Part shown: positions 1-64,000 of the stretch, one piece after another | Numbering within the stretch: position 1 is the stretch's first letter | How the letters are laid out: each line of letters opens with the position of its first letter | Assembly: GCF_006385175.1 (NCBI RefSeq) | Contig: NZ_VFIY01000005.1 | Location: 317,501 to 381,500, forward strand | Direction of reading: 5' to 3' | DNA from: Emcibacter nanhaiensis | GTDB taxonomy: Bacteria > Pseudomonadota > Alphaproteobacteria > Sphingomonadales > Emcibacteraceae | DNA length: 64,000 bases | Program-made: the position numbers and the translations under genes | The notes under the pieces: generated by a model | What the model was told of the DNA's origin: nothing | Databases searched by the model: none | The model's input: the letters and a program-made list of their open reading frames with translations, nothing else

Positions 1-40
1 TTCCCAGATTGGGACAGTTTGGCGGTTTGTTGCGGAATTA

Positions 41-57
41 TGTCGGCTTTCTTTACA
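41..57 (+). promoter_or_regulatory. Upstream element 1, candidate enhancer site
   Basis: The 17-mer TGTCGGCTTTCTTTACA recurs at 943-959 with one mismatch. Its first base lies 104 bp before the GG of the downstream -24 box; in the second copy the distance is 103 bp. A conserved site at this distance from a sigma-54 promoter is where an enhancer-binding activator would bind. The identity of the activator is inferred: PrsR-type regulators accompany exosortase/PEP-CTERM systems. Confidence 0.55.
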
Positions 58-142
58 GTTGCATGGTTCAGGAAAAATGCCCCGATAAGTTAAAATTTAT
101 TAACTTTTTGTTTAATAACGAAAAAATAGCGATTTTACAAAA

Positions 143-159
143 TTGGCACGTTATTTGCG
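143..159 (+). promoter_or_regulatory. Sigma-54 (RpoN) -24/-12 promoter
   Basis: TTGGCACGTTATTTGC matches the consensus YTGGCACG-N4-TTGC almost perfectly, with GG at 145-146 and GC at 157-158, exactly 12 bp apart. Transcription would start near 170, about 45 bp before the ATG at 215. Confidence 0.8.
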
Positions 160-214
160 AGGTAAGAGGGCAAGTGAAGAAATATTATGTAACCTGTAAT
201 ATAAGAGGTTAGTT

Positions 215-796
215 ATGGTAAATATCTTTAACAATATGATCAAGGCCGCAGGCCTGGCCGCGCTGATGGCTCTGGGTGGCGCTGCGGCGTCCCAGGCGGC
301 AATTGTCAGCATTTCGGGCACCTGTCAGGCAGGATGCGACGATGTGGGGGTTGCCGACGGTACCGCCTACTCCGGTGAACTGGAACTGGTTGATTCTGTT
401 GTCGTGCCCAACGGCTCATTTGACAATGGTGATGTCCTCGGCTTCTCCCTGGAACTTGGCAGCATGCTGATTGATGATGCTTCTGCCGTGGCCTACAACA
501 TCTCCGGTACATTTGACGACACCGTATCCACGCTGGTTGAATTTTACATCGTGGCAACGGAGGCGCTCTTCGACGATACCGGCGAGATCATGGTGCTGAT
601 CAGCGAGCAGTCCATTTACCGGGCCCAGGTGGATGGCTGGTGTGATACTGAGGCCTGCCTGAGCGGTTCAGCTATTGGTATTGACCTGAGCGAGCCTGAA
701 ATCACTGTGGCTGTGGAAGCTTCCGAGCCGGCCATGCTCGGCCTGCTGGGTCTGGGTCTTGTCGGCTTCGGCCTGGCCCGCCGCCGTCACGGATAA
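215..796 (+). CDS. PEP-CTERM-type exported protein (copy 1)
   Basis: This 193-residue protein has an N-terminal signal peptide (hydrophobic residues about 8-28, likely cleavage after SQA). The C-terminus is a PEP-CTERM-like sorting tail: SEPA, a glycine/leucine-rich membrane segment, then ARRRHG. Such tails are recognised by exosortase or a related transpeptidase, and the protein would be displayed at or released from the surface. A cysteine pair (TCQAGC) lies near the mature start. Start ATG 215 is preceded by AAGAGG. It is a paralogue of the gene at 1119, and both have sigma-54 promoters and identical terminators. The specific function is unknown. No exosortase gene is in the window. Confidence 0.85.
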   Translation: MVNIFNNMIKAAGLAALMALGGAAASQAAIVSISGTCQAGCDDVGVADGTAYSGELELVDSVVVPNGSFDNGDVLGFSLELGSMLIDDASAVAYNISGTFDDTVSTLVEFYIVATEALFDDTGEIMVLISEQSIYRAQVDGWCDTEACLSGSAIGIDLSEPEITVAVEASEPAMLGLLGLGLVGFGLARRRHG

Positions 797-833
797 GGTT
801 TCACTATATTTATTCTGAAAATGCCAAACTTTT

Positions 834-862
834 GGGCCGCCCTGCTGAGGCGGCCCTTTTTT
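834..862 (+). terminator. Rho-independent terminator after copy 1
   Basis: An 8-bp stem GGGCCGCC/GGCGGCCC with loop CTGCTGA is followed by six T. The identical hairpin follows the second copy at 1762-1790. Confidence 0.9.
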
Positions 863-870
863 ATGGCGAG

Positions 871-908
871 GCCGTTATTGCAGCAAATCGCCGTTATTGC
901 GGCAAATC
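871..908 (+). repeat. Tandem 19-bp direct repeat (2 units)
   Basis: GCCGTTATTGCAGCAAATC at 871-889 is followed directly by the same 19 bases with one A-to-G change at 890-908. It lies between the terminator of copy 1 and the upstream element of copy 2. No function is evident. Confidence 0.85.
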
Positions 909-942
909 AATGTAGGCCACCTGTAAAATTCTGCTTCCAGGG

Positions 943-959
943 TGTCGGTTTTCTTTACA
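943..959 (+). promoter_or_regulatory. Upstream element 2, candidate enhancer site
   Basis: TGTCGGTTTTCTTTACA differs by one base from the element at 41-57. It lies 103 bp before the GG of the -24 box at 1046. The similarity continues more weakly downstream (ATGGTT in both). Confidence 0.55.
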
Positions 960-1043
960 ACCTGTGATGGTTATTTGCCTTTTCAGTTATCCTTTTGTTA
1001 TATAAGGTGCTGTTTTATATATGTATATTTTTGTTCCTTGCCA

Positions 1044-1060
1044 TTGGCACAATGTTTGCT
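1044..1060 (+). promoter_or_regulatory. Sigma-54 (RpoN) -24/-12 promoter
   Basis: TTGGCACAATGTTTGCT has GG at 1046-1047 and GC at 1058-1059, 12 bp apart, and matches the RpoN consensus closely. Transcription would start near 1071, about 48 bp before the ATG at 1119. Confidence 0.8.
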
Positions 1061-1118
1061 TGTAAATTAGGGCAGGAATGTCAAAGAAAATTGATCTTTA
1101 GAATTGGGGGTTCTCTAT

Positions 1119-1730
1119 ATGTATGAAAAACTTTCTATGTTGCTAAAGGTGCCTGTTCTGTCTGCTCTGATGACAGTCGGCGCCGTTTTCACGTCCCAGG
1201 CTGCCGTCGTGAGTATTTCCGGCATATGCCAGACCGGCTGTGGCGATGTGGGTGTGCCCGACGAAACCGGCTATTCCGGCGAGATTGAGCTTGTGGATGC
1301 TGTTGTCGTGCCCAACGGCTCCTTTGACAGTGATGATGTGCTCGGTTTTTCTTTTGAAATCGGTTCGACAACCATCAGTGACGCTTCGGCCTCCGCCTAT
1401 AATATTTCCGGCACGTTTGATGCTGCGGTTTCAACATTGGTTCAATTCTATATTGTGGCGACGGAAGCCCTGTATGACGATACCGGCGAGATTATGGTCC
1501 TCATCAGCGACGAGTCCTTCTATACTGCCAGTGTGAATGCTGTGGGGAACGGAGGAACGACAAATGACGCTGGATTTGAATTGATTATGGACTTCATCGA
1601 TTTCACTGATCAGATACAGTTCCAGGAGGTTCCTGAATTTGCTGTTGGGACAGTTTCCGAACCGGCCATGCTCGGCCTGCTGGGTCTGGGGCTTGCCGGT
1701 TTCGGCCTGGCCCGCCGCCGTCGCGGATAG
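1119..1730 (+). CDS. PEP-CTERM-type exported protein (copy 2)
   Basis: A 203-residue paralogue of the protein at 215. Residues about 30-135 are closely similar (VSISG...CQ.GC, VVVPNGSFD, AYNISGTFD, DDTGEIMVLIS). The next stretch is unrelated between the copies, and the PEP-CTERM-like tail (SEPAMLGLLGLGLAGFGLARRR) is nearly identical again. The signal peptide would be cut after SQA. ATG 1119 is preferred over the TTG at 1104 because GGGGG lies 8 bases before it. Likely exported and processed by an exosortase encoded elsewhere. Confidence 0.85.
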   Translation: MYEKLSMLLKVPVLSALMTVGAVFTSQAAVVSISGICQTGCGDVGVPDETGYSGEIELVDAVVVPNGSFDSDDVLGFSFEIGSTTISDASASAYNISGTFDAAVSTLVQFYIVATEALYDDTGEIMVLISDESFYTASVNAVGNGGTTNDAGFELIMDFIDFTDQIQFQEVPEFAVGTVSEPAMLGLLGLGLAGFGLARRRRG

Positions 1731-1761
1731 ACAGCAATTCTGTAGAACAGTAAAAAAGAAC

Positions 1762-1790
1762 GGGCCGCCCTGCTGAGGCGGCCCTTTTTT
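1762..1790 (+). terminator. Rho-independent terminator after copy 2
   Basis: Same stem, loop and T-run as the hairpin at 834-862. The A-run before the stem could also let it end the convergent receptor gene on the other strand. Confidence 0.9.
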
Positions 1791-1810
1791 ATGGTGAGTT
1801 CTGAAAAAGC

Positions 1811-3907
1811 TCAGAAGCCGTAATTGACGCTGAAGCGGAAATTGCGGCCCGGCAGCGGCAGCACATCCTTGAGGAAGCTGGTGTGCAGGCGCCGTTCTTC
1901 ATTGGTCAGGTTCTGGACCTGCAGGGTCAGGGCCAGGTCTTCCTCTTCCCCCATGGGCTTCCAGGACGCTTCCAGGTTTACTTCCGTATAGCCCTCGGTC
2001 GGCAGTTCATGTTCGCTGATCTTGTCCTGCTCGCTGACAAAGCGCACTTCCGCCCGGGCGTCGATATAGTCGCTGGCATAGTCGGCGCCAAAGCCGAAGC
2101 GGAACGGCGGGATGCGGGGCAGGTCGCCCAGGTCGTCATCCAGCTTGGCCCGCACATAGTCGGCCATGGCATCAAAAGTGATGGATTTGTCATCCTGTTT
2201 CCAGATCACGTAGGACGCTTCCGCTTCAAAACCCCAGAAGGTGGCATCCTGCTGCCGGAACTGGAACACCTCGAGTCCGTCTTCCTCTTCACCGGTTTCC
2301 ACCTCATAGATGAAGTCATTGTACCAGGTGTGGTAAAGGTTCAGGGTGGCGCTAAGACGATCATCCTGATGTTTGAAGGAAATTTCCGCCGTGGTTCCTT
2401 TTTCCGTAGTCAGGCTGCTGTCGCCTACCTCAAAGGCGCCGGTGGCAATATGGGGGCCGTTGGAGAACAGTTCTTCCGCGGTCGGCGCCCGTTCCGCCCG
2501 GCTCACATTGATGCCGATGAGACTATCTTCCGCAAGATGGTAGGCGGCCCCGGCAGACAGGCTGACGGTATCGAATGCCCGTGAAATCCCTAGGCCGTTA
2601 TTGTCCGTCTTCTGATGATCGAAGCGGGCCCCCATGTCGATGGTGACCGGATCAAGCTCCAGTTCCTCCACGGCAAAGACGCCCCACTGGAAGGTGTCGG
2701 TCGGCGGTACGAAGGCCTCGTCACCGATGGCCTGGAAATCCCGGCTCCGGAGATGAATCCCCATGGAGCCGTGCCAGTTTCCCTGTTCTTTCTGGATCAG
2801 CTCCAGCCGGCCTTCCCAGCCCTTGTTTTTGAAGACGGTGCCGGTCTCGCCACCTTCCAGTTCCTTGTGTTCGTAATCGCCATAGCCGAACCGAAGTTTG
2901 GCCTGCTGGAAGATGGCGAAGTCCACATCGCTCTCCCCCTTGAGGTCAAAGCGGACCTGTTCCAGGTCGATCCGGACGGGGCCTTCTTCCTCATGCTCGT
3001 GGTCGCCTTCCCCGTCACCTTCTTCTTCCTCTTCGTGGACATGGCCGGCGGGGACGCCGTAATTACTTTTGGAATAGCTGACGGAGGCCCCGAGCATGGC
3101 GTCATCGCCGATCCAGCTCAGGCCAAATGCGCCGCCCTTGTTTTCAAGGCTTGAGTTTTCCACCGTACCCTCGGCGGCTTCCTCTTCTTCATGTTCGTCA
3201 TGACCTTCCGCTTCGTGCAGGGCCTCGCTTTCGGCGGATCCGGGGATGTCATAGTCGCCGGCATCCCGGTAATAGCCGTTCACATGGCCGGCAAGCTGCT
3301 CGGACAGGCCGAAGGTGAGGGCGCCGCCGGCGGAAAAATCATCGGCCACGGTGCCATAGCTCAGGCGGCTGCGGCCGTCCAGGCCGTCGTCCGGGACCAC
3401 GGTCGGGATGCGGTCGTCAATGATGTTGACCACACCGCCGATGGCGTTGTTGCCGTAGATCAGGGTGCTGGCGCCTTTGAGGACCTCGACCCGGCGGGCG
3501 GTCAGCGGATCACCGGCCACCGCATGGTCCGGGCTGGTGTTGGCGGCGTCAATGGTGCCGATGCCGTTGGTCAGCATGCGGATCCGGTCACCGCCCAAGC
3601 CGCGGATCACCGGACGGCTGGCGCCGGGACCGAAAAAGGTGGAATGGACGCCGGGCACCCCGGACAGGGTTTCGCCGATGGTGGCGGCCATCATTTTATC
3701 CAGCTGTTCCTCTGTTACCAGGCTCGATCCCTGCAGCACGTCCATCTGGCTTTTGGCATGGGGGCTGGCGGTGGAGAAGATTTCCTCCATTTCGTGACCA
3801 TGGTGATGGGCCTGGTCCGTATCAGTGGAGGCGGGATCGGCAAACGCCGGTGTTGCCGAGACGGCAAACAAAAGACAAATCAATCGGCTTGAAGAAAGCA
3901 TAGACAT
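1811..3907 (-). CDS. TonB-dependent receptor, zinc type (ZnuD-like)
   Basis: A 698-residue outer-membrane receptor. It has a signal peptide (cleavage after AFA), then a histidine cluster (HHHGHE, about residue 35), a plug domain (SGVPGV, RPVIRGLGGDRIRML, YGNNAIGGVVNI) and a long beta-barrel ending in a terminal phenylalanine. Two predicted extracellular stretches are very rich in His, Glu and Asp (about residues 230-245 and 290-310), as in ZnuD zinc receptors. AAGG lies 8 bases before the ATG. Two Zur-like palindromes sit directly upstream. The zinc substrate is inferred from these loops and the operators; nickel, copper or cobalt remain possible. Confidence 0.85.
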   Translation of the reverse strand: MSMLSSSRLICLLFAVSATPAFADPASTDTDQAHHHGHEMEEIFSTASPHAKSQMDVLQGSSLVTEEQLDKMMAATIGETLSGVPGVHSTFFGPGASRPVIRGLGGDRIRMLTNGIGTIDAANTSPDHAVAGDPLTARRVEVLKGASTLIYGNNAIGGVVNIIDDRIPTVVPDDGLDGRSRLSYGTVADDFSAGGALTFGLSEQLAGHVNGYYRDAGDYDIPGSAESEALHEAEGHDEHEEEEAAEGTVENSSLENKGGAFGLSWIGDDAMLGASVSYSKSNYGVPAGHVHEEEEEGDGEGDHEHEEEGPVRIDLEQVRFDLKGESDVDFAIFQQAKLRFGYGDYEHKELEGGETGTVFKNKGWEGRLELIQKEQGNWHGSMGIHLRSRDFQAIGDEAFVPPTDTFQWGVFAVEELELDPVTIDMGARFDHQKTDNNGLGISRAFDTVSLSAGAAYHLAEDSLIGINVSRAERAPTAEELFSNGPHIATGAFEVGDSSLTTEKGTTAEISFKHQDDRLSATLNLYHTWYNDFIYEVETGEEEDGLEVFQFRQQDATFWGFEAEASYVIWKQDDKSITFDAMADYVRAKLDDDLGDLPRIPPFRFGFGADYASDYIDARAEVRFVSEQDKISEHELPTEGYTEVNLEASWKPMGEEEDLALTLQVQNLTNEERRLHTSFLKDVLPLPGRNFRFSVNYGF

Positions 3908-3923
3908 AATAGATACCTTGAAA

Positions 3924-3969
3924 ATGTTATAATATATCGTCCATAAGCCTGTATGTTATATAGTATCAT
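3924..3969 (-). promoter_or_regulatory. Two Zur-like operators upstream of the receptor gene
   Basis: Two 17-mers, ATGTTATAATATATCGT (3924-3940) and ATGTTATATAGTATCAT (3953-3969), each share the left half ATGTTAT and an imperfect inverted right half (5 of 7 positions). The core agrees with the gammaproteobacterial Zur box ATGTTAT-N3-ATAACAT. They lie 17-62 bases upstream of the start codon. More perfect copies precede the tonB operon at 28489-28524. Confidence 0.55.
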
Positions 3970-4010
3970 TTATGTCAAGCGCTGATCTCAACTTTTTGAC
4001 TTTTCGGGTG

Positions 4011-4583
4011 TCAGGGCTTGAGCGCCTTTTTGATCAGCGCTTTGGCGTCGGCAGAGTTCCATTCCGCCGGTCCTACCAGCCGTCCCAGTTCCTGCCCGTC
4101 CCTGTTGATCAGCAGGGTGACGGGCAGGCCCAGCACGCCGATGGAGCGGCTGAATTTGCCGGTCGGGTCAAGATAGGGCCTGAGCGAGGTCACGCCGATT
4201 TCATCGAGGAATTTCAGGGAGGCTTCGCGGCCGCCCCGGTCCATGGACAGGATCACTACCTGGAAATCATCGCTTTGCATGTCCTGGTTCAGGGCTTCCA
4301 GGTCCGGCATTTCATGGCGGCAGGGGGCGCACCAGGTGGCCCAGACGTTGAGCAGGATCACCTTTCCGTCAAAGGCGCCAAGCGTGATGTCCTTGCCGTC
4401 GGGACCGGTGAAGGGCAGGTCAGACAGGGGGGACGGGTCCGCTTTGGCCGTGAATTTTGCCATTTTTCCCACCGCCAGGGCTTGCAGCGGGCCCGCTTTT
4501 GGCGTATCCCCGTCCTTTAGGAAAAATAGTGCCACAAGTGCCAGTGCGATGAGTGCAACAAGAGCTGGAAGTGTTCTTTTCAT
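4011..4583 (-). CDS. TlpA/ResA-like membrane-anchored thioredoxin
   Basis: A 190-residue protein with one N-terminal transmembrane segment (residues about 6-22) and a periplasmic thioredoxin fold. The active site WCAPC (in NVWATWCAPCRHEMPDL) and the cis-proline segment (GLPVTLLI) are both present. Such proteins reduce disulfides in apo-cytochrome c or in copper-site proteins. It is transcribed divergently from argH with a 36-bp gap, a common alphaproteobacterial arrangement. The specific partner cannot be told from the sequence. Confidence 0.88.
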   Translation of the reverse strand: MKRTLPALVALIALALVALFFLKDGDTPKAGPLQALAVGKMAKFTAKADPSPLSDLPFTGPDGKDITLGAFDGKVILLNVWATWCAPCRHEMPDLEALNQDMQSDDFQVVILSMDRGGREASLKFLDEIGVTSLRPYLDPTGKFSRSIGVLGLPVTLLINRDGQELGRLVGPAEWNSADAKALIKKALKP

Positions 4584-4619
4584 GAATCTGCCTGTTACCT
4601 TTTTCTGCAGGATTGAACC

Positions 4620-6023
4620 ATGACCGATAATGATAAAAAATCCGCCAATGCCCTGTGGGGTGGTCGTTTTGCGGCCGGCCCCGCCGAAATCATGGAGAAA
4701 ATCAATGCCTCCATCGGTTTCGACAAACAGTTATACGCCCAGGACATCCAGGGGTCAAAGGCACACTGCAAGATGTTGGTGGCCCGGGGCATTATTTCAA
4801 GGGACGACGGGGACGCCATCCTGGGGGGGCTCGATCAGGTGAAAGACGAGATCGAGGCGGGCAAGATGACCTGGGACCCGGCGCTGGAAGACATCCACAT
4901 GCATGTGGAATCCCGGCTCAAGGAAATCATCGGTGAACCCGCCGGCCGGCTGCACACCGCCCGCTCCCGCAATGACCAGGTGGCGACCGATTTCAAACTC
5001 TGGACCCGCGACGCCATCGACCAGATGGACGAGGCTTTAGGCGGCCTGCAGACCGTCCTGGTGGACAAGGCCGACAAATATGCGGAGGTGATCCTGCCCG
5101 GCTTCACCCATTTGCAGAGCGCCCAGCCGGTCACCTTCGGTCATCACCTGCTGGCCTATTTCGAAATGTTTGCCCGCGACCGGGGACGCCTGCAGGATGC
5201 CCGCACCCGGCTCAATGAATCCCCGCTCGGGGCGGCGGCGCTGGCCGGCACCTCCTTCGACACAGATCGTTTCATGACCGCAACGGAACTGGGCTTTGAC
5301 CGGCCGACCGCCAACAGCCTCGACAGTGTATCCGACCGTGACTTCGCGCTCGAGTTTCTGGCCGCGGCCAGCATCTGCGCCACCCATGTGTCGCGGCTGG
5401 CGGAGGAGATCGTGATCTGGTCTTCGGCCCAGTTCGATTACATCAACCTGAGCCACAAATTCACCACCGGGTCCTCAATCATGCCGCAGAAGAAAAATCC
5501 CGACGCGGCCGAACTGTGCCGGGCCAAGGCGGGACGCATTATCGGTGCACTGAACAGCCTGTTGATCGTGATGAAGGGGCTGCCGCTGGCCTATTCCAAG
5601 GATATGCAGGAAGACAAGGAAGCCACCTTCGACGCCGCCAACGCCTTCAGCCTGATCATCGCCGCCATGGCCGGCATGGTCGACGATATGGAAGTGAAGG
5701 CCGACAAGATGCTGGCCTCAACCCAGAGCGGCTTTATCACCGCCACCGACCTGGCCGACTGGCTGGTCCGGGTTCTGGGCATGCCGTTCCGCGACGCCCA
5801 TCATGTGACGGGAACGCTCGTTGCGAAGGCGGAACAAAAAGGCTGTGACCTGGATGGCCTGACGCTGGAAGAAATGCAGGCGGTGGAAGGACGGATTACT
5901 GACGACGTCTTTTCCGTGCTGTCGGTGGAAAATTCCGTGGCCAGCCGCACCAGTTACGGCGGGACTGCCCCCGCACGGGTGCGGGAGCAGGTAAAGGCTG
6001 CGCGCGAGCGGCTGAAAAGCTAA
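4620..6023 (+). CDS. argH: Argininosuccinate lyase
   Basis: The 467-residue enzyme cleaves argininosuccinate to arginine and fumarate, the last step of arginine synthesis, in the cytosol. It has the family signature [12 protein letters not shown] at about residues 283-294, including the catalytic serine loop. The N-terminal LWGGRF and the HTARSRNDQ block are also typical. Length is normal for the family. The ATG is preceded by AGGA. It converges on the VOC gene with a 10-bp gap that holds a small hairpin (CTAAGCC/GGGCTTAG). Confidence 0.97.
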
Positions 6024-6033
6024 GCCGCGGGGC

Positions 6034-6420
6034 TTAGAGCTCCATCTTGCTCGGGTCCATGGTGAAAATGCACAGCTTGTTGCCGTCCAGGTCCCGGAAA
6101 TAAGCGCCGTAAAAGCCGGGGATACGTTCACCCGGTTCACCTTCGTCCGTGCCGCCCAGCTCAATGGCTTTGGCGTAGAAACTGTCTACTTCCTCTTCTG
6201 AATTGGCGGCCAGGGCCACCATCATGCCGTTGCCGACGGTGGCCGGATTGCCGTCAAAGGGCTTCATGACGATGATCATCGGGCTGCCCGGCCCGGTGGC
6301 CCAGGAAATGCCCCGGTCGGTTTCAAAACCGCGCCCGGCGTTGAGCAGGCCCAGCAGCTGGTCATAAAATCCGGCCGCTTTCTGAAGATCATTTGTGCCA
6401 ATGGTTACATATCCGATCAT
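6034..6420 (-). CDS. VOC (glyoxalase-like) family protein
   Basis: This 128-residue protein has the paired beta-alpha-beta-beta-beta units of the vicinal oxygen chelate fold: IGYVTIGTNDLQKAAGFYDQLLGLL at the N-terminus and YGAYFRDLDGNKLCIFT at the C-terminus. The usual first His ligand is replaced (YVTIGTND), so it may not be a canonical glyoxalase I. AGGAGG lies 8 bases before the start. Substrate unknown. Confidence 0.82.
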   Translation of the reverse strand: MIGYVTIGTNDLQKAAGFYDQLLGLLNAGRGFETDRGISWATGPGSPMIIVMKPFDGNPATVGNGMMVALAANSEEEVDSFYAKAIELGGTDEGEPGERIPGFYGAYFRDLDGNKLCIFTMDPSKMEL

Positions 6421-6623
6421 TATATTTTCCTCCTTCTGTGGCTAAGACAGCAAGGAGCCTACGCTGCTTCCGGCCGTCCGGCAAGAGGCAAGGCCGCATA
6501 GCCGGTCAATAAAATGTGAAAAGGCATTTGATTCAAGTTTGCCGTGTCTGTTAAGAAGAGCGAAAGACCTTCAAGGCCAAACTTGGCGCCGGGTGTGCGG
6601 GGCGGAAAAAAAGGACGTGAAAA

Positions 6624-6698
6624 ATGAAATATTACCTTGTGATTCTGGCGGCGTTTGTTCTGGCCTCCTGCAGTGTACCGCTTGTTCCCGGCATCTGA
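6624..6698 (+). CDS. Very small lipoprotein (24 residues)
   Basis: A complete reading frame of 24 codons encodes Met-Lys, a hydrophobic stretch (YYLVILAAFVLA) and the lipobox LASC, followed by only eight residues (SVPLVPGI). AAGGA lies 9 bases before the ATG. If processed, the mature product would be a nine-residue lipopeptide. It precedes the lptM-lysA pair on the same strand. It resembles entericidin-sized lipoproteins in design, but I recognise no specific family. Confidence 0.6.
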   Translation: MKYYLVILAAFVLASCSVPLVPGI

Positions 6699-6791
6699 CC
6701 GGAACGCCAGGTCCCGCCAATCCCTCTATCGGCGTATAATTATCATGGAATAATTTGTTTGCTGATGCTAGACAGGCATCAGGAGAACACC

Positions 6792-6962
6792 ATGATATTG
6801 AGTGCTGAACAGAAAATTCGTCTTCCGGGCCGCCTTCTGGCAATGGCTGTGATGGTTTGCGGTTTGTGCCTGCTGCAGGGGTGCGGCAAGAAAAGTCCGC
6901 TGGAGCCGCCGCCGGGCTACAAGGGCGCGCAGGAGACCGGCACTCAAAATTCCGGTGACTAA
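6792..6962 (+). CDS. lptM: LptM (YifL)-like small lipoprotein
   Basis: A 56-residue protein with a hydrophobic signal, a lipobox (LLQGC) and the LptM-typical start of the mature part, CGKKSPLEPPPGY. LptM-type lipoproteins sit at the outer membrane and, in E. coli, help the LptD-LptE lipopolysaccharide translocon mature. The gene lies 34 bp upstream of lysA, the usual place for this family. ATG 6792 is preferred over the in-frame ATG further upstream because AGGAG precedes it. Confidence 0.8.
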   Translation: MILSAEQKIRLPGRLLAMAVMVCGLCLLQGCGKKSPLEPPPGYKGAQETGTQNSGD

Positions 6963-6996
6963 GTAACAAAGCCCACGCCAGGATAAGGATAAGACT

Positions 6997-8268
6997 ATGG
7001 ATCATTTCGGTTACCGGAATGGTGAGATGTATGCGGAGGAGGTACCCCTCCGGGAAATCGCGGACGCCGTCGGAACGCCCTTTTACTGTTATTCCAGCGC
7101 CACCCTGGAGCGGCATTACCAGGTTTTCACGGAAGCTTTTGCCAAACAGGGCCTCGACCTGTTGCTGTGCTATGCGGTCAAGGCCAACACCAACCAAGCG
7201 GTGATCGGTACCCTGGCAGCCCGGGGCAGCGGCGCCGATGTGGTCTCTGAAGGCGAATTGCGCCGGGCGCTCAAAGCCGGGGTTCCGGCGGAAAAAATCG
7301 TCTATTCCGGCGTCGCCAAGACGGCCCGGGAAATGGCCTTCGCCCTGGAAAGCGGCATCTATCAGTTCAATGTGGAATCCGTGCCCGAGCTGCACCAGCT
7401 GAGCCAGGTGGCGAGCGAAATGGGACAAGAGGCGGCCATCGCTTTCCGGATCAATCCCGATGTGGACGCCAAAACCCATGCCAAGATTTCCACCGGCAAG
7501 TCGGAAAATAAATTCGGCGTGCCCTGGGTGCATGCCCGCGACATCTATGCCGAGGCGGCGCGCCTGCCGGGCATTCGGGTGGTCGGGCTGGATGTTCACA
7601 TCGGCTCCCAGCTTACTCAGCTGGAACCCTTCCGCGAAGCCTTCGAGCGGGTCGCCGGCCTGATTGAACAGCTCCGCGCCGACGGTCATGAAATTTCCCG
7701 CCTGGATCTGGGCGGCGGCCTCGGCATTCCCTATGACCCGACCGATCCCGAACCGCCGTCCCCGGACGCCTATGCGGCCATGGTCAAGGAGGTGGTCGGG
7801 CATCTGGGATGCCGGATCATTATTGAGCCGGGACGGCTGCTGGTCGGCAATGCGGGCATCCTGGTCAGCCGGGTCATTTATGTGAAAGAAGGCGAAGAGC
7901 GGAAATTCCTGATTATCGATGCGGCCATGAACGATCTGGTAAGACCCAGCATGTATGATGCCTATCATGAAATTGTGCCGGTGCTCGAAACCGATGAGAT
8001 GCCGGAACCGTGTGATGTGGTGGGCCCGGTCTGTGAAACCGGTGACACATTTGCCCGCGCTCGCCCGATCCCGCCGCTGGGAAGCGGGGATTTGCTGGCG
8101 ATTCGCTCGGCGGGTGCCTATGGCGCGGTCATGTCGTCCACATACAATACGCGACTTCTGGTCCCTGAAGTTCTTGTAAAAGATGGGAAATTCGCGGTTA
8201 TCCGGCCCCGTCAGTCTTACGAGCAACTGATTGGACTTGATCAGCTTCCCGACTGGCTGGCACAATAG
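6997..8268 (+). CDS. lysA: Diaminopimelate decarboxylase
   Basis: The 423-residue PLP enzyme converts meso-diaminopimelate to lysine, the final step of lysine synthesis. It has the PLP-binding lysine (CYAVKANTN, Lys62), the glycine loop LDLGGGLGIPY, the phosphate-binding EPGR and the C-terminal GPVCETGDTFA and SAGAYG motifs of fold-III decarboxylases. AAGGATAAG precedes the ATG. It follows lptM and is followed by the DUF4175 gene on the same strand. Confidence 0.97.
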   Translation: MDHFGYRNGEMYAEEVPLREIADAVGTPFYCYSSATLERHYQVFTEAFAKQGLDLLLCYAVKANTNQAVIGTLAARGSGADVVSEGELRRALKAGVPAEKIVYSGVAKTAREMAFALESGIYQFNVESVPELHQLSQVASEMGQEAAIAFRINPDVDAKTHAKISTGKSENKFGVPWVHARDIYAEAARLPGIRVVGLDVHIGSQLTQLEPFREAFERVAGLIEQLRADGHEISRLDLGGGLGIPYDPTDPEPPSPDAYAAMVKEVVGHLGCRIIIEPGRLLVGNAGILVSRVIYVKEGEERKFLIIDAAMNDLVRPSMYDAYHEIVPVLETDEMPEPCDVVGPVCETGDTFARARPIPPLGSGDLLAIRSAGAYGAVMSSTYNTRLLVPEVLVKDGKFAVIRPRQSYEQLIGLDQLPDWLAQ

Positions 8269-8333
8269 GGGAAACTGACCGGAGAGTTGCGATTAAAGAA
8301 AATACAGGTATCCCGGGGTCCGGCCGGACCGGC

Positions 8334-10286
8334 TTGACGTCTTTGACCCGCGCCCTGCTGCAGAGCGGCGCCGTCCTTCTGTTATATATTGGATTGTCTT
8401 TGCTGGATGTCTGGGGTTATTTGCCGCCTCTCGTCCATCTTGCTGTTTGCGGGCTGACAATCGGTCTCGCTGTCAGTGCCTTTTCCCTGTCCCTCAAAAG
8501 CCGGCGCGCGCCCTCCCTGTTCCCGATGATGCGGAATTTTGGCCTGTGCGCGCTTTTGGTGGGGCTGCTGGCGCTTGTCGCCGGTGACGACCTGGACCGG
8601 CGCTGGACCCTGGCCATCCACCCGGCGGCCCTGTTTGACTATCCGGTTGCGCGGGTGCAGGCCCGGGTGATCCCGCCAGCCTATACCGGGGCCCCGGTGC
8701 TGGACCATGAATTCATTGCTGACGGCGGCCGGTCCGTCGGGGCGGACCTTAACCCTATTCCGTCCGGTAGCCGGCTAAAGGTGCGGCTGGAAAACAGTCC
8801 CTGGCCGGCCGTGCTGAAGGCCGGACGCAGGGAAGTGCGTCTCGAGGAAACTAGTCCCGGCGTTTATGAAGGCGAATTGGTGATTGAGCAGGCCACCAAC
8901 TGGCAGGTCCGGCGCGGCAGCGAAAAACTGGGCAGCTGGCCGATCATTTTGTTGCAGGACCAGGCGCCGGAAATCCAGCAGTTTGACATGGCGGAAGAAC
9001 TGACGTCCCTGGGGCTGGCCTCTTTCACATTGAATGTGGCTGACGATTATGGCCTGAGCCGGGTCCGGATCCGCGTCACCCAGCCTGATCGTCCGGAAGC
9101 AGAGCCCTACGAGAAGGATCTGCCGCTGGAGGAATTGCGCACCTACGACGGTCAATTCTATGTGGACTTGTCCATGTCCAACGCAGCCGGTGGGCCGGCC
9201 ACCCTGTCCCTGATTGCCGAAGATCAGGCGGGGCAGGCAAGTCAGAAGGATATTTCCGGGGTTCACATCCCGCGCCGGCAGTTCGCCGACGCCATGGCCG
9301 GAAAATTCGCCAGCCTGCGCGAGGAACTGTTACAACACCCGGAGAACCGCCAGTCCGTGGCCCGGCAGCTGATGGCCCTGAGCCTGCTGCCCGGGGAAGA
9401 CAGCGATTCTCCGGTCTATCACCTGGCCCTCAGATCCGCTTACTGGCGCCTGGTCAGCCCGTCTGATCCCGGAGACCCGGAGGAAGCCCGCCGGATCCTG
9501 TGGGATCTGGCCAATCTGGCGGAGTCCGGCGCCCATGGCCAGCTTGAACTTGCGCTGGTGGAAAAGCTGGACGACATCCGCCTGCTTTTGCTGCAGGGGA
9601 AACCGGCCGAGCGGGTGAGGCAGGAACTGGGCCTTCTCGATGATTTGTTTGCCCAGTTGGCCGGCAAGCAGAAAAAGACCCTGCTGTCCAGTGATGAAAT
9701 CCTTGATCACCGCGTCCTGCATAAACTCTATGGCCGGGTGCTTTATTATGCCGACAAGCGGCATCACGATAAGGCGGAGCGGTTGATGGACTATCTGCGC
9801 ACGGCCCTGGTCAACCAGGATGTGTCGTTTCTCACCATCGGCGGCTACAGCCGGTTTGTGGCGGCGACCCAGGGACAGCAGATCATGGACAACCTGATTA
9901 CCATCCAGAAGCGCCTGCTGGCCAACAGCTACAAGGGCGGCCTGAAAGCGGAAATTGTCACCACCGACAAGACCGGCCACTATGAAGCCCGGGTGCGCCG
10001 GGAGTGGCAGGAATGGAGCCAAACCCAGAGCCGGATCGGGGACTCCCTGGACCAGCTGTCCTCGGCTCTGATCGGCAGCGGCATTGATTCACGTGATGAT
10101 GTCGAGGAGGTCCATCGCCTGATCCGTGATGTGCTGGCCAGCCTGGAAGCCGGGCAGATGGAGACCGCAGCACAATATCAGTCGCAGATCCTGGTGCTGC
10201 TCAATAACCTGAAACACCGGCTGGGCGAGGAATTGTCCCACGGCACGCTGATGCGGGCGCTGGAAGAAAAGGAAAGCGGCAGTTAG
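8334..10286 (+). CDS. DUF4175 / TIGR02302-type membrane protein, short form
   Basis: This 650-residue protein has two or three N-terminal membrane segments (about residues 12-30, 36-55, 68-85). A large extracytoplasmic region follows, with the DUF4175 features YPVARVQARVIPPAYTG and VADDYGLSRVRI. Known members are usually around 800-850 residues and end in a Gln/Met-rich coil, which is absent here. The start is uncertain: TTG 8334 has no Shine-Dalgarno, and the frame is open upstream to about 8265 without an ATG or GTG. It follows lysA. Function unknown; an envelope role is inferred. Confidence 0.75.
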   Translation: MTSLTRALLQSGAVLLLYIGLSLLDVWGYLPPLVHLAVCGLTIGLAVSAFSLSLKSRRAPSLFPMMRNFGLCALLVGLLALVAGDDLDRRWTLAIHPAALFDYPVARVQARVIPPAYTGAPVLDHEFIADGGRSVGADLNPIPSGSRLKVRLENSPWPAVLKAGRREVRLEETSPGVYEGELVIEQATNWQVRRGSEKLGSWPIILLQDQAPEIQQFDMAEELTSLGLASFTLNVADDYGLSRVRIRVTQPDRPEAEPYEKDLPLEELRTYDGQFYVDLSMSNAAGGPATLSLIAEDQAGQASQKDISGVHIPRRQFADAMAGKFASLREELLQHPENRQSVARQLMALSLLPGEDSDSPVYHLALRSAYWRLVSPSDPGDPEEARRILWDLANLAESGAHGQLELALVEKLDDIRLLLLQGKPAERVRQELGLLDDLFAQLAGKQKKTLLSSDEILDHRVLHKLYGRVLYYADKRHHDKAERLMDYLRTALVNQDVSFLTIGGYSRFVAATQGQQIMDNLITIQKRLLANSYKGGLKAEIVTTDKTGHYEARVRREWQEWSQTQSRIGDSLDQLSSALIGSGIDSRDDVEEVHRLIRDVLASLEAGQMETAAQYQSQILVLLNNLKHRLGEELSHGTLMRALEEKESGS

Positions 10287-10300
10287 GGTAGCAGCCGCCC

Positions 10301-10708
10301 TCAGGCGCCGATCGCCGATTTACCGGGCCGCTGCGGATCCTGGCCCAGGACATGATCGACCGCCTCGCAGATTTCATCCAGAGAGAAAGGTTTGCTGATC
10401 ACATCGTGAATCAGGGCTTCCAGATTGTGGGCCCGTTGTTTTTCATGGGCGAAGCCGGTCATCATCAGGATCGGCATGTCGGGATAGGCGGCAGAAGCTT
10501 TGAGCGCCAGGGAAATGCCGTCCATGACCGGCATGACAATGTCTGTCAGCAGCAAATCATAATGATCCTTGCTGAGCGCATCGGCAGCAGCGCCGCCGTC
10601 GGCCGCCACAGTTGTGGTATGGCCACGCAGCTGCAGTGCCCGGCTCACAAAGGAGCTGACCGCTTCTTCATCTTCTGCAATCAGGATATGTGCCATAGTG
10701 TCGCTCAT
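10301..10708 (-). CDS. cpdR: CpdR-like single-domain response regulator
   Basis: A receiver domain of 135 residues without an output domain. The acidic pocket is AEDEE, the phospho-acceptor Asp56 lies in LLLTDIVMPVMDG, and the conserved lysine is in ISKPFSL. The segment RAHNLEALIHDVISKPF is characteristic of alphaproteobacterial CpdR. Unphosphorylated CpdR primes ClpXP for cell-cycle substrates, and ChpT phosphorylation switches it off. An internal Met (MAHILIAEDE, 10696) matches the usual CpdR N-terminus and may be the true start. It converges on the DUF4175 gene. Confidence 0.85.
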   Translation of the reverse strand: MSDTMAHILIAEDEEAVSSFVSRALQLRGHTTTVAADGGAAADALSKDHYDLLLTDIVMPVMDGISLALKASAAYPDMPILMMTGFAHEKQRAHNLEALIHDVISKPFSLDEICEAVDHVLGQDPQRPGKSAIGA

Positions 10709-10843
10709 TAACCATAAAAGGGTTTATCTATCCCCTGATAGCGGAAAATCCTTTATATTTGCTTTACGCAAATAAAGGTTTTAACAGGCAAATATAGCAT
10801 AATTCGGGCATCGAAGGCGAATCCAGCCGGGGAAAAACGCGCT

Positions 10844-11671
10844 TTATCCTTCAGTAAAACTGACGCGAAGGTCGCGGGCATCGGCCGGCGGATTGGGCAG
10901 GGAAGTTTCAAATTCGACCACTTCATCGGCAGACAGGATCCCCGGCGAAGTCATGAAGGTCCAGTTCCTGATGGTCACGCCGCGCGCGTCCTGAAGGGCG
11001 ACTTGGAGGGTCGGCACCTCCTGTTTCGTTTCGCTGATGTTATGAACTTCTCCGCGCACCACCAGATAGGGGGTGCCGTTGCGCACTTCCTTGGAGGGGA
11101 TCAGGTTCTGGATCTCCAGCCGTTCGGAGATCGGGATTTTCGGTTCTTCCTGTTTTTTCTCGGCAGTCCGGTCCGGGCCGTGGGAATTATCGAGGCCGAT
11201 CGCTTCGTACAGTTTGGCCGAAGGCGGCCAGAATTCGCTGACCGGGCCGTGGAAAATCAGCAGGGAACTGATCACGGCGGTGACGAAAATGCAGAGTGAA
11301 ATCCAGCCCCATTTGCTCGAGCTGTGGTTATGGTTCTGCAGGGCCGGCAGGTTGGAGCCCTTGGGAATTGGCCGTGGCCTTTTCTTGCGCTGGCGGATGG
11401 ACAGGTCGAAATCGGCCCCTGACGCCTCTTCTTCGACCTGGACCTGAGGTTGCGAGACCGTTTCGGCTTCCGGCTCCGGCTCCGGCTGAGGCGTTTCCTC
11501 TGCTATACTGACCTTTTCCTCGGCCTCTTCGACCACCGGGATATCCGCTGCCGGCGGGTCTTCATGCCAGGTGTGGCGGCATTTGGCACAACGTACCCTG
11601 CGGCCTGCAGGAAGCAGGGCCTTGGGATCCACCACATATTTGGCTTGGCATTCAGGGCAGGTCAGTATCAT
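10844..11671 (-). CDS. Zinc-ribbon (MJ0042) membrane protein with DUF3426
   Basis: 275 residues. The N-terminus carries a zinc ribbon, CPEC...CAKC, within residues 4-33. An acidic, proline-rich linker follows, then one transmembrane segment (about residues 118-138) and a C-terminal DUF3426 domain (LVVRGEVHNISETKQEVPTLQVAL). Proteins of this design are common beside ftsE in alphaproteobacteria, and this gene is divergent from it. A regulatory or envelope role is suspected; no biochemical function can be assigned. Confidence 0.85.
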   Translation of the reverse strand: MILTCPECQAKYVVDPKALLPAGRRVRCAKCRHTWHEDPPAADIPVVEEAEEKVSIAEETPQPEPEPEAETVSQPQVQVEEEASGADFDLSIRQRKKRPRPIPKGSNLPALQNHNHSSSKWGWISLCIFVTAVISSLLIFHGPVSEFWPPSAKLYEAIGLDNSHGPDRTAEKKQEEPKIPISERLEIQNLIPSKEVRNGTPYLVVRGEVHNISETKQEVPTLQVALQDARGVTIRNWTFMTSPGILSADEVVEFETSLPNPPADARDLRVSFTEG

Positions 11672-11892
11672 GCAGGTGCCTGTATTATAAGCCTTTTTAT
11701 AGAATACATCGTAACCATACTTATAGTCTGCCGATTCCCCCTATGCAAGAGTCCTGACAATCGGGCATGATTTTGACATCATTTGGACGAAGATGGAAAA
11801 AGAATTGGCCGATCTGTCCCTTTGAAACTTGCGTTGGGACGCGTCGGCCGGATATGCTCTGTCAAAAGTTACAAAGACGAAAAGGCCAGGAA

Positions 11893-12588
11893 GTGATCCG
11901 TTTCGAAAATGTAGGTATGCGATATGGGATGGGCTCGGAGGTTCTGAAGGATATTTCCTTTGACCTGGAACCGGGTTCGCTTCATTTTCTGACCGGCCCG
12001 AGCGGCGCCGGCAAGACTTCTCTCCTGAGACTCATGTATCTGGCCCACCGGCCGTCCCGCGGGACGATCAGCATGTTCAACCAGGATGTCAGCGCCACCG
12101 AACGCAAGGGGCTGCCCAGGTTGCGGCGGCGGATCGGCGTGGTGTTCCAGGATTTCCGCCTGCTCGACCATCTGACGGCGGTGGAAAACGTTGCACTTCC
12201 GTTACGGATTGCCGGCGGGAAGGGCAAGGAAATTGACGAGCATGTGGAAGAGCTTCTGGCCTGGGTTGGTCTTAAGGACCGGATGGCGGCCCGGCCGTCC
12301 ACCCTGTCCGGAGGGGAAAAACAGCGGGTCGCCATTGCCCGGGCGGTGATCAACCGGCCGGATTTGCTGCTCGCGGACGAGCCCACCGGCAATGTGGACC
12401 CGGAAATGGCGGAACGGCTGATGTATCTTTTTGTGGAACTGAACAAGCTGGGCACAACAACGGTCATCGCCACCCACGACATGTCGCTGGTGCGCAAGAT
12501 CGGCGCCGACCGGATGCATCTGCATGACGGTCATCTGCAGATGGTCAGGGCCGGGGAGACGCCGCTTAGTCCGGTTGGGGAAAATTAA
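11893..12588 (+). CDS. ftsE: Cell-division ABC ATPase FtsE
   Basis: The 231-residue ATPase partners FtsX at the septum and controls peptidoglycan hydrolases in cell separation. Motifs are Walker A GPSGAGKTS, Q-loop VFQDFRLL, signature LSGGEKQR, Walker B LLLADEPTGNVD and H-loop ATHD. GTG 11893 is chosen because AAAGG lies 7 bases before it and the product then starts VIRFENVGMRYG, as in other FtsE proteins. The frame is open further upstream to 11767, so an ATG at 11854 is an alternative. ftsX follows after two bases. Confidence 0.93.
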   Translation: MIRFENVGMRYGMGSEVLKDISFDLEPGSLHFLTGPSGAGKTSLLRLMYLAHRPSRGTISMFNQDVSATERKGLPRLRRRIGVVFQDFRLLDHLTAVENVALPLRIAGGKGKEIDEHVEELLAWVGLKDRMAARPSTLSGGEKQRVAIARAVINRPDLLLADEPTGNVDPEMAERLMYLFVELNKLGTTTVIATHDMSLVRKIGADRMHLHDGHLQMVRAGETPLSPVGEN

Positions 12589-12590
12589 TC

Positions 12591-13472
12591 ATGGCACATA
12601 GTTTCAGGTTCCTGCCCGATGAGAAGGATCACGAGGCAACCCGGCTCCTGCCCTGGGTGATGGCGGTTATGGTGTATCTCAGCGCCCTGTCGCTGACCGG
12701 CGGCATTCTGGTTCACAAGGGATTTGGCGGCTGGACCGAAAGCCTGTCCAATCGCCTGACCATCCAGATCAGCGTCGAGGATGCCGCAGAACGCGAGCAG
12801 ATGGTCACGACGACCCGGGAGATACTGGAAAAAACACCGGGGGTCATGACAGTCCGGCGCCTGAGCGATCAGGAGATTGCCGACCTGCTTGAGCCCTGGC
12901 TCGGCGAAGGCAATATCACCGGCGACCTGCCGGTACCGGCGATGATGGATGTGCAGATCGACAGCCGGCTGGCGCTGAACCTGAAGGCGCTTTCCAGTCG
13001 TCTTCACCAGCTGTCGGACAAGATTCATATTGACGATCACCAGAAGTGGCTCGGACATTTTGTCCGGCTGACCCGGATGGTGGAATATGTGGCGCTCGGG
13101 ATTTTTCTGCTGGTGATCCTGGCGACTGTGGCCATTGTAATTTTCGGCACCAAGGCCGGCTTGGCGGAACATAAGGAAACCATCAAAATCATGCACTTGA
13201 TGGGAGCGGAGGACAGCCTGGTTGCCCAGGCCTATCAGAAAAGATTTATGCGGCACGGGATCAAGGGCGGCGTGGTCGGGCTTGTCCTGGCGCTGCTGAC
13301 AATCTTTGCCATGGCCAAACTGGTCCAGAATCTGGCCCAGGGTCTGGTGGAGGCGCCGGACGTTCCCTATCTGGAAATGTTGCTGCTCCTGCTGCTGCCC
13401 CTGCTGTCCGGTCTGATTTCAATGGTGACAGCGCGTATTACCGTGATCAAGGAACTGGCCAGGACAATGTGA
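12591..13472 (+). CDS. ftsX: Cell-division permease FtsX
   Basis: A 293-residue membrane protein with the FtsX layout: a cytosolic N-terminus, TM1 (about residues 22-40), a periplasmic domain with a LEKTPGVMTVRRLSDQEIADLLEPWLG block, and three C-terminal TM segments (about 165-185, 220-242, 262-285). It forms the FtsEX complex with the preceding gene; the intergenic gap is 2 bp. Confidence 0.93.
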   Translation: MAHSFRFLPDEKDHEATRLLPWVMAVMVYLSALSLTGGILVHKGFGGWTESLSNRLTIQISVEDAAEREQMVTTTREILEKTPGVMTVRRLSDQEIADLLEPWLGEGNITGDLPVPAMMDVQIDSRLALNLKALSSRLHQLSDKIHIDDHQKWLGHFVRLTRMVEYVALGIFLLVILATVAIVIFGTKAGLAEHKETIKIMHLMGAEDSLVAQAYQKRFMRHGIKGGVVGLVLALLTIFAMAKLVQNLAQGLVEAPDVPYLEMLLLLLLPLLSGLISMVTARITVIKELARTM

Positions 13473-13575
13473 TCCCCGGACAATGTGATCAATGGGGGGG
13501 AAGTATTGGAGGACCTCCCGGCAGTCCGGTAAGAATGTAGAAGGAGTTTGCTGACGTTAATTTCAGCGATCAGGC

Positions 13576-14166
13576 ATGAAGTTATTTTATTATATAGCAA
13601 TAAGCCTTTTTCTGATCTGGCTGGGCGGCTTCGGCTGGTTCCTGCACGGGCTGTCGGCGGAACAGGACCTGTCTGCCCGGAAAGCCGATGCTATCGTGGT
13701 GCTGACCGGCGGCCGCAATCGTCTGGAAGAGGCGGCAAAACTTCTCAAAAACCACATGGGTGAGAAACTGTTCATCTCGGGGGTCAATGAAGTCGTCACC
13801 GAGCAGGAGCTTTATGACTATCTGGACAGCGGAGAAGAGCTTGCAGACTGCTGTATTGAAATCGGCCGGGAAGCACTGAACACCGAAGGCAACGCCCGCG
13901 AGACGGCGCTGTGGATGACCCGGAACCATTACACGTCGCTCCGTCTGGTCACCTCCCTGGAGCATATGCCCCGGGCCCTGGTGGAAATGAAACGCTTTAT
14001 GCCGGAAACGGAAATCATTGGTCACCCGGTCGGAAACTGGCGGCCGGAAAATACCAGGTTCTATTCCCTGGCGCGGGAATATAATAAATATGTTTTCAGT
14101 CTTGTCAGAGCGGTTCTGACTGATAAATTGACGTCGGAAAAATCATTGGAGGAACAGCCCGGTTAA
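13576..14166 (+). CDS. DUF218 (YdcF/SanA/ElyC-like) protein
   Basis: This 196-residue protein has one N-terminal TM segment and a DUF218 domain. Diagnostic parts are ADAIVVLTGGRNRLEEAAKLL, the conserved acidic-asparagine block NTEGNARETALWM, and LRLVTSLEHMPRALVEMKRFMP. Relatives SanA and ElyC act in envelope integrity and lipid-carrier metabolism. The position between ftsX and an acyltransferase gene agrees with an envelope role. No strong Shine-Dalgarno is seen next to the ATG. Confidence 0.85.
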   Translation: MKLFYYIAISLFLIWLGGFGWFLHGLSAEQDLSARKADAIVVLTGGRNRLEEAAKLLKNHMGEKLFISGVNEVVTEQELYDYLDSGEELADCCIEIGREALNTEGNARETALWMTRNHYTSLRLVTSLEHMPRALVEMKRFMPETEIIGHPVGNWRPENTRFYSLAREYNKYVFSLVRAVLTDKLTSEKSLEEQPG

Positions 14167-14223
14167 CTTGCCTCGAAGGGGGATGAGAAGCTGTGGTAAA
14201 CGGATGGAAGCCGGGGGAGCAGG

Positions 14224-14946
14224 GTGCGGTCGGGATTATTTAAACTGGTTTTTTACACATGGAGCACGGTCTTTTGTATCCTGTTCCTGCCAACAATGCT
14301 GCTGCCTCGCAAGTATCTGGTCAAGGGGCAGACCCTGTGGTCGCACAGCGTGGTGTTCCTGACGAGGGTTATCGGCGGTATCCGGCTGGAGGTGCGGGGC
14401 CGGAAAAACCTGCCCGCTGAGCCCTCTATTGTGGCCATGAAGCATCAATCCGCCTTTGATACCTTTATCATTCATTCCCTGTTTAAAGATCCGGCCATCG
14501 TCATGAAGGCCGAACTGTTGCGTATTCCGATCTATGGGGTCTTCTGCCGCAAGTCCGGGATGATTCCCATTGACCGGAGCGCCGGCGCCAGTTCGCTGCG
14601 CAAGATGATGAAGGCCTCCGGCAAGGCCCTGGCGGCCGGCCGGCCGGTGATTATTTTTCCGGAAGGGACTCGCACCCTGCCGGGCGAACACCACCCTTAT
14701 CAGCCGGGAATTTCCGGCCTTTACCGGCATCTGGACAAGCCGGTGGTGCCGGTTGCGGTAAATTCAGGACTATACTGGCCCAAGTCAGGAAAGGTCCGGC
14801 CGGGGGGGACCATCGTGATAGAATTTCTTGAGCCGATTGCGCCCGGAATGGGCAAGACGGAGTTCCTGCCCCTGCTGGAGCAGCAGATAGAGAGTGCCAG
14901 CCAGCGCCTTCTGCCCGACCCCTCCGGAAGGGAAAATGTTACCTGA
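14224..14946 (+). CDS. 1-acyl-sn-glycerol-3-phosphate acyltransferase (PlsC-like)
   Basis: The 240-residue membrane acyltransferase has the HX4D catalytic motif (KHQSAFDTF), the acceptor-binding FPEGTRTLPGE and the GMIPIDR block of the PlsC family. An N-terminal hydrophobic segment anchors it. It would acylate lysophosphatidic acid to phosphatidic acid. The start is GTG 14224, with GGAGC upstream; a second PlsC elsewhere in the genome is likely, so the exact substrate is open. Confidence 0.9.
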   Translation: MRSGLFKLVFYTWSTVFCILFLPTMLLPRKYLVKGQTLWSHSVVFLTRVIGGIRLEVRGRKNLPAEPSIVAMKHQSAFDTFIIHSLFKDPAIVMKAELLRIPIYGVFCRKSGMIPIDRSAGASSLRKMMKASGKALAAGRPVIIFPEGTRTLPGEHHPYQPGISGLYRHLDKPVVPVAVNSGLYWPKSGKVRPGGTIVIEFLEPIAPGMGKTEFLPLLEQQIESASQRLLPDPSGRENVT

Positions 14947-15049
14947 CGGTTCCCCCTCACCGGCAGGGAAACGGATATTTTATTTCTTTTGAGGGCCGGC
15001 CATATATGCTATGCCCGAACCAAGAGGGTGGGATTACAGGACGGAACGA

Positions 15050-16105
15050 ATGCGCTTTAAGGCTCTGGTTGTTACAGTATTGCTTGTGGTCGGGGGCTAT
15101 ACGGCCTTTTGGTTCTATATTGCCGGAAAAGTTGAAGAGAAAGCGAGAATCTGGATCGCCGCCCAGGAAAGCCGGGGCGTTCACGCCTTTTACGGCGACC
15201 TGGCCGTAGAGGGTTTCCCTTACAAGATCGTTGTCAAGCTGTCGGAATTGAAAGTTGAACTGGCGCCGGAGCTGACCCGGCGCGGTGAAGCGAATCTGAT
15301 CTTTCCGGAAGTGGCCATTGTCGCGTTCCCCTGGAAGCTGAACCACGCGGTGCTGAGCAGCGCTTATGGCGACGTCGTCCTCGGGCCGATGCAGTCGCCG
15401 GATATGACCATGGCGGTGGACGGCCTGAAAGCCTCGCTGGTCCTGGACCGGGACAGTCGCCAGCCCGAGCGGTTATCGCTGACGTCGGAGCGCCTGTCCT
15501 GGGCCTACAGCAGTCTGGGGGACAAGGTGCCGCCGTCAGAAGCCCGTAACCTGCAGCTGCATGTGCGACGCGCCCTGGAGGTGACTGACGGCCGGCAGGC
15601 CATGGAGCTGCCGGCCCTGCTGGAAGTATTCCTTTCTGCCGAGGATGTGGTGGCCCATGAGATACCGGTGGGGATTTTTGGCAAAAAGGCAGATCTCATC
15701 CGCCTCCACACCGTTCTGCATGCGTCCGAATTTCCCCGCTATGACCGGGAGGGTCTGTCCAGATGGCGGGACGAGGGCGGCACCCTGGCTGTCCGTACGC
15801 TGGAAGTCCGTTCCGGCAAGATGGAATTTGCCATGGACGGGGAACTGACCCTGGATCAGGACCTGAAGCCGCTCGGCGCCTTCTCTTCCCAGATTCGGGG
15901 GCTGGACCATATCGTAGCGGTCTTGTCCGGCCACTCCGGCTTCCAGGAAGAGCCCGGCTCCATGATCCTCGAGGAACTGAAAAACATGGGTGAAAACGAG
16001 GGGGACAAGGGAAAAATGCTGTCCCTGGCGATCAGCCTGCAGAACGGCCTGCTTTTCCTCGGGCCGATCCCGGTCTATGAACTGGCCCCGCTGGCGGCGG
16101 AATAA
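15050..16105 (+). CDS. DUF2125 domain exported protein
   Basis: A 351-residue protein with an N-terminal signal anchor (ALVVTVLLVVGGYTAFWFYIA), then the DUF2125 hallmark region (FYGDLAVEGFPYKIVVKLSELKVE). Proteins of this alphaproteobacterial family are predicted to be periplasmic or anchored in the inner membrane; their role is unknown. ATG 15050 is preferred over the ATG at 15011 because AGGACGG precedes it and the signal sequence then begins correctly. The gene ends base-to-base against tyrA. Confidence 0.82.
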   Translation: MRFKALVVTVLLVVGGYTAFWFYIAGKVEEKARIWIAAQESRGVHAFYGDLAVEGFPYKIVVKLSELKVELAPELTRRGEANLIFPEVAIVAFPWKLNHAVLSSAYGDVVLGPMQSPDMTMAVDGLKASLVLDRDSRQPERLSLTSERLSWAYSSLGDKVPPSEARNLQLHVRRALEVTDGRQAMELPALLEVFLSAEDVVAHEIPVGIFGKKADLIRLHTVLHASEFPRYDREGLSRWRDEGGTLAVRTLEVRSGKMEFAMDGELTLDQDLKPLGAFSSQIRGLDHIVAVLSGHSGFQEEPGSMILEELKNMGENEGDKGKMLSLAISLQNGLLFLGPIPVYELAPLAAE

Positions 16106-17044
16106 TCAGTCTTTTGCCTGTTTCTCGGGCGGGATTTCGTGGGGACGACCGAAATCCGGGGCTTCCTCGTCCTGACCGGCTTCGATGATCTGCCTGCGCA
16201 CCTCGCGGGTGTGGCTGAACAGGTTGAACAGCGCGTCGCCGTCGCCCCAGCGTATGGCCCGCTGCAGCGCGGTCAGGTCCTCGGTGAAGCGGCCCAGCAT
16301 CTCCAGCACCGCCTCCTTGTTGTTCAGGAACACATCCCGCCACATGGTGGGATCTGAGGCGGCAATACGGGTGAAATCGCGGAAACCACCAGCGGAGAAT
16401 TTGATCACTTCCGAATCCGTCACCCCTTCAAGGTCATGGGCGGTGCCGACGATGTTATAGGCGATCAGGTGGGGTATATGGGAGGTGATGGCCAGCACCA
16501 GGTCGTGATGCTCCGGCGTCATGATCTCCACTTTGCTGCCAAAGGCTTCCCACATTTTCTTCAGTTTTTCCACGGCCTCCGGATCGGCGTCTTGCGGCGG
16601 CGTCAGGATCGCCCAGCGCCCGGCAAACAGGCTGGCGAATCCGGCCTCGGGTCCGGACTGTTCGGTCCCGGCGACCGGGTGGCCCGGGATCAGGTGAACA
16701 TGTTCGGGCAGCACCCCGCTCAGGGCCTTGAGCACACAGCCCTTGACCGAGCCCACATCGGTGACGGTGGCGCCAAAGTCCAGGGCCTGGCCGATGGCCT
16801 GGCCGATGTCGCCGTAGGTGCCGACCGGCGTCGCCAGGATCACCAGGTCTGACCCGTCGACCGCCTTTTGCAGGTCGGCTTCTGTCTTGTCCGCCAGTTT
16901 CAGTTCCGCCACCTTGTCGAGGCACTCCGGGCTGGCGTCACAGGCAACGATGATTTCGCAGACGCCGTTTTCCCGCAGCGCCCGGGCGACGGACGATCCG
17001 ATCAGGCCTAAACCGATGATGGTGGCTTGTTTAAACAGGGTCAT
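16106..17044 (-). CDS. tyrA: Prephenate/arogenate dehydrogenase
   Basis: The 312-residue NAD(P)-dependent dehydrogenase of tyrosine synthesis has the Rossmann motif GLGLIGSSVARAL at the N-terminus. The prephenate-binding helical domain carries PGHPVAGTEQSGPEA and ITSHIPHLIAYNIVG. It lies one base downstream of hisC, so the two are co-transcribed; HisC-type enzymes often supply aromatic aminotransferase activity. Start at 17044 is preferred over the upstream ATG at 17080, which would overlap hisC. Confidence 0.92.
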   Translation of the reverse strand: MTLFKQATIIGLGLIGSSVARALRENGVCEIIVACDASPECLDKVAELKLADKTEADLQKAVDGSDLVILATPVGTYGDIGQAIGQALDFGATVTDVGSVKGCVLKALSGVLPEHVHLIPGHPVAGTEQSGPEAGFASLFAGRWAILTPPQDADPEAVEKLKKMWEAFGSKVEIMTPEHHDLVLAITSHIPHLIAYNIVGTAHDLEGVTDSEVIKFSAGGFRDFTRIAASDPTMWRDVFLNNKEAVLEMLGRFTEDLTALQRAIRWGDGDALFNLFSHTREVRRQIIEAGQDEEAPDFGRPHEIPPEKQAKD

Positions 17045-17045
17045 G

Positions 17046-18134
17046 TCAGGCGTCCATAAATTCCTTGAGCAGGGCGACAACCGCCCGGTTGTCCTCTTCC
17101 AGGCCGACGGTCAGTCTCAGGCAGTTGCCAAGCCCCTGGCCCGGCAGCCATCTCAGAATATAGCCCTTTTTCAGTAAAAATTCATTGGCGGCTTCGGCGC
17201 TTTTTTCCCCGCCCGGGAACCGGATCAGGATAAAATTGGTCACGCTCGGCACCACCTGCAGGCCGAGGGCGCCAATTTCCGCAGTGAGCCAGCCGAGCCA
17301 GTGGCTGTTGTGCGCCACGGCCTGTTCCTCGAAGGCGATATCGGTGAGCGCGGCAGTGCCGGCCAGCTCGGTCGGGGTCGGCACATTGAACGGGTCGCGC
17401 AGCCGGTCCAGGTTGGCGGCCACGTCCGCCGAAGCATAGCCCCAGCCGAGCCGCAGTGCCGCCAAGCCGTAAAGCTTGGAGAAGGTGCGGGTCATCAGCA
17501 CATTGGAAGCTGACGACGCCAGCGCAATGCCGGCTTCGTAATCCTGGGCGGCGACAAATTCCGCATAGGCCGCATCCAGCACCAGCAATACATTGTCCGG
17601 CAGCCCCCGATGTAAACGTTCCACTTCCGGAACGGAGATATAGGTGCCGGTCGGATTGTTGGGATTGGCCAGGAACACCAGCCGGGTCTTGTCGCTCACG
17701 CTGGCCAGGATCTTGTCCACATCGGCGGTATAGTCCTTGTCCTCCGATTCCACCGGCACGCCGCCGACGGATTTGGCGGCGATGGGGTACATCATGAAGC
17801 CGTAGCGGCTGTAGATCACCTCGTCGCCCGGCGCCACATAGGCGCGGCAGGCCAGCTTGAGGATTTCGTCAGAGCCGATGCCGCAGACGATCCGTTTCGC
17901 CTCCAGGCCGTATTTGTCGGCGATGGTCTGTTTCAGGGTCGCATAGCTGGCGTCGGGATAGCGATGCAGGGTATGAACCGCGGCCGCATAGGCTTCCATG
18001 GCCTTGGGGCTCGGCCCCAGGGCTGATTCATTGGAGGATAGTTTTATCGCTTTTGCCACGCCATCTGTCTTGGATTTGCCGCCTTCATATACTTCAAGGC
18101 TTTCAATCCACGGCCGTGGGACCAGTCCGCTCAT
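17046..18134 (-). CDS. hisC: Histidinol-phosphate aminotransferase
   Basis: A PLP-dependent fold-I aminotransferase of about 362 residues. It converts imidazole-acetol phosphate and glutamate to histidinol phosphate and may also transaminate aromatic keto acids. Motifs include [24 protein letters not shown], the DAAYAEF block and the PLP lysine in [17 protein letters not shown] (about residue 218). Start at 18134 ([11 protein letters not shown]) has AGG 7 bases upstream; an ATG at 18170 is possible but lacks one. Operon with tyrA, divergent from metX. Confidence 0.93.
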
Positions 18135-18170
18135 CTTGCTACCTGCTTTGTCAGAAATATTGGCACTCAT

Positions 18171-18192
18171 CGGTACGGCACAGGCTGTACCG
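18171..18192. promoter_or_regulatory. 9-bp hairpin in the hisC/metX divergent region
   Basis: CGGTACGGC and GCTGTACCG pair over nine positions (one G-T) around an ACAG loop. No T-run follows on either strand. It lies 37-58 bases upstream of the chosen hisC start and may be an operator or an mRNA leader structure. Confidence 0.35.
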
Positions 18193-18320
18193 GTGGATTT
18201 GTTCTATCTGCAACGGCCCGGAACTGCAAGATGATATTCGGTGAAACTGCGCCTAAAACAAAGAATTTATTGACTTATATGGGCTCTGGGTTAAGACAGA
18301 CTGACAACAGAAGGCAGATT

Positions 18321-19484
18321 ATGACAGGCACAGAGATACAGGAAATTCAGGATGACGGCATTGCCGAGGTGGCGGTCCTTGGCGTGGACAAGCCGCTGCG
18401 TCTTGATTCTGGTGCCGCGCTCGGTCCCATTCATGTGGCCTATAAAAGCTGGGGCACCCTGAATGAGGACAAGTCCAATGTGGTGCTGATCTGCCATGCC
18501 CTGACCGGCGATCATTATGTGCGCGGCGTCAATCCCATCACCGGCAAACCGGGCTGGTGGCAGAATATGGTCGGCCCCGGTTGCCCGATCGATACCGACC
18601 GTTTCTATGTGATCTGCGCCAATGTGCTGGGTTCCTGCTGCGGCACCACCGGCCCGGCCGAGATCAACCCGGCCACCGGCAAACCTTACGGGCTCGATTT
18701 TCCGGTCATCACCATTCGCGACATGGTCAAAACCCAGGCCCTGCTGCTGGACCATCTTGGTATTGACGAGATTTTTGCCGTGGTCGGCGGCTCCATGGGC
18801 GGTATGCAGGCCCTGCAGTGGGCGTCGCTGTACCCGGACCGGGTGCGCAGTGTGGTCGCGATCGCCACCTGCTGGCGCCATTCGGCCCAGAATATTGCCT
18901 TCCACGAGGTGGGGCGCCAGGCCATCATGGCCGACCCCAACTGGAAGGGCGGGCGTTATTATGACGAAAAGGACAGTCCCCACGCCGGTCTGGCCGTGGC
19001 CCGCATGGCGGCCCATATCACCTATATGTCGGAAAGCGGGCTGACCAACCGGTTCGGCCGCAACCTGCAGGACCGGGAGGCGCTGACCTTTGGTTTCGAT
19101 GCCGACTTCCAGATCGAGAGCTACCTGCGTCACCAGGGCATTTCCTTTGTCGACCGCTTTGACGCCAACAGCTACCTCTATATCACCCGCGCCATGGATT
19201 ATTACGATCTGTCGGCGGACCATAACGGCGTGCTGGCCGAGGCATTCCGTGGCACCAAATCCCGCTTCTGCATCCTGTCGTTCAATTCGGACTGGCTGTA
19301 CACCACCGAGGAGAGCCGGGAAATCGTCCGCGCCCTGAATGGTGTCGGCGCCCGGGTCAGCTTTGCCGATATCGACATGGACAAGGGCCATGACAGCTTC
19401 CTGCTCGAGTGCCCGGAACTGGATGATATCATCCGCGGCTTCCTTGTTTCGCAGGCGGAACAAAAAGGCGGAGGGCTGTCATGA
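18321..19484 (+). CDS. metX: Homoserine O-acetyltransferase
   Basis: The 387-residue alpha/beta-hydrolase-fold enzyme acetylates (or succinylates) homoserine, the first committed step of methionine synthesis. The nucleophile elbow [12 protein letters not shown] lies near residue 157. The catalytic Asp is in [12 protein letters not shown] and the His in [13 protein letters not shown] 18321 follows AAGG by six bases; the longer reading frame from 18231 is unlikely. It overlaps metW by four bases, so translation is coupled. Confidence 0.95.
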
Positions 19485-20110
19485 ACCGAGCTGCCGAATA
19501 TGGTCCCAAGGATATCCGCGTCGACCTGCTGCTGATTGCCGACATGATCGGGGAAGGCTCCAGCGTGCTGGATGTGGGCTGCGGCGACGGGGTGCTGCTG
19601 GATTATCTGGTGCACCAGAAGAAGGTCGACGGCCGCGGCATCGAGATCAGCCCGGAAGGGGTCAACAAAAGCATTGCCAAGGGGTTGAGCGTGATCCAGG
19701 GCGATGCGGAGACGGACATCGTCCATTACCCGGATGACAGCTTTGATGTGGTGATCCTGAGCCACACCCTGCAGGCCATGAACCGGCCGGACCTGATGCT
19801 GGACCAGCTGCTCAGGGTCGGGCGCAAGGCCATCGTCTCCTTCCCCAATTTCGGTTACTGGCGGGTGCGTGGCGGCCTGTTTTTCAAGGGCACCATGCCG
19901 GTCACCAGGAACCTGGATTATCCCTGGTATTCCACGCCCAACATTCATTTCTGCACCATCCGCGACTTTGTCCAGCTGTGTCAGGAAAAGAATATCCGCA
20001 TTGAACAGCAGATGGCCATCAACAGCAGCGGTCATCGCATGTCGTTCGACAGCCTGTGGTTCTCCAATATTTTTGCCACCCAGGGCCTGTTCGTCATCAG
20101 CCGCGGCTAG
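19481..20110 (+). CDS. metW: MetW, methionine-biosynthesis partner of MetX
   Basis: This 209-residue protein has a class I methyltransferase-like fold ([15 protein letters not shown], then GVEIS-like [26 protein letters not shown]). The MetW-specific parts are [15 protein letters not shown] and the C-terminal [21 protein letters not shown]. MetW works with MetX-type homoserine acyltransferases and is thought to raise their activity. The ATGA overlap with metX supports a complex. Confidence 0.94.
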
Positions 20111-20113
20111 ACC

Positions 20114-20893
20114 TTAACCGGCTTGGTCTTTACCCTTGTCACTCTGACCGGTCAGGCCTTTCAGGAAGTCGACGGGAACCGGGAACACCAGGGTGGAACT
20201 CTTGTCGGAGGCGATATCCTGCAGGGCGGTCAGGTAGCGTAACTGCATGGCTTCCGGCCGCCCGGCCAGGATTTGCCCGGCGTTGAGCAGTTCGTCGGCC
20301 GCCTGGCGCTCCCCTTCGGCGGAAATGATCTTGGCCCGCCGGATCCTCTCGGTTTCCGCCTGTTTGGCGATAGCGCGGATCATGCTCTGGTCCAGGTCCA
20401 CATGTTTCAGCTCCACGTTGGAGACTTTGATTCCCCAGGCGTCGGTCTGTTCGTCCAGGATATTGCGGATGTCCTGGTTGAGCCGGTCCCTTTCGGCCAG
20501 CATCTCGTCCAGGTCATGCTGGCCGAGCACCGAGCGCAGGGTGGTCTGGGCCAGCTGGCTGGTGGCATATCGGAAATCCTCGACTTCAATGATAGCCCGC
20601 TGGGAGTCGATCACCCGGTAATAGACCACGGCATTGACGTGCACGGACACATTGTCCTTGGAGATCACATCCTGTTCCGGCACATCCATGACTGTGGTCC
20701 TGAGGTCGACCCGGACCATCTGCTGGATGATGGGGATGACGATGATCAGGCCGGGGCCTTTGACTTTCCAGAAGCGGCCAAGCTGGAAAACGACTCCCCG
20801 TTCATATTCCCGGAGAATGCGGATGGCCGACAGCAGCAGCGCCAGAACAAAAAAGATTGCCACATAGAGGGGAACTGAAAATTCAAATGTCAT
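20114..20893 (-). CDS. Slipin (SPFH/stomatin-like membrane protein)
   Basis: A 259-residue protein with one N-terminal membrane segment ([19 protein letters not shown]) and an SPFH domain ([51 protein letters not shown]), then a coiled stretch. Slipins encoded with NfeD proteases form membrane microdomain complexes and are substrates or regulators of the protease. The start at 20893 has AGGAGG 7 bases upstream and overlaps the nfeD stop by 11 bases. Confidence 0.92.
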
Positions 20894-22319
20894 GGTCTGC
20901 CTCCTTTTGTTCGCTGTTCTGGACCTGCTCGACGACAAGCCGCAGGCCCTCCAGATCGGTCACTTTTACCCGGCTGTGACCGGGCAGCTTTTCCGGGCCG
21001 CGGGCTTTCCAGACCTCCCCGCGGATTCTGATGTGTCCTGTGCCCCCGGACCAGTCGATCACTTCGCCCGGCGCCCCGACCAGGGCTTCCGGTCCGGTCG
21101 TGACCGGACGTCGCCAGGCCTTGATGGCCATATACATGATGCCGAGCAGCAGCAGGCCGGACACAAGCGCGATGGAGCCGATAATGGGAATTGAAATGGC
21201 CATGCCCGGGACATCCGTATCAATCAGGATGATCGAGCCGATGACCAGGGCGATCAGGCCGCCAAGGCCCAGAACCCCGAAGGCGGGAACAAACATTTCC
21301 GCAATCAACAGGACCAGGCCCAGCAATATCAACGCCAGGCCGGCATAGTTGACCGGCAGAAGCTGAAGGGCGTATAGCGCCAGCAGCAGGCTGATGGCAC
21401 CGGTCACACCGGGCAGGATGGTGCCGGGGTTCCAGAACTCGATGATCAGGCCGTAGATGCCGACCATCAACAGGATATAGGCGACATTCGGATTGGTGAT
21501 GACGGAAAGAAGTTCGGTGCGCCAGTCCGGCGCTGCCACCCGGACCGCCAGTCCGCTTGTTTTCAGGGTAACGATATCGGTGCCGAGCTTGACGGAGCGG
21601 CCGTCCATCTGGGCCAGGAGATCCGGAATATCCGTGGCCAGAATATCGATGACGCCCATTTCCAGAGCTTTGGCGGCGGACAGACTGACGGCTTCGCGTA
21701 CCGCCCGCTCGGCCCAGTCAGCATTTCGTCCGCGCATTTCCGCCAGGCTGCGGATATAGGCGGCGGCGTCATTGATCGCCTTGTCTTCCAGGCCCGGATG
21801 CTCGGCAGCCGGTTTGGCTCCCTCCCCGGCGCTACCCTTTGGCTGTGCGGGAGTGGGCAGGCCGCCGATTTGCACCGGTGTTGCAGCCCCCAGGTTGGTG
21901 CCCGGCGCCATGGCCGAAATATGACAGGCATAGAGGATATAGGTGCCGGCACTGGCGGCCCGGCCACCGCCGGGGGCAACGAAGCAGGCGACGGGAACCG
22001 GCGACGTCATGATGGCTTTGATGATATCGCGCATGGAGTTGTCGAGCCCACCCGGCGTGTCCAGGCGCAGGATGATCAGCGGGTTGCCTTCCTGTTCCGC
22101 CTGTTCCATGCCCCGCACCACATAGTCGCTGACCGCCGGGCCAATCGGGCCTTTAATATCGAGAAGGGTGACGTCCCCTTGGCCGGCATATAAGGGAACC
22201 GGCGCCTTCAGGAGGAGAAGCAACAGCGAGATCAGGAGAGCAGACAGCCAACGCTGCCGCCCCCTCGTGAGGGAGAAGTGAGCTATTCTGCGGAACTGGT
22301 ATCTTGTTTCCATCGCCAT
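20883..22319 (-). CDS. NfeD-family membrane-bound serine protease
   Basis: About 478 residues. A signal sequence is followed by a ClpP-like protease domain ([20 protein letters not shown]; catalytic serine in [12 protein letters not shown]), then four or five TM segments (about residues 280-410), and a C-terminal NfeD OB-fold ([25 protein letters not shown]). It cleaves hydrophobic C-termini of slipins in known homologues. A GGGGG run before the Met at 22319 supports this start over the longer frame to 22436. Operon with the slipin. Confidence 0.88.
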
Positions 22320-22456
22320 CACCCCCGACTTGCACAGGAAGAATAATTTTGCGGAAGAATAAACCTGCCCTGTATCCCGGGCCTTCTGCGGTGCCCTGAC
22401 AGTCACAAGTCTATCACAGGGGGGAGGGAAAGGCACCCCATGATGCGGCGAGGCCT

Positions 22457-23215
22457 CTATTTGCGGTTGCGTTGCATCCGGTTGCCAGCCAGGGCCGGCT
22501 TGCGCACCCGCTGTTTCGCGCGGTTGCCGCTATCGGCGGCATAGATCTGTTTTTCCGCTTCGATGACCAGGGTGCCGGCGAAATTGGACCAGAAGCGCTG
22601 GCCGGTTTTTTCCATGGCGGCGAGCAGGGAAATCATGGTCCGGCTCTTGAACGGCGGCAGGGTCAGGGCGGAGGTGGCGCTGGTTGGAGTCAGCATGTTA
22701 TCCGCCAGCATCTGGCGGATCTGGCTGGTGCTGTAGGGGGTGCCATGCCCGAACGGGGTACTGTCACTGCGGGCCCAGAAGCCCATGCGGTTGGGCACCA
22801 CCAGCAGCACGCGGCCGCCCGGCGCCAGAGTGCGCCAGACTTCACGCAACAGGTGCCGCTTGTGATCGGAATGTTCCAGCATATGGACCATGACGATGCG
22901 GTCCATGCTGGCGTCCTGCAGCGGCAGGTGCCGCTCATTGGCCAGGGCGCAGAGATTGCCGCCGTAGGTGCCTTCGCGATTGCCGTGGAAGCGGGGCCAG
23001 CGGATCACGCCCTGCTGGGCCGGCATGATGGCGATGGTGTGGCGGGCTTCTTCCCGGAATGGATCCAGGTAAGGGGTGGCATAGCCAAGGCCCAGGACTT
23101 CCATGCCGTGCACGGTAGGCCAGAGAGTTCTGATCTGGTTGCGGATCAGCCGGGCGGCGACCTTGCCCAGCGGGGATTGGTAAAAGGCGCGCAGATCTAC
23201 CACATCCTGATACAT
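22457..23215 (-). CDS. Class I SAM-dependent methyltransferase
   Basis: This 252-residue protein has a DUF/Methyltransf_11-like core: VLGLGYATPYL as motif I, LPLQDASMDRIVMVHMLEHSDHKRHLLREVWRTLAPGGRVLLVVPNR as motifs II-IV. The C-terminal tail is basic (NRAKQRVRKPALAGNRMQRNRK). AGGAGG lies 7 bases before the Met at 23215. Homologues are common in alphaproteobacteria, often beside gloB. The substrate is unknown. Confidence 0.85.
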   Translation of the reverse strand: MYQDVVDLRAFYQSPLGKVAARLIRNQIRTLWPTVHGMEVLGLGYATPYLDPFREEARHTIAIMPAQQGVIRWPRFHGNREGTYGGNLCALANERHLPLQDASMDRIVMVHMLEHSDHKRHLLREVWRTLAPGGRVLLVVPNRMGFWARSDSTPFGHGTPYSTSQIRQMLADNMLTPTSATSALTLPPFKSRTMISLLAAMEKTGQRFWSNFAGTLVIEAEKQIYAADSGNRAKQRVRKPALAGNRMQRNRK

Positions 23216-23292
23216 TGGCGCGCCTCCTTTTCTGTAATGTAACAACCGGGTCTCATCTGGAAACCGATTTTACCGCACAACCCGGGAGTCTG

Positions 23293-24015
23293 TTAAGTGA
23301 TATATTGACCGCCGTTGATATTCAGGGTGGAGCCGGTAATAAAGCCGGCCTCATCGGCGGCCAGGAACACCACGGCCCGGGCGATTTCCTCGGGCTCGCC
23401 AAGGCGGCCGACCGGAATCTGGGCGATGATTTTTTCCAGCACTTTTTCCGGCACGGCGCGCACCATGTCGGTGCCGATATATCCCGGGGCGATGGCGTTG
23501 GCGGTGACGCCGTAACGGGCGCCTTCCTGGGCCAGGGCCTTGACGAAGCCGATGTCCCCGGCTTTGGCGGCGGAATAGTTGGTCTGGCCCATCTGGCCCT
23601 TGACCCCGTTGATGGAGCTGATGCAGATCACCCGGCCGAAACCGCGCTCCTTCATGCCGTCCCATACGGATTTGGTCATGTTGAAATTGGACGTGAGGTC
23701 TGTGTCAATCACCGCATCCCACATGCTCTTGTCCATTTTGCTGAGCGTGGCGTCCCGGGTGATGCCGGCATTGTTGACCAGCACTTCCACCGGCCCCAGG
23801 TCTTTTTCGATCTGGGCCATGCCGGCCTGGCAGGCATCAAAGTCACTCACATCCCATTTATAGACCGCAATCCCGGTGTCTTCCTTGAATTTGGCGGCGG
23901 CCTCGTCATTGCCGGCATAATTGGCGGCTACGGTATAGCCGGCATCTTTGAGGGCCTGGGATATAGCGGCGCCGATACCACGGGTGCCGCCGGTGACAAC
24001 TGCTATTCTGGACAT
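23293..24015 (-). CDS. phaB: Acetoacetyl-CoA reductase
   Basis: The 240-residue NADPH-dependent SDR reduces acetoacetyl-CoA to (R)-3-hydroxybutyryl-CoA for PHA synthesis. It has TGGTRGIG for cofactor binding, NNAGITRD, the catalytic Ser (CISSINGVKGQMGQ), YSAAK with catalytic Tyr/Lys, and the PhaB-like end STLNINGGQYIT. Length equals the PhaB standard. GGAG lies 7 bases before the start at 24015. It lies downstream of phaA on the same strand. Confidence 0.93.
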   Translation of the reverse strand: MSRIAVVTGGTRGIGAAISQALKDAGYTVAANYAGNDEAAAKFKEDTGIAVYKWDVSDFDACQAGMAQIEKDLGPVEVLVNNAGITRDATLSKMDKSMWDAVIDTDLTSNFNMTKSVWDGMKERGFGRVICISSINGVKGQMGQTNYSAAKAGDIGFVKALAQEGARYGVTANAIAPGYIGTDMVRAVPEKVLEKIIAQIPVGRLGEPEEIARAVVFLAADEAGFITGSTLNINGGQYIT

Positions 24016-24083
24016 ATGTTTCTCCTCACCGTCTCTAGCTGTAACTGTTTGGGTTTCTGTCTTTTTTATTGTTTTTATTTTGT

Positions 24084-24110
24084 CTCCCCGGATGATGAGC
24101 ACCCGGGGAG
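24084..24110 (-). other. Intercistronic hairpin between phaA and phaB
   Basis: CTCCCCGG and CCGGGGAG form an 8-bp GC-rich stem with an 11-base loop. No T-run follows on the coding strand, so it may stabilise the phaA or phaB part of the message rather than end it. Confidence 0.45.
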
Positions 24111-24129
24111 GGTCTTTAAGCTATATCTC

Positions 24130-25305
24130 TCAGGGCCGTTCAACACAGACCGCGACACCCATGCCGCCGCCGATGCACAATGTGGCCAGGCCTTTCTTGG
24201 CGTCGCGGCGTTTCATTTCATGCAGCAGGGTGCAGAAAATGCGCGCGCCGCTGGCGCCGATCGGGTGACCGATGGCGATGGCGCCGCCGTTGACATTGAC
24301 CTTGTCCGTATCCCAGCCCATGTCGCGGTTCACGGCACAGGCCTGGACGGCAAAGGCTTCATTGGCTTCGATCAGGTCAAGGTCGTCCTTGTCCCAGCCG
24401 GCCTTTTCCAGCGCCTTGCGGCTGGCCGGGATCGGGCCGATGCCCATGATGCTGGGGTCCACCCCGGCGGTGGCCCAGGATTTGATGACCGCCAGCGGGG
24501 TCAGGCCGCGCTTCTCGGCTTCTGCCACCGGCATCAGCATGACCGCGGCGGCGCCGTCGTTGATGCCGCTGGCATTGGCGGCGGTGACGGAGCCTTCCTT
24601 GTTAAAGGCGGGGCGTACGCCGGACACGCTGTCCATGGTCACTCCCTTGCGGATATATTCGTCTTCTTCGACGATGGTGTCGCCCTTGCGGCCCTTAATG
24701 GTGACCGGCACGATCTCGTCCCTGAATTTGCCGGCGGCCTGGGCGGCCTCGGCCTTGTTCTGGGAGGCGACGGCAAAGGCATCCTGTTCCTCGCGGCCGA
24801 TCTGCCATTCGCGGGCGATATTTTCCGCGGTGACACCCATATGCATGACACCGAAGGCGTCGGTCAGACCGTCCTTGATCATGGTGTCTTCGAACTGGGC
24901 CGGGCCCATTTTGACGCCGCCGCGCAGCTGGGCGGCATGGGGCGCCTGGCTCATGCTTTCCTGGCCGCCGGCAATCATGATGGTGGCATCGCCGCAGCGA
25001 ATCGCCTGGCTGGCCAGGGCGACGGCACGCAGGCCGGAACCGCAAACCTGGTTCATGCCCCAGGCTGTGGTCTCCTTGGGCAGGCCGGCATTGATGACGG
25101 CCTGGCGGGCCGGATTCATACCGGTAGCAGCGGTCAGGACCTGGCCCAGGATCACTTCATCCACATCGGCCGGGTCGACACCGGTCTCTTCCAGCAGGGC
25201 GCGGAGAACTATCTCTCCCAGGTAGTGGGCCGGTACACTGCTGAGCGCTCCGTTGAAGGAGCCGACAGGGGTGCGGCGGGCGGCAACAATGGCGATGTCT
25301 GTCAT
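24130..25305 (-). CDS. phaA: Acetyl-CoA C-acetyltransferase (thiolase)
   Basis: The 391-residue biosynthetic thiolase condenses two acetyl-CoA to acetoacetyl-CoA. The nucleophile Cys is in NQVCGSGLRAV (about residue 88). The second active-site block is EAFAVQAC, with the His in IAIGHPIGASGAR and the C-terminal Cys in CIGGGMGVAVCVE. It feeds PhaB directly downstream. A role in fatty-acid degradation is also possible, but the pairing with phaB favours PHA synthesis. Confidence 0.94.
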   Translation of the reverse strand: MTDIAIVAARRTPVGSFNGALSSVPAHYLGEIVLRALLEETGVDPADVDEVILGQVLTAATGMNPARQAVINAGLPKETTAWGMNQVCGSGLRAVALASQAIRCGDATIMIAGGQESMSQAPHAAQLRGGVKMGPAQFEDTMIKDGLTDAFGVMHMGVTAENIAREWQIGREEQDAFAVASQNKAEAAQAAGKFRDEIVPVTIKGRKGDTIVEEDEYIRKGVTMDSVSGVRPAFNKEGSVTAANASGINDGAAAVMLMPVAEAEKRGLTPLAVIKSWATAGVDPSIMGIGPIPASRKALEKAGWDKDDLDLIEANEAFAVQACAVNRDMGWDTDKVNVNGGAIAIGHPIGASGARIFCTLLHEMKRRDAKKGLATLCIGGGMGVAVCVERP

Positions 25306-25590
25306 ATTACTTCCTTGTCTTTCAGTTTATTTCCCGGCTGTCTGGTGGATCAGGTGCCGGGCGAGTTGTTTCTTGTCTCCAATGAACGATTTCCGAACAA
25401 AGTATATGATGTCCGGCAGGTTTCGTCCGTTATTGTTTCGTTACATCAGCACAACAACTATAGTGCGCCGCAACATAATCTTGCAATGGGCTACTCAAAA
25501 AAAATCACTGAAATATTCTGCCTTCGGCCTGTCTTACAATAGACAGCCAGTCTTTTCAATTATTTTATAGTCTAATTATTATTTGTAATA
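25306..25590. other. Intergenic region, phaA promoter side
   Basis: 285 bases between the phaA start and the end of the PhaC-like gene. The part from about 25550 to 25610 is strongly A+T-rich. I find no convincing coding frame, terminator or RNA in it. Confidence 0.5.
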
Positions 25591-26826
25591 TTATTTTATA
25601 TATTCAGTAATTTTTGGCCATAATATTTTATCGGCGCCATATCCGGCGATCATGTTGACATGGCCGCTGGCCGCCGAGGTATGGGTCGCATCAGGCAAGT
25701 GCTTCAGGATATCTTTCGCAGATGCAGGGGGCACGATCCGGTCCCGCTCCGGGGTGATCACATGGCAGGGCAGGGTAATTTCCTCGGGCAGGATGGTTCT
25801 GCCTTCCACCTGCCATTCGCCCTTGTGGGGCAGGTTGTCCCGGTACCAGCGGTTCAGGCAGTCAAAGGCCAGGTTGAGCGCCAGCGGCGCGCCCTCGTTG
25901 GCCCAGTCCTCGATGGCGACAAATATCTCTGTTTTGGGGTCATCGGGATCGAGGGTGGCGAAACGGCGGAACTTGCGGTCCGACAGGGTTGGGTCCAGGC
26001 TGAAGAAAAACAACTGCATCACATCCATGGGGACCACGCCCAGGTCCCGGAACAGTTCCTGCGATTTATCCATCAACTTCAGGAAGCCTTCCAGCTGCAC
26101 ATTGCGTTCGGCATGGAAGTCCCATGGCGTGGCGACCAGGGTCAGGCTGTCCAGCACGCCTTCGTCCTTCAGGATATGGGCGGCGGCAATGGCCAGGTTG
26201 CCGCCCATGCAATAGCCCAGCAGATGCACCGGGCGGCCGCGGCGGTTGGCAATTTCCCGGATCATGGGCACCAGCCGGCTCGTGATATAGTCATCAAGTC
26301 CGAACAGTTTTTCCAGCGGGCCCGGGGCGTCCCAGTCCATCAGATAAGGCCTCAAGCCTTCTCCGGCCAGGTAGCGCATCAGGCTGTGGTCTTCCATCAG
26401 GTCCAGGACGTGGTAGCTGTTGACCAGCGACGGCACGGCAATAACCACCGGTTCGTCGCCTTTGGCATTGGGGGCATAGTCCAGCAGCCGGGTGCTGCCG
26501 CTTTCCAGCGCTGCCGGCGGTTCCGGGACGCAACGGCGGTAGGGATGGTTCTGGTAGGCTTCGATTCCCTGCATCATGGTCATGAGCCGTTCCTGCGCCT
26601 TGAGCATGACGGTCTGCTGCAGCAGCAGCATATCCTCCTTCTCAAGCTTTGCCCGCAGTTTCCGGGCAGTCTCGGCCCGGGCCGGATGGCAGTGCAGACC
26701 GTCCAGCAGGAACAGGGGCAGGCTGGCGGCCGCGCTCATCCATTCGCTGGTGGCGGTGGCCACATGCAGCGGCAGGGGCCGGGGCCCGGTGCGCTTGGTC
26801 AAAGGAGTAGGAGACTCGTCCGTCAT
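25591..26826 (-). CDS. Short PhaC-like alpha/beta hydrolase (PHA synthase family)
   Basis: 411 residues. The nucleophile motif is GYCMGG with Cys206, as in PHA synthases (lipases have Ser there). The likely triad is completed by Asp362 (PERDRIVPP) and His389 (SGHVNMIAG). The PhaC-typical block YLMDWDAPGPLEKLFGLDDYIT and the DWANEGAPLALNLAFDCLNRWYRDN segment are present. It is clearly shorter than class I PhaC (about 580) and lacks most of the N-terminal domain. A class III-like synthase or another acyltransferase is possible. Confidence 0.78.
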   Translation of the reverse strand: MTDESPTPLTKRTGPRPLPLHVATATSEWMSAAASLPLFLLDGLHCHPARAETARKLRAKLEKEDMLLLQQTVMLKAQERLMTMMQGIEAYQNHPYRRCVPEPPAALESGSTRLLDYAPNAKGDEPVVIAVPSLVNSYHVLDLMEDHSLMRYLAGEGLRPYLMDWDAPGPLEKLFGLDDYITSRLVPMIREIANRRGRPVHLLGYCMGGNLAIAAAHILKDEGVLDSLTLVATPWDFHAERNVQLEGFLKLMDKSQELFRDLGVVPMDVMQLFFFSLDPTLSDRKFRRFATLDPDDPKTEIFVAIEDWANEGAPLALNLAFDCLNRWYRDNLPHKGEWQVEGRTILPEEITLPCHVITPERDRIVPPASAKDILKHLPDATHTSAASGHVNMIAGYGADKILWPKITEYIK

Positions 26827-26871
26827 GACGTCAGTATAAACCGGACCGCATCGGGACAGAACAGGGAAAAT

Positions 26872-26903
26872 AAAAAGCCCCGCAAATTCTGCGGGGCTTT
26901 CGA
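26872..26903 (-). terminator. Terminator of the tonB-exbD operon
   Basis: AAAGCCCCGC and GCGGGGCTTT form a perfect 10-bp stem around AAATTCT. On the minus strand a T-run follows. It lies just after the exbD stop codon. Confidence 0.88.
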
Positions 26904-26929
26904 AAACTTTAAGCTGTTGCCGTCAGGCG

Positions 26930-27337
26930 TCAGTTGGCTTTCGGTGTGGCGACCACATAGTTCAGCACACCGGCCTGGCGGACACCTTCGACCACTTCGA
27001 TCACCTTGCCGGAGGTGGCGTCACGGTCGGCCTTGATCACCACGGACGGGGTATCCATCTTGGCCTTGTCCCGCTCCACGTTGGGGCGCACGGCGCGCAC
27101 ATCGATGCGGCGCTTGTTGTACCAGACCTCGTCACGGGCGGTAATATCGATAAAGATACTCTGGGCCTCGGTGTTTTCGCTCTTCTGAGAGCTGTCCGGA
27201 CGGTTCAGTTCAACCCCGGTTTCCTTCAGGAAGGAGGCGGTAACGATAAAAAAGATCAACATAATAAAGACGATGTCGAGCATCGGTGTCATGTCGATGT
27301 CGGCTTCGTCCTGTGCTGCTTTATGTTTGTGACGCAT
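26930..27337 (-). CDS. exbD: ExbD/TolR-type biopolymer transport protein
   Basis: A 135-residue inner-membrane protein with one TM segment containing the conserved proton-channel Asp (DIDMTPMLDIVFIMLIFFIVTASF) and a periplasmic TolR-like domain (VVIKADRDATSGKVIEVVEGVRQAG). With ExbB it would convert proton motive force into TonB movement. It is the last gene of an operon with two tonB-like genes; no exbB gene is present next to it. Confidence 0.93.
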   Translation of the reverse strand: MRHKHKAAQDEADIDMTPMLDIVFIMLIFFIVTASFLKETGVELNRPDSSQKSENTEAQSIFIDITARDEVWYNKRRIDVRAVRPNVERDKAKMDTPSVVIKADRDATSGKVIEVVEGVRQAGVLNYVVATPKAN

Positions 27338-27372
27338 GTAAAACTCCCTTGTTCGGCAACAGTTATATTGGA

Positions 27373-27810
27373 TTAGTTTTGCTTTTCCAACCCAAAAGTG
27401 AATTTAAACCGAAGTCCGGTGTCGGGGACGGGGACGGCATTTGATATTCTTGCTTTATATTTAAAATTTCTGATCGAGGCGAGAGCAGTTTCCTCAAAAA
27501 TTTCGTTAGAAGAGTCAATTACATAAGGGTCTACAACCCGTCCTTCCGCGCTAAGATCAAAACCAACGACGACGTAACCCGACAGACCCGCCTGTGCGGC
27601 AGCAAGGGGGTACAGGGGCGGCTCGCCGCTGACAAATTCGGATTCACTGTGGACGAATCCGGGGCAGGTTGTGGCGGGCCAGTTTGGAATTCCGAACCCG
27701 ATTCCCGTCAGCGCTTTCGCCTCCGCCGCCGTCATCTGCTGCATGATATAGAACAGACCGAAGGTGACCGTCAGCGCCAGGAAAAGGGAGAAGCCCGCCC
27801 GGGTAATCAT
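27373..27810 (-). CDS. Short TonB-like energy transducer
   Basis: 145 residues: an N-terminal TM segment (RAGFSLFLALTVTFGLFYIMQQM), a short linker of about 35 residues instead of the usual Pro-rich spacer, and a TonB C-terminal domain (PPLYPLAAAQAGLSGYVVVGFDLSAEGRVVDPYVIDSSNEIFEETALASIRNFKYKA). The start at 27810 is chosen because MITRAGFSLFLAL aligns with the N-terminus of the upstream paralogue; a longer frame reaches 27858. A cysteine (TTCPGF) lies in the linker. The reach across the periplasm would be limited. Confidence 0.8.
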   Translation of the reverse strand: MITRAGFSLFLALTVTFGLFYIMQQMTAAEAKALTGIGFGIPNWPATTCPGFVHSESEFVSGEPPLYPLAAAQAGLSGYVVVGFDLSAEGRVVDPYVIDSSNEIFEETALASIRNFKYKARISNAVPVPDTGLRFKFTFGLEKQN

Positions 27811-27861
27811 CACGGACGGGACTTCTCCACCGCTGCGGGGTGTCAGAATGCCGGGCATGGC

Positions 27862-28467
27862 TCAGGCGTCGTCCTGCAGTTCGAAGGTGAATTTATACAT
27901 CAGGTTGCCCTGGGCCACCGGGGTGCCGTTCACCACTTTCGGCTTGTATTTGAATTTGCGGATCGCCCGGAGCGCGCTGCGGTCAAACAGGCCGCTGGAG
28001 GATTCAATGACATAGGCATCGCTGACCGCGCCGGTCTTGTCGACGGTGAAGCCGACGACCACATAGCCGCTCAGGCCCTTGCGCGCGGCGGCCGCCGGAT
28101 ACTCGGGGGCGATGGCGGTAATGGCATAGACTTCGCCGTCAGAAAAACCAACCGCATTCTTACCGGGCAGGCCGGTCGGGGCGGAGCCGCCTATCGGATC
28201 CGGATTGAGGGAAATGCCGGTGCCGGGAGTTGGCTCCGGCGGCAGGGTGTCTTCGAAGACAACGTCAACCGGTTCCGGCCGGTCAGGCATTTTCGGGGTG
28301 TTGTCGATATCCCGGATGTCCCTCACGGTGCCGATCACGACCGGGATCGGATCGCGCTCCGGCGCCAGCCGGATCTCGGGGGCTGCGACCATCTGCTGCA
28401 TGAAGAAAAACAGCCCGAACGTGACCAGGGCGGCCAGGGAAAAACTTGTTCCAGTACGTGCAATCAT
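27862..28467 (-). CDS. tonB: TonB-family energy transducer
   Basis: A 201-residue TonB with one TM segment (SLAALVTFGLFFFMQQMVA), a proline-rich periplasmic linker (about residues 45-95) and a C-terminal domain (IAPEYPAAAARKGLSGYVVVGFTVDKTGAVSDAYVIESSSGLFDRSALRAIRKFKYKP). It heads an operon with a second tonB-like gene and exbD. Two Zur-like palindromes lie 22-57 bases upstream, linking it to the receptor at 1811-3907. AGGAGG precedes the ATG. Confidence 0.92.
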   Translation of the reverse strand: MIARTGTSFSLAALVTFGLFFFMQQMVAAPEIRLAPERDPIPVVIGTVRDIRDIDNTPKMPDRPEPVDVVFEDTLPPEPTPGTGISLNPDPIGGSAPTGLPGKNAVGFSDGEVYAITAIAPEYPAAAARKGLSGYVVVGFTVDKTGAVSDAYVIESSSGLFDRSALRAIRKFKYKPKVVNGTPVAQGNLMYKFTFELQDDA

Positions 28468-28488
28468 GTCTACCTCCTCTTATTAGCA

Positions 28489-28524
28489 ATGTTATAAATT
28501 AACATTTTTGTTATAAAATAACAA
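28489..28524 (-). promoter_or_regulatory. Two Zur-like palindromes upstream of tonB
   Basis: ATGTTATAAATTAACAT (28489-28505) and TTGTTATAAAATAACAA (28508-28524) are both perfect inverted repeats (6 and 7 bp per arm) with centres 19 bp apart. They match the Zur core TGTTAT-N3-ATAACA and the boxes at 3924-3969. Binding here would repress tonB-tonB-exbD in zinc-replete cells. Confidence 0.65.
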
Positions 28525-28558
28525 TATATGACTATGCGGAGGAAGTCACAGTCCCGGA

Positions 28559-28762
28559 TCAGTCTTTGTCGGAGGGGCGTTTGCTCTGGCTGGCGGACAG
28601 GGTCTCGACCCATTTTTCCAGCGCCTTGGGATCGGTGGCCCAGACGGTCAGATTCTGCTGCCAGAAATCCAGATACTGCTCGGCCAGCTCCTCGAGGGTG
28701 GGGGAGGAGGGCTTGGTTTCCGACTCCGGCCGGGGCGGTGTGGTCTTGGTTTCCTTTGGCAT
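28559..28762 (-). CDS. Small acidic hypothetical protein next to phaR
   Basis: A 67-residue polar protein with a Pro/Lys/Thr-rich N-terminus and a helical core (LEELAEQYLDFWQQNLTVWATDPKALEKWVETL). The YLDFWQQN segment resembles the N-terminal helix of some PHA synthases, and small proteins of this kind are often encoded opposite phaR. A role in PHA metabolism is an inference. No strong Shine-Dalgarno precedes the ATG. Confidence 0.6.
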   Translation of the reverse strand: MPKETKTTPPRPESETKPSSPTLEELAEQYLDFWQQNLTVWATDPKALEKWVETLSASQSKRPSDKD

Positions 28763-28978
28763 ACCGGCAGACTAACACCGGATTCGGCGGGCAAAAACCC
28801 CTTATTGGACCATTGGCCGCATTTTTGTTATTGTTGCGCAGCATTTTTCTTGCGCCCTGCAGCATTTTTACAGCATGATACCGGCTGCACACAATTGCAT
28901 GCAGGAAAGGAAGCAGCCGAACCATCAGGGTTTCTGCTGTGTATAGGGGTCAAGTTGTTTTAAAAGGGAATTGGGATT

Positions 28979-29587
28979 TTGGCTAAAAAAGATAAAACGG
29001 AAAACGGGCAGATTGTCATAAAAAAATATGCCAATCGCCGCCTGTATAATACGGACAGCAGCAGTTATGTCACGCTGGACGACCTGGCGACCATGGTCCG
29101 CGACGGCAAGGACTTTATCGTGCGCGACGCCAAGAGCGGCGAGGACATCACCCACAGTGTCCTGACGCAGATTATTTTCGAAGAGGAAAGCAAGGGCGAG
29201 ACCCTGCTGCCGATCAATTTCCTGCGCCAGCTGATCAGCTTTTACGGCGGCGGCCTGCAGCAGGTGGTGCCGGATTATCTGGAATCCAGCATGTCCATGT
29301 TCGCGGAAAACCAGGAGCGGTTTCGTCAGTTCGTGGAGGAAAATTTCTCCTCCGGCACGCCGTTCTCCTTCAAGTCGTTCAAGCCGTTCGAGGAGATGAC
29401 CCGGCAGAATATGGCCGCCTTTGAAAATGCCATGCAGATGTTCAGTCCGTTCCACGGCATTCCCCAGCCGGAAACAAAGGAAAAAGAAAAAGCGGAGGAA
29501 GGCGCCAAGGGGGATGAGCAACTGAGCAAGCTGCAGGAACAGCTTGCCGCCATGCAGCAGCAGCTGCAGGAACTGCAGAAAAAATAA
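28979..29587 (+). CDS. phaR: PHA synthesis repressor PhaR
   Basis: A 202-residue regulator. The N-terminal PHB/PHA accumulation DNA-binding domain (VIKKYANRRLYNTDSSSYVTLDDLATMVRDGKDFIVRDAKSGEDITHSVLTQII) is followed by two PHB-accumulation repeats, and a Gln/Glu coiled coil ends the protein. PhaR represses phasin and phaR genes and binds PHA granules. The start is TTG 28979, with GGGA motifs upstream. Confidence 0.93.
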   Translation: MAKKDKTENGQIVIKKYANRRLYNTDSSSYVTLDDLATMVRDGKDFIVRDAKSGEDITHSVLTQIIFEEESKGETLLPINFLRQLISFYGGGLQQVVPDYLESSMSMFAENQERFRQFVEENFSSGTPFSFKSFKPFEEMTRQNMAAFENAMQMFSPFHGIPQPETKEKEKAEEGAKGDEQLSKLQEQLAAMQQQLQELQKK

Positions 29588-29622
29588 TCCACATCCAACA
29601 CAACAATCAAACAAGGTGAACA

Positions 29623-31677
29623 ATGAAAAAGTATCTGGGATATACCGGGCTGGCCCTGCTGCTGGGATCAGCCTTTCTTGCCGGGGGCTGTTCCCCGGCC
29701 AATGAATCTTCGGAGGAACAGGCAACCCTTTCTTCCGGCGTGCATCAGGCACATATGAACAAGGAAATCGCCCCGGGTGATGACTTCTTTGAATATGTCA
29801 ACGGCACCTGGCTGGCGAATACGGAAATTCCGGCCGATAAATCCAGCATCGGCACCTTCTATTACCTGCGCGACAATGCGGAAGATGATGTGAAGGCCAT
29901 CATCGAGGAATCTGCCGCCGCCGACAATGCCCCGGGTTCCGACGCACAGAAGGTGGGCGATTTCTATAACAGCTATATGGATATGGAGACCCGCAACGCC
30001 CGTGGCATCGAGCCGTTGCAGCCGGAGTTCGCCAAAATCGACGCCATTTCCTCCTATGACGACCTGGCCAAATGGTTTGCCTATGCCGACAAGGTGGGCT
30101 TTGACGCTCCCTTCGGTCTCTATGTGAACAATGACGCCAAACAGGCCGACCAATATGCCATCTATGCCTGGCAGTCCGGGCTCGGTCTGCCGGATCGGGA
30201 ATATTATTTCAAGGACGACGAAAAGTCGGTCGAGACCCGGGAAAAATATGTCGCCCATGTGGAGCGCATGCTGGCCCTGGCCGGGATTGATGAAGCCGCC
30301 GCCAAGGCCCGGCAGATCATGGACCTGGAAACATCCATTGCCGACAAGCACTGGCTCAAGGAAGACAACCGCGATTCCGTCAAGCGCTATAATAAATATG
30401 AGCGCGCCCAGCTCAAGGACCTGGTGCCGGGCTTTGACTGGGACGATTATCTGGCCGAAACCGGCCTTGCCGACCTCAAGGAAATCATCATCAACCAGCC
30501 GAGCTTCATGGAAGGTCTGGCCGGAGTTATCAAAGACACCGACCTCGATACCTGGAAGACCTGGGCCAAATGGAGCGTGATCAACAATACCGCCAGCCGG
30601 CTCACGGCCGAGATCGACCAGGCTAATTTTGATTTCTATGGCAAGGTCCTGAGTGGCACCGAGGAGCAGCGGCCCATGTGGCGCCGGGCGGTCTCTGCCG
30701 TCAACAGCACCCTCGGCGAAGTGGTCGGCAAGGTCTATGTGGACAAGCACTTCAAGCCGGAAGCCAAGGCCCGCATGCAGGAACTGGTCGGCAACCTGGT
30801 GAAGGCCTATGAAGTCAGCATCAAGGACCTGGACTGGATGGGTGAGGAAACCAAACAAAAGGCGCTGGAGAAACTGCATAAGTTCACGCCCAAGATCGGT
30901 TATCCGGACCAGTGGAAGGATTATGCCAAGCTGGAAATCAAGCGCGAAGACTATTTCGGCAACGTGATCCGGGCCCATATCGTCGAGCATGAGCGCGAAC
31001 TGGCCAAGCTCGGCGGCCCGATCCAGCGCTGGGAATGGTTTATGACCCCGCAGACCGTCAACGCCTATTACAACCCGACCATGAACGAGATCGTGTTCCC
31101 GGCCGCCATCCTGCAGCCGCCCTTCTTTGACATGGCGGCCGACGATGCGGTCAACTACGGCGCCATCGGCGGCGTGATCGGCCATGAAATCGGCCATGGT
31201 TTCGACGACAAGGGCAGCACCTATAACGGTGACGGCGAACTGCAGAACTGGTGGACCGATGAAGACCGCAAGGCCTTTGAGGAACGCACCGGCCAGCTCG
31301 TCGCCCAGTATAACGGCTTCGAAGCCCTGCCCGACCTGCATGTGAACGGCGAATTCACACTGGGCGAGAACATCGGCGACCTGGGCGGTCTCAGTATCGC
31401 CTACAAGGCCTACAAGATGTCACTGAATGGCAAGGAAGCGCCGGTCATCGACGGCTTCACCGGCGAACAGCGTTTCTTCATCGGCTGGGCCCAGGGTTTC
31501 CAGGGTAAATACCGGGACGAGGCGCTGCGCACCCGGATCCAGACCGATCCGCACAGCCCGGCCCGCTTCCGGGTCAACGGCGTGGTCCGCAACGTGCCGG
31601 CCTTCTATGAAGCCTTCGGCCTGAGCGAGACCAGCGGCCTGTACCTGGCGCCGGATGAGCGGGTGAAAATCTGGTAA
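29623..31677 (+). CDS. M13-family (PepO/neprilysin-like) lipoprotein metallopeptidase
   Basis: 684 residues with a lipoprotein signal (LAGGC lipobox, Cys about residue 23), so it is periplasmic and membrane-anchored. The zinc-binding HExxH is in GGVIGHEIGHGFDDKGS (about residue 525), with the third ligand Glu in LGENIGDLGGL. The substrate-binding NAYYNP block and the C-terminal QTDPHSPARFRVNGVVRN are also present. It is an oligopeptidase of normal length. AAGG precedes the ATG. Confidence 0.95.
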   Translation: MKKYLGYTGLALLLGSAFLAGGCSPANESSEEQATLSSGVHQAHMNKEIAPGDDFFEYVNGTWLANTEIPADKSSIGTFYYLRDNAEDDVKAIIEESAAADNAPGSDAQKVGDFYNSYMDMETRNARGIEPLQPEFAKIDAISSYDDLAKWFAYADKVGFDAPFGLYVNNDAKQADQYAIYAWQSGLGLPDREYYFKDDEKSVETREKYVAHVERMLALAGIDEAAAKARQIMDLETSIADKHWLKEDNRDSVKRYNKYERAQLKDLVPGFDWDDYLAETGLADLKEIIINQPSFMEGLAGVIKDTDLDTWKTWAKWSVINNTASRLTAEIDQANFDFYGKVLSGTEEQRPMWRRAVSAVNSTLGEVVGKVYVDKHFKPEAKARMQELVGNLVKAYEVSIKDLDWMGEETKQKALEKLHKFTPKIGYPDQWKDYAKLEIKREDYFGNVIRAHIVEHERELAKLGGPIQRWEWFMTPQTVNAYYNPTMNEIVFPAAILQPPFFDMAADDAVNYGAIGGVIGHEIGHGFDDKGSTYNGDGELQNWWTDEDRKAFEERTGQLVAQYNGFEALPDLHVNGEFTLGENIGDLGGLSIAYKAYKMSLNGKEAPVIDGFTGEQRFFIGWAQGFQGKYRDEALRTRIQTDPHSPARFRVNGVVRNVPAFYEAFGLSETSGLYLAPDERVKIW

Positions 31678-31701
31678 AGCACCGGATAAATATTTAAGAG
31701 A

Positions 31702-31729
31702 AAAGGCGGTCCCGGTGACCGCCTTTTTT
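31702..31729. terminator. Bidirectional terminator between convergent genes
   Basis: AAAGGCGGTC and GACCGCCTTT form a 10-bp stem with loop CCGGT and a T-run on the plus strand. It lies between the M13 peptidase and the YHS gene. Confidence 0.9.
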
Positions 31730-31730
31730 A

Positions 31731-32237
31731 TTACTCCGACTGGGTTTCCCGATAGTGCAGCTTGGCCCGGATATGCGGCCAGTTGGCGTCGGCCTGGGTC
31801 CGTTTCTCACGGAAATTTTCCAGCCAGTAGGCCTTGGTTTTTTCATTGTTGTGCAGATAGAGCTTGCCGTCGCGCAGGGTCCAGATCTGCGGGTCCGTGG
31901 GGCTGGAATAGCCCTTGGCGATGAACACCGGCTCATAGCCGCCGAACTGGGGGGCGTAGTCGTTGGGGGCTTTGGCGAACAGGTCGCGGTGCTCCTGGGA
32001 CGCGAACCGCCATTTGGCGCCGGCCCAGTTCACTTCATAGAGGGGATTGCCGAAGGTGGCCTTTTCCTCGGTGAAATAGGCGACCGGGTCATAGCCGAGG
32101 ATTGCCACGCCCTCTTCGTCGTCGAAGATCACGCTGTCGGCGAAGTAGCTCTGGGACGTGTAATAAAAGACCAGACCGCCGAGCACGGCGACGGTGATGG
32201 CGGAAATAAAGAGCAGATATTTGGGAAGCTTGTCCAT
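31731..32237 (-). CDS. Membrane-anchored YHS-domain protein
   Basis: 168 residues. One N-terminal TM segment (LLFISAITVAVLGGLVFYYT) is followed by a YHS-like domain (VAILGYDPVAYFTEEKATFGNPLYEVNWAGAKWRFASQEHRDLFAKAPNDYAPQFGGY). YHS domains often bind metals or occur with metal transport. GAGG lies 6 bases before the Met at 32237, which is preferred over the longer frame to 32291. Substrate unknown. Confidence 0.85.
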   Translation of the reverse strand: MDKLPKYLLFISAITVAVLGGLVFYYTSQSYFADSVIFDDEEGVAILGYDPVAYFTEEKATFGNPLYEVNWAGAKWRFASQEHRDLFAKAPNDYAPQFGGYEPVFIAKGYSSPTDPQIWTLRDGKLYLHNNEKTKAYWLENFREKRTQADANWPHIRAKLHYRETQSE

Positions 32238-32449
32238 TCCGGCCTCATTCGTTTCGGATGATTTTCCGCACCTTACTGCGCATGGGGTCAATTGCCAACG
32301 ACAGAATGATTCCCAAGTCTAATTTACATCGGCCGGCGCCGCCGTCATTTATCCTTAATGAAACTGACATTTTTATTGGATGGTTAATCCTTCGCTTACT
32401 TATTTACCTCAATATGAACATATTCCCGTCTCAAAAAGGCCGCGTCTTT

Positions 32450-32466
32450 TTGGCATGGTATATGCA
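32450..32466 (+). promoter_or_regulatory. Candidate sigma-54 promoter
   Basis: TTGGCATGGTATATGCA has GG (32452-32453) and GC (32464-32465) exactly 12 bp apart and differs from the RpoN consensus at two of the conserved positions. It lies about 60 bp before the small gene at 32528. No copy of the 17-bp element of the PEP-CTERM promoters is seen upstream. Confidence 0.45.
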
Positions 32467-32527
32467 AGGTTAGTAATATAGGCCGGGGTTTTATTCAGGG
32501 ACCGGCCCGTAGACCGGAGTGAAAACA

Positions 32528-32692
32528 ATGATGACTGCAAAAAGCGAACGGCTGACACATACCCGCGAAACCGCTTTGCGCCTGATTAAATGCATGGGCG
32601 TTTCCGCCGCACTGGAATATTGCAAAGACAGCCAGTGGATGGGAATTGCCAATGAAATCAGGATGATACGGGAAGAGCGCCAGAGTCGCTGA
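32528..32692 (+). CDS. Small hypothetical protein (54 residues)
   Basis: A complete frame with GGAGTG 8 bases before the ATG pair. The product is basic and amphipathic (ETALRLIKCMGVSAALEYCKDSQWMGIANEIRMIREER), probably two helices, with two cysteines. It has no signal peptide or membrane segment. I do not recognise the family. A sigma-54-like promoter precedes it, which makes it more than a random frame. Confidence 0.6.
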   Translation: MMTAKSERLTHTRETALRLIKCMGVSAALEYCKDSQWMGIANEIRMIREERQSR

Positions 32693-33000
32693 CACCCGGA
32701 TCATTATCCTAATATCCTCTCTTTTCTGCCAAAGAGCTGTGAGCTCACCGGCGGAACGGTCTTCCCGGAGCTTGTTGCCGGGGTCAAACTCCCCCCCCTT
32801 CGCCGATTTCAGTCGCTGTCCAGAATTGGGAAAAACCCCCAAAATTTGTAAAATTTTCCGACATTTTCCCGAGTCCCGCGCCGCGCCGGGGGAGTCGATA
32901 TTTTCTATTATCGGTTTTTTTCTCGTCAACTTAACCTTACACTAACGGCTGGGCGCTAAAACTTGGTGCACGACTAAATACAGGGGTAATAGGCGCGTTC
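32693..33000. other. Intergenic region before the deacetylase gene
   Basis: 308 bases. It contains several C-runs (around 32790-32797) and A/T-rich blocks near 32830-32870, but I see no coding frame with a start signal, no clear terminator and no RNA gene. Confidence 0.5.
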
Positions 33001-34023
33001 ATGCACAGCGTTAAACTGATCATTCTCTATCTGGCCAAAGTGCTCGGCCTGTTCCGTTACAGCCGCAACAAAACCAAACGGGGTCTGCAGATCCTGTGTT
33101 ATCACGGTTTTTCCCTGGCTGACGAACATGAGTTTCGCCCCAAACTGTTCATGACCGCGGCCACGCTGGAGAAACGACTCCAGCTGCTGAAAAAAAGCGG
33201 CTTTCCAGTCCTGTCCCTCGATGAAGCCTGTGAGGGGCTCCGGGCCGGCACCCTACCCGACAATGCGGTGGTCATCACCATGGATGACGGCTGGCAGGGC
33301 GCTGCGGATCATGCCTGGCCGCTGTTCCGCAAATACGGCTTCGACTGGACCCTCTATCTCACCACCTATTATGCGGAAAAGCAGACCCAGGTGATGAACC
33401 TGGCGCTGCAGTATCTGTGTTGGAAAAGCCGGGAGGCGAGTGTTGACCTGAGTTCGCTCAGTCCCGACTTCGGCAAGGAACTGCGCCTTGACGTGGATAT
33501 GAGCCGGGATGCGCTGGCCGAAAAGCTGGTGGAGATCGGCGAAAAATGCCCGACGGCCCAGGACCGGCAGGACTTCGTCCGCCGCGCTGCGTCCGCCTTC
33601 CGCCTCGACCAGAAGGAATTCGAGGACAAAAAGCTGTTCCGCCTGATCGATCTGGACACCGCCCGGGAGATGGCGAAGTCCGGTGTGGACCTGCAGCTCC
33701 ATACCCACCGCCATACCCTGGGCGACGGCAGTAAAGAGTCGCTGGACAAGGAACTGGCCGACAATCGCAAGGGCATCGCCAAAGCCGGCAATGCGGATCC
33801 GGTGCATCTCTGTTATCCCAGCGGCTATTTCGAGCCGCAGCACCTTGAGTATCTGCAGCAACTGGGCATCAAGAGCGCTACCACCTGTTTCCCCGGCCTC
33901 AATTACCAGGACACGCCGCTGCTGGAGCTGAAGCGGTTTCTCGATGGCGAGGATGTCAGCCAGATCGAGTTCGAGGCCGAGCTCTACGGCTTCCAGGAAC
34001 TGCTGCGCAGGCTGCGCAAATAA
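33001..34023 (+). CDS. Polysaccharide deacetylase family protein
   Basis: A 340-residue protein with a NodB-like fold. The strand QILCYHGF is followed by the metal-binding VVITMDDGW (the family motif is normally TFDDG), and LQLHTHRHTL carries the His ligands (HxxxH type: H-T-H-R-H). It would remove N-acetyl groups from a surface polysaccharide or sugar precursor. No signal peptide is evident, so it may act in the cytosol or at the membrane. It has no other polysaccharide genes around it. Confidence 0.85.
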   Translation: MHSVKLIILYLAKVLGLFRYSRNKTKRGLQILCYHGFSLADEHEFRPKLFMTAATLEKRLQLLKKSGFPVLSLDEACEGLRAGTLPDNAVVITMDDGWQGAADHAWPLFRKYGFDWTLYLTTYYAEKQTQVMNLALQYLCWKSREASVDLSSLSPDFGKELRLDVDMSRDALAEKLVEIGEKCPTAQDRQDFVRRAASAFRLDQKEFEDKKLFRLIDLDTAREMAKSGVDLQLHTHRHTLGDGSKESLDKELADNRKGIAKAGNADPVHLCYPSGYFEPQHLEYLQQLGIKSATTCFPGLNYQDTPLLELKRFLDGEDVSQIEFEAELYGFQELLRRLRK

Positions 34024-34052
34024 AAAAAGCGCCCGGTCGGGCGCTTTCCTTT
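34022..34052. terminator. Bidirectional terminator between deacetylase and hbd
   Basis: AAAGCGCCCG and CGGGCGCTTT form a near-perfect stem; A- and T-runs flank it on both sides, so it can serve both convergent genes. Confidence 0.85.
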
Positions 34053-34071
34053 TGGAAAATTTCTGGGTGAC

Positions 34072-34944
34072 TTAGCGGGTCGGGACCGGCTCGTCGCCGC
34101 GGTAGTCATAGAAACCGCGGCCCACTTTCTGGCCGAGCCAGCCGGCTTCCACATATTTGACCAGCAGCGGGCAGGGCCGGTATTTGCTGTCGGCCAGGCC
34201 TTCGAACAGCACCTGCATGATGCTGAGGCAGGTATCCAGGCCGATAAAGTCAGCCAGCTGCAGCGGGCCCATGGGGTGGTTGGCGCCAAGCCGCATGGCC
34301 TTGTCGATGGATTCGACGGAGCCGACCCCTTCATACAGGGTATAGATCGCTTCGTTGATCATCGGCAACAGGATCCGGTTCACGATAAAGGCCGGGAAAT
34401 CCTCGGAACTGGCGGTGGTTTTGCCCAGCTTGTTCACGATTTCCTTGGCTGTCGCATAGGTTTCCTCGCTGGTGGCGATGCCGCGGATCAGCTCCACCAG
34501 TTTCATCAGCGGCACCGGGTTCATAAAGTGCAGGCCGATGAATTTCTCCGGGCGGTCCGTGGTGGACGCCAGCCGGGTGATGGAAATGGAAGAGGTATTG
34601 GTGGCCAGCAGGGCTTCCGGCTTCAGCTTGGGGCAGACATCCTGGAAAATCTGCTTCTTGATCTCTTCGTTTTCGGTGGCGGCTTCGATCACCAGATCGC
34701 AATCACCGATCCCGTCGGTGCCGACGACCGGGGTGATTCGGGCGATGGCCGCGTCGGCGGATTCCTGAGACACCTTGCCCTTGGAGACCTGACGGCCGAT
34801 ATTCTTTGCAATGGTGTCCATGGCCTTGTCCAGATTGTCCTGGCTGATATCGCTCATCAGTACGTCGAATCCGGCCAGACAAAAGACGTGGGCAATGCCG
34901 TTGCCCATCTGCCCTGCACCAATAATGCCTACTTTTTGAACCAT
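34072..34944 (-). CDS. hbd: 3-hydroxybutyryl-CoA dehydrogenase
   Basis: The 290-residue NAD-dependent enzyme oxidises (S)-3-hydroxybutyryl-CoA. The Rossmann motif is VGIIGAGQMGNGIAHVF. The active-site block is FIGLHFMNPVPLMKLVELIRG with the catalytic His, and the C-terminal domain includes FIVNRILLPMINEA and GANHPMGPLQLADFIGLDT. It lies downstream of etfBA on the same strand, which suits beta-oxidation-type electron flow. Confidence 0.95.
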   Translation of the reverse strand: MVQKVGIIGAGQMGNGIAHVFCLAGFDVLMSDISQDNLDKAMDTIAKNIGRQVSKGKVSQESADAAIARITPVVGTDGIGDCDLVIEAATENEEIKKQIFQDVCPKLKPEALLATNTSSISITRLASTTDRPEKFIGLHFMNPVPLMKLVELIRGIATSEETYATAKEIVNKLGKTTASSEDFPAFIVNRILLPMINEAIYTLYEGVGSVESIDKAMRLGANHPMGPLQLADFIGLDTCLSIMQVLFEGLADSKYRPCPLLVKYVEAGWLGQKVGRGFYDYRGDEPVPTR

Positions 34945-34998
34945 GTATGGTTGCTTTCTACTGTTATTTTTTTGTTGGGTTATGCTGTACTATAAAGT

Positions 34999-35021
34999 CC
35001 CCTTCCCGTTGGGGGAAGGGG
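34999..35021 (-). other. Intercistronic hairpin between etfA and hbd
   Basis: CCCCTTCCC and GGGAAGGGG pair over nine bases. On the coding strand only a weak T-stretch follows (ACTTTATAG), so it may be a leaky terminator or a stabilising element. Confidence 0.5.
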
Positions 35022-35034
35022 AACATATCGGATG

Positions 35035-35967
35035 TTATGATAACGCTTTCTCGAGCTCAGGCAAAGCCTGAAACAGATCGGCGACCAGGCCGTAATCGGC
35101 AACCTGGAAGATGGGAGCTTCCTCGTCCTTGTTGATGGCAACAATAACTTTGGAATCCTTCATCCCGGCCAGGTGCTGGATGGCGCCTGAAATACCCACG
35201 GCGATATAGAGTTCCGGGGCGACGATCTTGCCGGTCTGGCCGACCTGGTAATCGTTGGGGACGAAGCCCGCATCCACGGCAGCGCGGGAGGCGCCAACCG
35301 CAGCGCCGAGCTTGTCAGCCACGGCTTCGACCAGGGCGAAATTCTCGCCGCTGCCCATGCCGCGGCCACCGGAAATGATGATCTTGGCGCTGGTCAGTTC
35401 CGGACGTTCGGATTTGCTGAGCTCCTGTCCGACGAAGCTGGACAGGCCCGGGTTTTCGCCGGCAGAGATATTTTCCACAGCGGCGGAACCGCCGTCCTTG
35501 GCCGCAGCGGCAAAGGCGGTGGTGCGCACAGTGATGACTTTCTTGGCGTCAGCGCTCTGCACGGTAGCAATGGCGTTCCCGGCATAGATCGGACGCTGGA
35601 AAGTATCGGCGCTCTCGACGGAAATAATGTCGGAAATCTGCGCCACGTCCAGCAGGGCGGCCACACGGGGCAGGAAGTTTTTACCGGTGGTGGTGGCGGC
35701 GGCCAGGATGGCGTCATAGCCGTCGGCCAGGCCGACCACCAGCGGGGCCAGGACTTCGGCCAGCGGATGGGCGTAATCGGCGCTATCGGCCACCAGGACC
35801 TTGGCGACACCGGCCACTTTGGCGGCGGCTTCCGCCACGGCGCCACAGCCGGAACCGGCCACCAGCACATGCACGTCGCCACCGAGGGCGGCCGCGGCCG
35901 TGATGGTGTTCAGGGTGCTGTCCTTGAGGACCGCATTGTCATGATCGGCAACTACAAGTGATGTCAT
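35035..35967 (-). CDS. etfA: Electron transfer flavoprotein alpha subunit
   Basis: 310 residues. The C-terminal FAD domain has the family signature [36 protein letters not shown], then [32 protein letters not shown]. With EtfB it passes electrons from acyl-CoA dehydrogenases to ETF-ubiquinone oxidoreductase. It directly follows etfB with a 2-bp gap. Confidence 0.96.
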
Positions 35968-35969
35968 GT

Positions 35970-36719
35970 TCAGAGTACTCCCGCTTCGTCGCGCAGCTTG
36001 GCGACCAGTTCTTCCACGCTTTCAACCTTGATACCGGCCTGGCGTTTCGGTGGCTCTTCCACTTTCAGGGTGGTCAGGCGGGCGGCGGTGTCCACACCGT
36101 AATCGGCGGGGGTTTTCTCGTCCAGCGGCTTGCGCTTGGCTTTCATGATGTTCGGCAGGGATGCGTAACGCGGCTCGTTGAGGCGCAGGTCGGAGGTGAC
36201 CACGGCCGGAAGGTTCAGCTTCACGGTTTCGAGGCCGCCGTCGATCTCGCGGGTCACATCCACGCTGCCGTCGCCGAGGTTAACCTCGGAAGCGAAGGTG
36301 CCCTGGGGCCAGCCCAGCAGCGCGGCCAGCATCTGGCCGGTCTGGTTGCAGTCATCATCAATGGCCTGTTTGCCGAGGATCACCAGACCGGGATCTTCTT
36401 CAGCGACCACAGCCTTGAGAATTTTTGCCACTGCCAGGGGTTCGACGGTTTCATCGGTTTTGACCAGGATCGCCCGGTCGGCGCCCATGGCCAGTGCGGT
36501 GCGCAGGGTTTCCTGGGCCTGGGCCGGGCCGATGGATACGGCGATGATTTCTTCTGCCTTGCCTGCTTCCTTCAGACGGATGGCTTCCTCCACAGCGATT
36601 TCGTCAAAGGGATTCATTGACATTTTGACGTTCGCAAGCTCAACGCCTGTGTTGTCCGCTTTGACGCGGACCTTGACGTTATAGTCGATAACCCGTTTTA
36701 CCGGGACCAATATTTTCAT
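35970..36719 (-). CDS. etfB: Electron transfer flavoprotein beta subunit
   Basis: 249 residues with the N-terminal [20 protein letters not shown], the AMP-binding region, and the conserved signature [47 protein letters not shown]. It forms a heterodimer with EtfA. It heads the etfB-etfA-(hbd) set. An inverted repeat lies 45-67 bases upstream. Confidence 0.96.
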
Positions 36720-36763
36720 TTGTCTGGGTCTCCGTTTGCTTTTTCAGACTAGAAACTACTCCG

Positions 36764-36786
36764 ATCCATTACGCTCCGCAATGGAT
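36764..36786 (-). promoter_or_regulatory. Inverted repeat upstream of etfB
   Basis: ATCCATT and AATGGAT are perfect inverted arms; the inner bases extend pairing to ten positions (one G-T) around a 3-base loop. Without a T-run, an operator for a dimeric repressor of fatty-acid genes is the more likely reading. Confidence 0.45.
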
Positions 36787-37158
36787 GTTCGTTGTTTTTG
36801 GCAGTGCAATGGTTCCCGGACGGTAATTAAACCGCCTTGGGCTGTCAACATTTCATTGCAGCTGCGTTGTCTTGTTGTCCCTCGATTCAAAACATTCGTT
36901 TGAAAATCGCAGCATAATGGCGGAAATCAGCCATTTGTGCAACATAAACCGCCATTGGAATGCCGCCTTCAGGGAAAGTAAAAAGTCAGCGGGACGGTCG
37001 TCAATTCTTCCAAATGGCAGGGGCTGCGGCGATTCTTTTTTGCGGATGCGAAGGGAAAATGGCAGCGACGAAATGTAATTAGTCGGCGTGCGCGGGAAAA
37101 ATATGCTATCAGCAAAGACGTGTAGCTTACGTCGTCAGGGGCAGGGACAAACCAATAT
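36787..37158. other. Intergenic region etfB / LplT-like gene
   Basis: This stretch and the inverted repeat make up a 439-base gap between divergent genes. An open frame at 36872-37078 exists but has no Shine-Dalgarno and an irregular composition. I find no tRNA, riboswitch or other clear signal; the promoters of both genes must lie here. Confidence 0.5.
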
Positions 37159-38463
37159 ATGCTGAAAAACCAGTTTCATCTTCTTGCGGTTCGACGGTTT
37201 TTACCCCTGTTCCTGGTCCAGTTTTTCGGCGCCTTTAATGACAATCTTTTCAAGAATGCCCTGGTGATCCTGATCACTTACCGGCTGGCGGCCGACATGG
37301 ACATGAATGTGGCCATTGCCGTGACTGCCGCCCAGGGCATTTTTATCCTGCCGTTTTTCCTCTTCTCCGCCCTTGCCGGCCAACTGGCGGACAAGTTCGA
37401 GAAAACCGCCCTGATCAGAAAGCTGAAACTGGTTGAGATCGCCCTGATGCTGCTGGCCGGGGCCGGCTTCTGGATAGGTCAGTTCTATGTGCTGATGCTG
37501 ACCCTGTTTTTGATGGGCTGCCAGTCCAGCTTCTTCGGCCCGCTCAAATACGGCATCCTGCCCGACCACCTGTCCGAGGACGAACTGATCGCCGGCAATG
37601 CCCTGGTCGGGGGCAGCACCTTCCTTGCCATCCTGCTCGGCACCATCATTGGCGGGCTGAGCATCCTCGGCGGCAATGGCGCCCTGCTGGTGTCGGCGCT
37701 GGTTATCCTGGTCTCGGTGGCCGGTTTTATCGCCGCCCGGGCCATGCCCTGGACCGGGGCGGCCTCGCCCGACCTGGCGCTTGAAAGCAATATCCTGAGA
37801 GAAAGCTGGATCATCATGAAGCATGCGCGCGGAAACCGCGCCGTCTTTCATTCCATCATGGGCATTTCCTGGTTCTGGTTGCTGGGGGCGACGGTGCTGG
37901 CCCAGTTTCCGGCCCTGACCCGCACGGTACTGGGCGGTGATGAACAGGTGGGGACCCTGTTCCTGGCAGCCTTTTCGGTGGGGATCGGCCTCGGGGCGCT
38001 TCTATGCCACAAGCTTCTCAGGGGCATTGTCTCCGCCCGCTATGTGCCGCTGGCTGCGCTGGGTATGGGGCTGTTCTGCCTCGATCTCTATCTCGCCTGC
38101 CAGTCGCTTGGCCCACCGGCTGACGGCTCACTTCTGGGCATCGGCCAGTTTGCCGCCGACCTCCGCTACTGGCGGATTTTCATGGATTGTCTTTTGATTT
38201 CCATTTTTGGCGGCCTTTATATCGTGCCGCTTTATGCTCTGCTGCAGGACAGAAGCGATCCCGCCCTTCGCTCGCGTATGGTGGCGGCCAATAATATCTT
38301 CAATGCGGTCTTCATGGTGCTGGGGGCGCTTGTCACCATGGCGTTACTGGCCGCGGGACTGTCCATACCGGGGGTCTTCCTGGCGCTTGGCCTGCTCACT
38401 TGGGGGGTGGCTTATTATATCTTTCGCACCATCAGGCCATCAGCGCCGTCGCCGTCACATTGA
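37159..38463 (+). CDS. LplT-like MFS carrier (lysophospholipid transporter family)
   Basis: The 434-residue permease has about 12 TM segments. The N-terminus (RFLPLFLVQFFGAFNDNLFKNALVILITY) and the loop GCQSSFFGPLKYGILPDHLSEDELIAGNALVGGSTFLAILLG are typical for LplT, which flips lysophospholipids inward for re-acylation. In many bacteria LplT is fused or adjacent to the acyltransferase Aas; here it stands alone. The last 32 bases overlap the 3' end of feoB on the other strand. Confidence 0.85.
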   Translation: MLKNQFHLLAVRRFLPLFLVQFFGAFNDNLFKNALVILITYRLAADMDMNVAIAVTAAQGIFILPFFLFSALAGQLADKFEKTALIRKLKLVEIALMLLAGAGFWIGQFYVLMLTLFLMGCQSSFFGPLKYGILPDHLSEDELIAGNALVGGSTFLAILLGTIIGGLSILGGNGALLVSALVILVSVAGFIAARAMPWTGAASPDLALESNILRESWIIMKHARGNRAVFHSIMGISWFWLLGATVLAQFPALTRTVLGGDEQVGTLFLAAFSVGIGLGALLCHKLLRGIVSARYVPLAALGMGLFCLDLYLACQSLGPPADGSLLGIGQFAADLRYWRIFMDCLLISIFGGLYIVPLYALLQDRSDPALRSRMVAANNIFNAVFMVLGALVTMALLAAGLSIPGVFLALGLLTWGVAYYIFRTIRPSAPSPSH

Positions 38464-40285
38464 CGATCCAGGCCATGAAGTAGGCGAGGGCAAACAGGTA
38501 ACCGGCCAGGAAGAAAGTCCATTTCCAGCTGTTGGTTTCCCGGCGCACCACGGCCAGGGTGGCAAAGCACTGCGGCGCATAGATATACCAGACCAGGAAG
38601 GCCAGCGCCGTCGGCAGCGGCCAGGCGCCCTGCAAAAGGCCGGACAGGCTTTCGGCGACCTGTTCGTCATCACCGCTCAGGGAATAGACGGTGCCGAGCG
38701 CGGCAACAGCCACTTCACGGGCCGCCATGCCCGGTACCAGGGCGATGGAAATTTCCCAGTTGAAGCCCAGCGGGGCGAAGATTTTTTCCAGGAATTTGCC
38801 GATCGTGCCGGCAAAGCTGTAATAGATATCCGGATGGGGAGAACCTGAAGGGGCCTTGGGATAGCTGGCCAGGAACCACAGCATGATGGTGGTGCTCATA
38901 ATGATGGTGCCGGCCCGGCGCAGGAACACCCGCGCGCGTTCATAAAGGCCGATCAGGATATTTTTCAGCACCGGCAACTGGTATTTGGGCAGTTCCATCA
39001 GGAAGGGCTGGGCAGCGCCTTTGGTAACGGTCTTTTTCATGATCGCGGCCACAATCAGGGCGCTGACGATCCCGGCCAGATACAGGGTGAACATGACCAG
39101 GCCCTGCAGGCCGATGGGACCCCATACTGTTTTATTGGGAATGAAGGCGGCAATGATCAGGGTATAGACCGGCAGGCGGGCGGCACAGGTCATCAGCGGA
39201 ATAATCATGATGGTGGTGAGCCGGTCCCGGGTATTTTCAATGGTCCGGGTCGCCATGATGCCGGGGATCGCGCAGGCGAAACCGCTGAGCAGCGGGATGA
39301 AGGCGCGGCCGTTGAGGCCGACCTTTTCCATCAACCGGTCCATGATAAAGGCGGCCCGGGCCATATAGCCGGAGGCTTCCAGCACCAGAATAAAGGCGAA
39401 CAGCACCAGGATCTGCGGCAGGAAAATCACCACGCTGCCGACACCGGCAAGGATGCCGTCATTGAGCAGGCTGAGGATCCAGTTGTCGGGCAGGTGGGCC
39501 GTGGCCAGATCCTGCAGTCCGATGACGCCGGCATCGATCATATCCATGGGCGCTTCCGCCCAGCTGAACACAGCCTGGAACATGATAAACAGCAGGGCGA
39601 AAAAGATCACGGGACCGGCAAGAGGATGCAGGACGACCTGGTCGATCTGCCGGGTGATCTTGTGCTGGCGGCCTTCGGAAATCAGCACCCGTTCTGCCAT
39701 CTGGCGGGCATGCCGCTGCAATTCCCGGGTGGTGCTGTGTTTGCCCTGGTGCGGCGGCTGATGATGGGACATTTCCCGGAGGTCCCGGTCGAGGATTTTC
39801 TTCAGCTCCGTCATGCCGACCTGGCGGACGGCAACAGAGGTGATGACCGGGACGCCCAGTTCCTCTGCCAGTTTGTCCACATCGATCTTGATCCGGTCCC
39901 GTTCGGCCAGATCCTGCATATTCAGGACCAGGATCAGGGGCAGGCCCAGTTCCTTGACCTCGAGCACCAGACGCAGGTGCACCCGGAGGTTGGTGCTGTC
40001 GGCGACACAAAGCAGGATATCCGGCTGTTCTTCTTCCGGGTGCCGGCCGGTGATCACCTGGCGGCTGATCCGTTCATCCAGGGTCCGGTCCTTGAGGCTG
40101 TAGATGCCGGGCAGGTCGATCAGGCCGATGTTGCGCCCGGTGCTGCTGGTATAATGTCCGCTGCGTTTCTCTACAGTGACGCCCGGGTAATTGGCCACTT
40201 TCTGGCGGCTGCCGGTCAGCATGTTGAACAGGGAACTTTTTCCGCAGTTGGGGGTCCCCACCAAAGCGATGCGAAGCTCAGTCAT
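38432..40285 (-). CDS. feoB: Ferrous iron transporter FeoB
   Basis: 617 residues, on the short side for FeoB. The N-terminal G-domain has GTPNCGKSSLFN (G1), the switch TVEKRSG, DLPGIYSL (G3) and LNMQDLAE (G4). Membrane gates follow with GRAFIPLLSGFACAIPGIMATRTI and CAARLPVYTLIIAAF. It imports Fe2+ under reducing or low-oxygen conditions. Its start overlaps the feoA stop by four bases. Confidence 0.96.
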   Translation of the reverse strand: MTELRIALVGTPNCGKSSLFNMLTGSRQKVANYPGVTVEKRSGHYTSSTGRNIGLIDLPGIYSLKDRTLDERISRQVITGRHPEEEQPDILLCVADSTNLRVHLRLVLEVKELGLPLILVLNMQDLAERDRIKIDVDKLAEELGVPVITSVAVRQVGMTELKKILDRDLREMSHHQPPHQGKHSTTRELQRHARQMAERVLISEGRQHKITRQIDQVVLHPLAGPVIFFALLFIMFQAVFSWAEAPMDMIDAGVIGLQDLATAHLPDNWILSLLNDGILAGVGSVVIFLPQILVLFAFILVLEASGYMARAAFIMDRLMEKVGLNGRAFIPLLSGFACAIPGIMATRTIENTRDRLTTIMIIPLMTCAARLPVYTLIIAAFIPNKTVWGPIGLQGLVMFTLYLAGIVSALIVAAIMKKTVTKGAAQPFLMELPKYQLPVLKNILIGLYERARVFLRRAGTIIMSTTIMLWFLASYPKAPSGSPHPDIYYSFAGTIGKFLEKIFAPLGFNWEISIALVPGMAAREVAVAALGTVYSLSGDDEQVAESLSGLLQGAWPLPTALAFLVWYIYAPQCFATLAVVRRETNSWKWTFFLAGYLFALAYFMAWIVNVTATALMA

Positions 40286-40575
40286 GCCGCCTGCTCCCCG
40301 GACTGGGTTTCGCCCGAGTGGTGAATATCCCTGACTTTCACCACATCGGCTTCCATACGCCGCAGGGCGATAGTGGCGCGGCCGACCTGGACGGCAAGGG
40401 GGTCACGGCCGATCAGGCCTTCATGCAGCACTTCCACCTGAAGGCCTTCCTCAAATCCGATTTCCAGGAGACGTTCTTCCAGGTCGCGGGCAAATTCCGC
40501 ATCACTGCAGCGGGAGGTGTCAAATCCGGTGATAACGGCCTTGTCGCCGATGGTCAGGTCACTGAGATATTTCAT
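40282..40575 (-). CDS. feoA: FeoA, small SH3-like partner of FeoB
   Basis: 97 residues with the FeoA domain (LTIGDKAVITGFD, RLLEIGFEEGLQVEVLHEGLIGRDPLAVQVGRATIALRRMEADVVKV). It regulates FeoB. The ATG at 40575 follows a GTG codon that could also serve as start. Upstream lies a Fur-like site at 40586-40604. Confidence 0.92.
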   Translation of the reverse strand: MKYLSDLTIGDKAVITGFDTSRCSDAEFARDLEERLLEIGFEEGLQVEVLHEGLIGRDPLAVQVGRATIALRRMEADVVKVRDIHHSGETQSGEQAA

Positions 40576-40585
40576 CACAAAACTG

Positions 40586-40604
40586 GTTTCTTATAATCAT
40601 TCGC
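40586..40604 (-). promoter_or_regulatory. Fur-like box upstream of feoA
   Basis: On the minus strand GCGAATGATTATAAGAAAC agrees with the 19-bp Fur consensus GATAATGATWATCATTATC at about 13 positions, mainly in the central AATGATTAT. It lies 11-29 bases before the start codon, where binding would block transcription. Confidence 0.4.
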
Positions 40605-40759
40605 AAAAACTCTATAGACTAAAATGTCCCGATTGGAAATGCTAATGCAACAAAATCCGTAAATTTTATGGGGAATGTTCTTCTCATCCGCCTGTCGATA
40701 AGGTAAAACGGACAGGAATTAAAACGATCGTATGAATTTTTTAAATTGGGAGATTGGTT

Positions 40760-41668
40760 ATGTCCTTTGATTTTTCCGGCCGGGTGGCCGTGGTAACCGG
40801 TGCCGGCGGCGGGCTTGGACGCTGTCATGCCCTGGCTCTGGCAGAACGCGGCTGTGCCGTGGTCATTAACGACCTTGGCGGCGATGTGCGCGGCGAAGGC
40901 GGTTCCGAGTCGGCGGCCCAGGCTGTGGTTCGGGAAATTACCGACAAGGGCGGCAAGGCCATGGCCCATGGCGGAAACGTAACCTCCTTCGAGGACATGC
41001 AGGATATGGTGGAAAAGACGGTCAGTGAATTCGGTCGCCTCGATATCCTGGTCAACAATGCCGGGATTCTCCGCGACAAGACCTTTGCCAAGATGGACAT
41101 GGCCGACTTCCGCACCGTTGTCGATGTGCACCTGATGGGCTCCGTCTATGCCACCAAGGCGGCCCTGCCGGTGATGCAGGAACAGGAATACGGCCGGATT
41201 ATTGTTACCACCTCCTCCAGCGGCATGTACGGCAACTTCGGCCAGAGCAACTATGGCGCGGCCAAGGCGGCGCTGAGCGGGTTCATGAACACCATGAAAC
41301 TGGAGACCGCCAAGTTCGGCATCAAGGTCAATGCCCTGCTGCCGGTCGCGGCGACCCGCATGACCGAGTCGATCATTCCTGAAGAAATGCTGGCGCTGCT
41401 GAAGCCGGAATTGGTGTCCCCGGCCGTGCTGTTCATGGCTGATGAAACGGCGCCCACCGGCGAGATCATTGCTGCCGGCGCCGGCACCTTTTCCCGCTCC
41501 GTGGTGGTGGAAACAAACAGCGTCTACCTCGGCGATGCCCCGACTCCGGAAATGATCCGCGACAGCTGGGACAAGATTTCCGACATGAGCACCGCCACAC
41601 CGCTGAACAGCGGCAGCGACCATACCCAGAAGGTGATGAAGGCCGTTTTCGAGGCCAAACAGAAATAG
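40760..41668 (+). CDS. SDR-family dehydrogenase, MFE-2-like
   Basis: A 302-residue short-chain dehydrogenase. It has TGAGGGLGRCHALALAERGC, the peroxisomal MFE-2/(3R)-hydroxyacyl-CoA dehydrogenase hallmark VINDLGGDVRGEG, NNAGILRDKTFAKM, the catalytic Ser (TTSSSGMYG) and YGAAK. It likely oxidises (3R)-hydroxyacyl-CoA or a similar substrate with NAD. ATG 40760 has GGGAGA upstream and is preferred to TTG 40754. It stands alone, convergent with the chelatase gene. Confidence 0.87.
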   Translation: MSFDFSGRVAVVTGAGGGLGRCHALALAERGCAVVINDLGGDVRGEGGSESAAQAVVREITDKGGKAMAHGGNVTSFEDMQDMVEKTVSEFGRLDILVNNAGILRDKTFAKMDMADFRTVVDVHLMGSVYATKAALPVMQEQEYGRIIVTTSSSGMYGNFGQSNYGAAKAALSGFMNTMKLETAKFGIKVNALLPVAATRMTESIIPEEMLALLKPELVSPAVLFMADETAPTGEIIAAGAGTFSRSVVVETNSVYLGDAPTPEMIRDSWDKISDMSTATPLNSGSDHTQKVMKAVFEAKQK

Positions 41669-41670
41669 CC

Positions 41671-42402
41671 TTAAAAGAAAATCTGATCGGCCAGGGCGTC
41701 GAGCACGCCCGGCTGGTCATAGAGCACCGGCGCGATGGTGACCTTCACCGCCGGATGGGTTTCGGTAAACTTGGCGATGGTTTGTTCCGTCCGGTCCTTG
41801 AGGCGGCCGGAAAACAGCAAAAACGGACTGACCGCGAGGCGGGCCATGCCCTGCTCCACCAGCTCTTCCAGGGTTTGCTGCAGGCCCGGTGCCTTGTCGC
41901 CGGTAAAACAGAGCCGCCCGGTCGGGATCTGCAGCCTCTGCAGCAGGGCCTCCAGCACGTCCTGCCCCCGTTCGGCGACGGCCGGATTGGACGATCCCTT
42001 GACCAGCAGCGCCAGGCCCTCGGCATTCTCGCCGCCCGACTGGCGTACCGCCTGCGCCGCGGCCTCGATGATCCGGCCACTTGATCCTGTTTCACTTCCA
42101 TAATGAATTTTCATGGCGCTGCCCGAGAGGCGATAGCTGCGCAGGATTTCGGGGATATCCTCGCTCACATGCATGGCCGGGAACAGCATCAGCGGCAGCA
42201 CCAGCACTTCCTGGATGCGGTCCTCTTCCATGTGCAGCAGGCTCTGGGTCACCGACGGTTCGGCGAGCTCCAGATAGGCGGTGCGGATCTCCACATGAGG
42301 AAAACGCACCCTGAGCTTGTCCGCCAGTACCGCCTTTTCCTTTGCTGGTTGTGGCGAGCGGCTGCCGTGACTGACCAGCAAGATGCCTTGTTTTTTCATC
42401 AT
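41671..42402 (-). CDS. CbiX-type sirohydrochlorin chelatase family protein
   Basis: 243 residues with two CbiX/CbiK-like halves. The first has LLVSHGSRSPQP and LVLPLMLFPAMHVSEDIPEIL, supplying the two metal-binding His residues. The second half (LLVKGSSNPAVAERGQDVLEALL, LAVSPFLLFSGRLKDR) lacks both. It would insert Co2+ or Fe2+ into sirohydrochlorin for cobalamin or siroheme. No other tetrapyrrole gene is nearby. Confidence 0.85.
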   Translation of the reverse strand: MMKKQGILLVSHGSRSPQPAKEKAVLADKLRVRFPHVEIRTAYLELAEPSVTQSLLHMEEDRIQEVLVLPLMLFPAMHVSEDIPEILRSYRLSGSAMKIHYGSETGSSGRIIEAAAQAVRQSGGENAEGLALLVKGSSNPAVAERGQDVLEALLQRLQIPTGRLCFTGDKAPGLQQTLEELVEQGMARLAVSPFLLFSGRLKDRTEQTIAKFTETHPAVKVTIAPVLYDQPGVLDALADQIFF

Positions 42403-42438
42403 GGTCGCAGGATAGAAGAAGTGGGCGGGGGCGTCATT

Positions 42439-42468
42439 AAAAAAGGGCAGGCCGTTGGGCCTGCCCTT
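42439..42468 (-). terminator. Terminator after the aldehyde dehydrogenase gene
   Basis: AAGGGCAGGCC and GGCCTGCCCTT form an 11-bp perfect stem around GTTG, with a T-run on the minus strand. It separates the ALDH operon from the chelatase gene. Confidence 0.9.
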
Positions 42469-42489
42469 GGATAAGATATTCGGCCGGAC

Positions 42490-43995
42490 CTAGTCGTCGG
42501 ACCCGAACTTGATGCCTTGGGCCAGCGGCAGCTCCTTGGAATAGTTGAGCGTGCTGGTCATGCGGCGCATATAGCCTTTCCAGGCGTCGGAACCGCTTTC
42601 CCGGCCGCCGCCGGTTTCCTTCTCGCCGCCGAAAGCGCCGCCGATTTCCGCGCCGCTGGTGCCGATGTTGACATTGGCGATGCCGCAATCGCTGCCGGCC
42701 TCGCTGGTGAACAGCTCGGCTTCGCATACATCGGTGGTGAAGATGGAAGAGCTCAGGCCCTGGGGCACGTCATTCTGACGTTCGATGGCGGTTTCCAGAT
42801 CACTATATTTAAAGATGTAAAGGATCGGGGCAAAAGTTTCCTCGCGCACATTGTCGACGCTGGCCGGCATTTCGACAATGGCGGGATGGACGTAATAAGC
42901 GTCCGGATACATTTCCTGCAGCGCCCGTCCGCCGCCAAACACTTCTCCGCCCTGATCTGCAGCTTTTTCCAGCGCCTTCTGCATATTGTTGAAGGAGTCC
43001 TCATCGATCAGCGGCCCGACCAGGGTTTTCTCATCCAGCGGATCGCCGATGGAAAGACCGCCGTAAGCTTCCTTGAGGCGCGGCACCAGCTGGTCATAGA
43101 CATCCTCATGGACGAACAGGCGCCGGGTCGAGGTGCAGCGCTGGCCGCAGGTGCCGACCGCGCCGAACAGGATGCCCTGGAACGCCAGGTCCAGGTCGGC
43201 GTTGGGGGTGACGATGATGGCGTTGTTGCCGCCAAGCTCGAGGATGGTCTTGCCGAAACGGGCCGCCACTTTCTGGCCCACGTCCCGACCCATGCGGCAG
43301 CTGCCGGTGGCGCTGATCAGCGGGACCCGGTGGTCGTTGACCAGTTCCTCGCCGATGTTGCGCTCGCCGATAATCAACTGGCTCAGGCCCGCGGGCGCTT
43401 CGCCGAATTCGGCGCAGGCGCGTTCGAACAATTTCTGGACGGCGATGGCGGTGACCGGGGTTTTTTCCGACGGTTTCCAGATCACGCTGTTGCCGCAGAC
43501 CACGGCCAGGGCCGCATTCCAGGCCCAGACCGCAACCGGGAAGTTGAAGGCGCTGATGATGCCGACCGGGCCCAGAGGCTGCCAGTATTCGCGCATCTTG
43601 TGACCCGGCCGTTCGGAGGCGATGGTCAGGCCATAGAGCTGGCGGCTCAGGCCGACGGCAAAGTCGCAGATGTCGATCATTTCCTGCACCTCGCCGAGGC
43701 CTTCCTGATAGATTTTGCCGCATTCCAGGGTCACCAGCGCGCCGAGCGCCTCTTTCTTTTCGCGCAGGATGTTGCCGAAAATGCGGATCAGTTCACCTCG
43801 TTTCGGAGCCGGCACCGTGCGCCATTCCTTGAAGGCGCGCACACTGTCATGGATCTTATGGTCGGCATCTTCCACATCGGTCATATGGATATGGCCGATC
43901 AGGCTGCCGTCGCCCGGACTGTTGACATAAAGTGAGCCGCCCTTGAGCTCGGCGTCGGTCAGGTCCAGGCTTTTGAAAATTTCTTCTTTATTCAT
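42490..43995 (-). CDS. Aldehyde dehydrogenase, ALDH7-like (piperideine-6-carboxylate type)
   Basis: A 501-residue NAD-dependent ALDH. The catalytic Cys lies in FGAVGTCGQRCTSTRRL, the general-base Glu in KTILELGGNNAIIV, and cofactor contacts in SAFNFPVAVWAWN and WKPSEKTP. The C-terminal segment with GGGRESGSDAWKGYMRR is typical of antiquitin/AmaB enzymes, which oxidise alpha-aminoadipate semialdehyde in lysine catabolism. The downstream partner in the operon is a TPP enzyme and a nearby Lrp-type gene may regulate both; the lysine role is inferred. Confidence 0.88.
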   Translation of the reverse strand: MNKEEIFKSLDLTDAELKGGSLYVNSPGDGSLIGHIHMTDVEDADHKIHDSVRAFKEWRTVPAPKRGELIRIFGNILREKKEALGALVTLECGKIYQEGLGEVQEMIDICDFAVGLSRQLYGLTIASERPGHKMREYWQPLGPVGIISAFNFPVAVWAWNAALAVVCGNSVIWKPSEKTPVTAIAVQKLFERACAEFGEAPAGLSQLIIGERNIGEELVNDHRVPLISATGSCRMGRDVGQKVAARFGKTILELGGNNAIIVTPNADLDLAFQGILFGAVGTCGQRCTSTRRLFVHEDVYDQLVPRLKEAYGGLSIGDPLDEKTLVGPLIDEDSFNNMQKALEKAADQGGEVFGGGRALQEMYPDAYYVHPAIVEMPASVDNVREETFAPILYIFKYSDLETAIERQNDVPQGLSSSIFTTDVCEAELFTSEAGSDCGIANVNIGTSGAEIGGAFGGEKETGGGRESGSDAWKGYMRRMTSTLNYSKELPLAQGIKFGSDD

Positions 43996-44013
43996 TCTGT
44001 ATATCCCTTGTGA

Positions 44014-45702
44014 TTATTTCTTTCTGATGTCGTCCAGGGTGGCCGCCGGTGTCAGGGCCTGTGGATCGACGATTATTTCAATCAATGTGGTTTTATCGTT
44101 TTTCAGCGCCGCCTCGAAGGCGGGCGCAAAGTCCCCCGTGGTCGTCACCTTGACGCCGTCCAGCCCGTAAGCCTTTGCCAGCGCGGTGAAATCCGGATTG
44201 GTCAGCTCGGTGGCCACAACCCGGTCCGGATAGTTCCGTTCCTGATGCATGCGTATGGTACCATACATGCCGTTGTTGAACAGCAGAATGGTGACCGGAA
44301 GGCGATGGTGGGCGGCGGTGGCCAGTTCCTGGCCGGTCATCAGGAAGTCGCCGTCGCCGGTAAAACAGACCACCGGCCGGTCCGGGGCCGCCACCTTGGC
44401 GCCGAGCGCCGCCGGCAGTCCGTAGCCCATGGCGCCGCTGGTGGGGGCAAGCTGGGACGGGAAGGTGGAATAGCGGAAAAAGCGGTGCAGCCAGATGGAA
44501 AAATTGCCGGCGCCGTTGGTCAGGATGGCGTCTTTCGGCATGGCCCGGTTGAGATAGGCATAGATCTCGCCCAGCTGCACCTTGCCGGTCCTGCTGCCCC
44601 TGAGGTCGCCCAGGGGATTGCTCCAGGCCTCATAGTCGGCCCGTGCGCCGGCAAGCCAGTCAGAGCGGTCAGCGACGTCGCCGACTGGCAGGGCTTTCAG
44701 GGCCGTTGCCATTTCCGGCAGGCTGCAGGTAAAGCTCAAATGGGCGCGGTAGACATGGCCGGTTTCCTCGGCTCCGGTATGTACCATCACCAGTTTTTGT
44801 TTCGGAAACGGAATGTTTAACAGTTTGTAGCCGCTGCTGGTCATTTCCCCGAGCCGGGCGCCTATATTGAGGATCAGGTCGGCTTCCTGGAGGCGCTGGA
44901 ACAGTTTCGGGTTCACGCCGATGCCGACATCGCCGATATAGTGGGGATGATGATTATCGAACAGGTCCTGGTAGCGGAAGGCGCAGCCCACCGGCAGCTG
45001 CTGTTGTTCGGCGAACTGGCGGATGTCATCTAATGACTGATCGCTCCAGCCGCGGCCGCCGAGGATCACCACCGGCTGTTTGGCCTGCTGCAGCTCGACG
45101 GCCAGCTGGTCGAGGGAAGCCCGGTCCGGGGCGGCGACCGGCGGCGTTGCCGGAAGAAGAGAGGATATAGCCTCCACCTCGTCGGTCAGCATATCCTCCG
45201 GCAGGGCCAGCACCACCGGGCCGGGTCTGCCGGACAGGGCCACATGGAAGGCGCGGTTGATATATTCGGGGATGCGGTCTGCTTCGCGGATTTCGGCCAC
45301 CCATTTGGCCAGCGGACCGAACATCTGTCGGTAATCCACCTCCTGAAAGGCTTCGCGGTCGTACTGGTCGCGCGCCACCTGGCCGATCAGCAGGATCATT
45401 GGCGTCGAATCCTGGAACGCGGTATGGACACCGATGCTGGCGTTGGTGGCGCCCGGGCCGCGGGTGACGAAACAGATGCCGGGACGGCCGGTCAGCTTGC
45501 CGTAGGCCTCGGCCATATTGGCGGCGCCCGCTTCCTGGCGGCAGGTGATCAGGTCAATCTGCTCTCTCACGTCATAGAGCGCATCAAGCACCGACAGATA
45601 GCTTTCTCCCGGCACGCAAAAGGCCCGGTCGGTGCCGTTGGCAAGCAGACACTGCACCAAGATTTCCGCTGCAGAGGTATTTTTTCCCATTTCAGACACC
45701 AT
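44014..45702 (-). CDS. Thiamine-pyrophosphate enzyme, acetolactate synthase-like
   Basis: 562 residues with the three TPP-enzyme domains. The N-terminal part has the catalytic Glu in CRQEAGAANMAEAYGKLTGRPG, and the C-terminal TPP/Mg motif is GDGDFLMTGQELATAAHHRLPVTILLFNNGMYG. It resembles acetolactate synthase, benzoylformate decarboxylase and oxalyl-CoA-type enzymes; no ilvN-like small subunit follows. An alternative start lies at 45690. The promoter region holds three GAACAA boxes at 20-21 bp spacing. Substrate unknown. Confidence 0.85.
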   Translation of the reverse strand: MVSEMGKNTSAAEILVQCLLANGTDRAFCVPGESYLSVLDALYDVREQIDLITCRQEAGAANMAEAYGKLTGRPGICFVTRGPGATNASIGVHTAFQDSTPMILLIGQVARDQYDREAFQEVDYRQMFGPLAKWVAEIREADRIPEYINRAFHVALSGRPGPVVLALPEDMLTDEVEAISSLLPATPPVAAPDRASLDQLAVELQQAKQPVVILGGRGWSDQSLDDIRQFAEQQQLPVGCAFRYQDLFDNHHPHYIGDVGIGVNPKLFQRLQEADLILNIGARLGEMTSSGYKLLNIPFPKQKLVMVHTGAEETGHVYRAHLSFTCSLPEMATALKALPVGDVADRSDWLAGARADYEAWSNPLGDLRGSRTGKVQLGEIYAYLNRAMPKDAILTNGAGNFSIWLHRFFRYSTFPSQLAPTSGAMGYGLPAALGAKVAAPDRPVVCFTGDGDFLMTGQELATAAHHRLPVTILLFNNGMYGTIRMHQERNYPDRVVATELTNPDFTALAKAYGLDGVKVTTTGDFAPAFEAALKNDKTTLIEIIVDPQALTPAATLDDIRKK

Positions 45703-45743
45703 CCGGATGTGATTTCATTTTTCTGTATATTTATCCTAAATAT

Positions 45744-45790
45744 GAACAAATATAAATAAAAAAGGAACAAAAATAAGAAATAATGAACAA
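45744..45790. promoter_or_regulatory. Three helically phased GAACAA boxes
   Basis: GAACAA occurs at 45744, 45765 and 45785, i.e. 21 and 20 bp apart, two helical turns each. The first and third sit in the longer repeat ATGAACAAATATAA. They lie between the start of the TPP enzyme gene and the end of the Lrp-type gene. The same hexamer appears in the inverted repeat upstream of the regulator. Confidence 0.5.
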
Positions 45791-45817
45791 ATATAATATA
45801 TATCTGACAGATAAACT

Positions 45818-46261
45818 TTACGTGAAGCAGGTCCGCCGGTCGAATTTGGGCGACAATATGATATGGGTTTCCGTCTTCAGGATTCCGGGCATCATGGCGA
45901 TTTTGGTCAGGACCTCGTCCAGGTGCGGGTGCGTGTCCGCATGGACCAGGGCAATGAAATCAAAGCTGCCGGCCACGGTGCTGAGGCAGGCCACCTCCGG
46001 CATATTTTCCAGCGCCTGTTCGATTTCCTGACTTTTTTTCGGATCCCGGGTAATCATCACATAACAGCGGATATTGCCGTTGTCCGCTTCCGGTTTCAGG
46101 GTCACCGTATAGCTGTCGATGACCTTTTCCTCCAGTTTCTGCAGCATCATATGGATGGTGGAGCGGGCCAGGCCCAGTTTGCGGCCCAGCTCCGCCGCAC
46201 TCAGGCGGCTGTTGACCTTGAGGAGTTCCAAAAGCTTCTTTTCATTATCCTGTAGCTGCAT
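45818..46261 (-). CDS. Lrp/AsnC-family transcriptional regulator
   Basis: 147 residues. The N-terminal winged helix-turn-helix (LLELLKVNSRLSAAELGRKLGLARSTIHMMLQKLEEKVIDSYTV) is followed by a RAM ligand/oligomerisation domain (VMITRDPKKSQEIEQALENMPEVACLSTVAGSFDFIALVHADTHPHLDEVLTKIAMMPGILKTETHIIL). Such proteins sense amino acids and form octamers. A perfect inverted repeat lies 22-61 bases upstream, suggesting autoregulation, and related boxes precede the TPP-enzyme gene. Confidence 0.93.
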   Translation of the reverse strand: MQLQDNEKKLLELLKVNSRLSAAELGRKLGLARSTIHMMLQKLEEKVIDSYTVTLKPEADNGNIRCYVMITRDPKKSQEIEQALENMPEVACLSTVAGSFDFIALVHADTHPHLDEVLTKIAMMPGILKTETHIILSPKFDRRTCFT

Positions 46262-46282
46262 TACATCCTCTTGTACAATTGA

Positions 46283-46322
46283 TTATGAACAATCGTAGCA
46301 TAAAAAATACAATTGTTCATAA
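46283..46322. promoter_or_regulatory. 11-bp inverted repeat upstream of the Lrp-type gene
   Basis: TTATGAACAAT (46283-46293) and ATTGTTCATAA (46312-46322) are perfect inverted copies, separated by 18 bp. They contain the same GAACAA core as the phased boxes at 45744-45790. Most likely the operator of this regulator. Confidence 0.6.
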
Positions 46323-46345
46323 AAATGTTGCGAAAAGGGACGATT

Positions 46346-47278
46346 TTACAGGCCGTGCAGGTGATCCAGCATCATTTTGCGGGCTGCCTCGTCGGGCAGC
46401 GGGCTCATGCCGGCCATCACATTGTCCCGGGCATGGTCGGGCCGGCCGGTGCCGGGAATGACCGCGGTGACCGCCGGATGGCCGAGCAGATATTTGAGGA
46501 AATACTGGGCCCAGCTGTGAATGCCGAGGTCGGCGGCCCAAACAGGCAGTTCTCTGCCTTTGACTTTGTTAAACAGGGCGCCGCGGCCGAACGGCCGGTT
46601 GCACAGGATGGCGATTCCGCGCTCCCGGGCCAGCGGCAGCAGTTCCTCTTCGGCCAGCCTGGCATTCATGGCATACTGGCACTGCACGAAGTCGAGCTGC
46701 TCCTGCTTCATGATTTCGACCAGTTCCCGGGTGCCGTTGTCGGTATAATGGGTGATGCCGAGATAGCGGATTTTCTTGTCTTGCTTCATTTCCCTGAGCG
46801 TACCAAGCTGGGTCTGCCAGTCCACCAGGTTATGCACCTGCATCAGGTCCACATGGCTGGTTTTGAGCTTGTGGAAGGAAGCGTTCATCTGGTCGATGCC
46901 AGCCTGTTTGCCGTTTTGCAGTACCTTGGTGGCAATAAAGCTCTTGTTGCGACTGTTCAGCCGGGCCACCAGGTCGCCGACGACGGCCTCGGCCGGGCCG
47001 TACATGGGCGCGGTATCGATCAGCGAGCCACCGGCGTCATAAAGGATCTTGAGGGTGTCCAGCAACGGGGCCCGTTCCTCCGCGCTGCGGCCGACATCAA
47101 ACACCCGGGAGGTACCGAAGCCGACCACCGGCAGGAGCTCGCCGCTGGACGGAATCGGCTTCCTGACCATCTTGTGCAAAAAGGTATCAGCCAGCGCCGG
47201 GGCGCCAACTCCGCCGGCCAGGGCCAGGCCGGCCGCGCCGGTCAACTTGATGAACTGCTTGCGGGTGATGTCCGTCAT
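46346..47278 (-). CDS. Exported aldo/keto reductase with Tat-like leader
   Basis: 310 residues. The N-terminus, TRKQFIKLTGAAGLALAGGVGAPALA, looks like a Tat leader in which the second Arg is a Lys. The reductase fold follows with tetrad residues in SLIDTAPMYG (Asp, Tyr), SFIATKVL (Lys) and MQVHNLVD (His), so it should be active. NADPH dependence would be hard to reconcile with export of an apo-protein, but Tat exports folded holo-enzymes. It overlaps the preceding MFS gene by four bases. Confidence 0.86.
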   Translation of the reverse strand: MTDITRKQFIKLTGAAGLALAGGVGAPALADTFLHKMVRKPIPSSGELLPVVGFGTSRVFDVGRSAEERAPLLDTLKILYDAGGSLIDTAPMYGPAEAVVGDLVARLNSRNKSFIATKVLQNGKQAGIDQMNASFHKLKTSHVDLMQVHNLVDWQTQLGTLREMKQDKKIRYLGITHYTDNGTRELVEIMKQEQLDFVQCQYAMNARLAEEELLPLARERGIAILCNRPFGRGALFNKVKGRELPVWAADLGIHSWAQYFLKYLLGHPAVTAVIPGTGRPDHARDNVMAGMSPLPDEAARKMMLDHLHGL

Positions 47279-48576
47279 GGGGATGTCTCCTCCGATGTTT
47301 CCAGTTTCTGTTCATGTATACGGCCGAGCCGGATACTGAGAATAGCCCAAATTCCGGCAATGGGAAGGATGAACAGGGCCAGCGGTTGCAGGCCCCAGCC
47401 CAATCCCTGGGCCAGCGAAGCATAGATCCAGCCGCTTGCGGCATCGCCGCCGCGGACCCCGACCGTATCAATGAACGGCTGGGCCTTGTATTTTTCCCCG
47501 TCACTGACGGTGGTATAGAGTACCCGGTAGCCGGGCTGGGCGATGGCGAAATTCACCGCCCTTTGGGTGGCCTGGAAGCCGACCACCACCAGCAGCACCG
47601 GGGCCGCAGCGAGGGCGGCAAAGCCCATGAGCGTCACCAGCGGGAACAGGGCCAGGGTCAGGCTCACGCCGAACCGGCCCATCAAGCGGCCGACAATGAA
47701 GATCTGGGTCAGCAGGGTGAGGCCGTTTACCGCCAGGTCGATACGGGCGAACATCCGGATGCGCTCTTCGGGGCTGTCAAAGGCGTCGCGGATGATCACC
47801 GCCTGCTGGAAATAGAGAAAGGTGGCGGCCAGGGTCGACAGCAGGATCCAGGCGGCAATCCCGGCCATGTAGCGGGAACGGAAAATGGCCAGCAGGCCCT
47901 CGAGCCAGCTGCCGCCCAGCTTCCGGTCCGCCTTCGAGACATGGAATTCCTCGACATCCTGTTCATGCCGAAGTAATGCCAGCATGCAGACCAGGGCCAG
48001 GAACAGGAAGGCGGCCGAGACCAGCAGCAGATTGGCAGTGCCGAGATGGGTCACCAGGGACTGGGTCAGGACCGGGCCGGTGATGGCGCCGATGCTGCCG
48101 CCGGCGGCGATAATGCCGAACAGCCGCTTGCCCTGTTCGGCCGAGAAAATGTCGGACATATAAGCCCAGAAAACGCTGACCACGAAGAAGTTGAACACCG
48201 ACACCCACCAGAAAAACCCCCGCGCCACCCACGGACTGGTGAGCTCCGCCTGGAACAGGGCGTAAAAGACCAGGATATTGACCAGGAAAAAACCATAAGT
48301 GACGGGAATGATCTGTTTGCGCAGGAAGCGGCTGGCGAGAAAGCCGAACAATGGGGTGACCGCCAGCATGGCGAAGAAGGTGCCGGTAAACAGCCACTGC
48401 ATGTTCTCCACGCCGCTGGCGATGGCCATTTCGTCGCGCATGGGGCGCAGGATGTAATAGCTGCAAAGGAGGCAGAAAAAATAGCCGAACGCCAGCAGTA
48501 CGGCCGGTAGCTCCCCGGCCCTGATGTTGAGCACCGGGATAAGTCTGGTCTGCTGTCCTGTCCCTGAAATATCCAT
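47275..48576 (-). CDS. MFS carrier, NTP/NDP-exchanger-like
   Basis: A 433-residue permease with about 12 TM segments. The segment FGYFFCLLCSYYILRPMRDEMAIASGVENMQWLFTGTFFAMLAVTPLFG resembles the bacterial nucleotide-exchanger-like MFS branch. A free-living host would not use it for ATP theft, so the substrate is open. The start at 48576 follows GGAAAAGGGG; a longer frame reaches 48651. Its stop overlaps the aldo/keto reductase start (ATGA). Confidence 0.82.
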   Translation of the reverse strand: MDISGTGQQTRLIPVLNIRAGELPAVLLAFGYFFCLLCSYYILRPMRDEMAIASGVENMQWLFTGTFFAMLAVTPLFGFLASRFLRKQIIPVTYGFFLVNILVFYALFQAELTSPWVARGFFWWVSVFNFFVVSVFWAYMSDIFSAEQGKRLFGIIAAGGSIGAITGPVLTQSLVTHLGTANLLLVSAAFLFLALVCMLALLRHEQDVEEFHVSKADRKLGGSWLEGLLAIFRSRYMAGIAAWILLSTLAATFLYFQQAVIIRDAFDSPEERIRMFARIDLAVNGLTLLTQIFIVGRLMGRFGVSLTLALFPLVTLMGFAALAAAPVLLVVVGFQATQRAVNFAIAQPGYRVLYTTVSDGEKYKAQPFIDTVGVRGGDAASGWIYASLAQGLGWGLQPLALFILPIAGIWAILSIRLGRIHEQKLETSEETSP

Positions 48577-48766
48577 CCCCTTTTCCGAATTTTTCGGTTC
48601 ATTGTTGTAAGGCGGAGTATGGCACAGATTCCATAACACTGGCCAGTCCAATCGGGTAAAGCAATTGCCGTCCGTGACGAAACCTTTACATTCCGCCCGG
48701 CACGCCTATCTACAGGGGGTATTTTATTGAAGACCCGCGGGTCTTTTAGTGTTACAAGCCCCGGTC

Positions 48767-51700
48767 ATGAAAAATCTGTCCAACCGGGCCGTTGACAGCC
48801 GCTCTCATATCAAGGCGGTGCTTGGCCCGACCAATACGGGAAAGACCCACCTCGCGGTAGAGCGCATGCTCGGTCACAGCACCGGCATGATCGGCCTGCC
48901 GTTGCGCCTGCTAGCCCGGGAAATCTATGACCGTATTGTGAACTCGCCGCAGAACCCGGCCGGCAAGAATGCCGTCGCCCTGATCACCGGCGAGGAAAAG
49001 ATCATCCCGAAAAACCCCCGCTGGTATGTCTGCACCGTGGAAAGCATGCCCATGGAGATCGAGGTGGCGTTCCTCGCCGTGGATGAAATCCAGCTGGCGG
49101 CAGATTTCGACCGCGGTCATATCTTCACCGACCGGCTGCTGCGTGCCCGCGGCCGTGAGGAAACCATGTTCCTGGGTTCGGCCACCATGGCCGGGCTGAT
49201 CCGCCATCTGGTGCCGGATGTGGAATTTATCACCCGCCGGCGTTTTTCCACCCTGACCTATGTGCCGCCGAAAAAACTCTCCCGCCTGCCGCGCCGCTCG
49301 GCCCTGGTCGCGTTCAGTGCCGAAAATGTCTATGGCTACGCGGAAATGATCCGCCGCCAGAAGGGCGGTGCCGCCGTGGTCATGGGGGCGCTGAGCCCGC
49401 GCACCCGCAACGCCCAGGTGGAGCTTTATCAGAACGGTGATGTGGACTACCTGGTGGCGACTGACGCCATCGGCATGGGCCTCAACATGGACATCGACCA
49501 TGTCTGTTTTGCCGCCACCAGCAAGTTCGACGGCCGCCGCATGCGCGACCTGACCCCGGCGGAGCTGGGCCAGATTGCCGGCCGCGCCGGACGCCACATG
49601 AACAACGGCACCTTCGGCACCCTGACCGAGGGGGCGGATTATGAGCGCGGCCTCAGCGAAGATGTCATTCGCGCCATTGAAAATCATGATTTCCCGCCGG
49701 AAACGGTGCTGCAGTGGCGCAACAGCCTGCTGGATTATTCCGGCCCGGGGGCGCTGATTCGCTCGCTCGAGGCGGCGCCACAGCGCAAAGGCCTGAGCCG
49801 GGCGCTGGAAAATATCGATCTCGCCACCCTGCGCCGGCTGGCCGCACAGGAGGATATCCGGACCCTGGCGGCGGGTCCTGCGTCGCTGAAACTGCTGTGG
49901 GAAATCTGCCAGATTCCCGATTTCCGCAAGACCAGTGACGACGAGCATGTCAAGCTGACGGGCGACATTTATCGGCAGATTTCCTCGCATCACGGGGTGA
50001 TCGATCATCAGTGGATGGCGCGCCAGGTCGACCCCCTCAACCGGACCGACGGCGGCATCGATGCCCTGTCAGCACGTATTGCACATATTCGCACCTGGAC
50101 GTATATTTCCCACCGGTCGGCGTGGCTTGACCGGGCGAAACACTGGCAGGATGTGACAAGAGATATTGAAGACAGACTGTCAGATGCGCTACATGAACGC
50201 CTGACCCAGAGATTTGTAGACCGGCGCACGTCGGTCCTGATGAGAGAGTTACGCCAAAAAGGAAGATTGATGGCCAATATTGATACCGACGGCAATGTGT
50301 TTGTGGAAAGCCATTTCATCGGCACCCTGGAAGGGTTCCAGTTCCGGGAGGACCCGGGGGCTTATGGGGAGGACAGCAAGACATTGCGTCATGCCGCGGA
50401 CAAGGTATTGGCCGAGGAAATCGCGAAAAGGGCGCAGGAGCTGAATGAAGCCGGTGAAGGTGAACTGTCGCTGGTGTTCGGCAATCCCCTGACCCAGAGC
50501 ACCATCAACTGGCGCGGCGTGCCGATCGCCCGGGTGGTCAAGGGACAGGATATCCTGTCGCCGAAGGCGTCCGTGCTGCCGACGCCGGTGCTGCAGGGCG
50601 ACAGCCTTGCCCTGGTGCAGCAGGCAGTAGACCGCTGGCTGAGCGGGCATGTGCAGGAAGTTCTGGAGCCGCTGTTTGTGCTCAAGGAAGCCGTGGAGGG
50701 CGGCACCAATGATGAGGGCAAACCGCTGATTGACGGCCTGGCCCGGGGCATTGCCTTCCAGATGGTGGAAAAGCTCGGCACCATTCCGCGGCGGCTGATT
50801 GCCCGGGACTTCAAACAGGTGGACCGGGACGGCCGCTTCCAGATCAAGAAACTGGGCGTCTGGCTCGGCGCCGCCAGCCTATATATTCCGGCCGTGCTGA
50901 AACCGGCCCCGGCCCAGTTGCGGCTTTATCTCTGGGCCTTGTTCAACGACATGGACCAGCTGCCGGAGATGCCGCCGGCCGGTCTGTGCACCATCAAGAT
51001 CGACCAGAAAGCGCCGCGAACTTTTTACGAGGTGTCCGGCTACCGGGTGACCGGCAAGAATGCGGTCCGGCTTGACATGCTGGAGCGTCTGGCCAATGCC
51101 GCCCGCGAGGTGTCCATGAAGGGCCCGTTCCCGCCCAACCCGGATCTGATGAGCCTGGTCGGGGTCAGCGGTGAGGACTTTGAAGAGATCATGCGCTACC
51201 TCGGCTATGTGACCAGGGAATTCAGCCCCGAGGAAGCCGCCGAGATCGAACGCAAGCGCCAGGCGGCGGCATTTGCCGAGCTGGCCGCGAAGGCGGAAAA
51301 GGCTGAGGAAGTACCGACCTCCGAAGGCGAAGCTCCTGCAGAGGAAGTAAAGGCAGAAGAAGCAAGGGCGGAGGAAGCTCCTGCGGAAGAAACCTCTGCC
51401 GAGGAAGAGGATATACGGGAAAAGCAGACCGGAGACCGGGAAGAAAAACCAGCTCCTGAAGCGGCTGTTGCCGAAGAACCGGTTGCAGAGACCTCAACGC
51501 AGGAGGCCGCCGGAGAAGAGGCCGCCGAGGACAAACCGGCGGAACCCGAGAAATACATATATTTCATCCACCAGCCCGACGTGGCCAAGGGTGGCCCGCG
51601 CCGGGAACATGGCAGGGAACGCAGCCGCGAGCGCAATGGTGCCCGCAAAGGCCAAGGATCAAAAGGCCAAGGATCAAAAGGTCAGGGGCCGAAGGGTCAG

Positions 51701-51868
51701 GGAGCCAAAGGTGGCCGCAAGCCGGGCGGCAGGCCCGGTCGCGGTGGGCCGAAGGGGCCCAAGGTGATCAGCGCCACAGCGCCCAACAAAAAGCCCCAGG
51801 CCATTGACCCGGATTCACCATTTGCGGCACTGGCGGATCTTAAAAAATCCCTCGCCAAGAAAAAATGA
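48767..51868 (+). CDS. SUV3-like RNA helicase with long low-complexity tail
   Basis: 1033 residues. The superfamily 2 helicase core (about 15-340) has Walker A GPTNTGKTH, Walker B AVDEIQLAAD, SATM, and motif VI QIAGRAGRH, matching the mitochondrial SUV3 / alphaproteobacterial helicase family. From about residue 825 the protein is Glu/Ala-rich, then Lys/Gly-rich with repeats of GQGSK/GQGPK. The tail may bind RNA or degradosome partners. ATG 48767 is preferred to TTG 48749. The S4-domain gene follows after 10 bp. Confidence 0.9.
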   Translation: MKNLSNRAVDSRSHIKAVLGPTNTGKTHLAVERMLGHSTGMIGLPLRLLAREIYDRIVNSPQNPAGKNAVALITGEEKIIPKNPRWYVCTVESMPMEIEVAFLAVDEIQLAADFDRGHIFTDRLLRARGREETMFLGSATMAGLIRHLVPDVEFITRRRFSTLTYVPPKKLSRLPRRSALVAFSAENVYGYAEMIRRQKGGAAVVMGALSPRTRNAQVELYQNGDVDYLVATDAIGMGLNMDIDHVCFAATSKFDGRRMRDLTPAELGQIAGRAGRHMNNGTFGTLTEGADYERGLSEDVIRAIENHDFPPETVLQWRNSLLDYSGPGALIRSLEAAPQRKGLSRALENIDLATLRRLAAQEDIRTLAAGPASLKLLWEICQIPDFRKTSDDEHVKLTGDIYRQISSHHGVIDHQWMARQVDPLNRTDGGIDALSARIAHIRTWTYISHRSAWLDRAKHWQDVTRDIEDRLSDALHERLTQRFVDRRTSVLMRELRQKGRLMANIDTDGNVFVESHFIGTLEGFQFREDPGAYGEDSKTLRHAADKVLAEEIAKRAQELNEAGEGELSLVFGNPLTQSTINWRGVPIARVVKGQDILSPKASVLPTPVLQGDSLALVQQAVDRWLSGHVQEVLEPLFVLKEAVEGGTNDEGKPLIDGLARGIAFQMVEKLGTIPRRLIARDFKQVDRDGRFQIKKLGVWLGAASLYIPAVLKPAPAQLRLYLWALFNDMDQLPEMPPAGLCTIKIDQKAPRTFYEVSGYRVTGKNAVRLDMLERLANAAREVSMKGPFPPNPDLMSLVGVSGEDFEEIMRYLGYVTREFSPEEAAEIERKRQAAAFAELAAKAEKAEEVPTSEGEAPAEEVKAEEARAEEAPAEETSAEEEDIREKQTGDREEKPAPEAAVAEEPVAETSTQEAAGEEAAEDKPAEPEKYIYFIHQPDVAKGGPRREHGRERSRERNGARKGQGSKGQGSKGQGPKGQGAKGGRKPGGRPGRGGPKGPKVISATAPNKKPQAIDPDSPFAALADLKKSLAKKK

Positions 51869-51878
51869 CCAAGAAAAA

Positions 51879-52271
51879 ATGACTTCTGCACCGGAGCCAC
51901 AGAATACTGCGACGCAACGTATCGACCTGTGGCTCTGGCATGCCCGCTTTTTCAAGACCCGCTCGCTGGCGACCAAAATGTGCCGGGCCGGCAAGGTGCG
52001 CCTCAACGGCCAGGTGATCCGCAAGGCCAGCGTCACGGTCGGGCCGGAAGATGTGCTGACCTTTCCCCAGGGCGATCATGTGCGCATCGCCCGCATCCTG
52101 GCCCTGGCCGAGCGGCGCGGTCCCGCCGCCGAGGCGCAGTCGCTCTATGAAGACTTGAGCCCGCCCCGGATCAAAAAAGAACGCCCGGCGCCGGTGGCGG
52201 TGCGGGACGCCGGCAGCGGCCGCCCGACCAAGGCCGAGCGGCGCGCCCTTGATCGCCTGCGCGACCAGTAA
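51879..52271 (+). CDS. S4-domain RNA-binding protein (Hsp15/HslR-like)
   Basis: 130 residues with an S4 domain (QRIDLWLWHARFFKTRSLATKMCRAGKVRLNGQVIRKASVTVGPEDVLTFP) and a basic tail. Hsp15-type proteins bind stalled 50S subunits carrying nascent chains and aid recycling. It lies 10 bp after the helicase gene, the normal arrangement in alphaproteobacteria. ATG 51879 is chosen; the longer frame from 51804 overlaps the helicase. Confidence 0.92.
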   Translation: MTSAPEPQNTATQRIDLWLWHARFFKTRSLATKMCRAGKVRLNGQVIRKASVTVGPEDVLTFPQGDHVRIARILALAERRGPAAEAQSLYEDLSPPRIKKERPAPVAVRDAGSGRPTKAERRALDRLRDQ

Positions 52272-52364
52272 TTTGGCCGTCTTTTACAATCTGATCTTTC
52301 CTTAAATCCCCCTTAACCGACAGATGCTAGAGTATCTTCCTGATCAGTTGAGGGGTGCTGGAGC

Positions 52365-52892
52365 ATGAATGCAGGCAAGATATTTTTCGGCTTTTTGCTA
52401 TTGACGGTTGTTGTGGCCGTCATGGCAGACACGTCTGACCAACCGGAGGGGCAAAAAGAACTGCCTCATTTTGCGGGCAAGGTTCGTCCGGTTGAACAGC
52501 GGGTGATGGCCAGTCAAATGCCCGACGAGGTGCGCATCCCCCGGGGCGAGGGCGGTCATTACTGGACGGACGCCTATGTTGAAGACGGCAGCATCACCTT
52601 TGTCGTCGATACCGGCGCCAGCCATATCGCGCTCAGCTATGAGGATGCGGAAGCGATCGGGCTTGACCCGTCCGACCTGGAATTTGACGGGGCGGTCTCT
52701 ACCGCCAACGGGACTGCGGCGGTTGCCCGGGTGACCCTGTCTTCCGTGCGGATTGGCAACATTGAAATGTATGACGTGCCGGCTATTGTCTCCTCCCCCG
52801 GCGCCCTGCCGGTGTCGTTGCTGGGCATGAGCTTCCTCAACCGGCTGAGCAGCTTTGAGGTCGAGCAGCGGGACCTTGTCCTGCGCTACTAA
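52365..52892 (+). CDS. Retropepsin-like aspartic protease (TIGR02281 type)
   Basis: 175 residues with an N-terminal membrane segment (IFFGFLLLTVVVAVMA) and a single-domain clan AA aspartic protease. The active-site motif is FVVDTGASHIALS (Asp about residue 82) and the flap-side motif is VSLLGMSFLNRL. It is probably a dimer, as retropepsins are. Its function and substrates are unknown. No partner gene is overlapping. Confidence 0.85.
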   Translation: MNAGKIFFGFLLLTVVVAVMADTSDQPEGQKELPHFAGKVRPVEQRVMASQMPDEVRIPRGEGGHYWTDAYVEDGSITFVVDTGASHIALSYEDAEAIGLDPSDLEFDGAVSTANGTAAVARVTLSSVRIGNIEMYDVPAIVSSPGALPVSLLGMSFLNRLSSFEVEQRDLVLRY

Positions 52893-53003
52893 ACACCCTA
52901 TATCCCGTATATATGCAGATTGGTCGGAAATGGCTGGCCGCGGCAATAGGTATTCCCTATGCTTGCCGCGCGAATGCGGAATTATTTTATAAAGGTTTGT
53001 CAG

Positions 53004-53462
53004 GTGTCTTTATTTGCGAAACTGGGGGAATTACTGTCGGGAGATGACGGAGGCTCAATGTCTTCCCTGCCGCCGGAAAAGCTCGCCGCCGCGGCGCTGA
53101 TGGTCGAGGTGGCGCTGCAGGACGGTGATTTTTCCAGCTCAGAGCGGGACCATATCCTGATGCTTCTGGAACGCCGCCTTGGCGTTGAGAGGGAGGAGGC
53201 TGAAGACATGCTGGCCGAGGCCGAGGCCCAGGTGGACAACAGCAATCAAATCCTGAACTTTACCCGCCGTATCAAGGATCACTTTGATGAGAAGGGCCGG
53301 GAAAAGATCCTCGAGCTTTTGTGGGAAGTAGTCTATGCGGACGGCGAGGAGACCGCCTATGAAAGCAACCTGTTGCGCCGCATCACCGGCCTGCTTTATG
53401 TGCCCGATAAAGAGAGTGGCCGTATCCGTCGCAAGGTTCGGGAACGTCACCAGGGCAGATAA
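53004..53462 (+). CDS. TerB-like (tellurite resistance B domain) protein
   Basis: 152 residues, helical. Two acidic metal-binding-like segments (ALQDGDFSSSERDHILMLLERRLG and VYADGEETAYESNLLRRITGLLYV) mark the TerB/DjlA-like fold. GTG 53004 has AAAGG 8 bases upstream and gives a sensible N-terminus (SLFAKLGELLSGDD); the longer frame from 52959 is less likely. The cellular role is unknown; tellurite resistance need not be implied. Confidence 0.82.
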   Translation: MSLFAKLGELLSGDDGGSMSSLPPEKLAAAALMVEVALQDGDFSSSERDHILMLLERRLGVEREEAEDMLAEAEAQVDNSNQILNFTRRIKDHFDEKGREKILELLWEVVYADGEETAYESNLLRRITGLLYVPDKESGRIRRKVRERHQGR

Positions 53463-53585
53463 GGACTTACAATTCCCGTTTTTTGGCTTGTGAATAAAGC
53501 GAAAAATGTTATATGCCTGTGTCAGGGTATATTGATCGCCGTTTCGGAAGACCAGACGGTGCGGCGGTAAATGGAGGAGAACTTT

Positions 53586-53924
53586 ATGACTTACGTTGTC
53601 ACAGAGGCATGTATCAACTGCAAATACACCGACTGTGTGGAAGTTTGTCCGGTGGACTGCTTCTATGAAGGCGAGAACATGCTTGTGATCAATCCCGACG
53701 AATGCATTGACTGCGGCGTGTGTGAACCGGAATGTCCTGCCGAAGCCATTCTGGCGGATACCGAAGACGGACTGGAAAAATGGATTGAGCTTGGTGAGAA
53801 ATATTCTGCCGAATGGCCCAATATCACCGAGCGTGTCGATCCCATGGACGGGGCTGACGCCGCCAAGGACGAACAGGACAAGTTCGAGAAACATTTCAGC
53901 GACAAACCCGGCGCCGGCACCTGA
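53586..53924 (+). CDS. fdxA: 7Fe ferredoxin FdxA
   Basis: 112 residues. It has the FdxA pattern of cysteines: [26 protein letters not shown], then [17 protein letters not shown], giving a [3Fe-4S] and a [4Fe-4S] site. It is a small cytosolic electron carrier. GGAGGAG lies 6 bases before the ATG. carD follows in the same direction, as is typical in alphaproteobacteria. Confidence 0.96.
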
Positions 53925-53935
53925 CCGCATTTATA

Positions 53936-53962
53936 AAAGGGCCGCTGGCCGGCCCTTTTTCT
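53936..53962 (+). terminator. Terminator after fdxA
   Basis: AAAGGGCC and GGCCCTTT form an 8-bp stem with loop GCTGGCC and a T-run, starting 12 bases after the fdxA stop. Confidence 0.88.
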
Positions 53963-53993
53963 TTGTTGCAGACCCGAAAGAATTAAGAAAGAG

Positions 53994-54036
53994 CACCTCT
54001 TTTCAAGGCCATATGCGTCTTAAGGGGTGTTTTTTT
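53994..54036 (+). terminator. Second T-tailed hairpin downstream of fdxA
   Basis: CACCTCTT pairs with AAGGGGTG (one G-T) across a 20-base loop, followed by seven T. It sits in the long fdxA-carD gap. It could end a small RNA or act as backup terminator. Confidence 0.5.
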
Positions 54037-54310
54037 GTTAAATTTATGTTATATTATATGCATTGCACAAGGATTCTGGCAGCAATTAGAGTAACCTGTT
54101 GCTTTTAAATCCTTAATTTCAGATATTCGCTAACCTTGGCTTGCGTATATGCAGTGGCCTGAGGCGGTGTTTTTTGGCGATTCTGATACATTTATGTCGC
54201 CGTTAACCATAGTGTGGCCCCTGCCTGGTGGTTTTTCGGTGCTTTGCTAACCATGTGGGCCTGGGGTGATAATCCTGCCCATTTAGTTCAGTTGGAGAAT
54301 ATTTTTCTAA
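54037..54310. other. Leader region of carD
   Basis: With the two hairpins this makes up the 386-base gap between fdxA and carD. It contains A/T-rich stretches suited to a promoter, and GGAGAAT about 13 bases before the carD ATG. I see no coding frame or known riboswitch. Confidence 0.5.
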
Positions 54311-54814
54311 ATGGTTAAGTCGAATACATTAAGATTTGCAGTCAATGACAACATCGTTTACCCCAAACATGGTGTTGGCGTTATTATTGATATTGAAGAA
54401 CAGGAAATTTCCGGCATGAAGCTGGAGCTGTATGTCATTCGCTTTGAAAGCGAAAAGATGACGCTCCGTGTCCCCACCAACAAGGCTGAAGGCGCCGGCA
54501 TGCGGGCCCTGTCCAACAAAAATGTCATGGACAAGGCGTTCGTCACCCTCAAAGGCAAGGCCAAGGTCAAGCGGACCATGTGGAGCCGCCGGGCGCAGGA
54601 ATATGAAGCCAAGATCAATTCCGGTAACCTGATTTCCCTGGCCGAGGTGGTGCGCGACCTGCATCGTTCCGGTGACCAGACGGAACAGTCCTACAGCGAA
54701 CGCCAGATCTATGAATCTGCCATCAGCCGCCTGGCCCGCGAAGTGGCTGCGGTCGAGGATATCGCCGAAAAGGAAGCCCTGGAAAAGCTGGAGACCTATC
54801 TCCAGGTTGCCTGA
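54311..54814 (+). CDS. carD: CarD-family transcription regulator
   Basis: 167 residues with an N-terminal Tudor-like RNA-polymerase-interacting domain (FAVNDNIVYPKHGVGVIIDIEEQEISGMKLELYVIRFESEKMTLRVPTNKAEGAGMR) and a helical C-terminal DNA-interacting domain (WSRRAQEYEAKINSGNLISLAEVVRDLHRS). CarD proteins stabilise the open complex at many housekeeping promoters. A terminator follows directly. Confidence 0.95.
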   Translation: MVKSNTLRFAVNDNIVYPKHGVGVIIDIEEQEISGMKLELYVIRFESEKMTLRVPTNKAEGAGMRALSNKNVMDKAFVTLKGKAKVKRTMWSRRAQEYEAKINSGNLISLAEVVRDLHRSGDQTEQSYSERQIYESAISRLAREVAAVEDIAEKEALEKLETYLQVA

Positions 54815-54840
54815 TCCCTCTGCGGAAAAGAAATGAAAAA

Positions 54841-54871
54841 AAGAGCCTGTCTAATTTCAGGCTCTTTTTTT
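54841..54871 (+). terminator. Terminator after carD
   Basis: AAGAGCCTG and CAGGCTCTT form a perfect 9-bp stem with loop TCTAATTT and a T-run. Confidence 0.92.
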
Positions 54872-54956
54872 ATTTAATGTGATGTTCTAGAGTGATTTAT
54901 CCGGCGCAGGAAGTCCTGCTATACGCCGGATTCGGTAAAGAGGGACGTAAAAATTG

Positions 54957-55784
54957 ATGAGCGGTACAGACCTGTCAGCCATGGATCCGGAAAGATACGG
55001 ATGCCTTGACAATGTGCAACGCATTTGGGCCGTTGGCGCCATCCACGGCCAGGTTGATCGCCTCAGGGAACTCCACCGGATGCTGCTCGACAAGCTGTAC
55101 AAGAAGGACAAACTTGTCTATCTCGGCAATTATTTCGGCAGCAATGACGGCAATCTGGAGACCATTGACGAACTTCTGCGCAGCCGCCGGGAAATCATGT
55201 CCATGCCGTCGGTTTATATGCCCGAGGACTTTGTCTATCTTCGCGGTGCCAAGGAAGAAATGTTTTCCAAGCTCCTGCAACTGCAGTTTGCACCAAATCC
55301 GGGAGAGGTGATGGACTGGCTGCTGGATCACGGCATGGGAGCAGTAATCGAGGCTTATGGCACCAAAGCCCATGTGGCCCGCGCCATATCCCGGGAAGGA
55401 ACGCTGTCTATTACCCGCTGGACCAATGGGTTGCGCCGGGAAATCTATAATCACGCCGGCCATGGCGACCTGCTGAAACACCTGCGCCGGGCCGCTTTCA
55501 GCCGGGACGGCAAGCTGTTGTTTGTCCATGCCTCGGTCGATACCTCGCGGCCGCTGGATATGCAGAAGGACCAGTTCTGGTGGGATAACGGCAGGTTTGA
55601 CGAGATTGACGGCCCTTTCTCCGGTTTTACAAAAGTCATCCGCGGTTACGACCATTCGAATGGCGGGCTTTCCCTGGACCGGGCTCATACGGCGACGGTG
55701 GACAGCGGCTGCGGCCGGGGCGGGGACTTGTCTGCGGTATGTTTTTCGGCTGAGGGTGAGGTTCTGGACCGGATCACGGCCTGA
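54957..55784 (+). CDS. Degenerate metallophosphatase-fold protein
   Basis: 275 residues with the layout of PPP-type Ser/Thr phosphatases but altered metal ligands. The GDIHG-type motif reads VGAIHGQ (Asp lost), GDYVDRG reads GNYFGSND, and GNHE reads RGAKEE. The later parts (LLFVHASVD, VIRGYDHSNGG, TVDSGCGRGGDLSAV) are kept. A catalytic two-metal centre seems impossible, so a binding or regulatory role is more likely. AGGGACG precedes ATG 54957. It follows carD, as in related genomes. Confidence 0.8.
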   Translation: MSGTDLSAMDPERYGCLDNVQRIWAVGAIHGQVDRLRELHRMLLDKLYKKDKLVYLGNYFGSNDGNLETIDELLRSRREIMSMPSVYMPEDFVYLRGAKEEMFSKLLQLQFAPNPGEVMDWLLDHGMGAVIEAYGTKAHVARAISREGTLSITRWTNGLRREIYNHAGHGDLLKHLRRAAFSRDGKLLFVHASVDTSRPLDMQKDQFWWDNGRFDEIDGPFSGFTKVIRGYDHSNGGLSLDRAHTATVDSGCGRGGDLSAVCFSAEGEVLDRITA

Positions 55785-55989
55785 ATAATCGCGGCGTGAA
55801 ATAAAGACGTCATATTGCATTGCGATAAAATCACATAAATTTGAGACCAAGTGATCTTGCGGCTCTCGCCATGCGGGAATTTTTTTGCTATGACTGGAGG
55901 TGGAAGATATCAGTTATTTTTAACTGAATATGGACCCGGACCAGAAGACATAAAGAAGAAATTTCGGACGGGTTCAAGGAATTGTGTGG

Positions 55990-57432
55990 ATGAACAGGAT
56001 TTCCTTGTTGGTGTGTGCTGTATCAGCGACGGCGTTGACAGCGTGCACAAGCATACCGGTCGCCGACCGGGATCTTCCAGGACCCGAAACTGCCAACGCC
56101 TGGCAGGCTTCATCAGACAACGACGGTATGGTGCGGGACGGCTGGCTTGACGAGCTGAATATGCCGCAGCTGTCGCAGTTTGTCACCCAGGTCTTGGACA
56201 ATAACCCGGATTACAGAAGTACAGCACTGCTGATGGAAGCCGCCAGCTATGACCGCGGTGTGGCCGCAGCAGACCTGTACCCGTCTTTGTCGGGCTCCTT
56301 CGGCGCCCAGCGCCAGCACACCAGCAATCCGTCTGTGACAGAAAATGCCCTTTCCCTCGGCCTCGACGCCAGTTGGGAACTGGATGTCTGGGGACGTCTG
56401 AGCGCCCAGGAAAAAGCCGCGGCTTCCGACTATGCGGTGGCGAGATATGATCTGGAAGGCGCCCGCCTGTCGCTGGCCGCCCAGGTGGCCCAGAGCTGGT
56501 TTCAGGCCCTGGAAGCCGAACAGCAATATGCCCTGGCCCGGCGCACCGTGGAAAGCTACGAACGAAGCGAACGGATCATCCGCAACCGGTTTAACCGCGG
56601 CCTGAGCGACGGCCTTGACCTGCGCCTTGCGCTCAGCAACCTGGAAGCGGCCCGGGCTTCGCTCAGCGACCGCCGCGACCAGCTTGATGCCGCCCGGCGG
56701 GCGCTGGAAGTGCTGGCCGGACGCTATCCGGCAGGCTCAGTTATGGCCGACGGCGCCATTCCGGATGAATTGCCGGAGGTACCAGCCGGTCTGCCGGCGG
56801 AGCTTCTGGAGCGCCGGCCCGACCTGCAGGCGGCCAAACAGCGCCTGTATGCCGCCGGCTACCGCTCCCAACAGGCGGACAAGGCGCTGCTGCCGTCCTT
56901 CTCGCTTACTGGATCAGCCGGTAATACCTCCGACAACTTCAGCGATTTGCTGAAATTCGACAATATTTTCTGGAACCTGATCGGCGGTATAACCCAGCCG
57001 ATCTTCCAGGGCGGCCGCCTGCATTACAACGCCAAAGCCCAGGAGGCCCGGTTCGAGGCCCAGAAGGAACAGTTTGCCCAGACCCTGCTGCAGGCATTCC
57101 GGGAAGTGGAAGATGGTTTGTCTTCCGACCGCTCCCTGCATGAGCAGGTCCTGCATACGGCCAAGGCGGCCGAAGCGGCGGTCTCCGCCGAGGAAGTGGC
57201 CATCGACCAATATTCCCGCGGACTGATCAATGTGACCACGCTGCTGGATTCCCAGCGTCAGGCGCTGGCCCAGCAGAGCCAGCTCCTGCTGGTGAAAAGA
57301 TTACGCATCAATAACAGAATAAGACTCCACCTGGCACTGGGCGGGGACTTCACAACGACAACTATGGAAGATCATCAGGCAACCAACAGCTACCAGCAAA
57401 CCGCTTACGAGATCGAAGGGGATAAAAAATGA
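55990..57432 (+). CDS. RND efflux outer-membrane lipoprotein (NodT/OprM family)
   Basis: 480 residues with a lipoprotein signal (lipobox LTAC, Cys about residue 19) and two TolC-type repeats (e.g. LGLDASWELDVWGRL; GGITQPIFQGGRLHYNAKAQEARFEAQKEQFAQTLLQAFREVEDGL). It forms the outer-membrane channel for the two following genes. ATG 55990 is chosen; AAGGA lies 9 bases upstream. It overlaps the adaptor gene by four bases. Confidence 0.94.
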   Translation: MNRISLLVCAVSATALTACTSIPVADRDLPGPETANAWQASSDNDGMVRDGWLDELNMPQLSQFVTQVLDNNPDYRSTALLMEAASYDRGVAAADLYPSLSGSFGAQRQHTSNPSVTENALSLGLDASWELDVWGRLSAQEKAAASDYAVARYDLEGARLSLAAQVAQSWFQALEAEQQYALARRTVESYERSERIIRNRFNRGLSDGLDLRLALSNLEAARASLSDRRDQLDAARRALEVLAGRYPAGSVMADGAIPDELPEVPAGLPAELLERRPDLQAAKQRLYAAGYRSQQADKALLPSFSLTGSAGNTSDNFSDLLKFDNIFWNLIGGITQPIFQGGRLHYNAKAQEARFEAQKEQFAQTLLQAFREVEDGLSSDRSLHEQVLHTAKAAEAAVSAEEVAIDQYSRGLINVTTLLDSQRQALAQQSQLLLVKRLRINNRIRLHLALGGDFTTTTMEDHQATNSYQQTAYEIEGDKK

Positions 57433-58646
57433 GTATCAAGCAAAAGACGGTGTCTTTCCTGAAACGGGTTTGGTTGCCTGTTCTGGTTCTTGCCTTGGGC
57501 GTTGTTGCCAGCGTCGGCCTGGTCAAGGCCAAGCCGGAACCGGAGAAAAAGGAGCATGTGGTCGAAGCCCGCAAAGTGCGCGTCGTGACCGCCCATGCGG
57601 ACGCCACCCGCCTGAGTGTGGAAACCCAGGGAACGGTCCAGCCCAAGCAGATGATCGACCTGACCCCGCGGGTGTCCGGCAATATCGTCTATGTGTCCGA
57701 CAAGTTTGTTGCCGGTGGCACCTTTAAAAAAGGCGAAACCATCCTGCGGATTGACGCCCGTGACTATGAGGCGGCGGTAACTTCCGCCGAGGCCCGGGTG
57801 GCGGAAGCCCGTCAGCGCCTGGCGCAGGAGCAGCAGGAAGCAGCCCTTGCCAAGGAAGAATGGGAACTCCTGGGCCAGGGCGAGGCCAGCGACCTGGTGT
57901 TGCGCAAGCCGCAGCTTGCCGATGCCGAAGCCAAGCTGAAAGCAGCCGAGGCCGCGCTCTATACAGCCCGCCTGGACCTGGAACGCACTGACATTACTGC
58001 GCCGTTTAACGGCATTTTGACGGAAAAATTTGTCGATCTGGGCCAGTATATGAGCCCAGGCAGCAAAATGGGGATGTATTATTCCACCGACGTGCTGGAA
58101 GTGCGCCTGCCGCTCACCAACCGGGACCTCGGCAAGTTCGACCTGGTCAAGCTGCAGAACAACAAGGCCGACCTGAAAGTGACCCTGACCGGTACCTTTG
58201 CCAACAAAAATTATACCTGGAAGGGACGGATTGCCCGCTCTGAAGGGGTGATCGACACCAAGAGCCGGATCCTCTATGTGGTGGCGGAGCTGAAGGGCGA
58301 TGAGCTCTATTCCGTTGAAAACGGCCTGCGGATGACCATTGGCCAGTTTGTCTCCGCCGAGATCGAGGGCCGGGCCTACGCCAATGTCTACCAGCTGCCG
58401 CGCCAGGCCTTGCGCCAGGGTGACAGTGTCCTGGTGGTGGATGCGGACAATAAGCTGCGCACCCGCAAGGTCGAGGTGCTGGAAAGTACCCGTGAGCATA
58501 TCGTAGTCGCGAACGGCATCAAGGAAGGGGACAAGGTTTGTATTTCCCAGCTTGGCATTGCCGTGGACGGGACACTTGTGGAAGCCGTGCCTGCAGATGC
58601 CGGCTCCCTGTTGTCAGCCGTCGATAGCGCAGGAGGCAAGTCATGA
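57429..58646 (+). CDS. RND efflux periplasmic adaptor (HlyD/MFP family)
   Basis: 405 residues. An N-terminal membrane anchor (VWLPVLVLALGVVASVGLVKA) is followed by a lipoyl-like domain (VQPKQMIDLTPRVSGNIVYVSDKFVAGGTFKKGETILRID), an alpha-hairpin (YEAAVTSAEARVAEARQRLAQEQQEAALAKEE) and beta-barrel domains (DITAPFNGILTEKFVDLGQYMSPG). It links the channel and the RND pump. Start and stop overlap both neighbours by four bases (ATGA). Confidence 0.94.
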   Translation: MSIKQKTVSFLKRVWLPVLVLALGVVASVGLVKAKPEPEKKEHVVEARKVRVVTAHADATRLSVETQGTVQPKQMIDLTPRVSGNIVYVSDKFVAGGTFKKGETILRIDARDYEAAVTSAEARVAEARQRLAQEQQEAALAKEEWELLGQGEASDLVLRKPQLADAEAKLKAAEAALYTARLDLERTDITAPFNGILTEKFVDLGQYMSPGSKMGMYYSTDVLEVRLPLTNRDLGKFDLVKLQNNKADLKVTLTGTFANKNYTWKGRIARSEGVIDTKSRILYVVAELKGDELYSVENGLRMTIGQFVSAEIEGRAYANVYQLPRQALRQGDSVLVVDADNKLRTRKVEVLESTREHIVVANGIKEGDKVCISQLGIAVDGTLVEAVPADAGSLLSAVDSAGGKS

Positions 58647-61600
58647 AAAGCATCGTCAAATGGTTTGTCAACAACCCGGTTGCCACCAACCTGATCATGA
58701 TCGTGATCCTGATCGGCGGCATCATGGGCTATCAGAGCGTGGGCAAGATTGCTTTTCCGACCTTTCCCCTTAACGAGATCCGGGTCAGTGTGAACTATCT
58801 TGGCGCCGGTCCCCGCGAGGTGGAGGAAAGGGTGCTTGTCCGTGTCGAGGAAGCGGTCTTTGACCTGCAGGGCATCAAACGGCTCTATAGCCGCGCTCGT
58901 GAAGGCAACGGCATGGTCCGTATCGAGGTCGAGGATGGCTATGATCCCGACAAGATGCTCAATGAGGTCAAGGCGCGGGTGGACGCGATCAATACCCTTC
59001 CGGCTTTGTCAGAACGTCCCATTGTGGAGCGCGACTACGCCCAGAGCGACGTGATCAACCTTGTGGTTTACGGCGACATTGGCGAAAAGGAGCTGAAGGA
59101 ACTCGGCCGCGATATTCGTGACAAGATCGCTACCATCCCCGGAGCAGCCAAAACGCAACTGGACGCCGTACGCGACTATGAAATTTCCATCGAAGTGTCC
59201 GAACTGGACCTGCAGAAATACGGCCTGACCTTTGACGATGTCTCCAATGCCATCGCCCGGTCTTCCGTCAATATGCCGGCCGGCAAGGTGGACAATGAAT
59301 CCGGCCAGATCCAGATCATGACCCGCGGTCAGGCTTACGTTCAGGAAGACTTTGAAAATATCGTGGTCCTGCGCAATGAAGACGGCACAAGGGTACTGCT
59401 GAAAGATGTCGCCAGGGTTGTCGACGGTTTCACCGACGACCAGTTCCGGATCGGCTTTAACGGCAAGCCGGGCGTACTTCTGTTTGTGCGCACCGAAGGC
59501 ACCCCTGACGTGGTGCAATTAAGCAAGCAGATCAATAAAATGATCGAGGAAGAAATCCGCCCGACCCTGCCTGAGGGCGTGCAAATGGACAACTGGTTCG
59601 ACACTTCCGACTTTTTCAACAGCCGGCTCAGCATGCTGTTGTGGAACGGTATTTCGGGCCTGATCCTGGTGTTTGTCTGCCTGATGATTTTCCTGAATGT
59701 GGAATTGTCCTTCTGGGTGACCGCGGGGATCGCCATATCCTTCCTCGGCTGCCTGATGCTGTTGCCGTCGACGGGGGTCAGCCTGACCATGATTTCCCTG
59801 TTCGCCTTTATCCTGATCCTGGGGATTGTGGTGGATGACGCCATTATCATCGGTGAAAGCATTCACCGGGAAAACCAGCATGGGGTGATTGGCGGCGAGG
59901 GAGCAATCGTCGGCACCGAGAAAGTGGCCAAGCCGGTGATCTTTTCGGCGCTGACCACCATGATCGCCTTCCTGCCGCTGGCGTTCCTGCCCGGCAACTC
60001 GGGCAAGGTCACCTATGTGATCCCGGTGGTGGTGATCCTGTGCCTCTGCTTTTCCCTGCTGGAATCCCTCCTGATTCTGCCGACCCATCTGCGTCACGGC
60101 GGAGAGAAGGGCACCGGTTTCCTGTCCAAAGTCGCCAACTTGTCGCTGATCCGCAATGTCCTGGATAACATGTCCAAGCTGTTCACCCGCATCCAGGATA
60201 AGGCGTCGCAGTTCCTGAACTGGTTCGTCTATTCCTGGTACCGGCCGTTTCTGGACAAGGTATTGCATCGCGCCGGGCTGTCGCTGTGCATTATCCTGGC
60301 CGGCAGCATGATCGTCTTTTCCCTGAACATCGCCGGCTGGGTGAAAAACACCTTCATGCCGGACGTGCCCATGGACTTTGTCCAGGCCCGGATCGACTTT
60401 CCGGCCGGATCGCCTTATGACACCATCGATCAGGCGACCCATATCCTGGAGGATGCTGCCCTGAAGCTGAAAGATGAACTGGCACAGGAGTATCCGGACC
60501 AGAAAGTTATCAAAGATGTGCTGACCTGGACCAGCAACCGCAGCGGCTCCGCCCGCGCCTTCCTGATCCTGGTGCCGGCTGAAGAGCGGGATGTCAACGT
60601 GGTGCAGATCACCGAGCGCTGGCGCGACATGACGCCGGTCATTCCCGATGCCAAGAATGTCAACTTCGACTTTTCCGGCCAGGGCAGCAGCGGTCCCACG
60701 ATCGATCTGTTGATCAAGTCCCGCAATCCGGAGCAGATTGAGCAGGCGGCGCTGGCGCTGAAGGATGTCTATCGCGGCTACAACGGCCTCTATAATGTCA
60801 CTGACTCCGGCGATACGGCCCGTATGGAAGCGGTGCTGAACCTGAAGCCCAGTGCTGAAAACCTCGGCCTGTCCCTGGCGGATATTGCCCGCCAGGTGCG
60901 CCAGGCCTTTTACGGGGATGAAGTGCAGCGTATCCCGCGCGGCCCGGACGATGTGAAGGTGATGGTCCGCCTGCCCAAGGAAGACCGTACCTCCTTTGAC
61001 ACCATGAACGACCTGTATGTGCGGACCCCGGGGGGCGAAGAAGTGCCCTTTGGCGCCGCCGCGGACATCAGCTACCGCCAGGCCTATACCACCATCGAAC
61101 GCACCGACCGCATGCGGACCCTGGAGGTGATGGCCAACGTGGACCCCGATGTGGCCAATGCCAGCGAAATCCTGAAGGATATCGAGGAAAAATATTTCCC
61201 CGAGTGGAAGAAGAAATTCCCCGACGTGGAATTCAGCCTCGAAGGCGACCAGCGGGAAGAGCAGGAATTCATGCAGTCCCTGGCGTCCGGGTTCGGCATC
61301 GCCCTGCTCGCCATCTACTTCCTGATGGCGGTGGCCTTCAAATCCTATATCCAGCCGTTCCTGATCTTTACCGCGATCCCGTTCGGCTATATGGGCGCGA
61401 TCCTCGGCCACCTGGCGCTCGGCATGGATCTCAGCATCTATTCGATCCTGGGCATCGTGGCGGCCGCCGGCGTGGTGATCAACGACAACCTGGTGCTGCT
61501 GGACTATATCCACAAGCTCAGGGACCGGGGCCATGACGCGCTCAGGGCGATCGAGATTGCGGCGGAAGAACGTTTCCGTCCCATCTTCCTGACCTCGCTG

Positions 61601-61816
61601 ACCACCTTCATCGGCCTGGTGCCGATGATGATGGAAACCAGCGTGCAGGCCAAGTTCCTGGTGCCGACCGTGGTCTCCCTCGCTTTCGGGGTGGCCCTGT
61701 CCTCCATCGCGACCCTGTTCCTGGTGCCGATCCTCTACCTGATGGTGGCCCGGACACGCGAGAAGCTGAGCTTCCTGCTCGGCCACAAGGAACCGTCCGT
61801 GATTGTCGGAGAGTGA
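58643..61816 (+). CDS. RND efflux inner-membrane transporter (AcrB/HAE1-like)
   Basis: 1057 residues, the normal RND length, with 12 TM segments in two sets of six and two large periplasmic loops. The proton-relay Asp lies in LILGIVVDDAIIIGESIHRENQHG, while the second half has GIVAAAGVVINDNLVLLDYIHKLRDRG and EERFRPIFLTSLTTFIGLVPMM. The exported substrate is unknown. No regulator gene is adjacent, so control is probably by a distant or global factor. Confidence 0.95.
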   Translation: MKSIVKWFVNNPVATNLIMIVILIGGIMGYQSVGKIAFPTFPLNEIRVSVNYLGAGPREVEERVLVRVEEAVFDLQGIKRLYSRAREGNGMVRIEVEDGYDPDKMLNEVKARVDAINTLPALSERPIVERDYAQSDVINLVVYGDIGEKELKELGRDIRDKIATIPGAAKTQLDAVRDYEISIEVSELDLQKYGLTFDDVSNAIARSSVNMPAGKVDNESGQIQIMTRGQAYVQEDFENIVVLRNEDGTRVLLKDVARVVDGFTDDQFRIGFNGKPGVLLFVRTEGTPDVVQLSKQINKMIEEEIRPTLPEGVQMDNWFDTSDFFNSRLSMLLWNGISGLILVFVCLMIFLNVELSFWVTAGIAISFLGCLMLLPSTGVSLTMISLFAFILILGIVVDDAIIIGESIHRENQHGVIGGEGAIVGTEKVAKPVIFSALTTMIAFLPLAFLPGNSGKVTYVIPVVVILCLCFSLLESLLILPTHLRHGGEKGTGFLSKVANLSLIRNVLDNMSKLFTRIQDKASQFLNWFVYSWYRPFLDKVLHRAGLSLCIILAGSMIVFSLNIAGWVKNTFMPDVPMDFVQARIDFPAGSPYDTIDQATHILEDAALKLKDELAQEYPDQKVIKDVLTWTSNRSGSARAFLILVPAEERDVNVVQITERWRDMTPVIPDAKNVNFDFSGQGSSGPTIDLLIKSRNPEQIEQAALALKDVYRGYNGLYNVTDSGDTARMEAVLNLKPSAENLGLSLADIARQVRQAFYGDEVQRIPRGPDDVKVMVRLPKEDRTSFDTMNDLYVRTPGGEEVPFGAAADISYRQAYTTIERTDRMRTLEVMANVDPDVANASEILKDIEEKYFPEWKKKFPDVEFSLEGDQREEQEFMQSLASGFGIALLAIYFLMAVAFKSYIQPFLIFTAIPFGYMGAILGHLALGMDLSIYSILGIVAAAGVVINDNLVLLDYIHKLRDRGHDALRAIEIAAEERFRPIFLTSLTTFIGLVPMMMETSVQAKFLVPTVVSLAFGVALSSIATLFLVPILYLMVARTREKLSFLLGHKEPSVIVGE

Positions 61817-61869
61817 AGAGAGTAGAATAAAAGCCTAGCCCACTATAACAAGCAAGCCACACAACCTGT

Positions 61870-61900
61870 GCCGGGAGAGTACTCTCTCCCGGCCTTTTTT
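61870..61900 (+). terminator. Terminator after the RND operon
   Basis: GCCGGGAGAG and CTCTCCCGGC form a 10-bp perfect stem with loop TACT, followed by six T. It separates the operon from the convergent M48 gene. Confidence 0.93.
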
Positions 61901-61901
61901 A

Positions 61902-63401
61902 TCATTCGACAATCAGTTTCAGGCGCTCGCCGACCCGGAGTGTGCTGTTTTTCTGCAAGCCGTTCAGGGTCAGGAATCGCTCCAGCTGATAGTCGTCAAA
62001 GGCCATATGCCGGGACAGGCTCTGGGCGGTGTCGCCCTTTTGCACGGTAATCACCTTGATGCGCTTGGCCTTCACTTTGTCGGCTTCGGAAGCACTGAGC
62101 TTGCGGAAGCTGTAGGCCATGGTCTTGAGGCCTGGTTCCAGCGCGGCGACATTATTCTGCGGCATGATCATCAGGAAGTGATAGGCCTGGGTGGCGGAAT
62201 AGCGGATTGCCACCATGCGCACCAGCACCGGCTGGTTGCTGAGGGTGCCGGTGGTGGTGGCGGTCAGTCCGGCCATGCCGTTGATGGTCATGTCCTGCCA
62301 GTTTTCCAGTGCGCCATTGTCGCTGATGCTTTTCCAGGCTTCATTCATATATTGCTGCAGGCTTTTGCCCTCGGCGCTGCCGCCGGCGAAGATAACGGCC
62401 GCGCCTTCTGCGGCGCCGCTGCCCTGGGCGACGACGGCGGTGGAGCTGTTGCTCATTTTATAATTTTCCGGCACCTCGAAGGTGAACAGCATCTTGGGAT
62501 GCCAGAAGATGCGGCCGCGGATCAGGCCCTGGTCCGGATTGTCGCCGTAAATCATGCCGTCGATGACGCTGAGATAGCGGTCGTGTCCCGAATCGCGGCT
62601 GCCCTGGGCGATGCCGGTATCCCTGGCCAGTTGATAGGCGCGGCTGGCCCGGTCCTCGGTATTGGGGTGGGTCGAGAAAAATTCCGGCGTGCGTTCCGAC
62701 CCGCTGCGGTTGGCGATCAGGTCGGCGAGGTCGCTTTCGGCCTTCAGGCTGTCCAGCATGTGGCCGGCGCCGTAAGGATCGATGCCGGCCCGGCTGGTGT
62801 AGCGCACGCCGAGGCTGTCGGCCTGGTATTCCTGGTCGCGGCTGTAGCTCAACAGGTACAGCTGGGAGCCGTAGTTGACCAGGTTCGCCACTTCCTCGCT
62901 GCCGGCCAGGACGCCGACCCCGGCGCCAAGAATATTGGCGAAGACCGACTGGTTGTAGCGTTTGGCGGTATGGCGGGCGGTGACATGGCCGATTTCATGA
63001 CCCAGCACGCTGGCCATTTCCGCCTCGGAATTGAACAAGGCGAGAATGCCGCGGGTCACATAGATATAGCCGCCGGGCAGGGCGAAGGCGTTGACGATCG
63101 GGCTGTCCAGCACGGTAAAGGTGAAGCCCAGTTCCGGCAGCTCGGACACCGCCGCCAGCCGGCCGCCGACCGTGGCCACATAGCCGCCGATATTCGGGTC
63201 GTCATAAACGCCGCCATGCTCCTTGATCACCGAGGGGTGGGCCTCGGCGCCCAGCGAAGCTTCCTGGCTCGGACTCATGAAGGGGGTGAATTCCCGCTGG
63301 CCGGTGGCCGGATTAAGGGTGGTACACCCCGCCAGAGAGACGATCATCAGACCGCCCACAAGCCATTTGCTGACAATTCCGGTGATTTTGTTCAATGCCA
63401 T
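61902..63401 (-). CDS. M48-family lipoprotein metalloprotease (BepA-like) with LysM-like end
   Basis: 499 residues. A lipoprotein signal (lipobox LAGC) is followed by an M48 protease domain with HExxH in SVLGHEIGHVTARHTAKR and the third ligand in RDQEYQADSLGVRY. After a central region the C-terminus has a LysM-like motif (ITVQKGDTAQSLSRHMAFDDYQLERFLTLNGLQKNSTLRVGERLKLI). BepA-type proteases help quality control of outer-membrane proteins; the LysM part would bind peptidoglycan. Confidence 0.92.
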   Translation of the reverse strand: MALNKITGIVSKWLVGGLMIVSLAGCTTLNPATGQREFTPFMSPSQEASLGAEAHPSVIKEHGGVYDDPNIGGYVATVGGRLAAVSELPELGFTFTVLDSPIVNAFALPGGYIYVTRGILALFNSEAEMASVLGHEIGHVTARHTAKRYNQSVFANILGAGVGVLAGSEEVANLVNYGSQLYLLSYSRDQEYQADSLGVRYTSRAGIDPYGAGHMLDSLKAESDLADLIANRSGSERTPEFFSTHPNTEDRASRAYQLARDTGIAQGSRDSGHDRYLSVIDGMIYGDNPDQGLIRGRIFWHPKMLFTFEVPENYKMSNSSTAVVAQGSGAAEGAAVIFAGGSAEGKSLQQYMNEAWKSISDNGALENWQDMTINGMAGLTATTTGTLSNQPVLVRMVAIRYSATQAYHFLMIMPQNNVAALEPGLKTMAYSFRKLSASEADKVKAKRIKVITVQKGDTAQSLSRHMAFDDYQLERFLTLNGLQKNSTLRVGERLKLIVE

Positions 63402-63430
63402 GTTCTGTTACTCCCCTCATCGGCTGCTGA

Positions 63431-64000
63431 TCAGTCCGGCGCCGACCCGACAATCTGGACCTGTTCCGGATGGGTCAGCTGGATCATGGGGCCATTATAA
63501 TATTTAAGCCAGCCCCTGACATGAATTTTTTTACCGGGCAAATGGGACAGTTTGATGTCCGAGTCCAGGAACAGCCGCCGGGCCTTGCCCTCGACCACCA
63601 GGGTGAAGTCGGTGCGCCAGTCATCGCCGAAATTGATGAACACCCGGCCGCGTACGCTGGCCACATCCCTGACCACGCCTTCGACGATCTGGAAACTGTC
63701 GGTGAAGCGTCCCGCCTCCAGGTGATGCTTGATGGCGTAGTAGCTCAAGGCCCACATGCCGCGCCGGGCCTCTCGCGCGTCCCGCTCGATCGCCTGCATG
63801 TCGCGCACCAGCGCCCGGTTGTCGCGGAAGCTGTAAACCCGGGCCATGCCGCGGCGGAGCATTTTCCCCTGGACCCAGCTGCCGTCTTCCAGGAACAGAT
63901 GGGCCAGGGCCCGGCCATAGCGGTCGGTCTGCCGGCCGCCGTAGCGTAGCGAGACTTTCTTGCCGAGGGTCAGCTGCTCAAGTGCCTGCTTGGACTCTTT
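63431..64000 (-). CDS. Thermonuclease-like (SNase) protein, 5' end outside window
   Basis: Partial: the frame is open through the last base of the window, so the start lies beyond it; 189 codons are visible. The staphylococcal-nuclease-like core reads VSLRYGGRQTDRYGRALAHLFLEDGSWVQGKMLRRGMARVY, with the catalytic Arg/Glu region in part conserved, then EREAREARRG-like IERDAREARRGMW. A C-terminal OB-like extension follows. It is probably exported; the signal peptide cannot be checked here. Confidence 0.85.
   Translation of the reverse strand, partial: KESKQALEQLTLGKKVSLRYGGRQTDRYGRALAHLFLEDGSWVQGKMLRRGMARVYSFRDNRALVRDMQAIERDAREARRGMWALSYYAIKHHLEAGRFTDSFQIVEGVVRDVASVRGRVFINFGDDWRTDFTLVVEGKARRLFLDSDIKLSHLPGKKIHVRGWLKYYNGPMIQLTHPEQVQIVGSAPD

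Follow-up and report, generated by a model that had tools for sequence, protein, structure and literature searches.

Phased GAACAA boxes and an inverted repeat as candidate operators of an Lrp/AsnC-type regulator beside a predicted L-piperidine-6-carboxylate dehydrogenase operon in Emcibacteraceae

INTRODUCTION

Lrp proteins bind sites whose centre-to-centre spacing is two or three helical turns, as described in the sections of PMC2995911 used here. Beside the target of the beta-alanine-responsive BarR of the Sulfolobales lie 15-bp sites at regular intervals; according to the part of the report drawn on here (PMC10201364), these sites are semipalindromic, lie between the regulator gene and the adjacent metabolic gene, and are set on the same face of the DNA, two (or three) helical turns apart. 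The locus studied in this work resembles BarR in this arrangement of its sites. However, as far as that part of the report goes, BarR works on archaeal promoters, with another motif, and from sites between two promoters of one intergenic region, whereas here the regulator gene and the operon point the same way, with candidate sites on either side of a bacterial -35-like hexamer. Ss-LrpB of Sulfolobus solfataricus is likewise archaeal, with another motif and other targets in the sections cited (PMC2995911), whereas our locus has a three-site array before the target operon and an inverted pair at the regulator's own promoter. In mycobacteria, LrpA is reported to bind the upstream region of lat, which encodes lysine epsilon-aminotransferase (PMC4726150, in the excerpt relied on here), and there, as here, an Lrp-type regulator stands beside a gene of the lysine/L-piperidine-6-carboxylate (P6C) pathway. 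As far as tested, the mycobacterial protein appears to differ in equivalog and motif.

We analyzed a stretch of 64,000 nt from Emcibacter nanhaiensis, hereafter the window, and compared its Lrp-type locus with those of related genomes.

RESULTS

An Lrp/AsnC-type regulator beside a predicted P6C dehydrogenase operon

The regulator is composed of an AsnC-type helix-turn-helix and an Lrp/AsnC ligand-binding (RAM) domain, both scoring above the curated Pfam cut-offs (Table 1), which places it in the Lrp/AsnC family. In the NCBIfam profile comparison, no equivalog reached its own cut-off with this protein. LysM (NF040947) scored 60.5 bits against a curated cut-off of 180, the E. coli Lrp equivalog (NF008370) 35.8 bits against 233, and the AsnC equivalog (NF008384) 41.1 bits against 227, and the regulator was assigned to none of them. 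Structure comparison returned, among the structures listed, distant Lrp-type structures only.

The regulator gene and the target operon are co-directional, both on the minus strand. The operon begins with an acetolactate-synthase-like TPP enzyme, followed by an aldehyde dehydrogenase that is predicted to be L-piperidine-6-carboxylate dehydrogenase, its score exceeding the equivalog cut-off. Upstream of the regulator gene lies an aldo-keto reductase gene, and an inverted repeat is located between this gene and the regulator start codon. After the P6C dehydrogenase gene, we observed a gene for a CbiX-type (sirohydrochlorin chelatase-like) protein (41671–42402, minus strand; Pfam was run on the window copy only), which may extend the operon; a look-alike of this protein is also encoded shortly after the dehydrogenase in L054.

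Table 1. Position and supporting evidence of the genes and candidate operators of the locus in the window
Feature	Position	Strand	Evidence
Candidate operator array of the TPP-enzyme/P6C-dehydrogenase operon, three 21-nt units	45738..45799	-	Boxes at 45744, 45765, 45785; box in 20/20 regulator-bearing relatives
Lrp/AsnC-type regulator, 147 aa	45818..46261	-	Pfam AsnC_trans_reg 58 bits (cut-off 25), HTH_AsnC-type 33.4 (cut-off 27)
Target operon gene 1: acetolactate-synthase-like TPP enzyme, 562 aa, subfamily PRK08199	44014..45702	-	NF006052, 839.7 bits (cut-off 539)
Target operon gene 2: predicted L-piperidine-6-carboxylate (P6C) dehydrogenase, 501 aa	42490..43995	-	NF050084 equivalog, 816.8 bits (cut-off 730)
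Candidate operator arm proximal to regulator start, TTATGAACAATCGTA	46283..46297	+	As 15-mer centred at 46292
Candidate operator arm distal to regulator start, TTATGAACAATTGTA	46308..46322	-	As 15-mer centred at 46313

A phased array and an inverted repeat in the window

The candidate array is intergenic, with the regulator gene on one side and the TPP-enzyme gene on the other. The first-pass annotation of this DNA had noted three GAACAA boxes at 21 and 20 bp before the operon, and we found them exactly so on the plus strand (45744–45749, 45765–45770, and 45785–45790, start to start), sitting in three 21-nt direct repeats (45738–45758, 45759–45779, and 45779–45799). As the operon is transcribed from the minus strand, the boxes read TTGTTC along the mRNA, which corrects that annotation. 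A single GAACAA is not rare, with 33 matches in the window against 27.4 ± 5.0 expected, whereas GAACAA-N14/15-GAACAA was found twice, both times at the array, against 0.02 expected. The phased-chain score of the window's target promoter region was reached by 0 of 500 shuffles.

For the pair pattern, a genome-wide motif search, which had been recommended together with the boxes, gave three matches in 3.96 Mb, two of which are the window array. The single-box scans for a wider regulon were uninformative: in the window's own genome, ATGAACAAWYGTM with one mismatch matched 13 times and its reversed control 6 times, the corresponding counts for TGAACAWWYGTMA being 21 and 18, and we claim no further target.

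The inverted repeat flanking the regulator's own promoter, originally described as 11 bp long, is exact, with TTATGAACAAT at 46283–46293 (plus strand) and 46312–46322 (minus strand; partner ATTGTTCATAA), and turned out to be longer, growing to 15-nt arms that are 93% complementary. The centres of the two arms taken as 15-mers are 21 bp apart (Table 1), as in the array, so that the inverted repeat is no separate device.

Conservation of the genes and boxes in Emcibacteraceae

The ortholog search for the regulator covered 60 genomes, the window's own included, among them 32 genomes of the family (31 besides its own). It yielded 20 orthologs with 59–82% identity, all within the 31 other family genomes, and the next best proteins were paralogs of at most 43%. 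With the window's genome, the regulator is present in 21 of the 32 Emcibacteraceae genomes. The P6C dehydrogenase is present in 25 of the 32, including all 21 with the regulator, and a regulator ortholog was found in none of the seven family genomes without the dehydrogenase. The dehydrogenase alone among the neighbours is retained by every relative with the regulator, and the order from regulator to dehydrogenase is kept as well, with the TPP-enzyme gene between them in the window, G001, G002, and G030. In L057 (G021), the TPP-enzyme gene is a short in-frame remnant behind the array, consisting of an N-terminal and a C-terminal piece (frame read by eye).

Conservation in relatives with the same genes was the touchstone that the first-pass annotation had set for its boxes, and GAACAA (TTGTTC) precedes the target operon in all 21 regulator-bearing loci, against 3.9 expected. 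It was the most enriched of 1512 six-base words in the 21 target promoters and one of the two top words in the regulators' own promoters, where it occurs in 16 of 21 against 1.9 expected. The phased-chain score beat the shuffles, of which no more than 4 in 500 came up to it, in 16 of the 21 target promoters; related loci are not independent, and the shuffles take no account of phylogeny. In the other five, the score was reached by 68 (L054), 33 (L057), 81 (L059), 54 (L060), and 18 (L063) of 500 shuffles, the low score of L057 reflecting the 300-nt limit on the region, which excluded its first box. Across 11 loci of one genus, pairwise identity was 95%, 97%, and 75% in boxes 1, 2, and 3, and 43% and 39% in the upstream and downstream flanks, where only the figures for box 1, box 3, and the flanks count, since the pattern used to anchor the alignment takes in part of box 2. 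Boxes kept in this way across a bacterial family indicate that the motif is real.

A 15-bp site repeated at 21 bp

We built a 15-mer matrix from 33 sites of the target arrays only and ran it on 20 of the 21 regulator promoters (L003 was left out, with masked bases). One half of the site, (A)TGAACA(A), is strong; the other, approximately GTMA, is weak and poorly conserved. In the regulator promoters, the inverted pair reached its highest score, 8.43, at a centre-to-centre distance of exactly 21 bp; at both 20 and 22 bp it scored 5.35, and the 34 distances averaged 5.42 (sd 0.58). The direct pair scored highest at 42 bp. Neither the 21-bp inverted-pair score nor the 42-bp direct-pair score was reached by any of 300 shuffles, and removing the window and its nearest relative did not change this. 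Because single sites alone are strong, the shuffles stayed below the 20- and 22-bp values too, and the peak over distances is therefore better evidence for 21 bp than the shuffles. The best 21-bp pair was weak or located elsewhere in L005, L006, L011, L014, and L020. Judged by sequence only, a phase of about 21 bp, as looked for in helically phased operators, is present in both control regions.

The ordinary frequency of single GAACAA words in the window might suggest that the boxes are chance words in an A+T-rich intergenic stretch. The spacing statistics, the conservation in 21/21 loci, and the independent matrix test refute this, and we give it practically no weight.

Promoter elements inside the array

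The array of 19 of 20 relatives includes TTGAC or TTGAT between two boxes; its first base lies 14 bp beyond the start of the preceding box and 7 bp ahead of the start of the next. It is likely the -35 element, as far as its sequence and position indicate. The relatives were aligned on TTGA[CT], so that conservation of the hexamer in that alignment is partly circular; for the reading of the locus we lean instead on the family-wide count of the combined pattern, the word enrichment, the matrix test, and the identities of box 1, box 3, and the flanks. The second box is degenerate in three of the 19 (L059, L060, and L063), and the set is shifted by one box in L044. In one genus, most loci have TCGTTC or TTGTTC, resembling a box, 21 bp further on. 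The combined pattern TGTTC-N8-TTGAC-NN-WTGT occurred once each in 18 of the 32 family genomes, at this locus in 17 of the 18, and the reversed control gave 1 match. TTGAC does not occur between the boxes of the array in the window, and a promoter scan of this region found no sigma-70-like match in the direction of the operon and one chance-level match on the wrong strand.

This -35-like hexamer inside the relatives' array, which the first-pass annotation had missed, points to repression. Some Lrp proteins activate, and the same regulator and sites might instead turn on the operon upon binding of a catabolic amino acid, with only the regulator's own promoter repressed. Activation is known for some Lrp-type regulators of degradation, such as an Lrp-like protein that reportedly activates putA of Agrobacterium, and in the window and G002 the 20/21 spacing and the placement of the boxes could put them upstream of the promoter. 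However, boxes on both sides of TTGAC/TTGAT in 19 of 20 relatives, and a third box that abuts the likely -10 in one genus, would block RNA polymerase, and we consider activation rather unlikely. Repression is most likely the default state, since the array of the relatives encloses the -35-like hexamer and extends over the likely -10.

An extra ACATTCGTCA-like site was found in nine loci of one genus (L045–L052 and L055; third box of L051 read by eye) in the leader before the dehydrogenase gene, 86–88 bp after the third box in eight of them and 77 bp after it in L045. The stretch between the third box and this leader site does not look conserved. We tentatively suggest that the weak half of one operator may itself be the -35 (TTGAC, GTCAA on the other strand) and that the next site may abut the -10, so that the 21-bp Lrp period would be locked to promoter spacing and array and promoter would move as one module; in one genus, the extra site might extend the complex into the leader. 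If true, the operator lattice would be built on the promoter itself.

Co-occurrence of the boxes with the regulator gene

An extra gene separates regulator and target in G001, G012, G014, G018, and G031, and in these genomes the boxes precede the target operon and do not come directly after the regulator gene. Four genomes (G005, G020, G023, and G028) have the P6C dehydrogenase without the regulator. Exact boxes were found in none of their three readable loci (L083, L085, and L088), compared with 21 of 21 loci with the regulator; G023 was left out of this count, its dehydrogenase gene starting at a contig end, and the assemblies of G020 and G028 are incomplete, at 74% and 88%. No box lies upstream of the dehydrogenase in G005, and G028 has a decayed box only, ATGTTC behind TTGACT. 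In G020, the dehydrogenase directly adjoins the oxidoreductase gene that elsewhere flanks the regulator (translated start read), and the region upstream of the dehydrogenase is without a box. It seems that at this locus (L088) the regulator gene is gone from between its usual neighbours and the boxes with it, perhaps by a natural deletion.

Several Lrp proteins coexist in the family, among them a paralog beside a lysine 6-dehydrogenase-like gene, and the boxes, as predicted operators, might be those of a different transcription factor, placed next to the Lrp gene by accident. Against this, they occur at the regulator's own promoter and at its neighbour, the full array is found almost nowhere else in each genome, the readable loci without the regulator have no exact box, and no phased boxes were seen in the three readable promoters of the paralog/dehydrogenase pair (three of five loci). 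Such an accidental association is thus quite improbable, and sequence comparison indicates that the candidate boxes are very probably bound by this regulator.

Ligand and pathway context

Lysine, which had been put forward as a candidate ligand, is not supported for this genome, in which we found neither of the two P6C sources looked for. Lysine 6-aminotransferase was above the family cut-off in none of the 32 family genomes, the window's included. A lysine 6-dehydrogenase-like protein is present in 5 of the 32, and that of the relatives has no match in the window's genome; the tentative name rests on family PF03435, with no matching NCBIfam equivalog. The target enzyme weakly suggests a ligand from the breakdown of lysine, pipecolate, or aminoadipate.

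The lysine 6-dehydrogenase-like genes (L142, L143, and L145–L149) are divergent from a paralogous Lrp gene in G006 and G021, the two examined. Like the regulator studied here, to which it is about 42–43% identical, this second paralog (G006, G021) has a neighbouring enzyme that, if rightly named, would make P6C. In contrast to our locus, three promoters of the pair that were read carry no GAACAA array, and its dehydrogenase is absent from the window's genome. Paralog and lysine 6-dehydrogenase-like gene possibly form a second lysine circuit without a GAACAA array. At seven loci (L053, L054, L056, L058–L060, and L063), a divergent cluster upstream of the regulator gene was seen by eye to encode an FAD oxidoreductase and an ABC transporter, joined at several of the loci by a subtilisin-like protease; presumably, it resembles the maturation genes of quinohemoprotein amine dehydrogenase. 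In the open-licence literature, we found no relevant report on a regulator of P6C dehydrogenase or lysine 6-dehydrogenase.

DISCUSSION

The original proposal of an Lrp-type control circuit with same-face spacing is supported by the Lrp/AsnC domains of the regulator, the conservation of the boxes, the 21-bp phase, and the known spacing of Lrp sites. The locus is probably a local autoregulatory Lrp/AsnC-type circuit with operators on one face of the DNA, repressing both promoters until a ligand arrives. Dimers of the regulator would bind 15-bp sites through one strong and one weak half, and since the sites are about 21 bp (two helical turns) apart, a multimer could hold two or three of them on one DNA face. 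The inverted pair would cover the regulator's own promoter and the direct array that of the TPP-enzyme/P6C-dehydrogenase operon, and the default would be repression of both. A ligand linked to the P6C-dehydrogenase reaction would change the multimer and lift repression; from the layout of the sites, we favour repression relieved by a ligand, though less firmly than the circuit as a whole.

The circuit is of a well-known kind, and no earlier report of the motif was found in the open-licence literature searched. Two points are of some interest, namely operators built round the promoter and the extra ACATTCGTCA-like site in the leader. For an uncharacterised regulator, the analysis names the motif likely to be recognised, the target operon, and the rule by which the sites are spaced, backed by a family-wide comparison, and it indicates that an Lrp array can stay with its promoter while the surrounding genes are lost or inserted.
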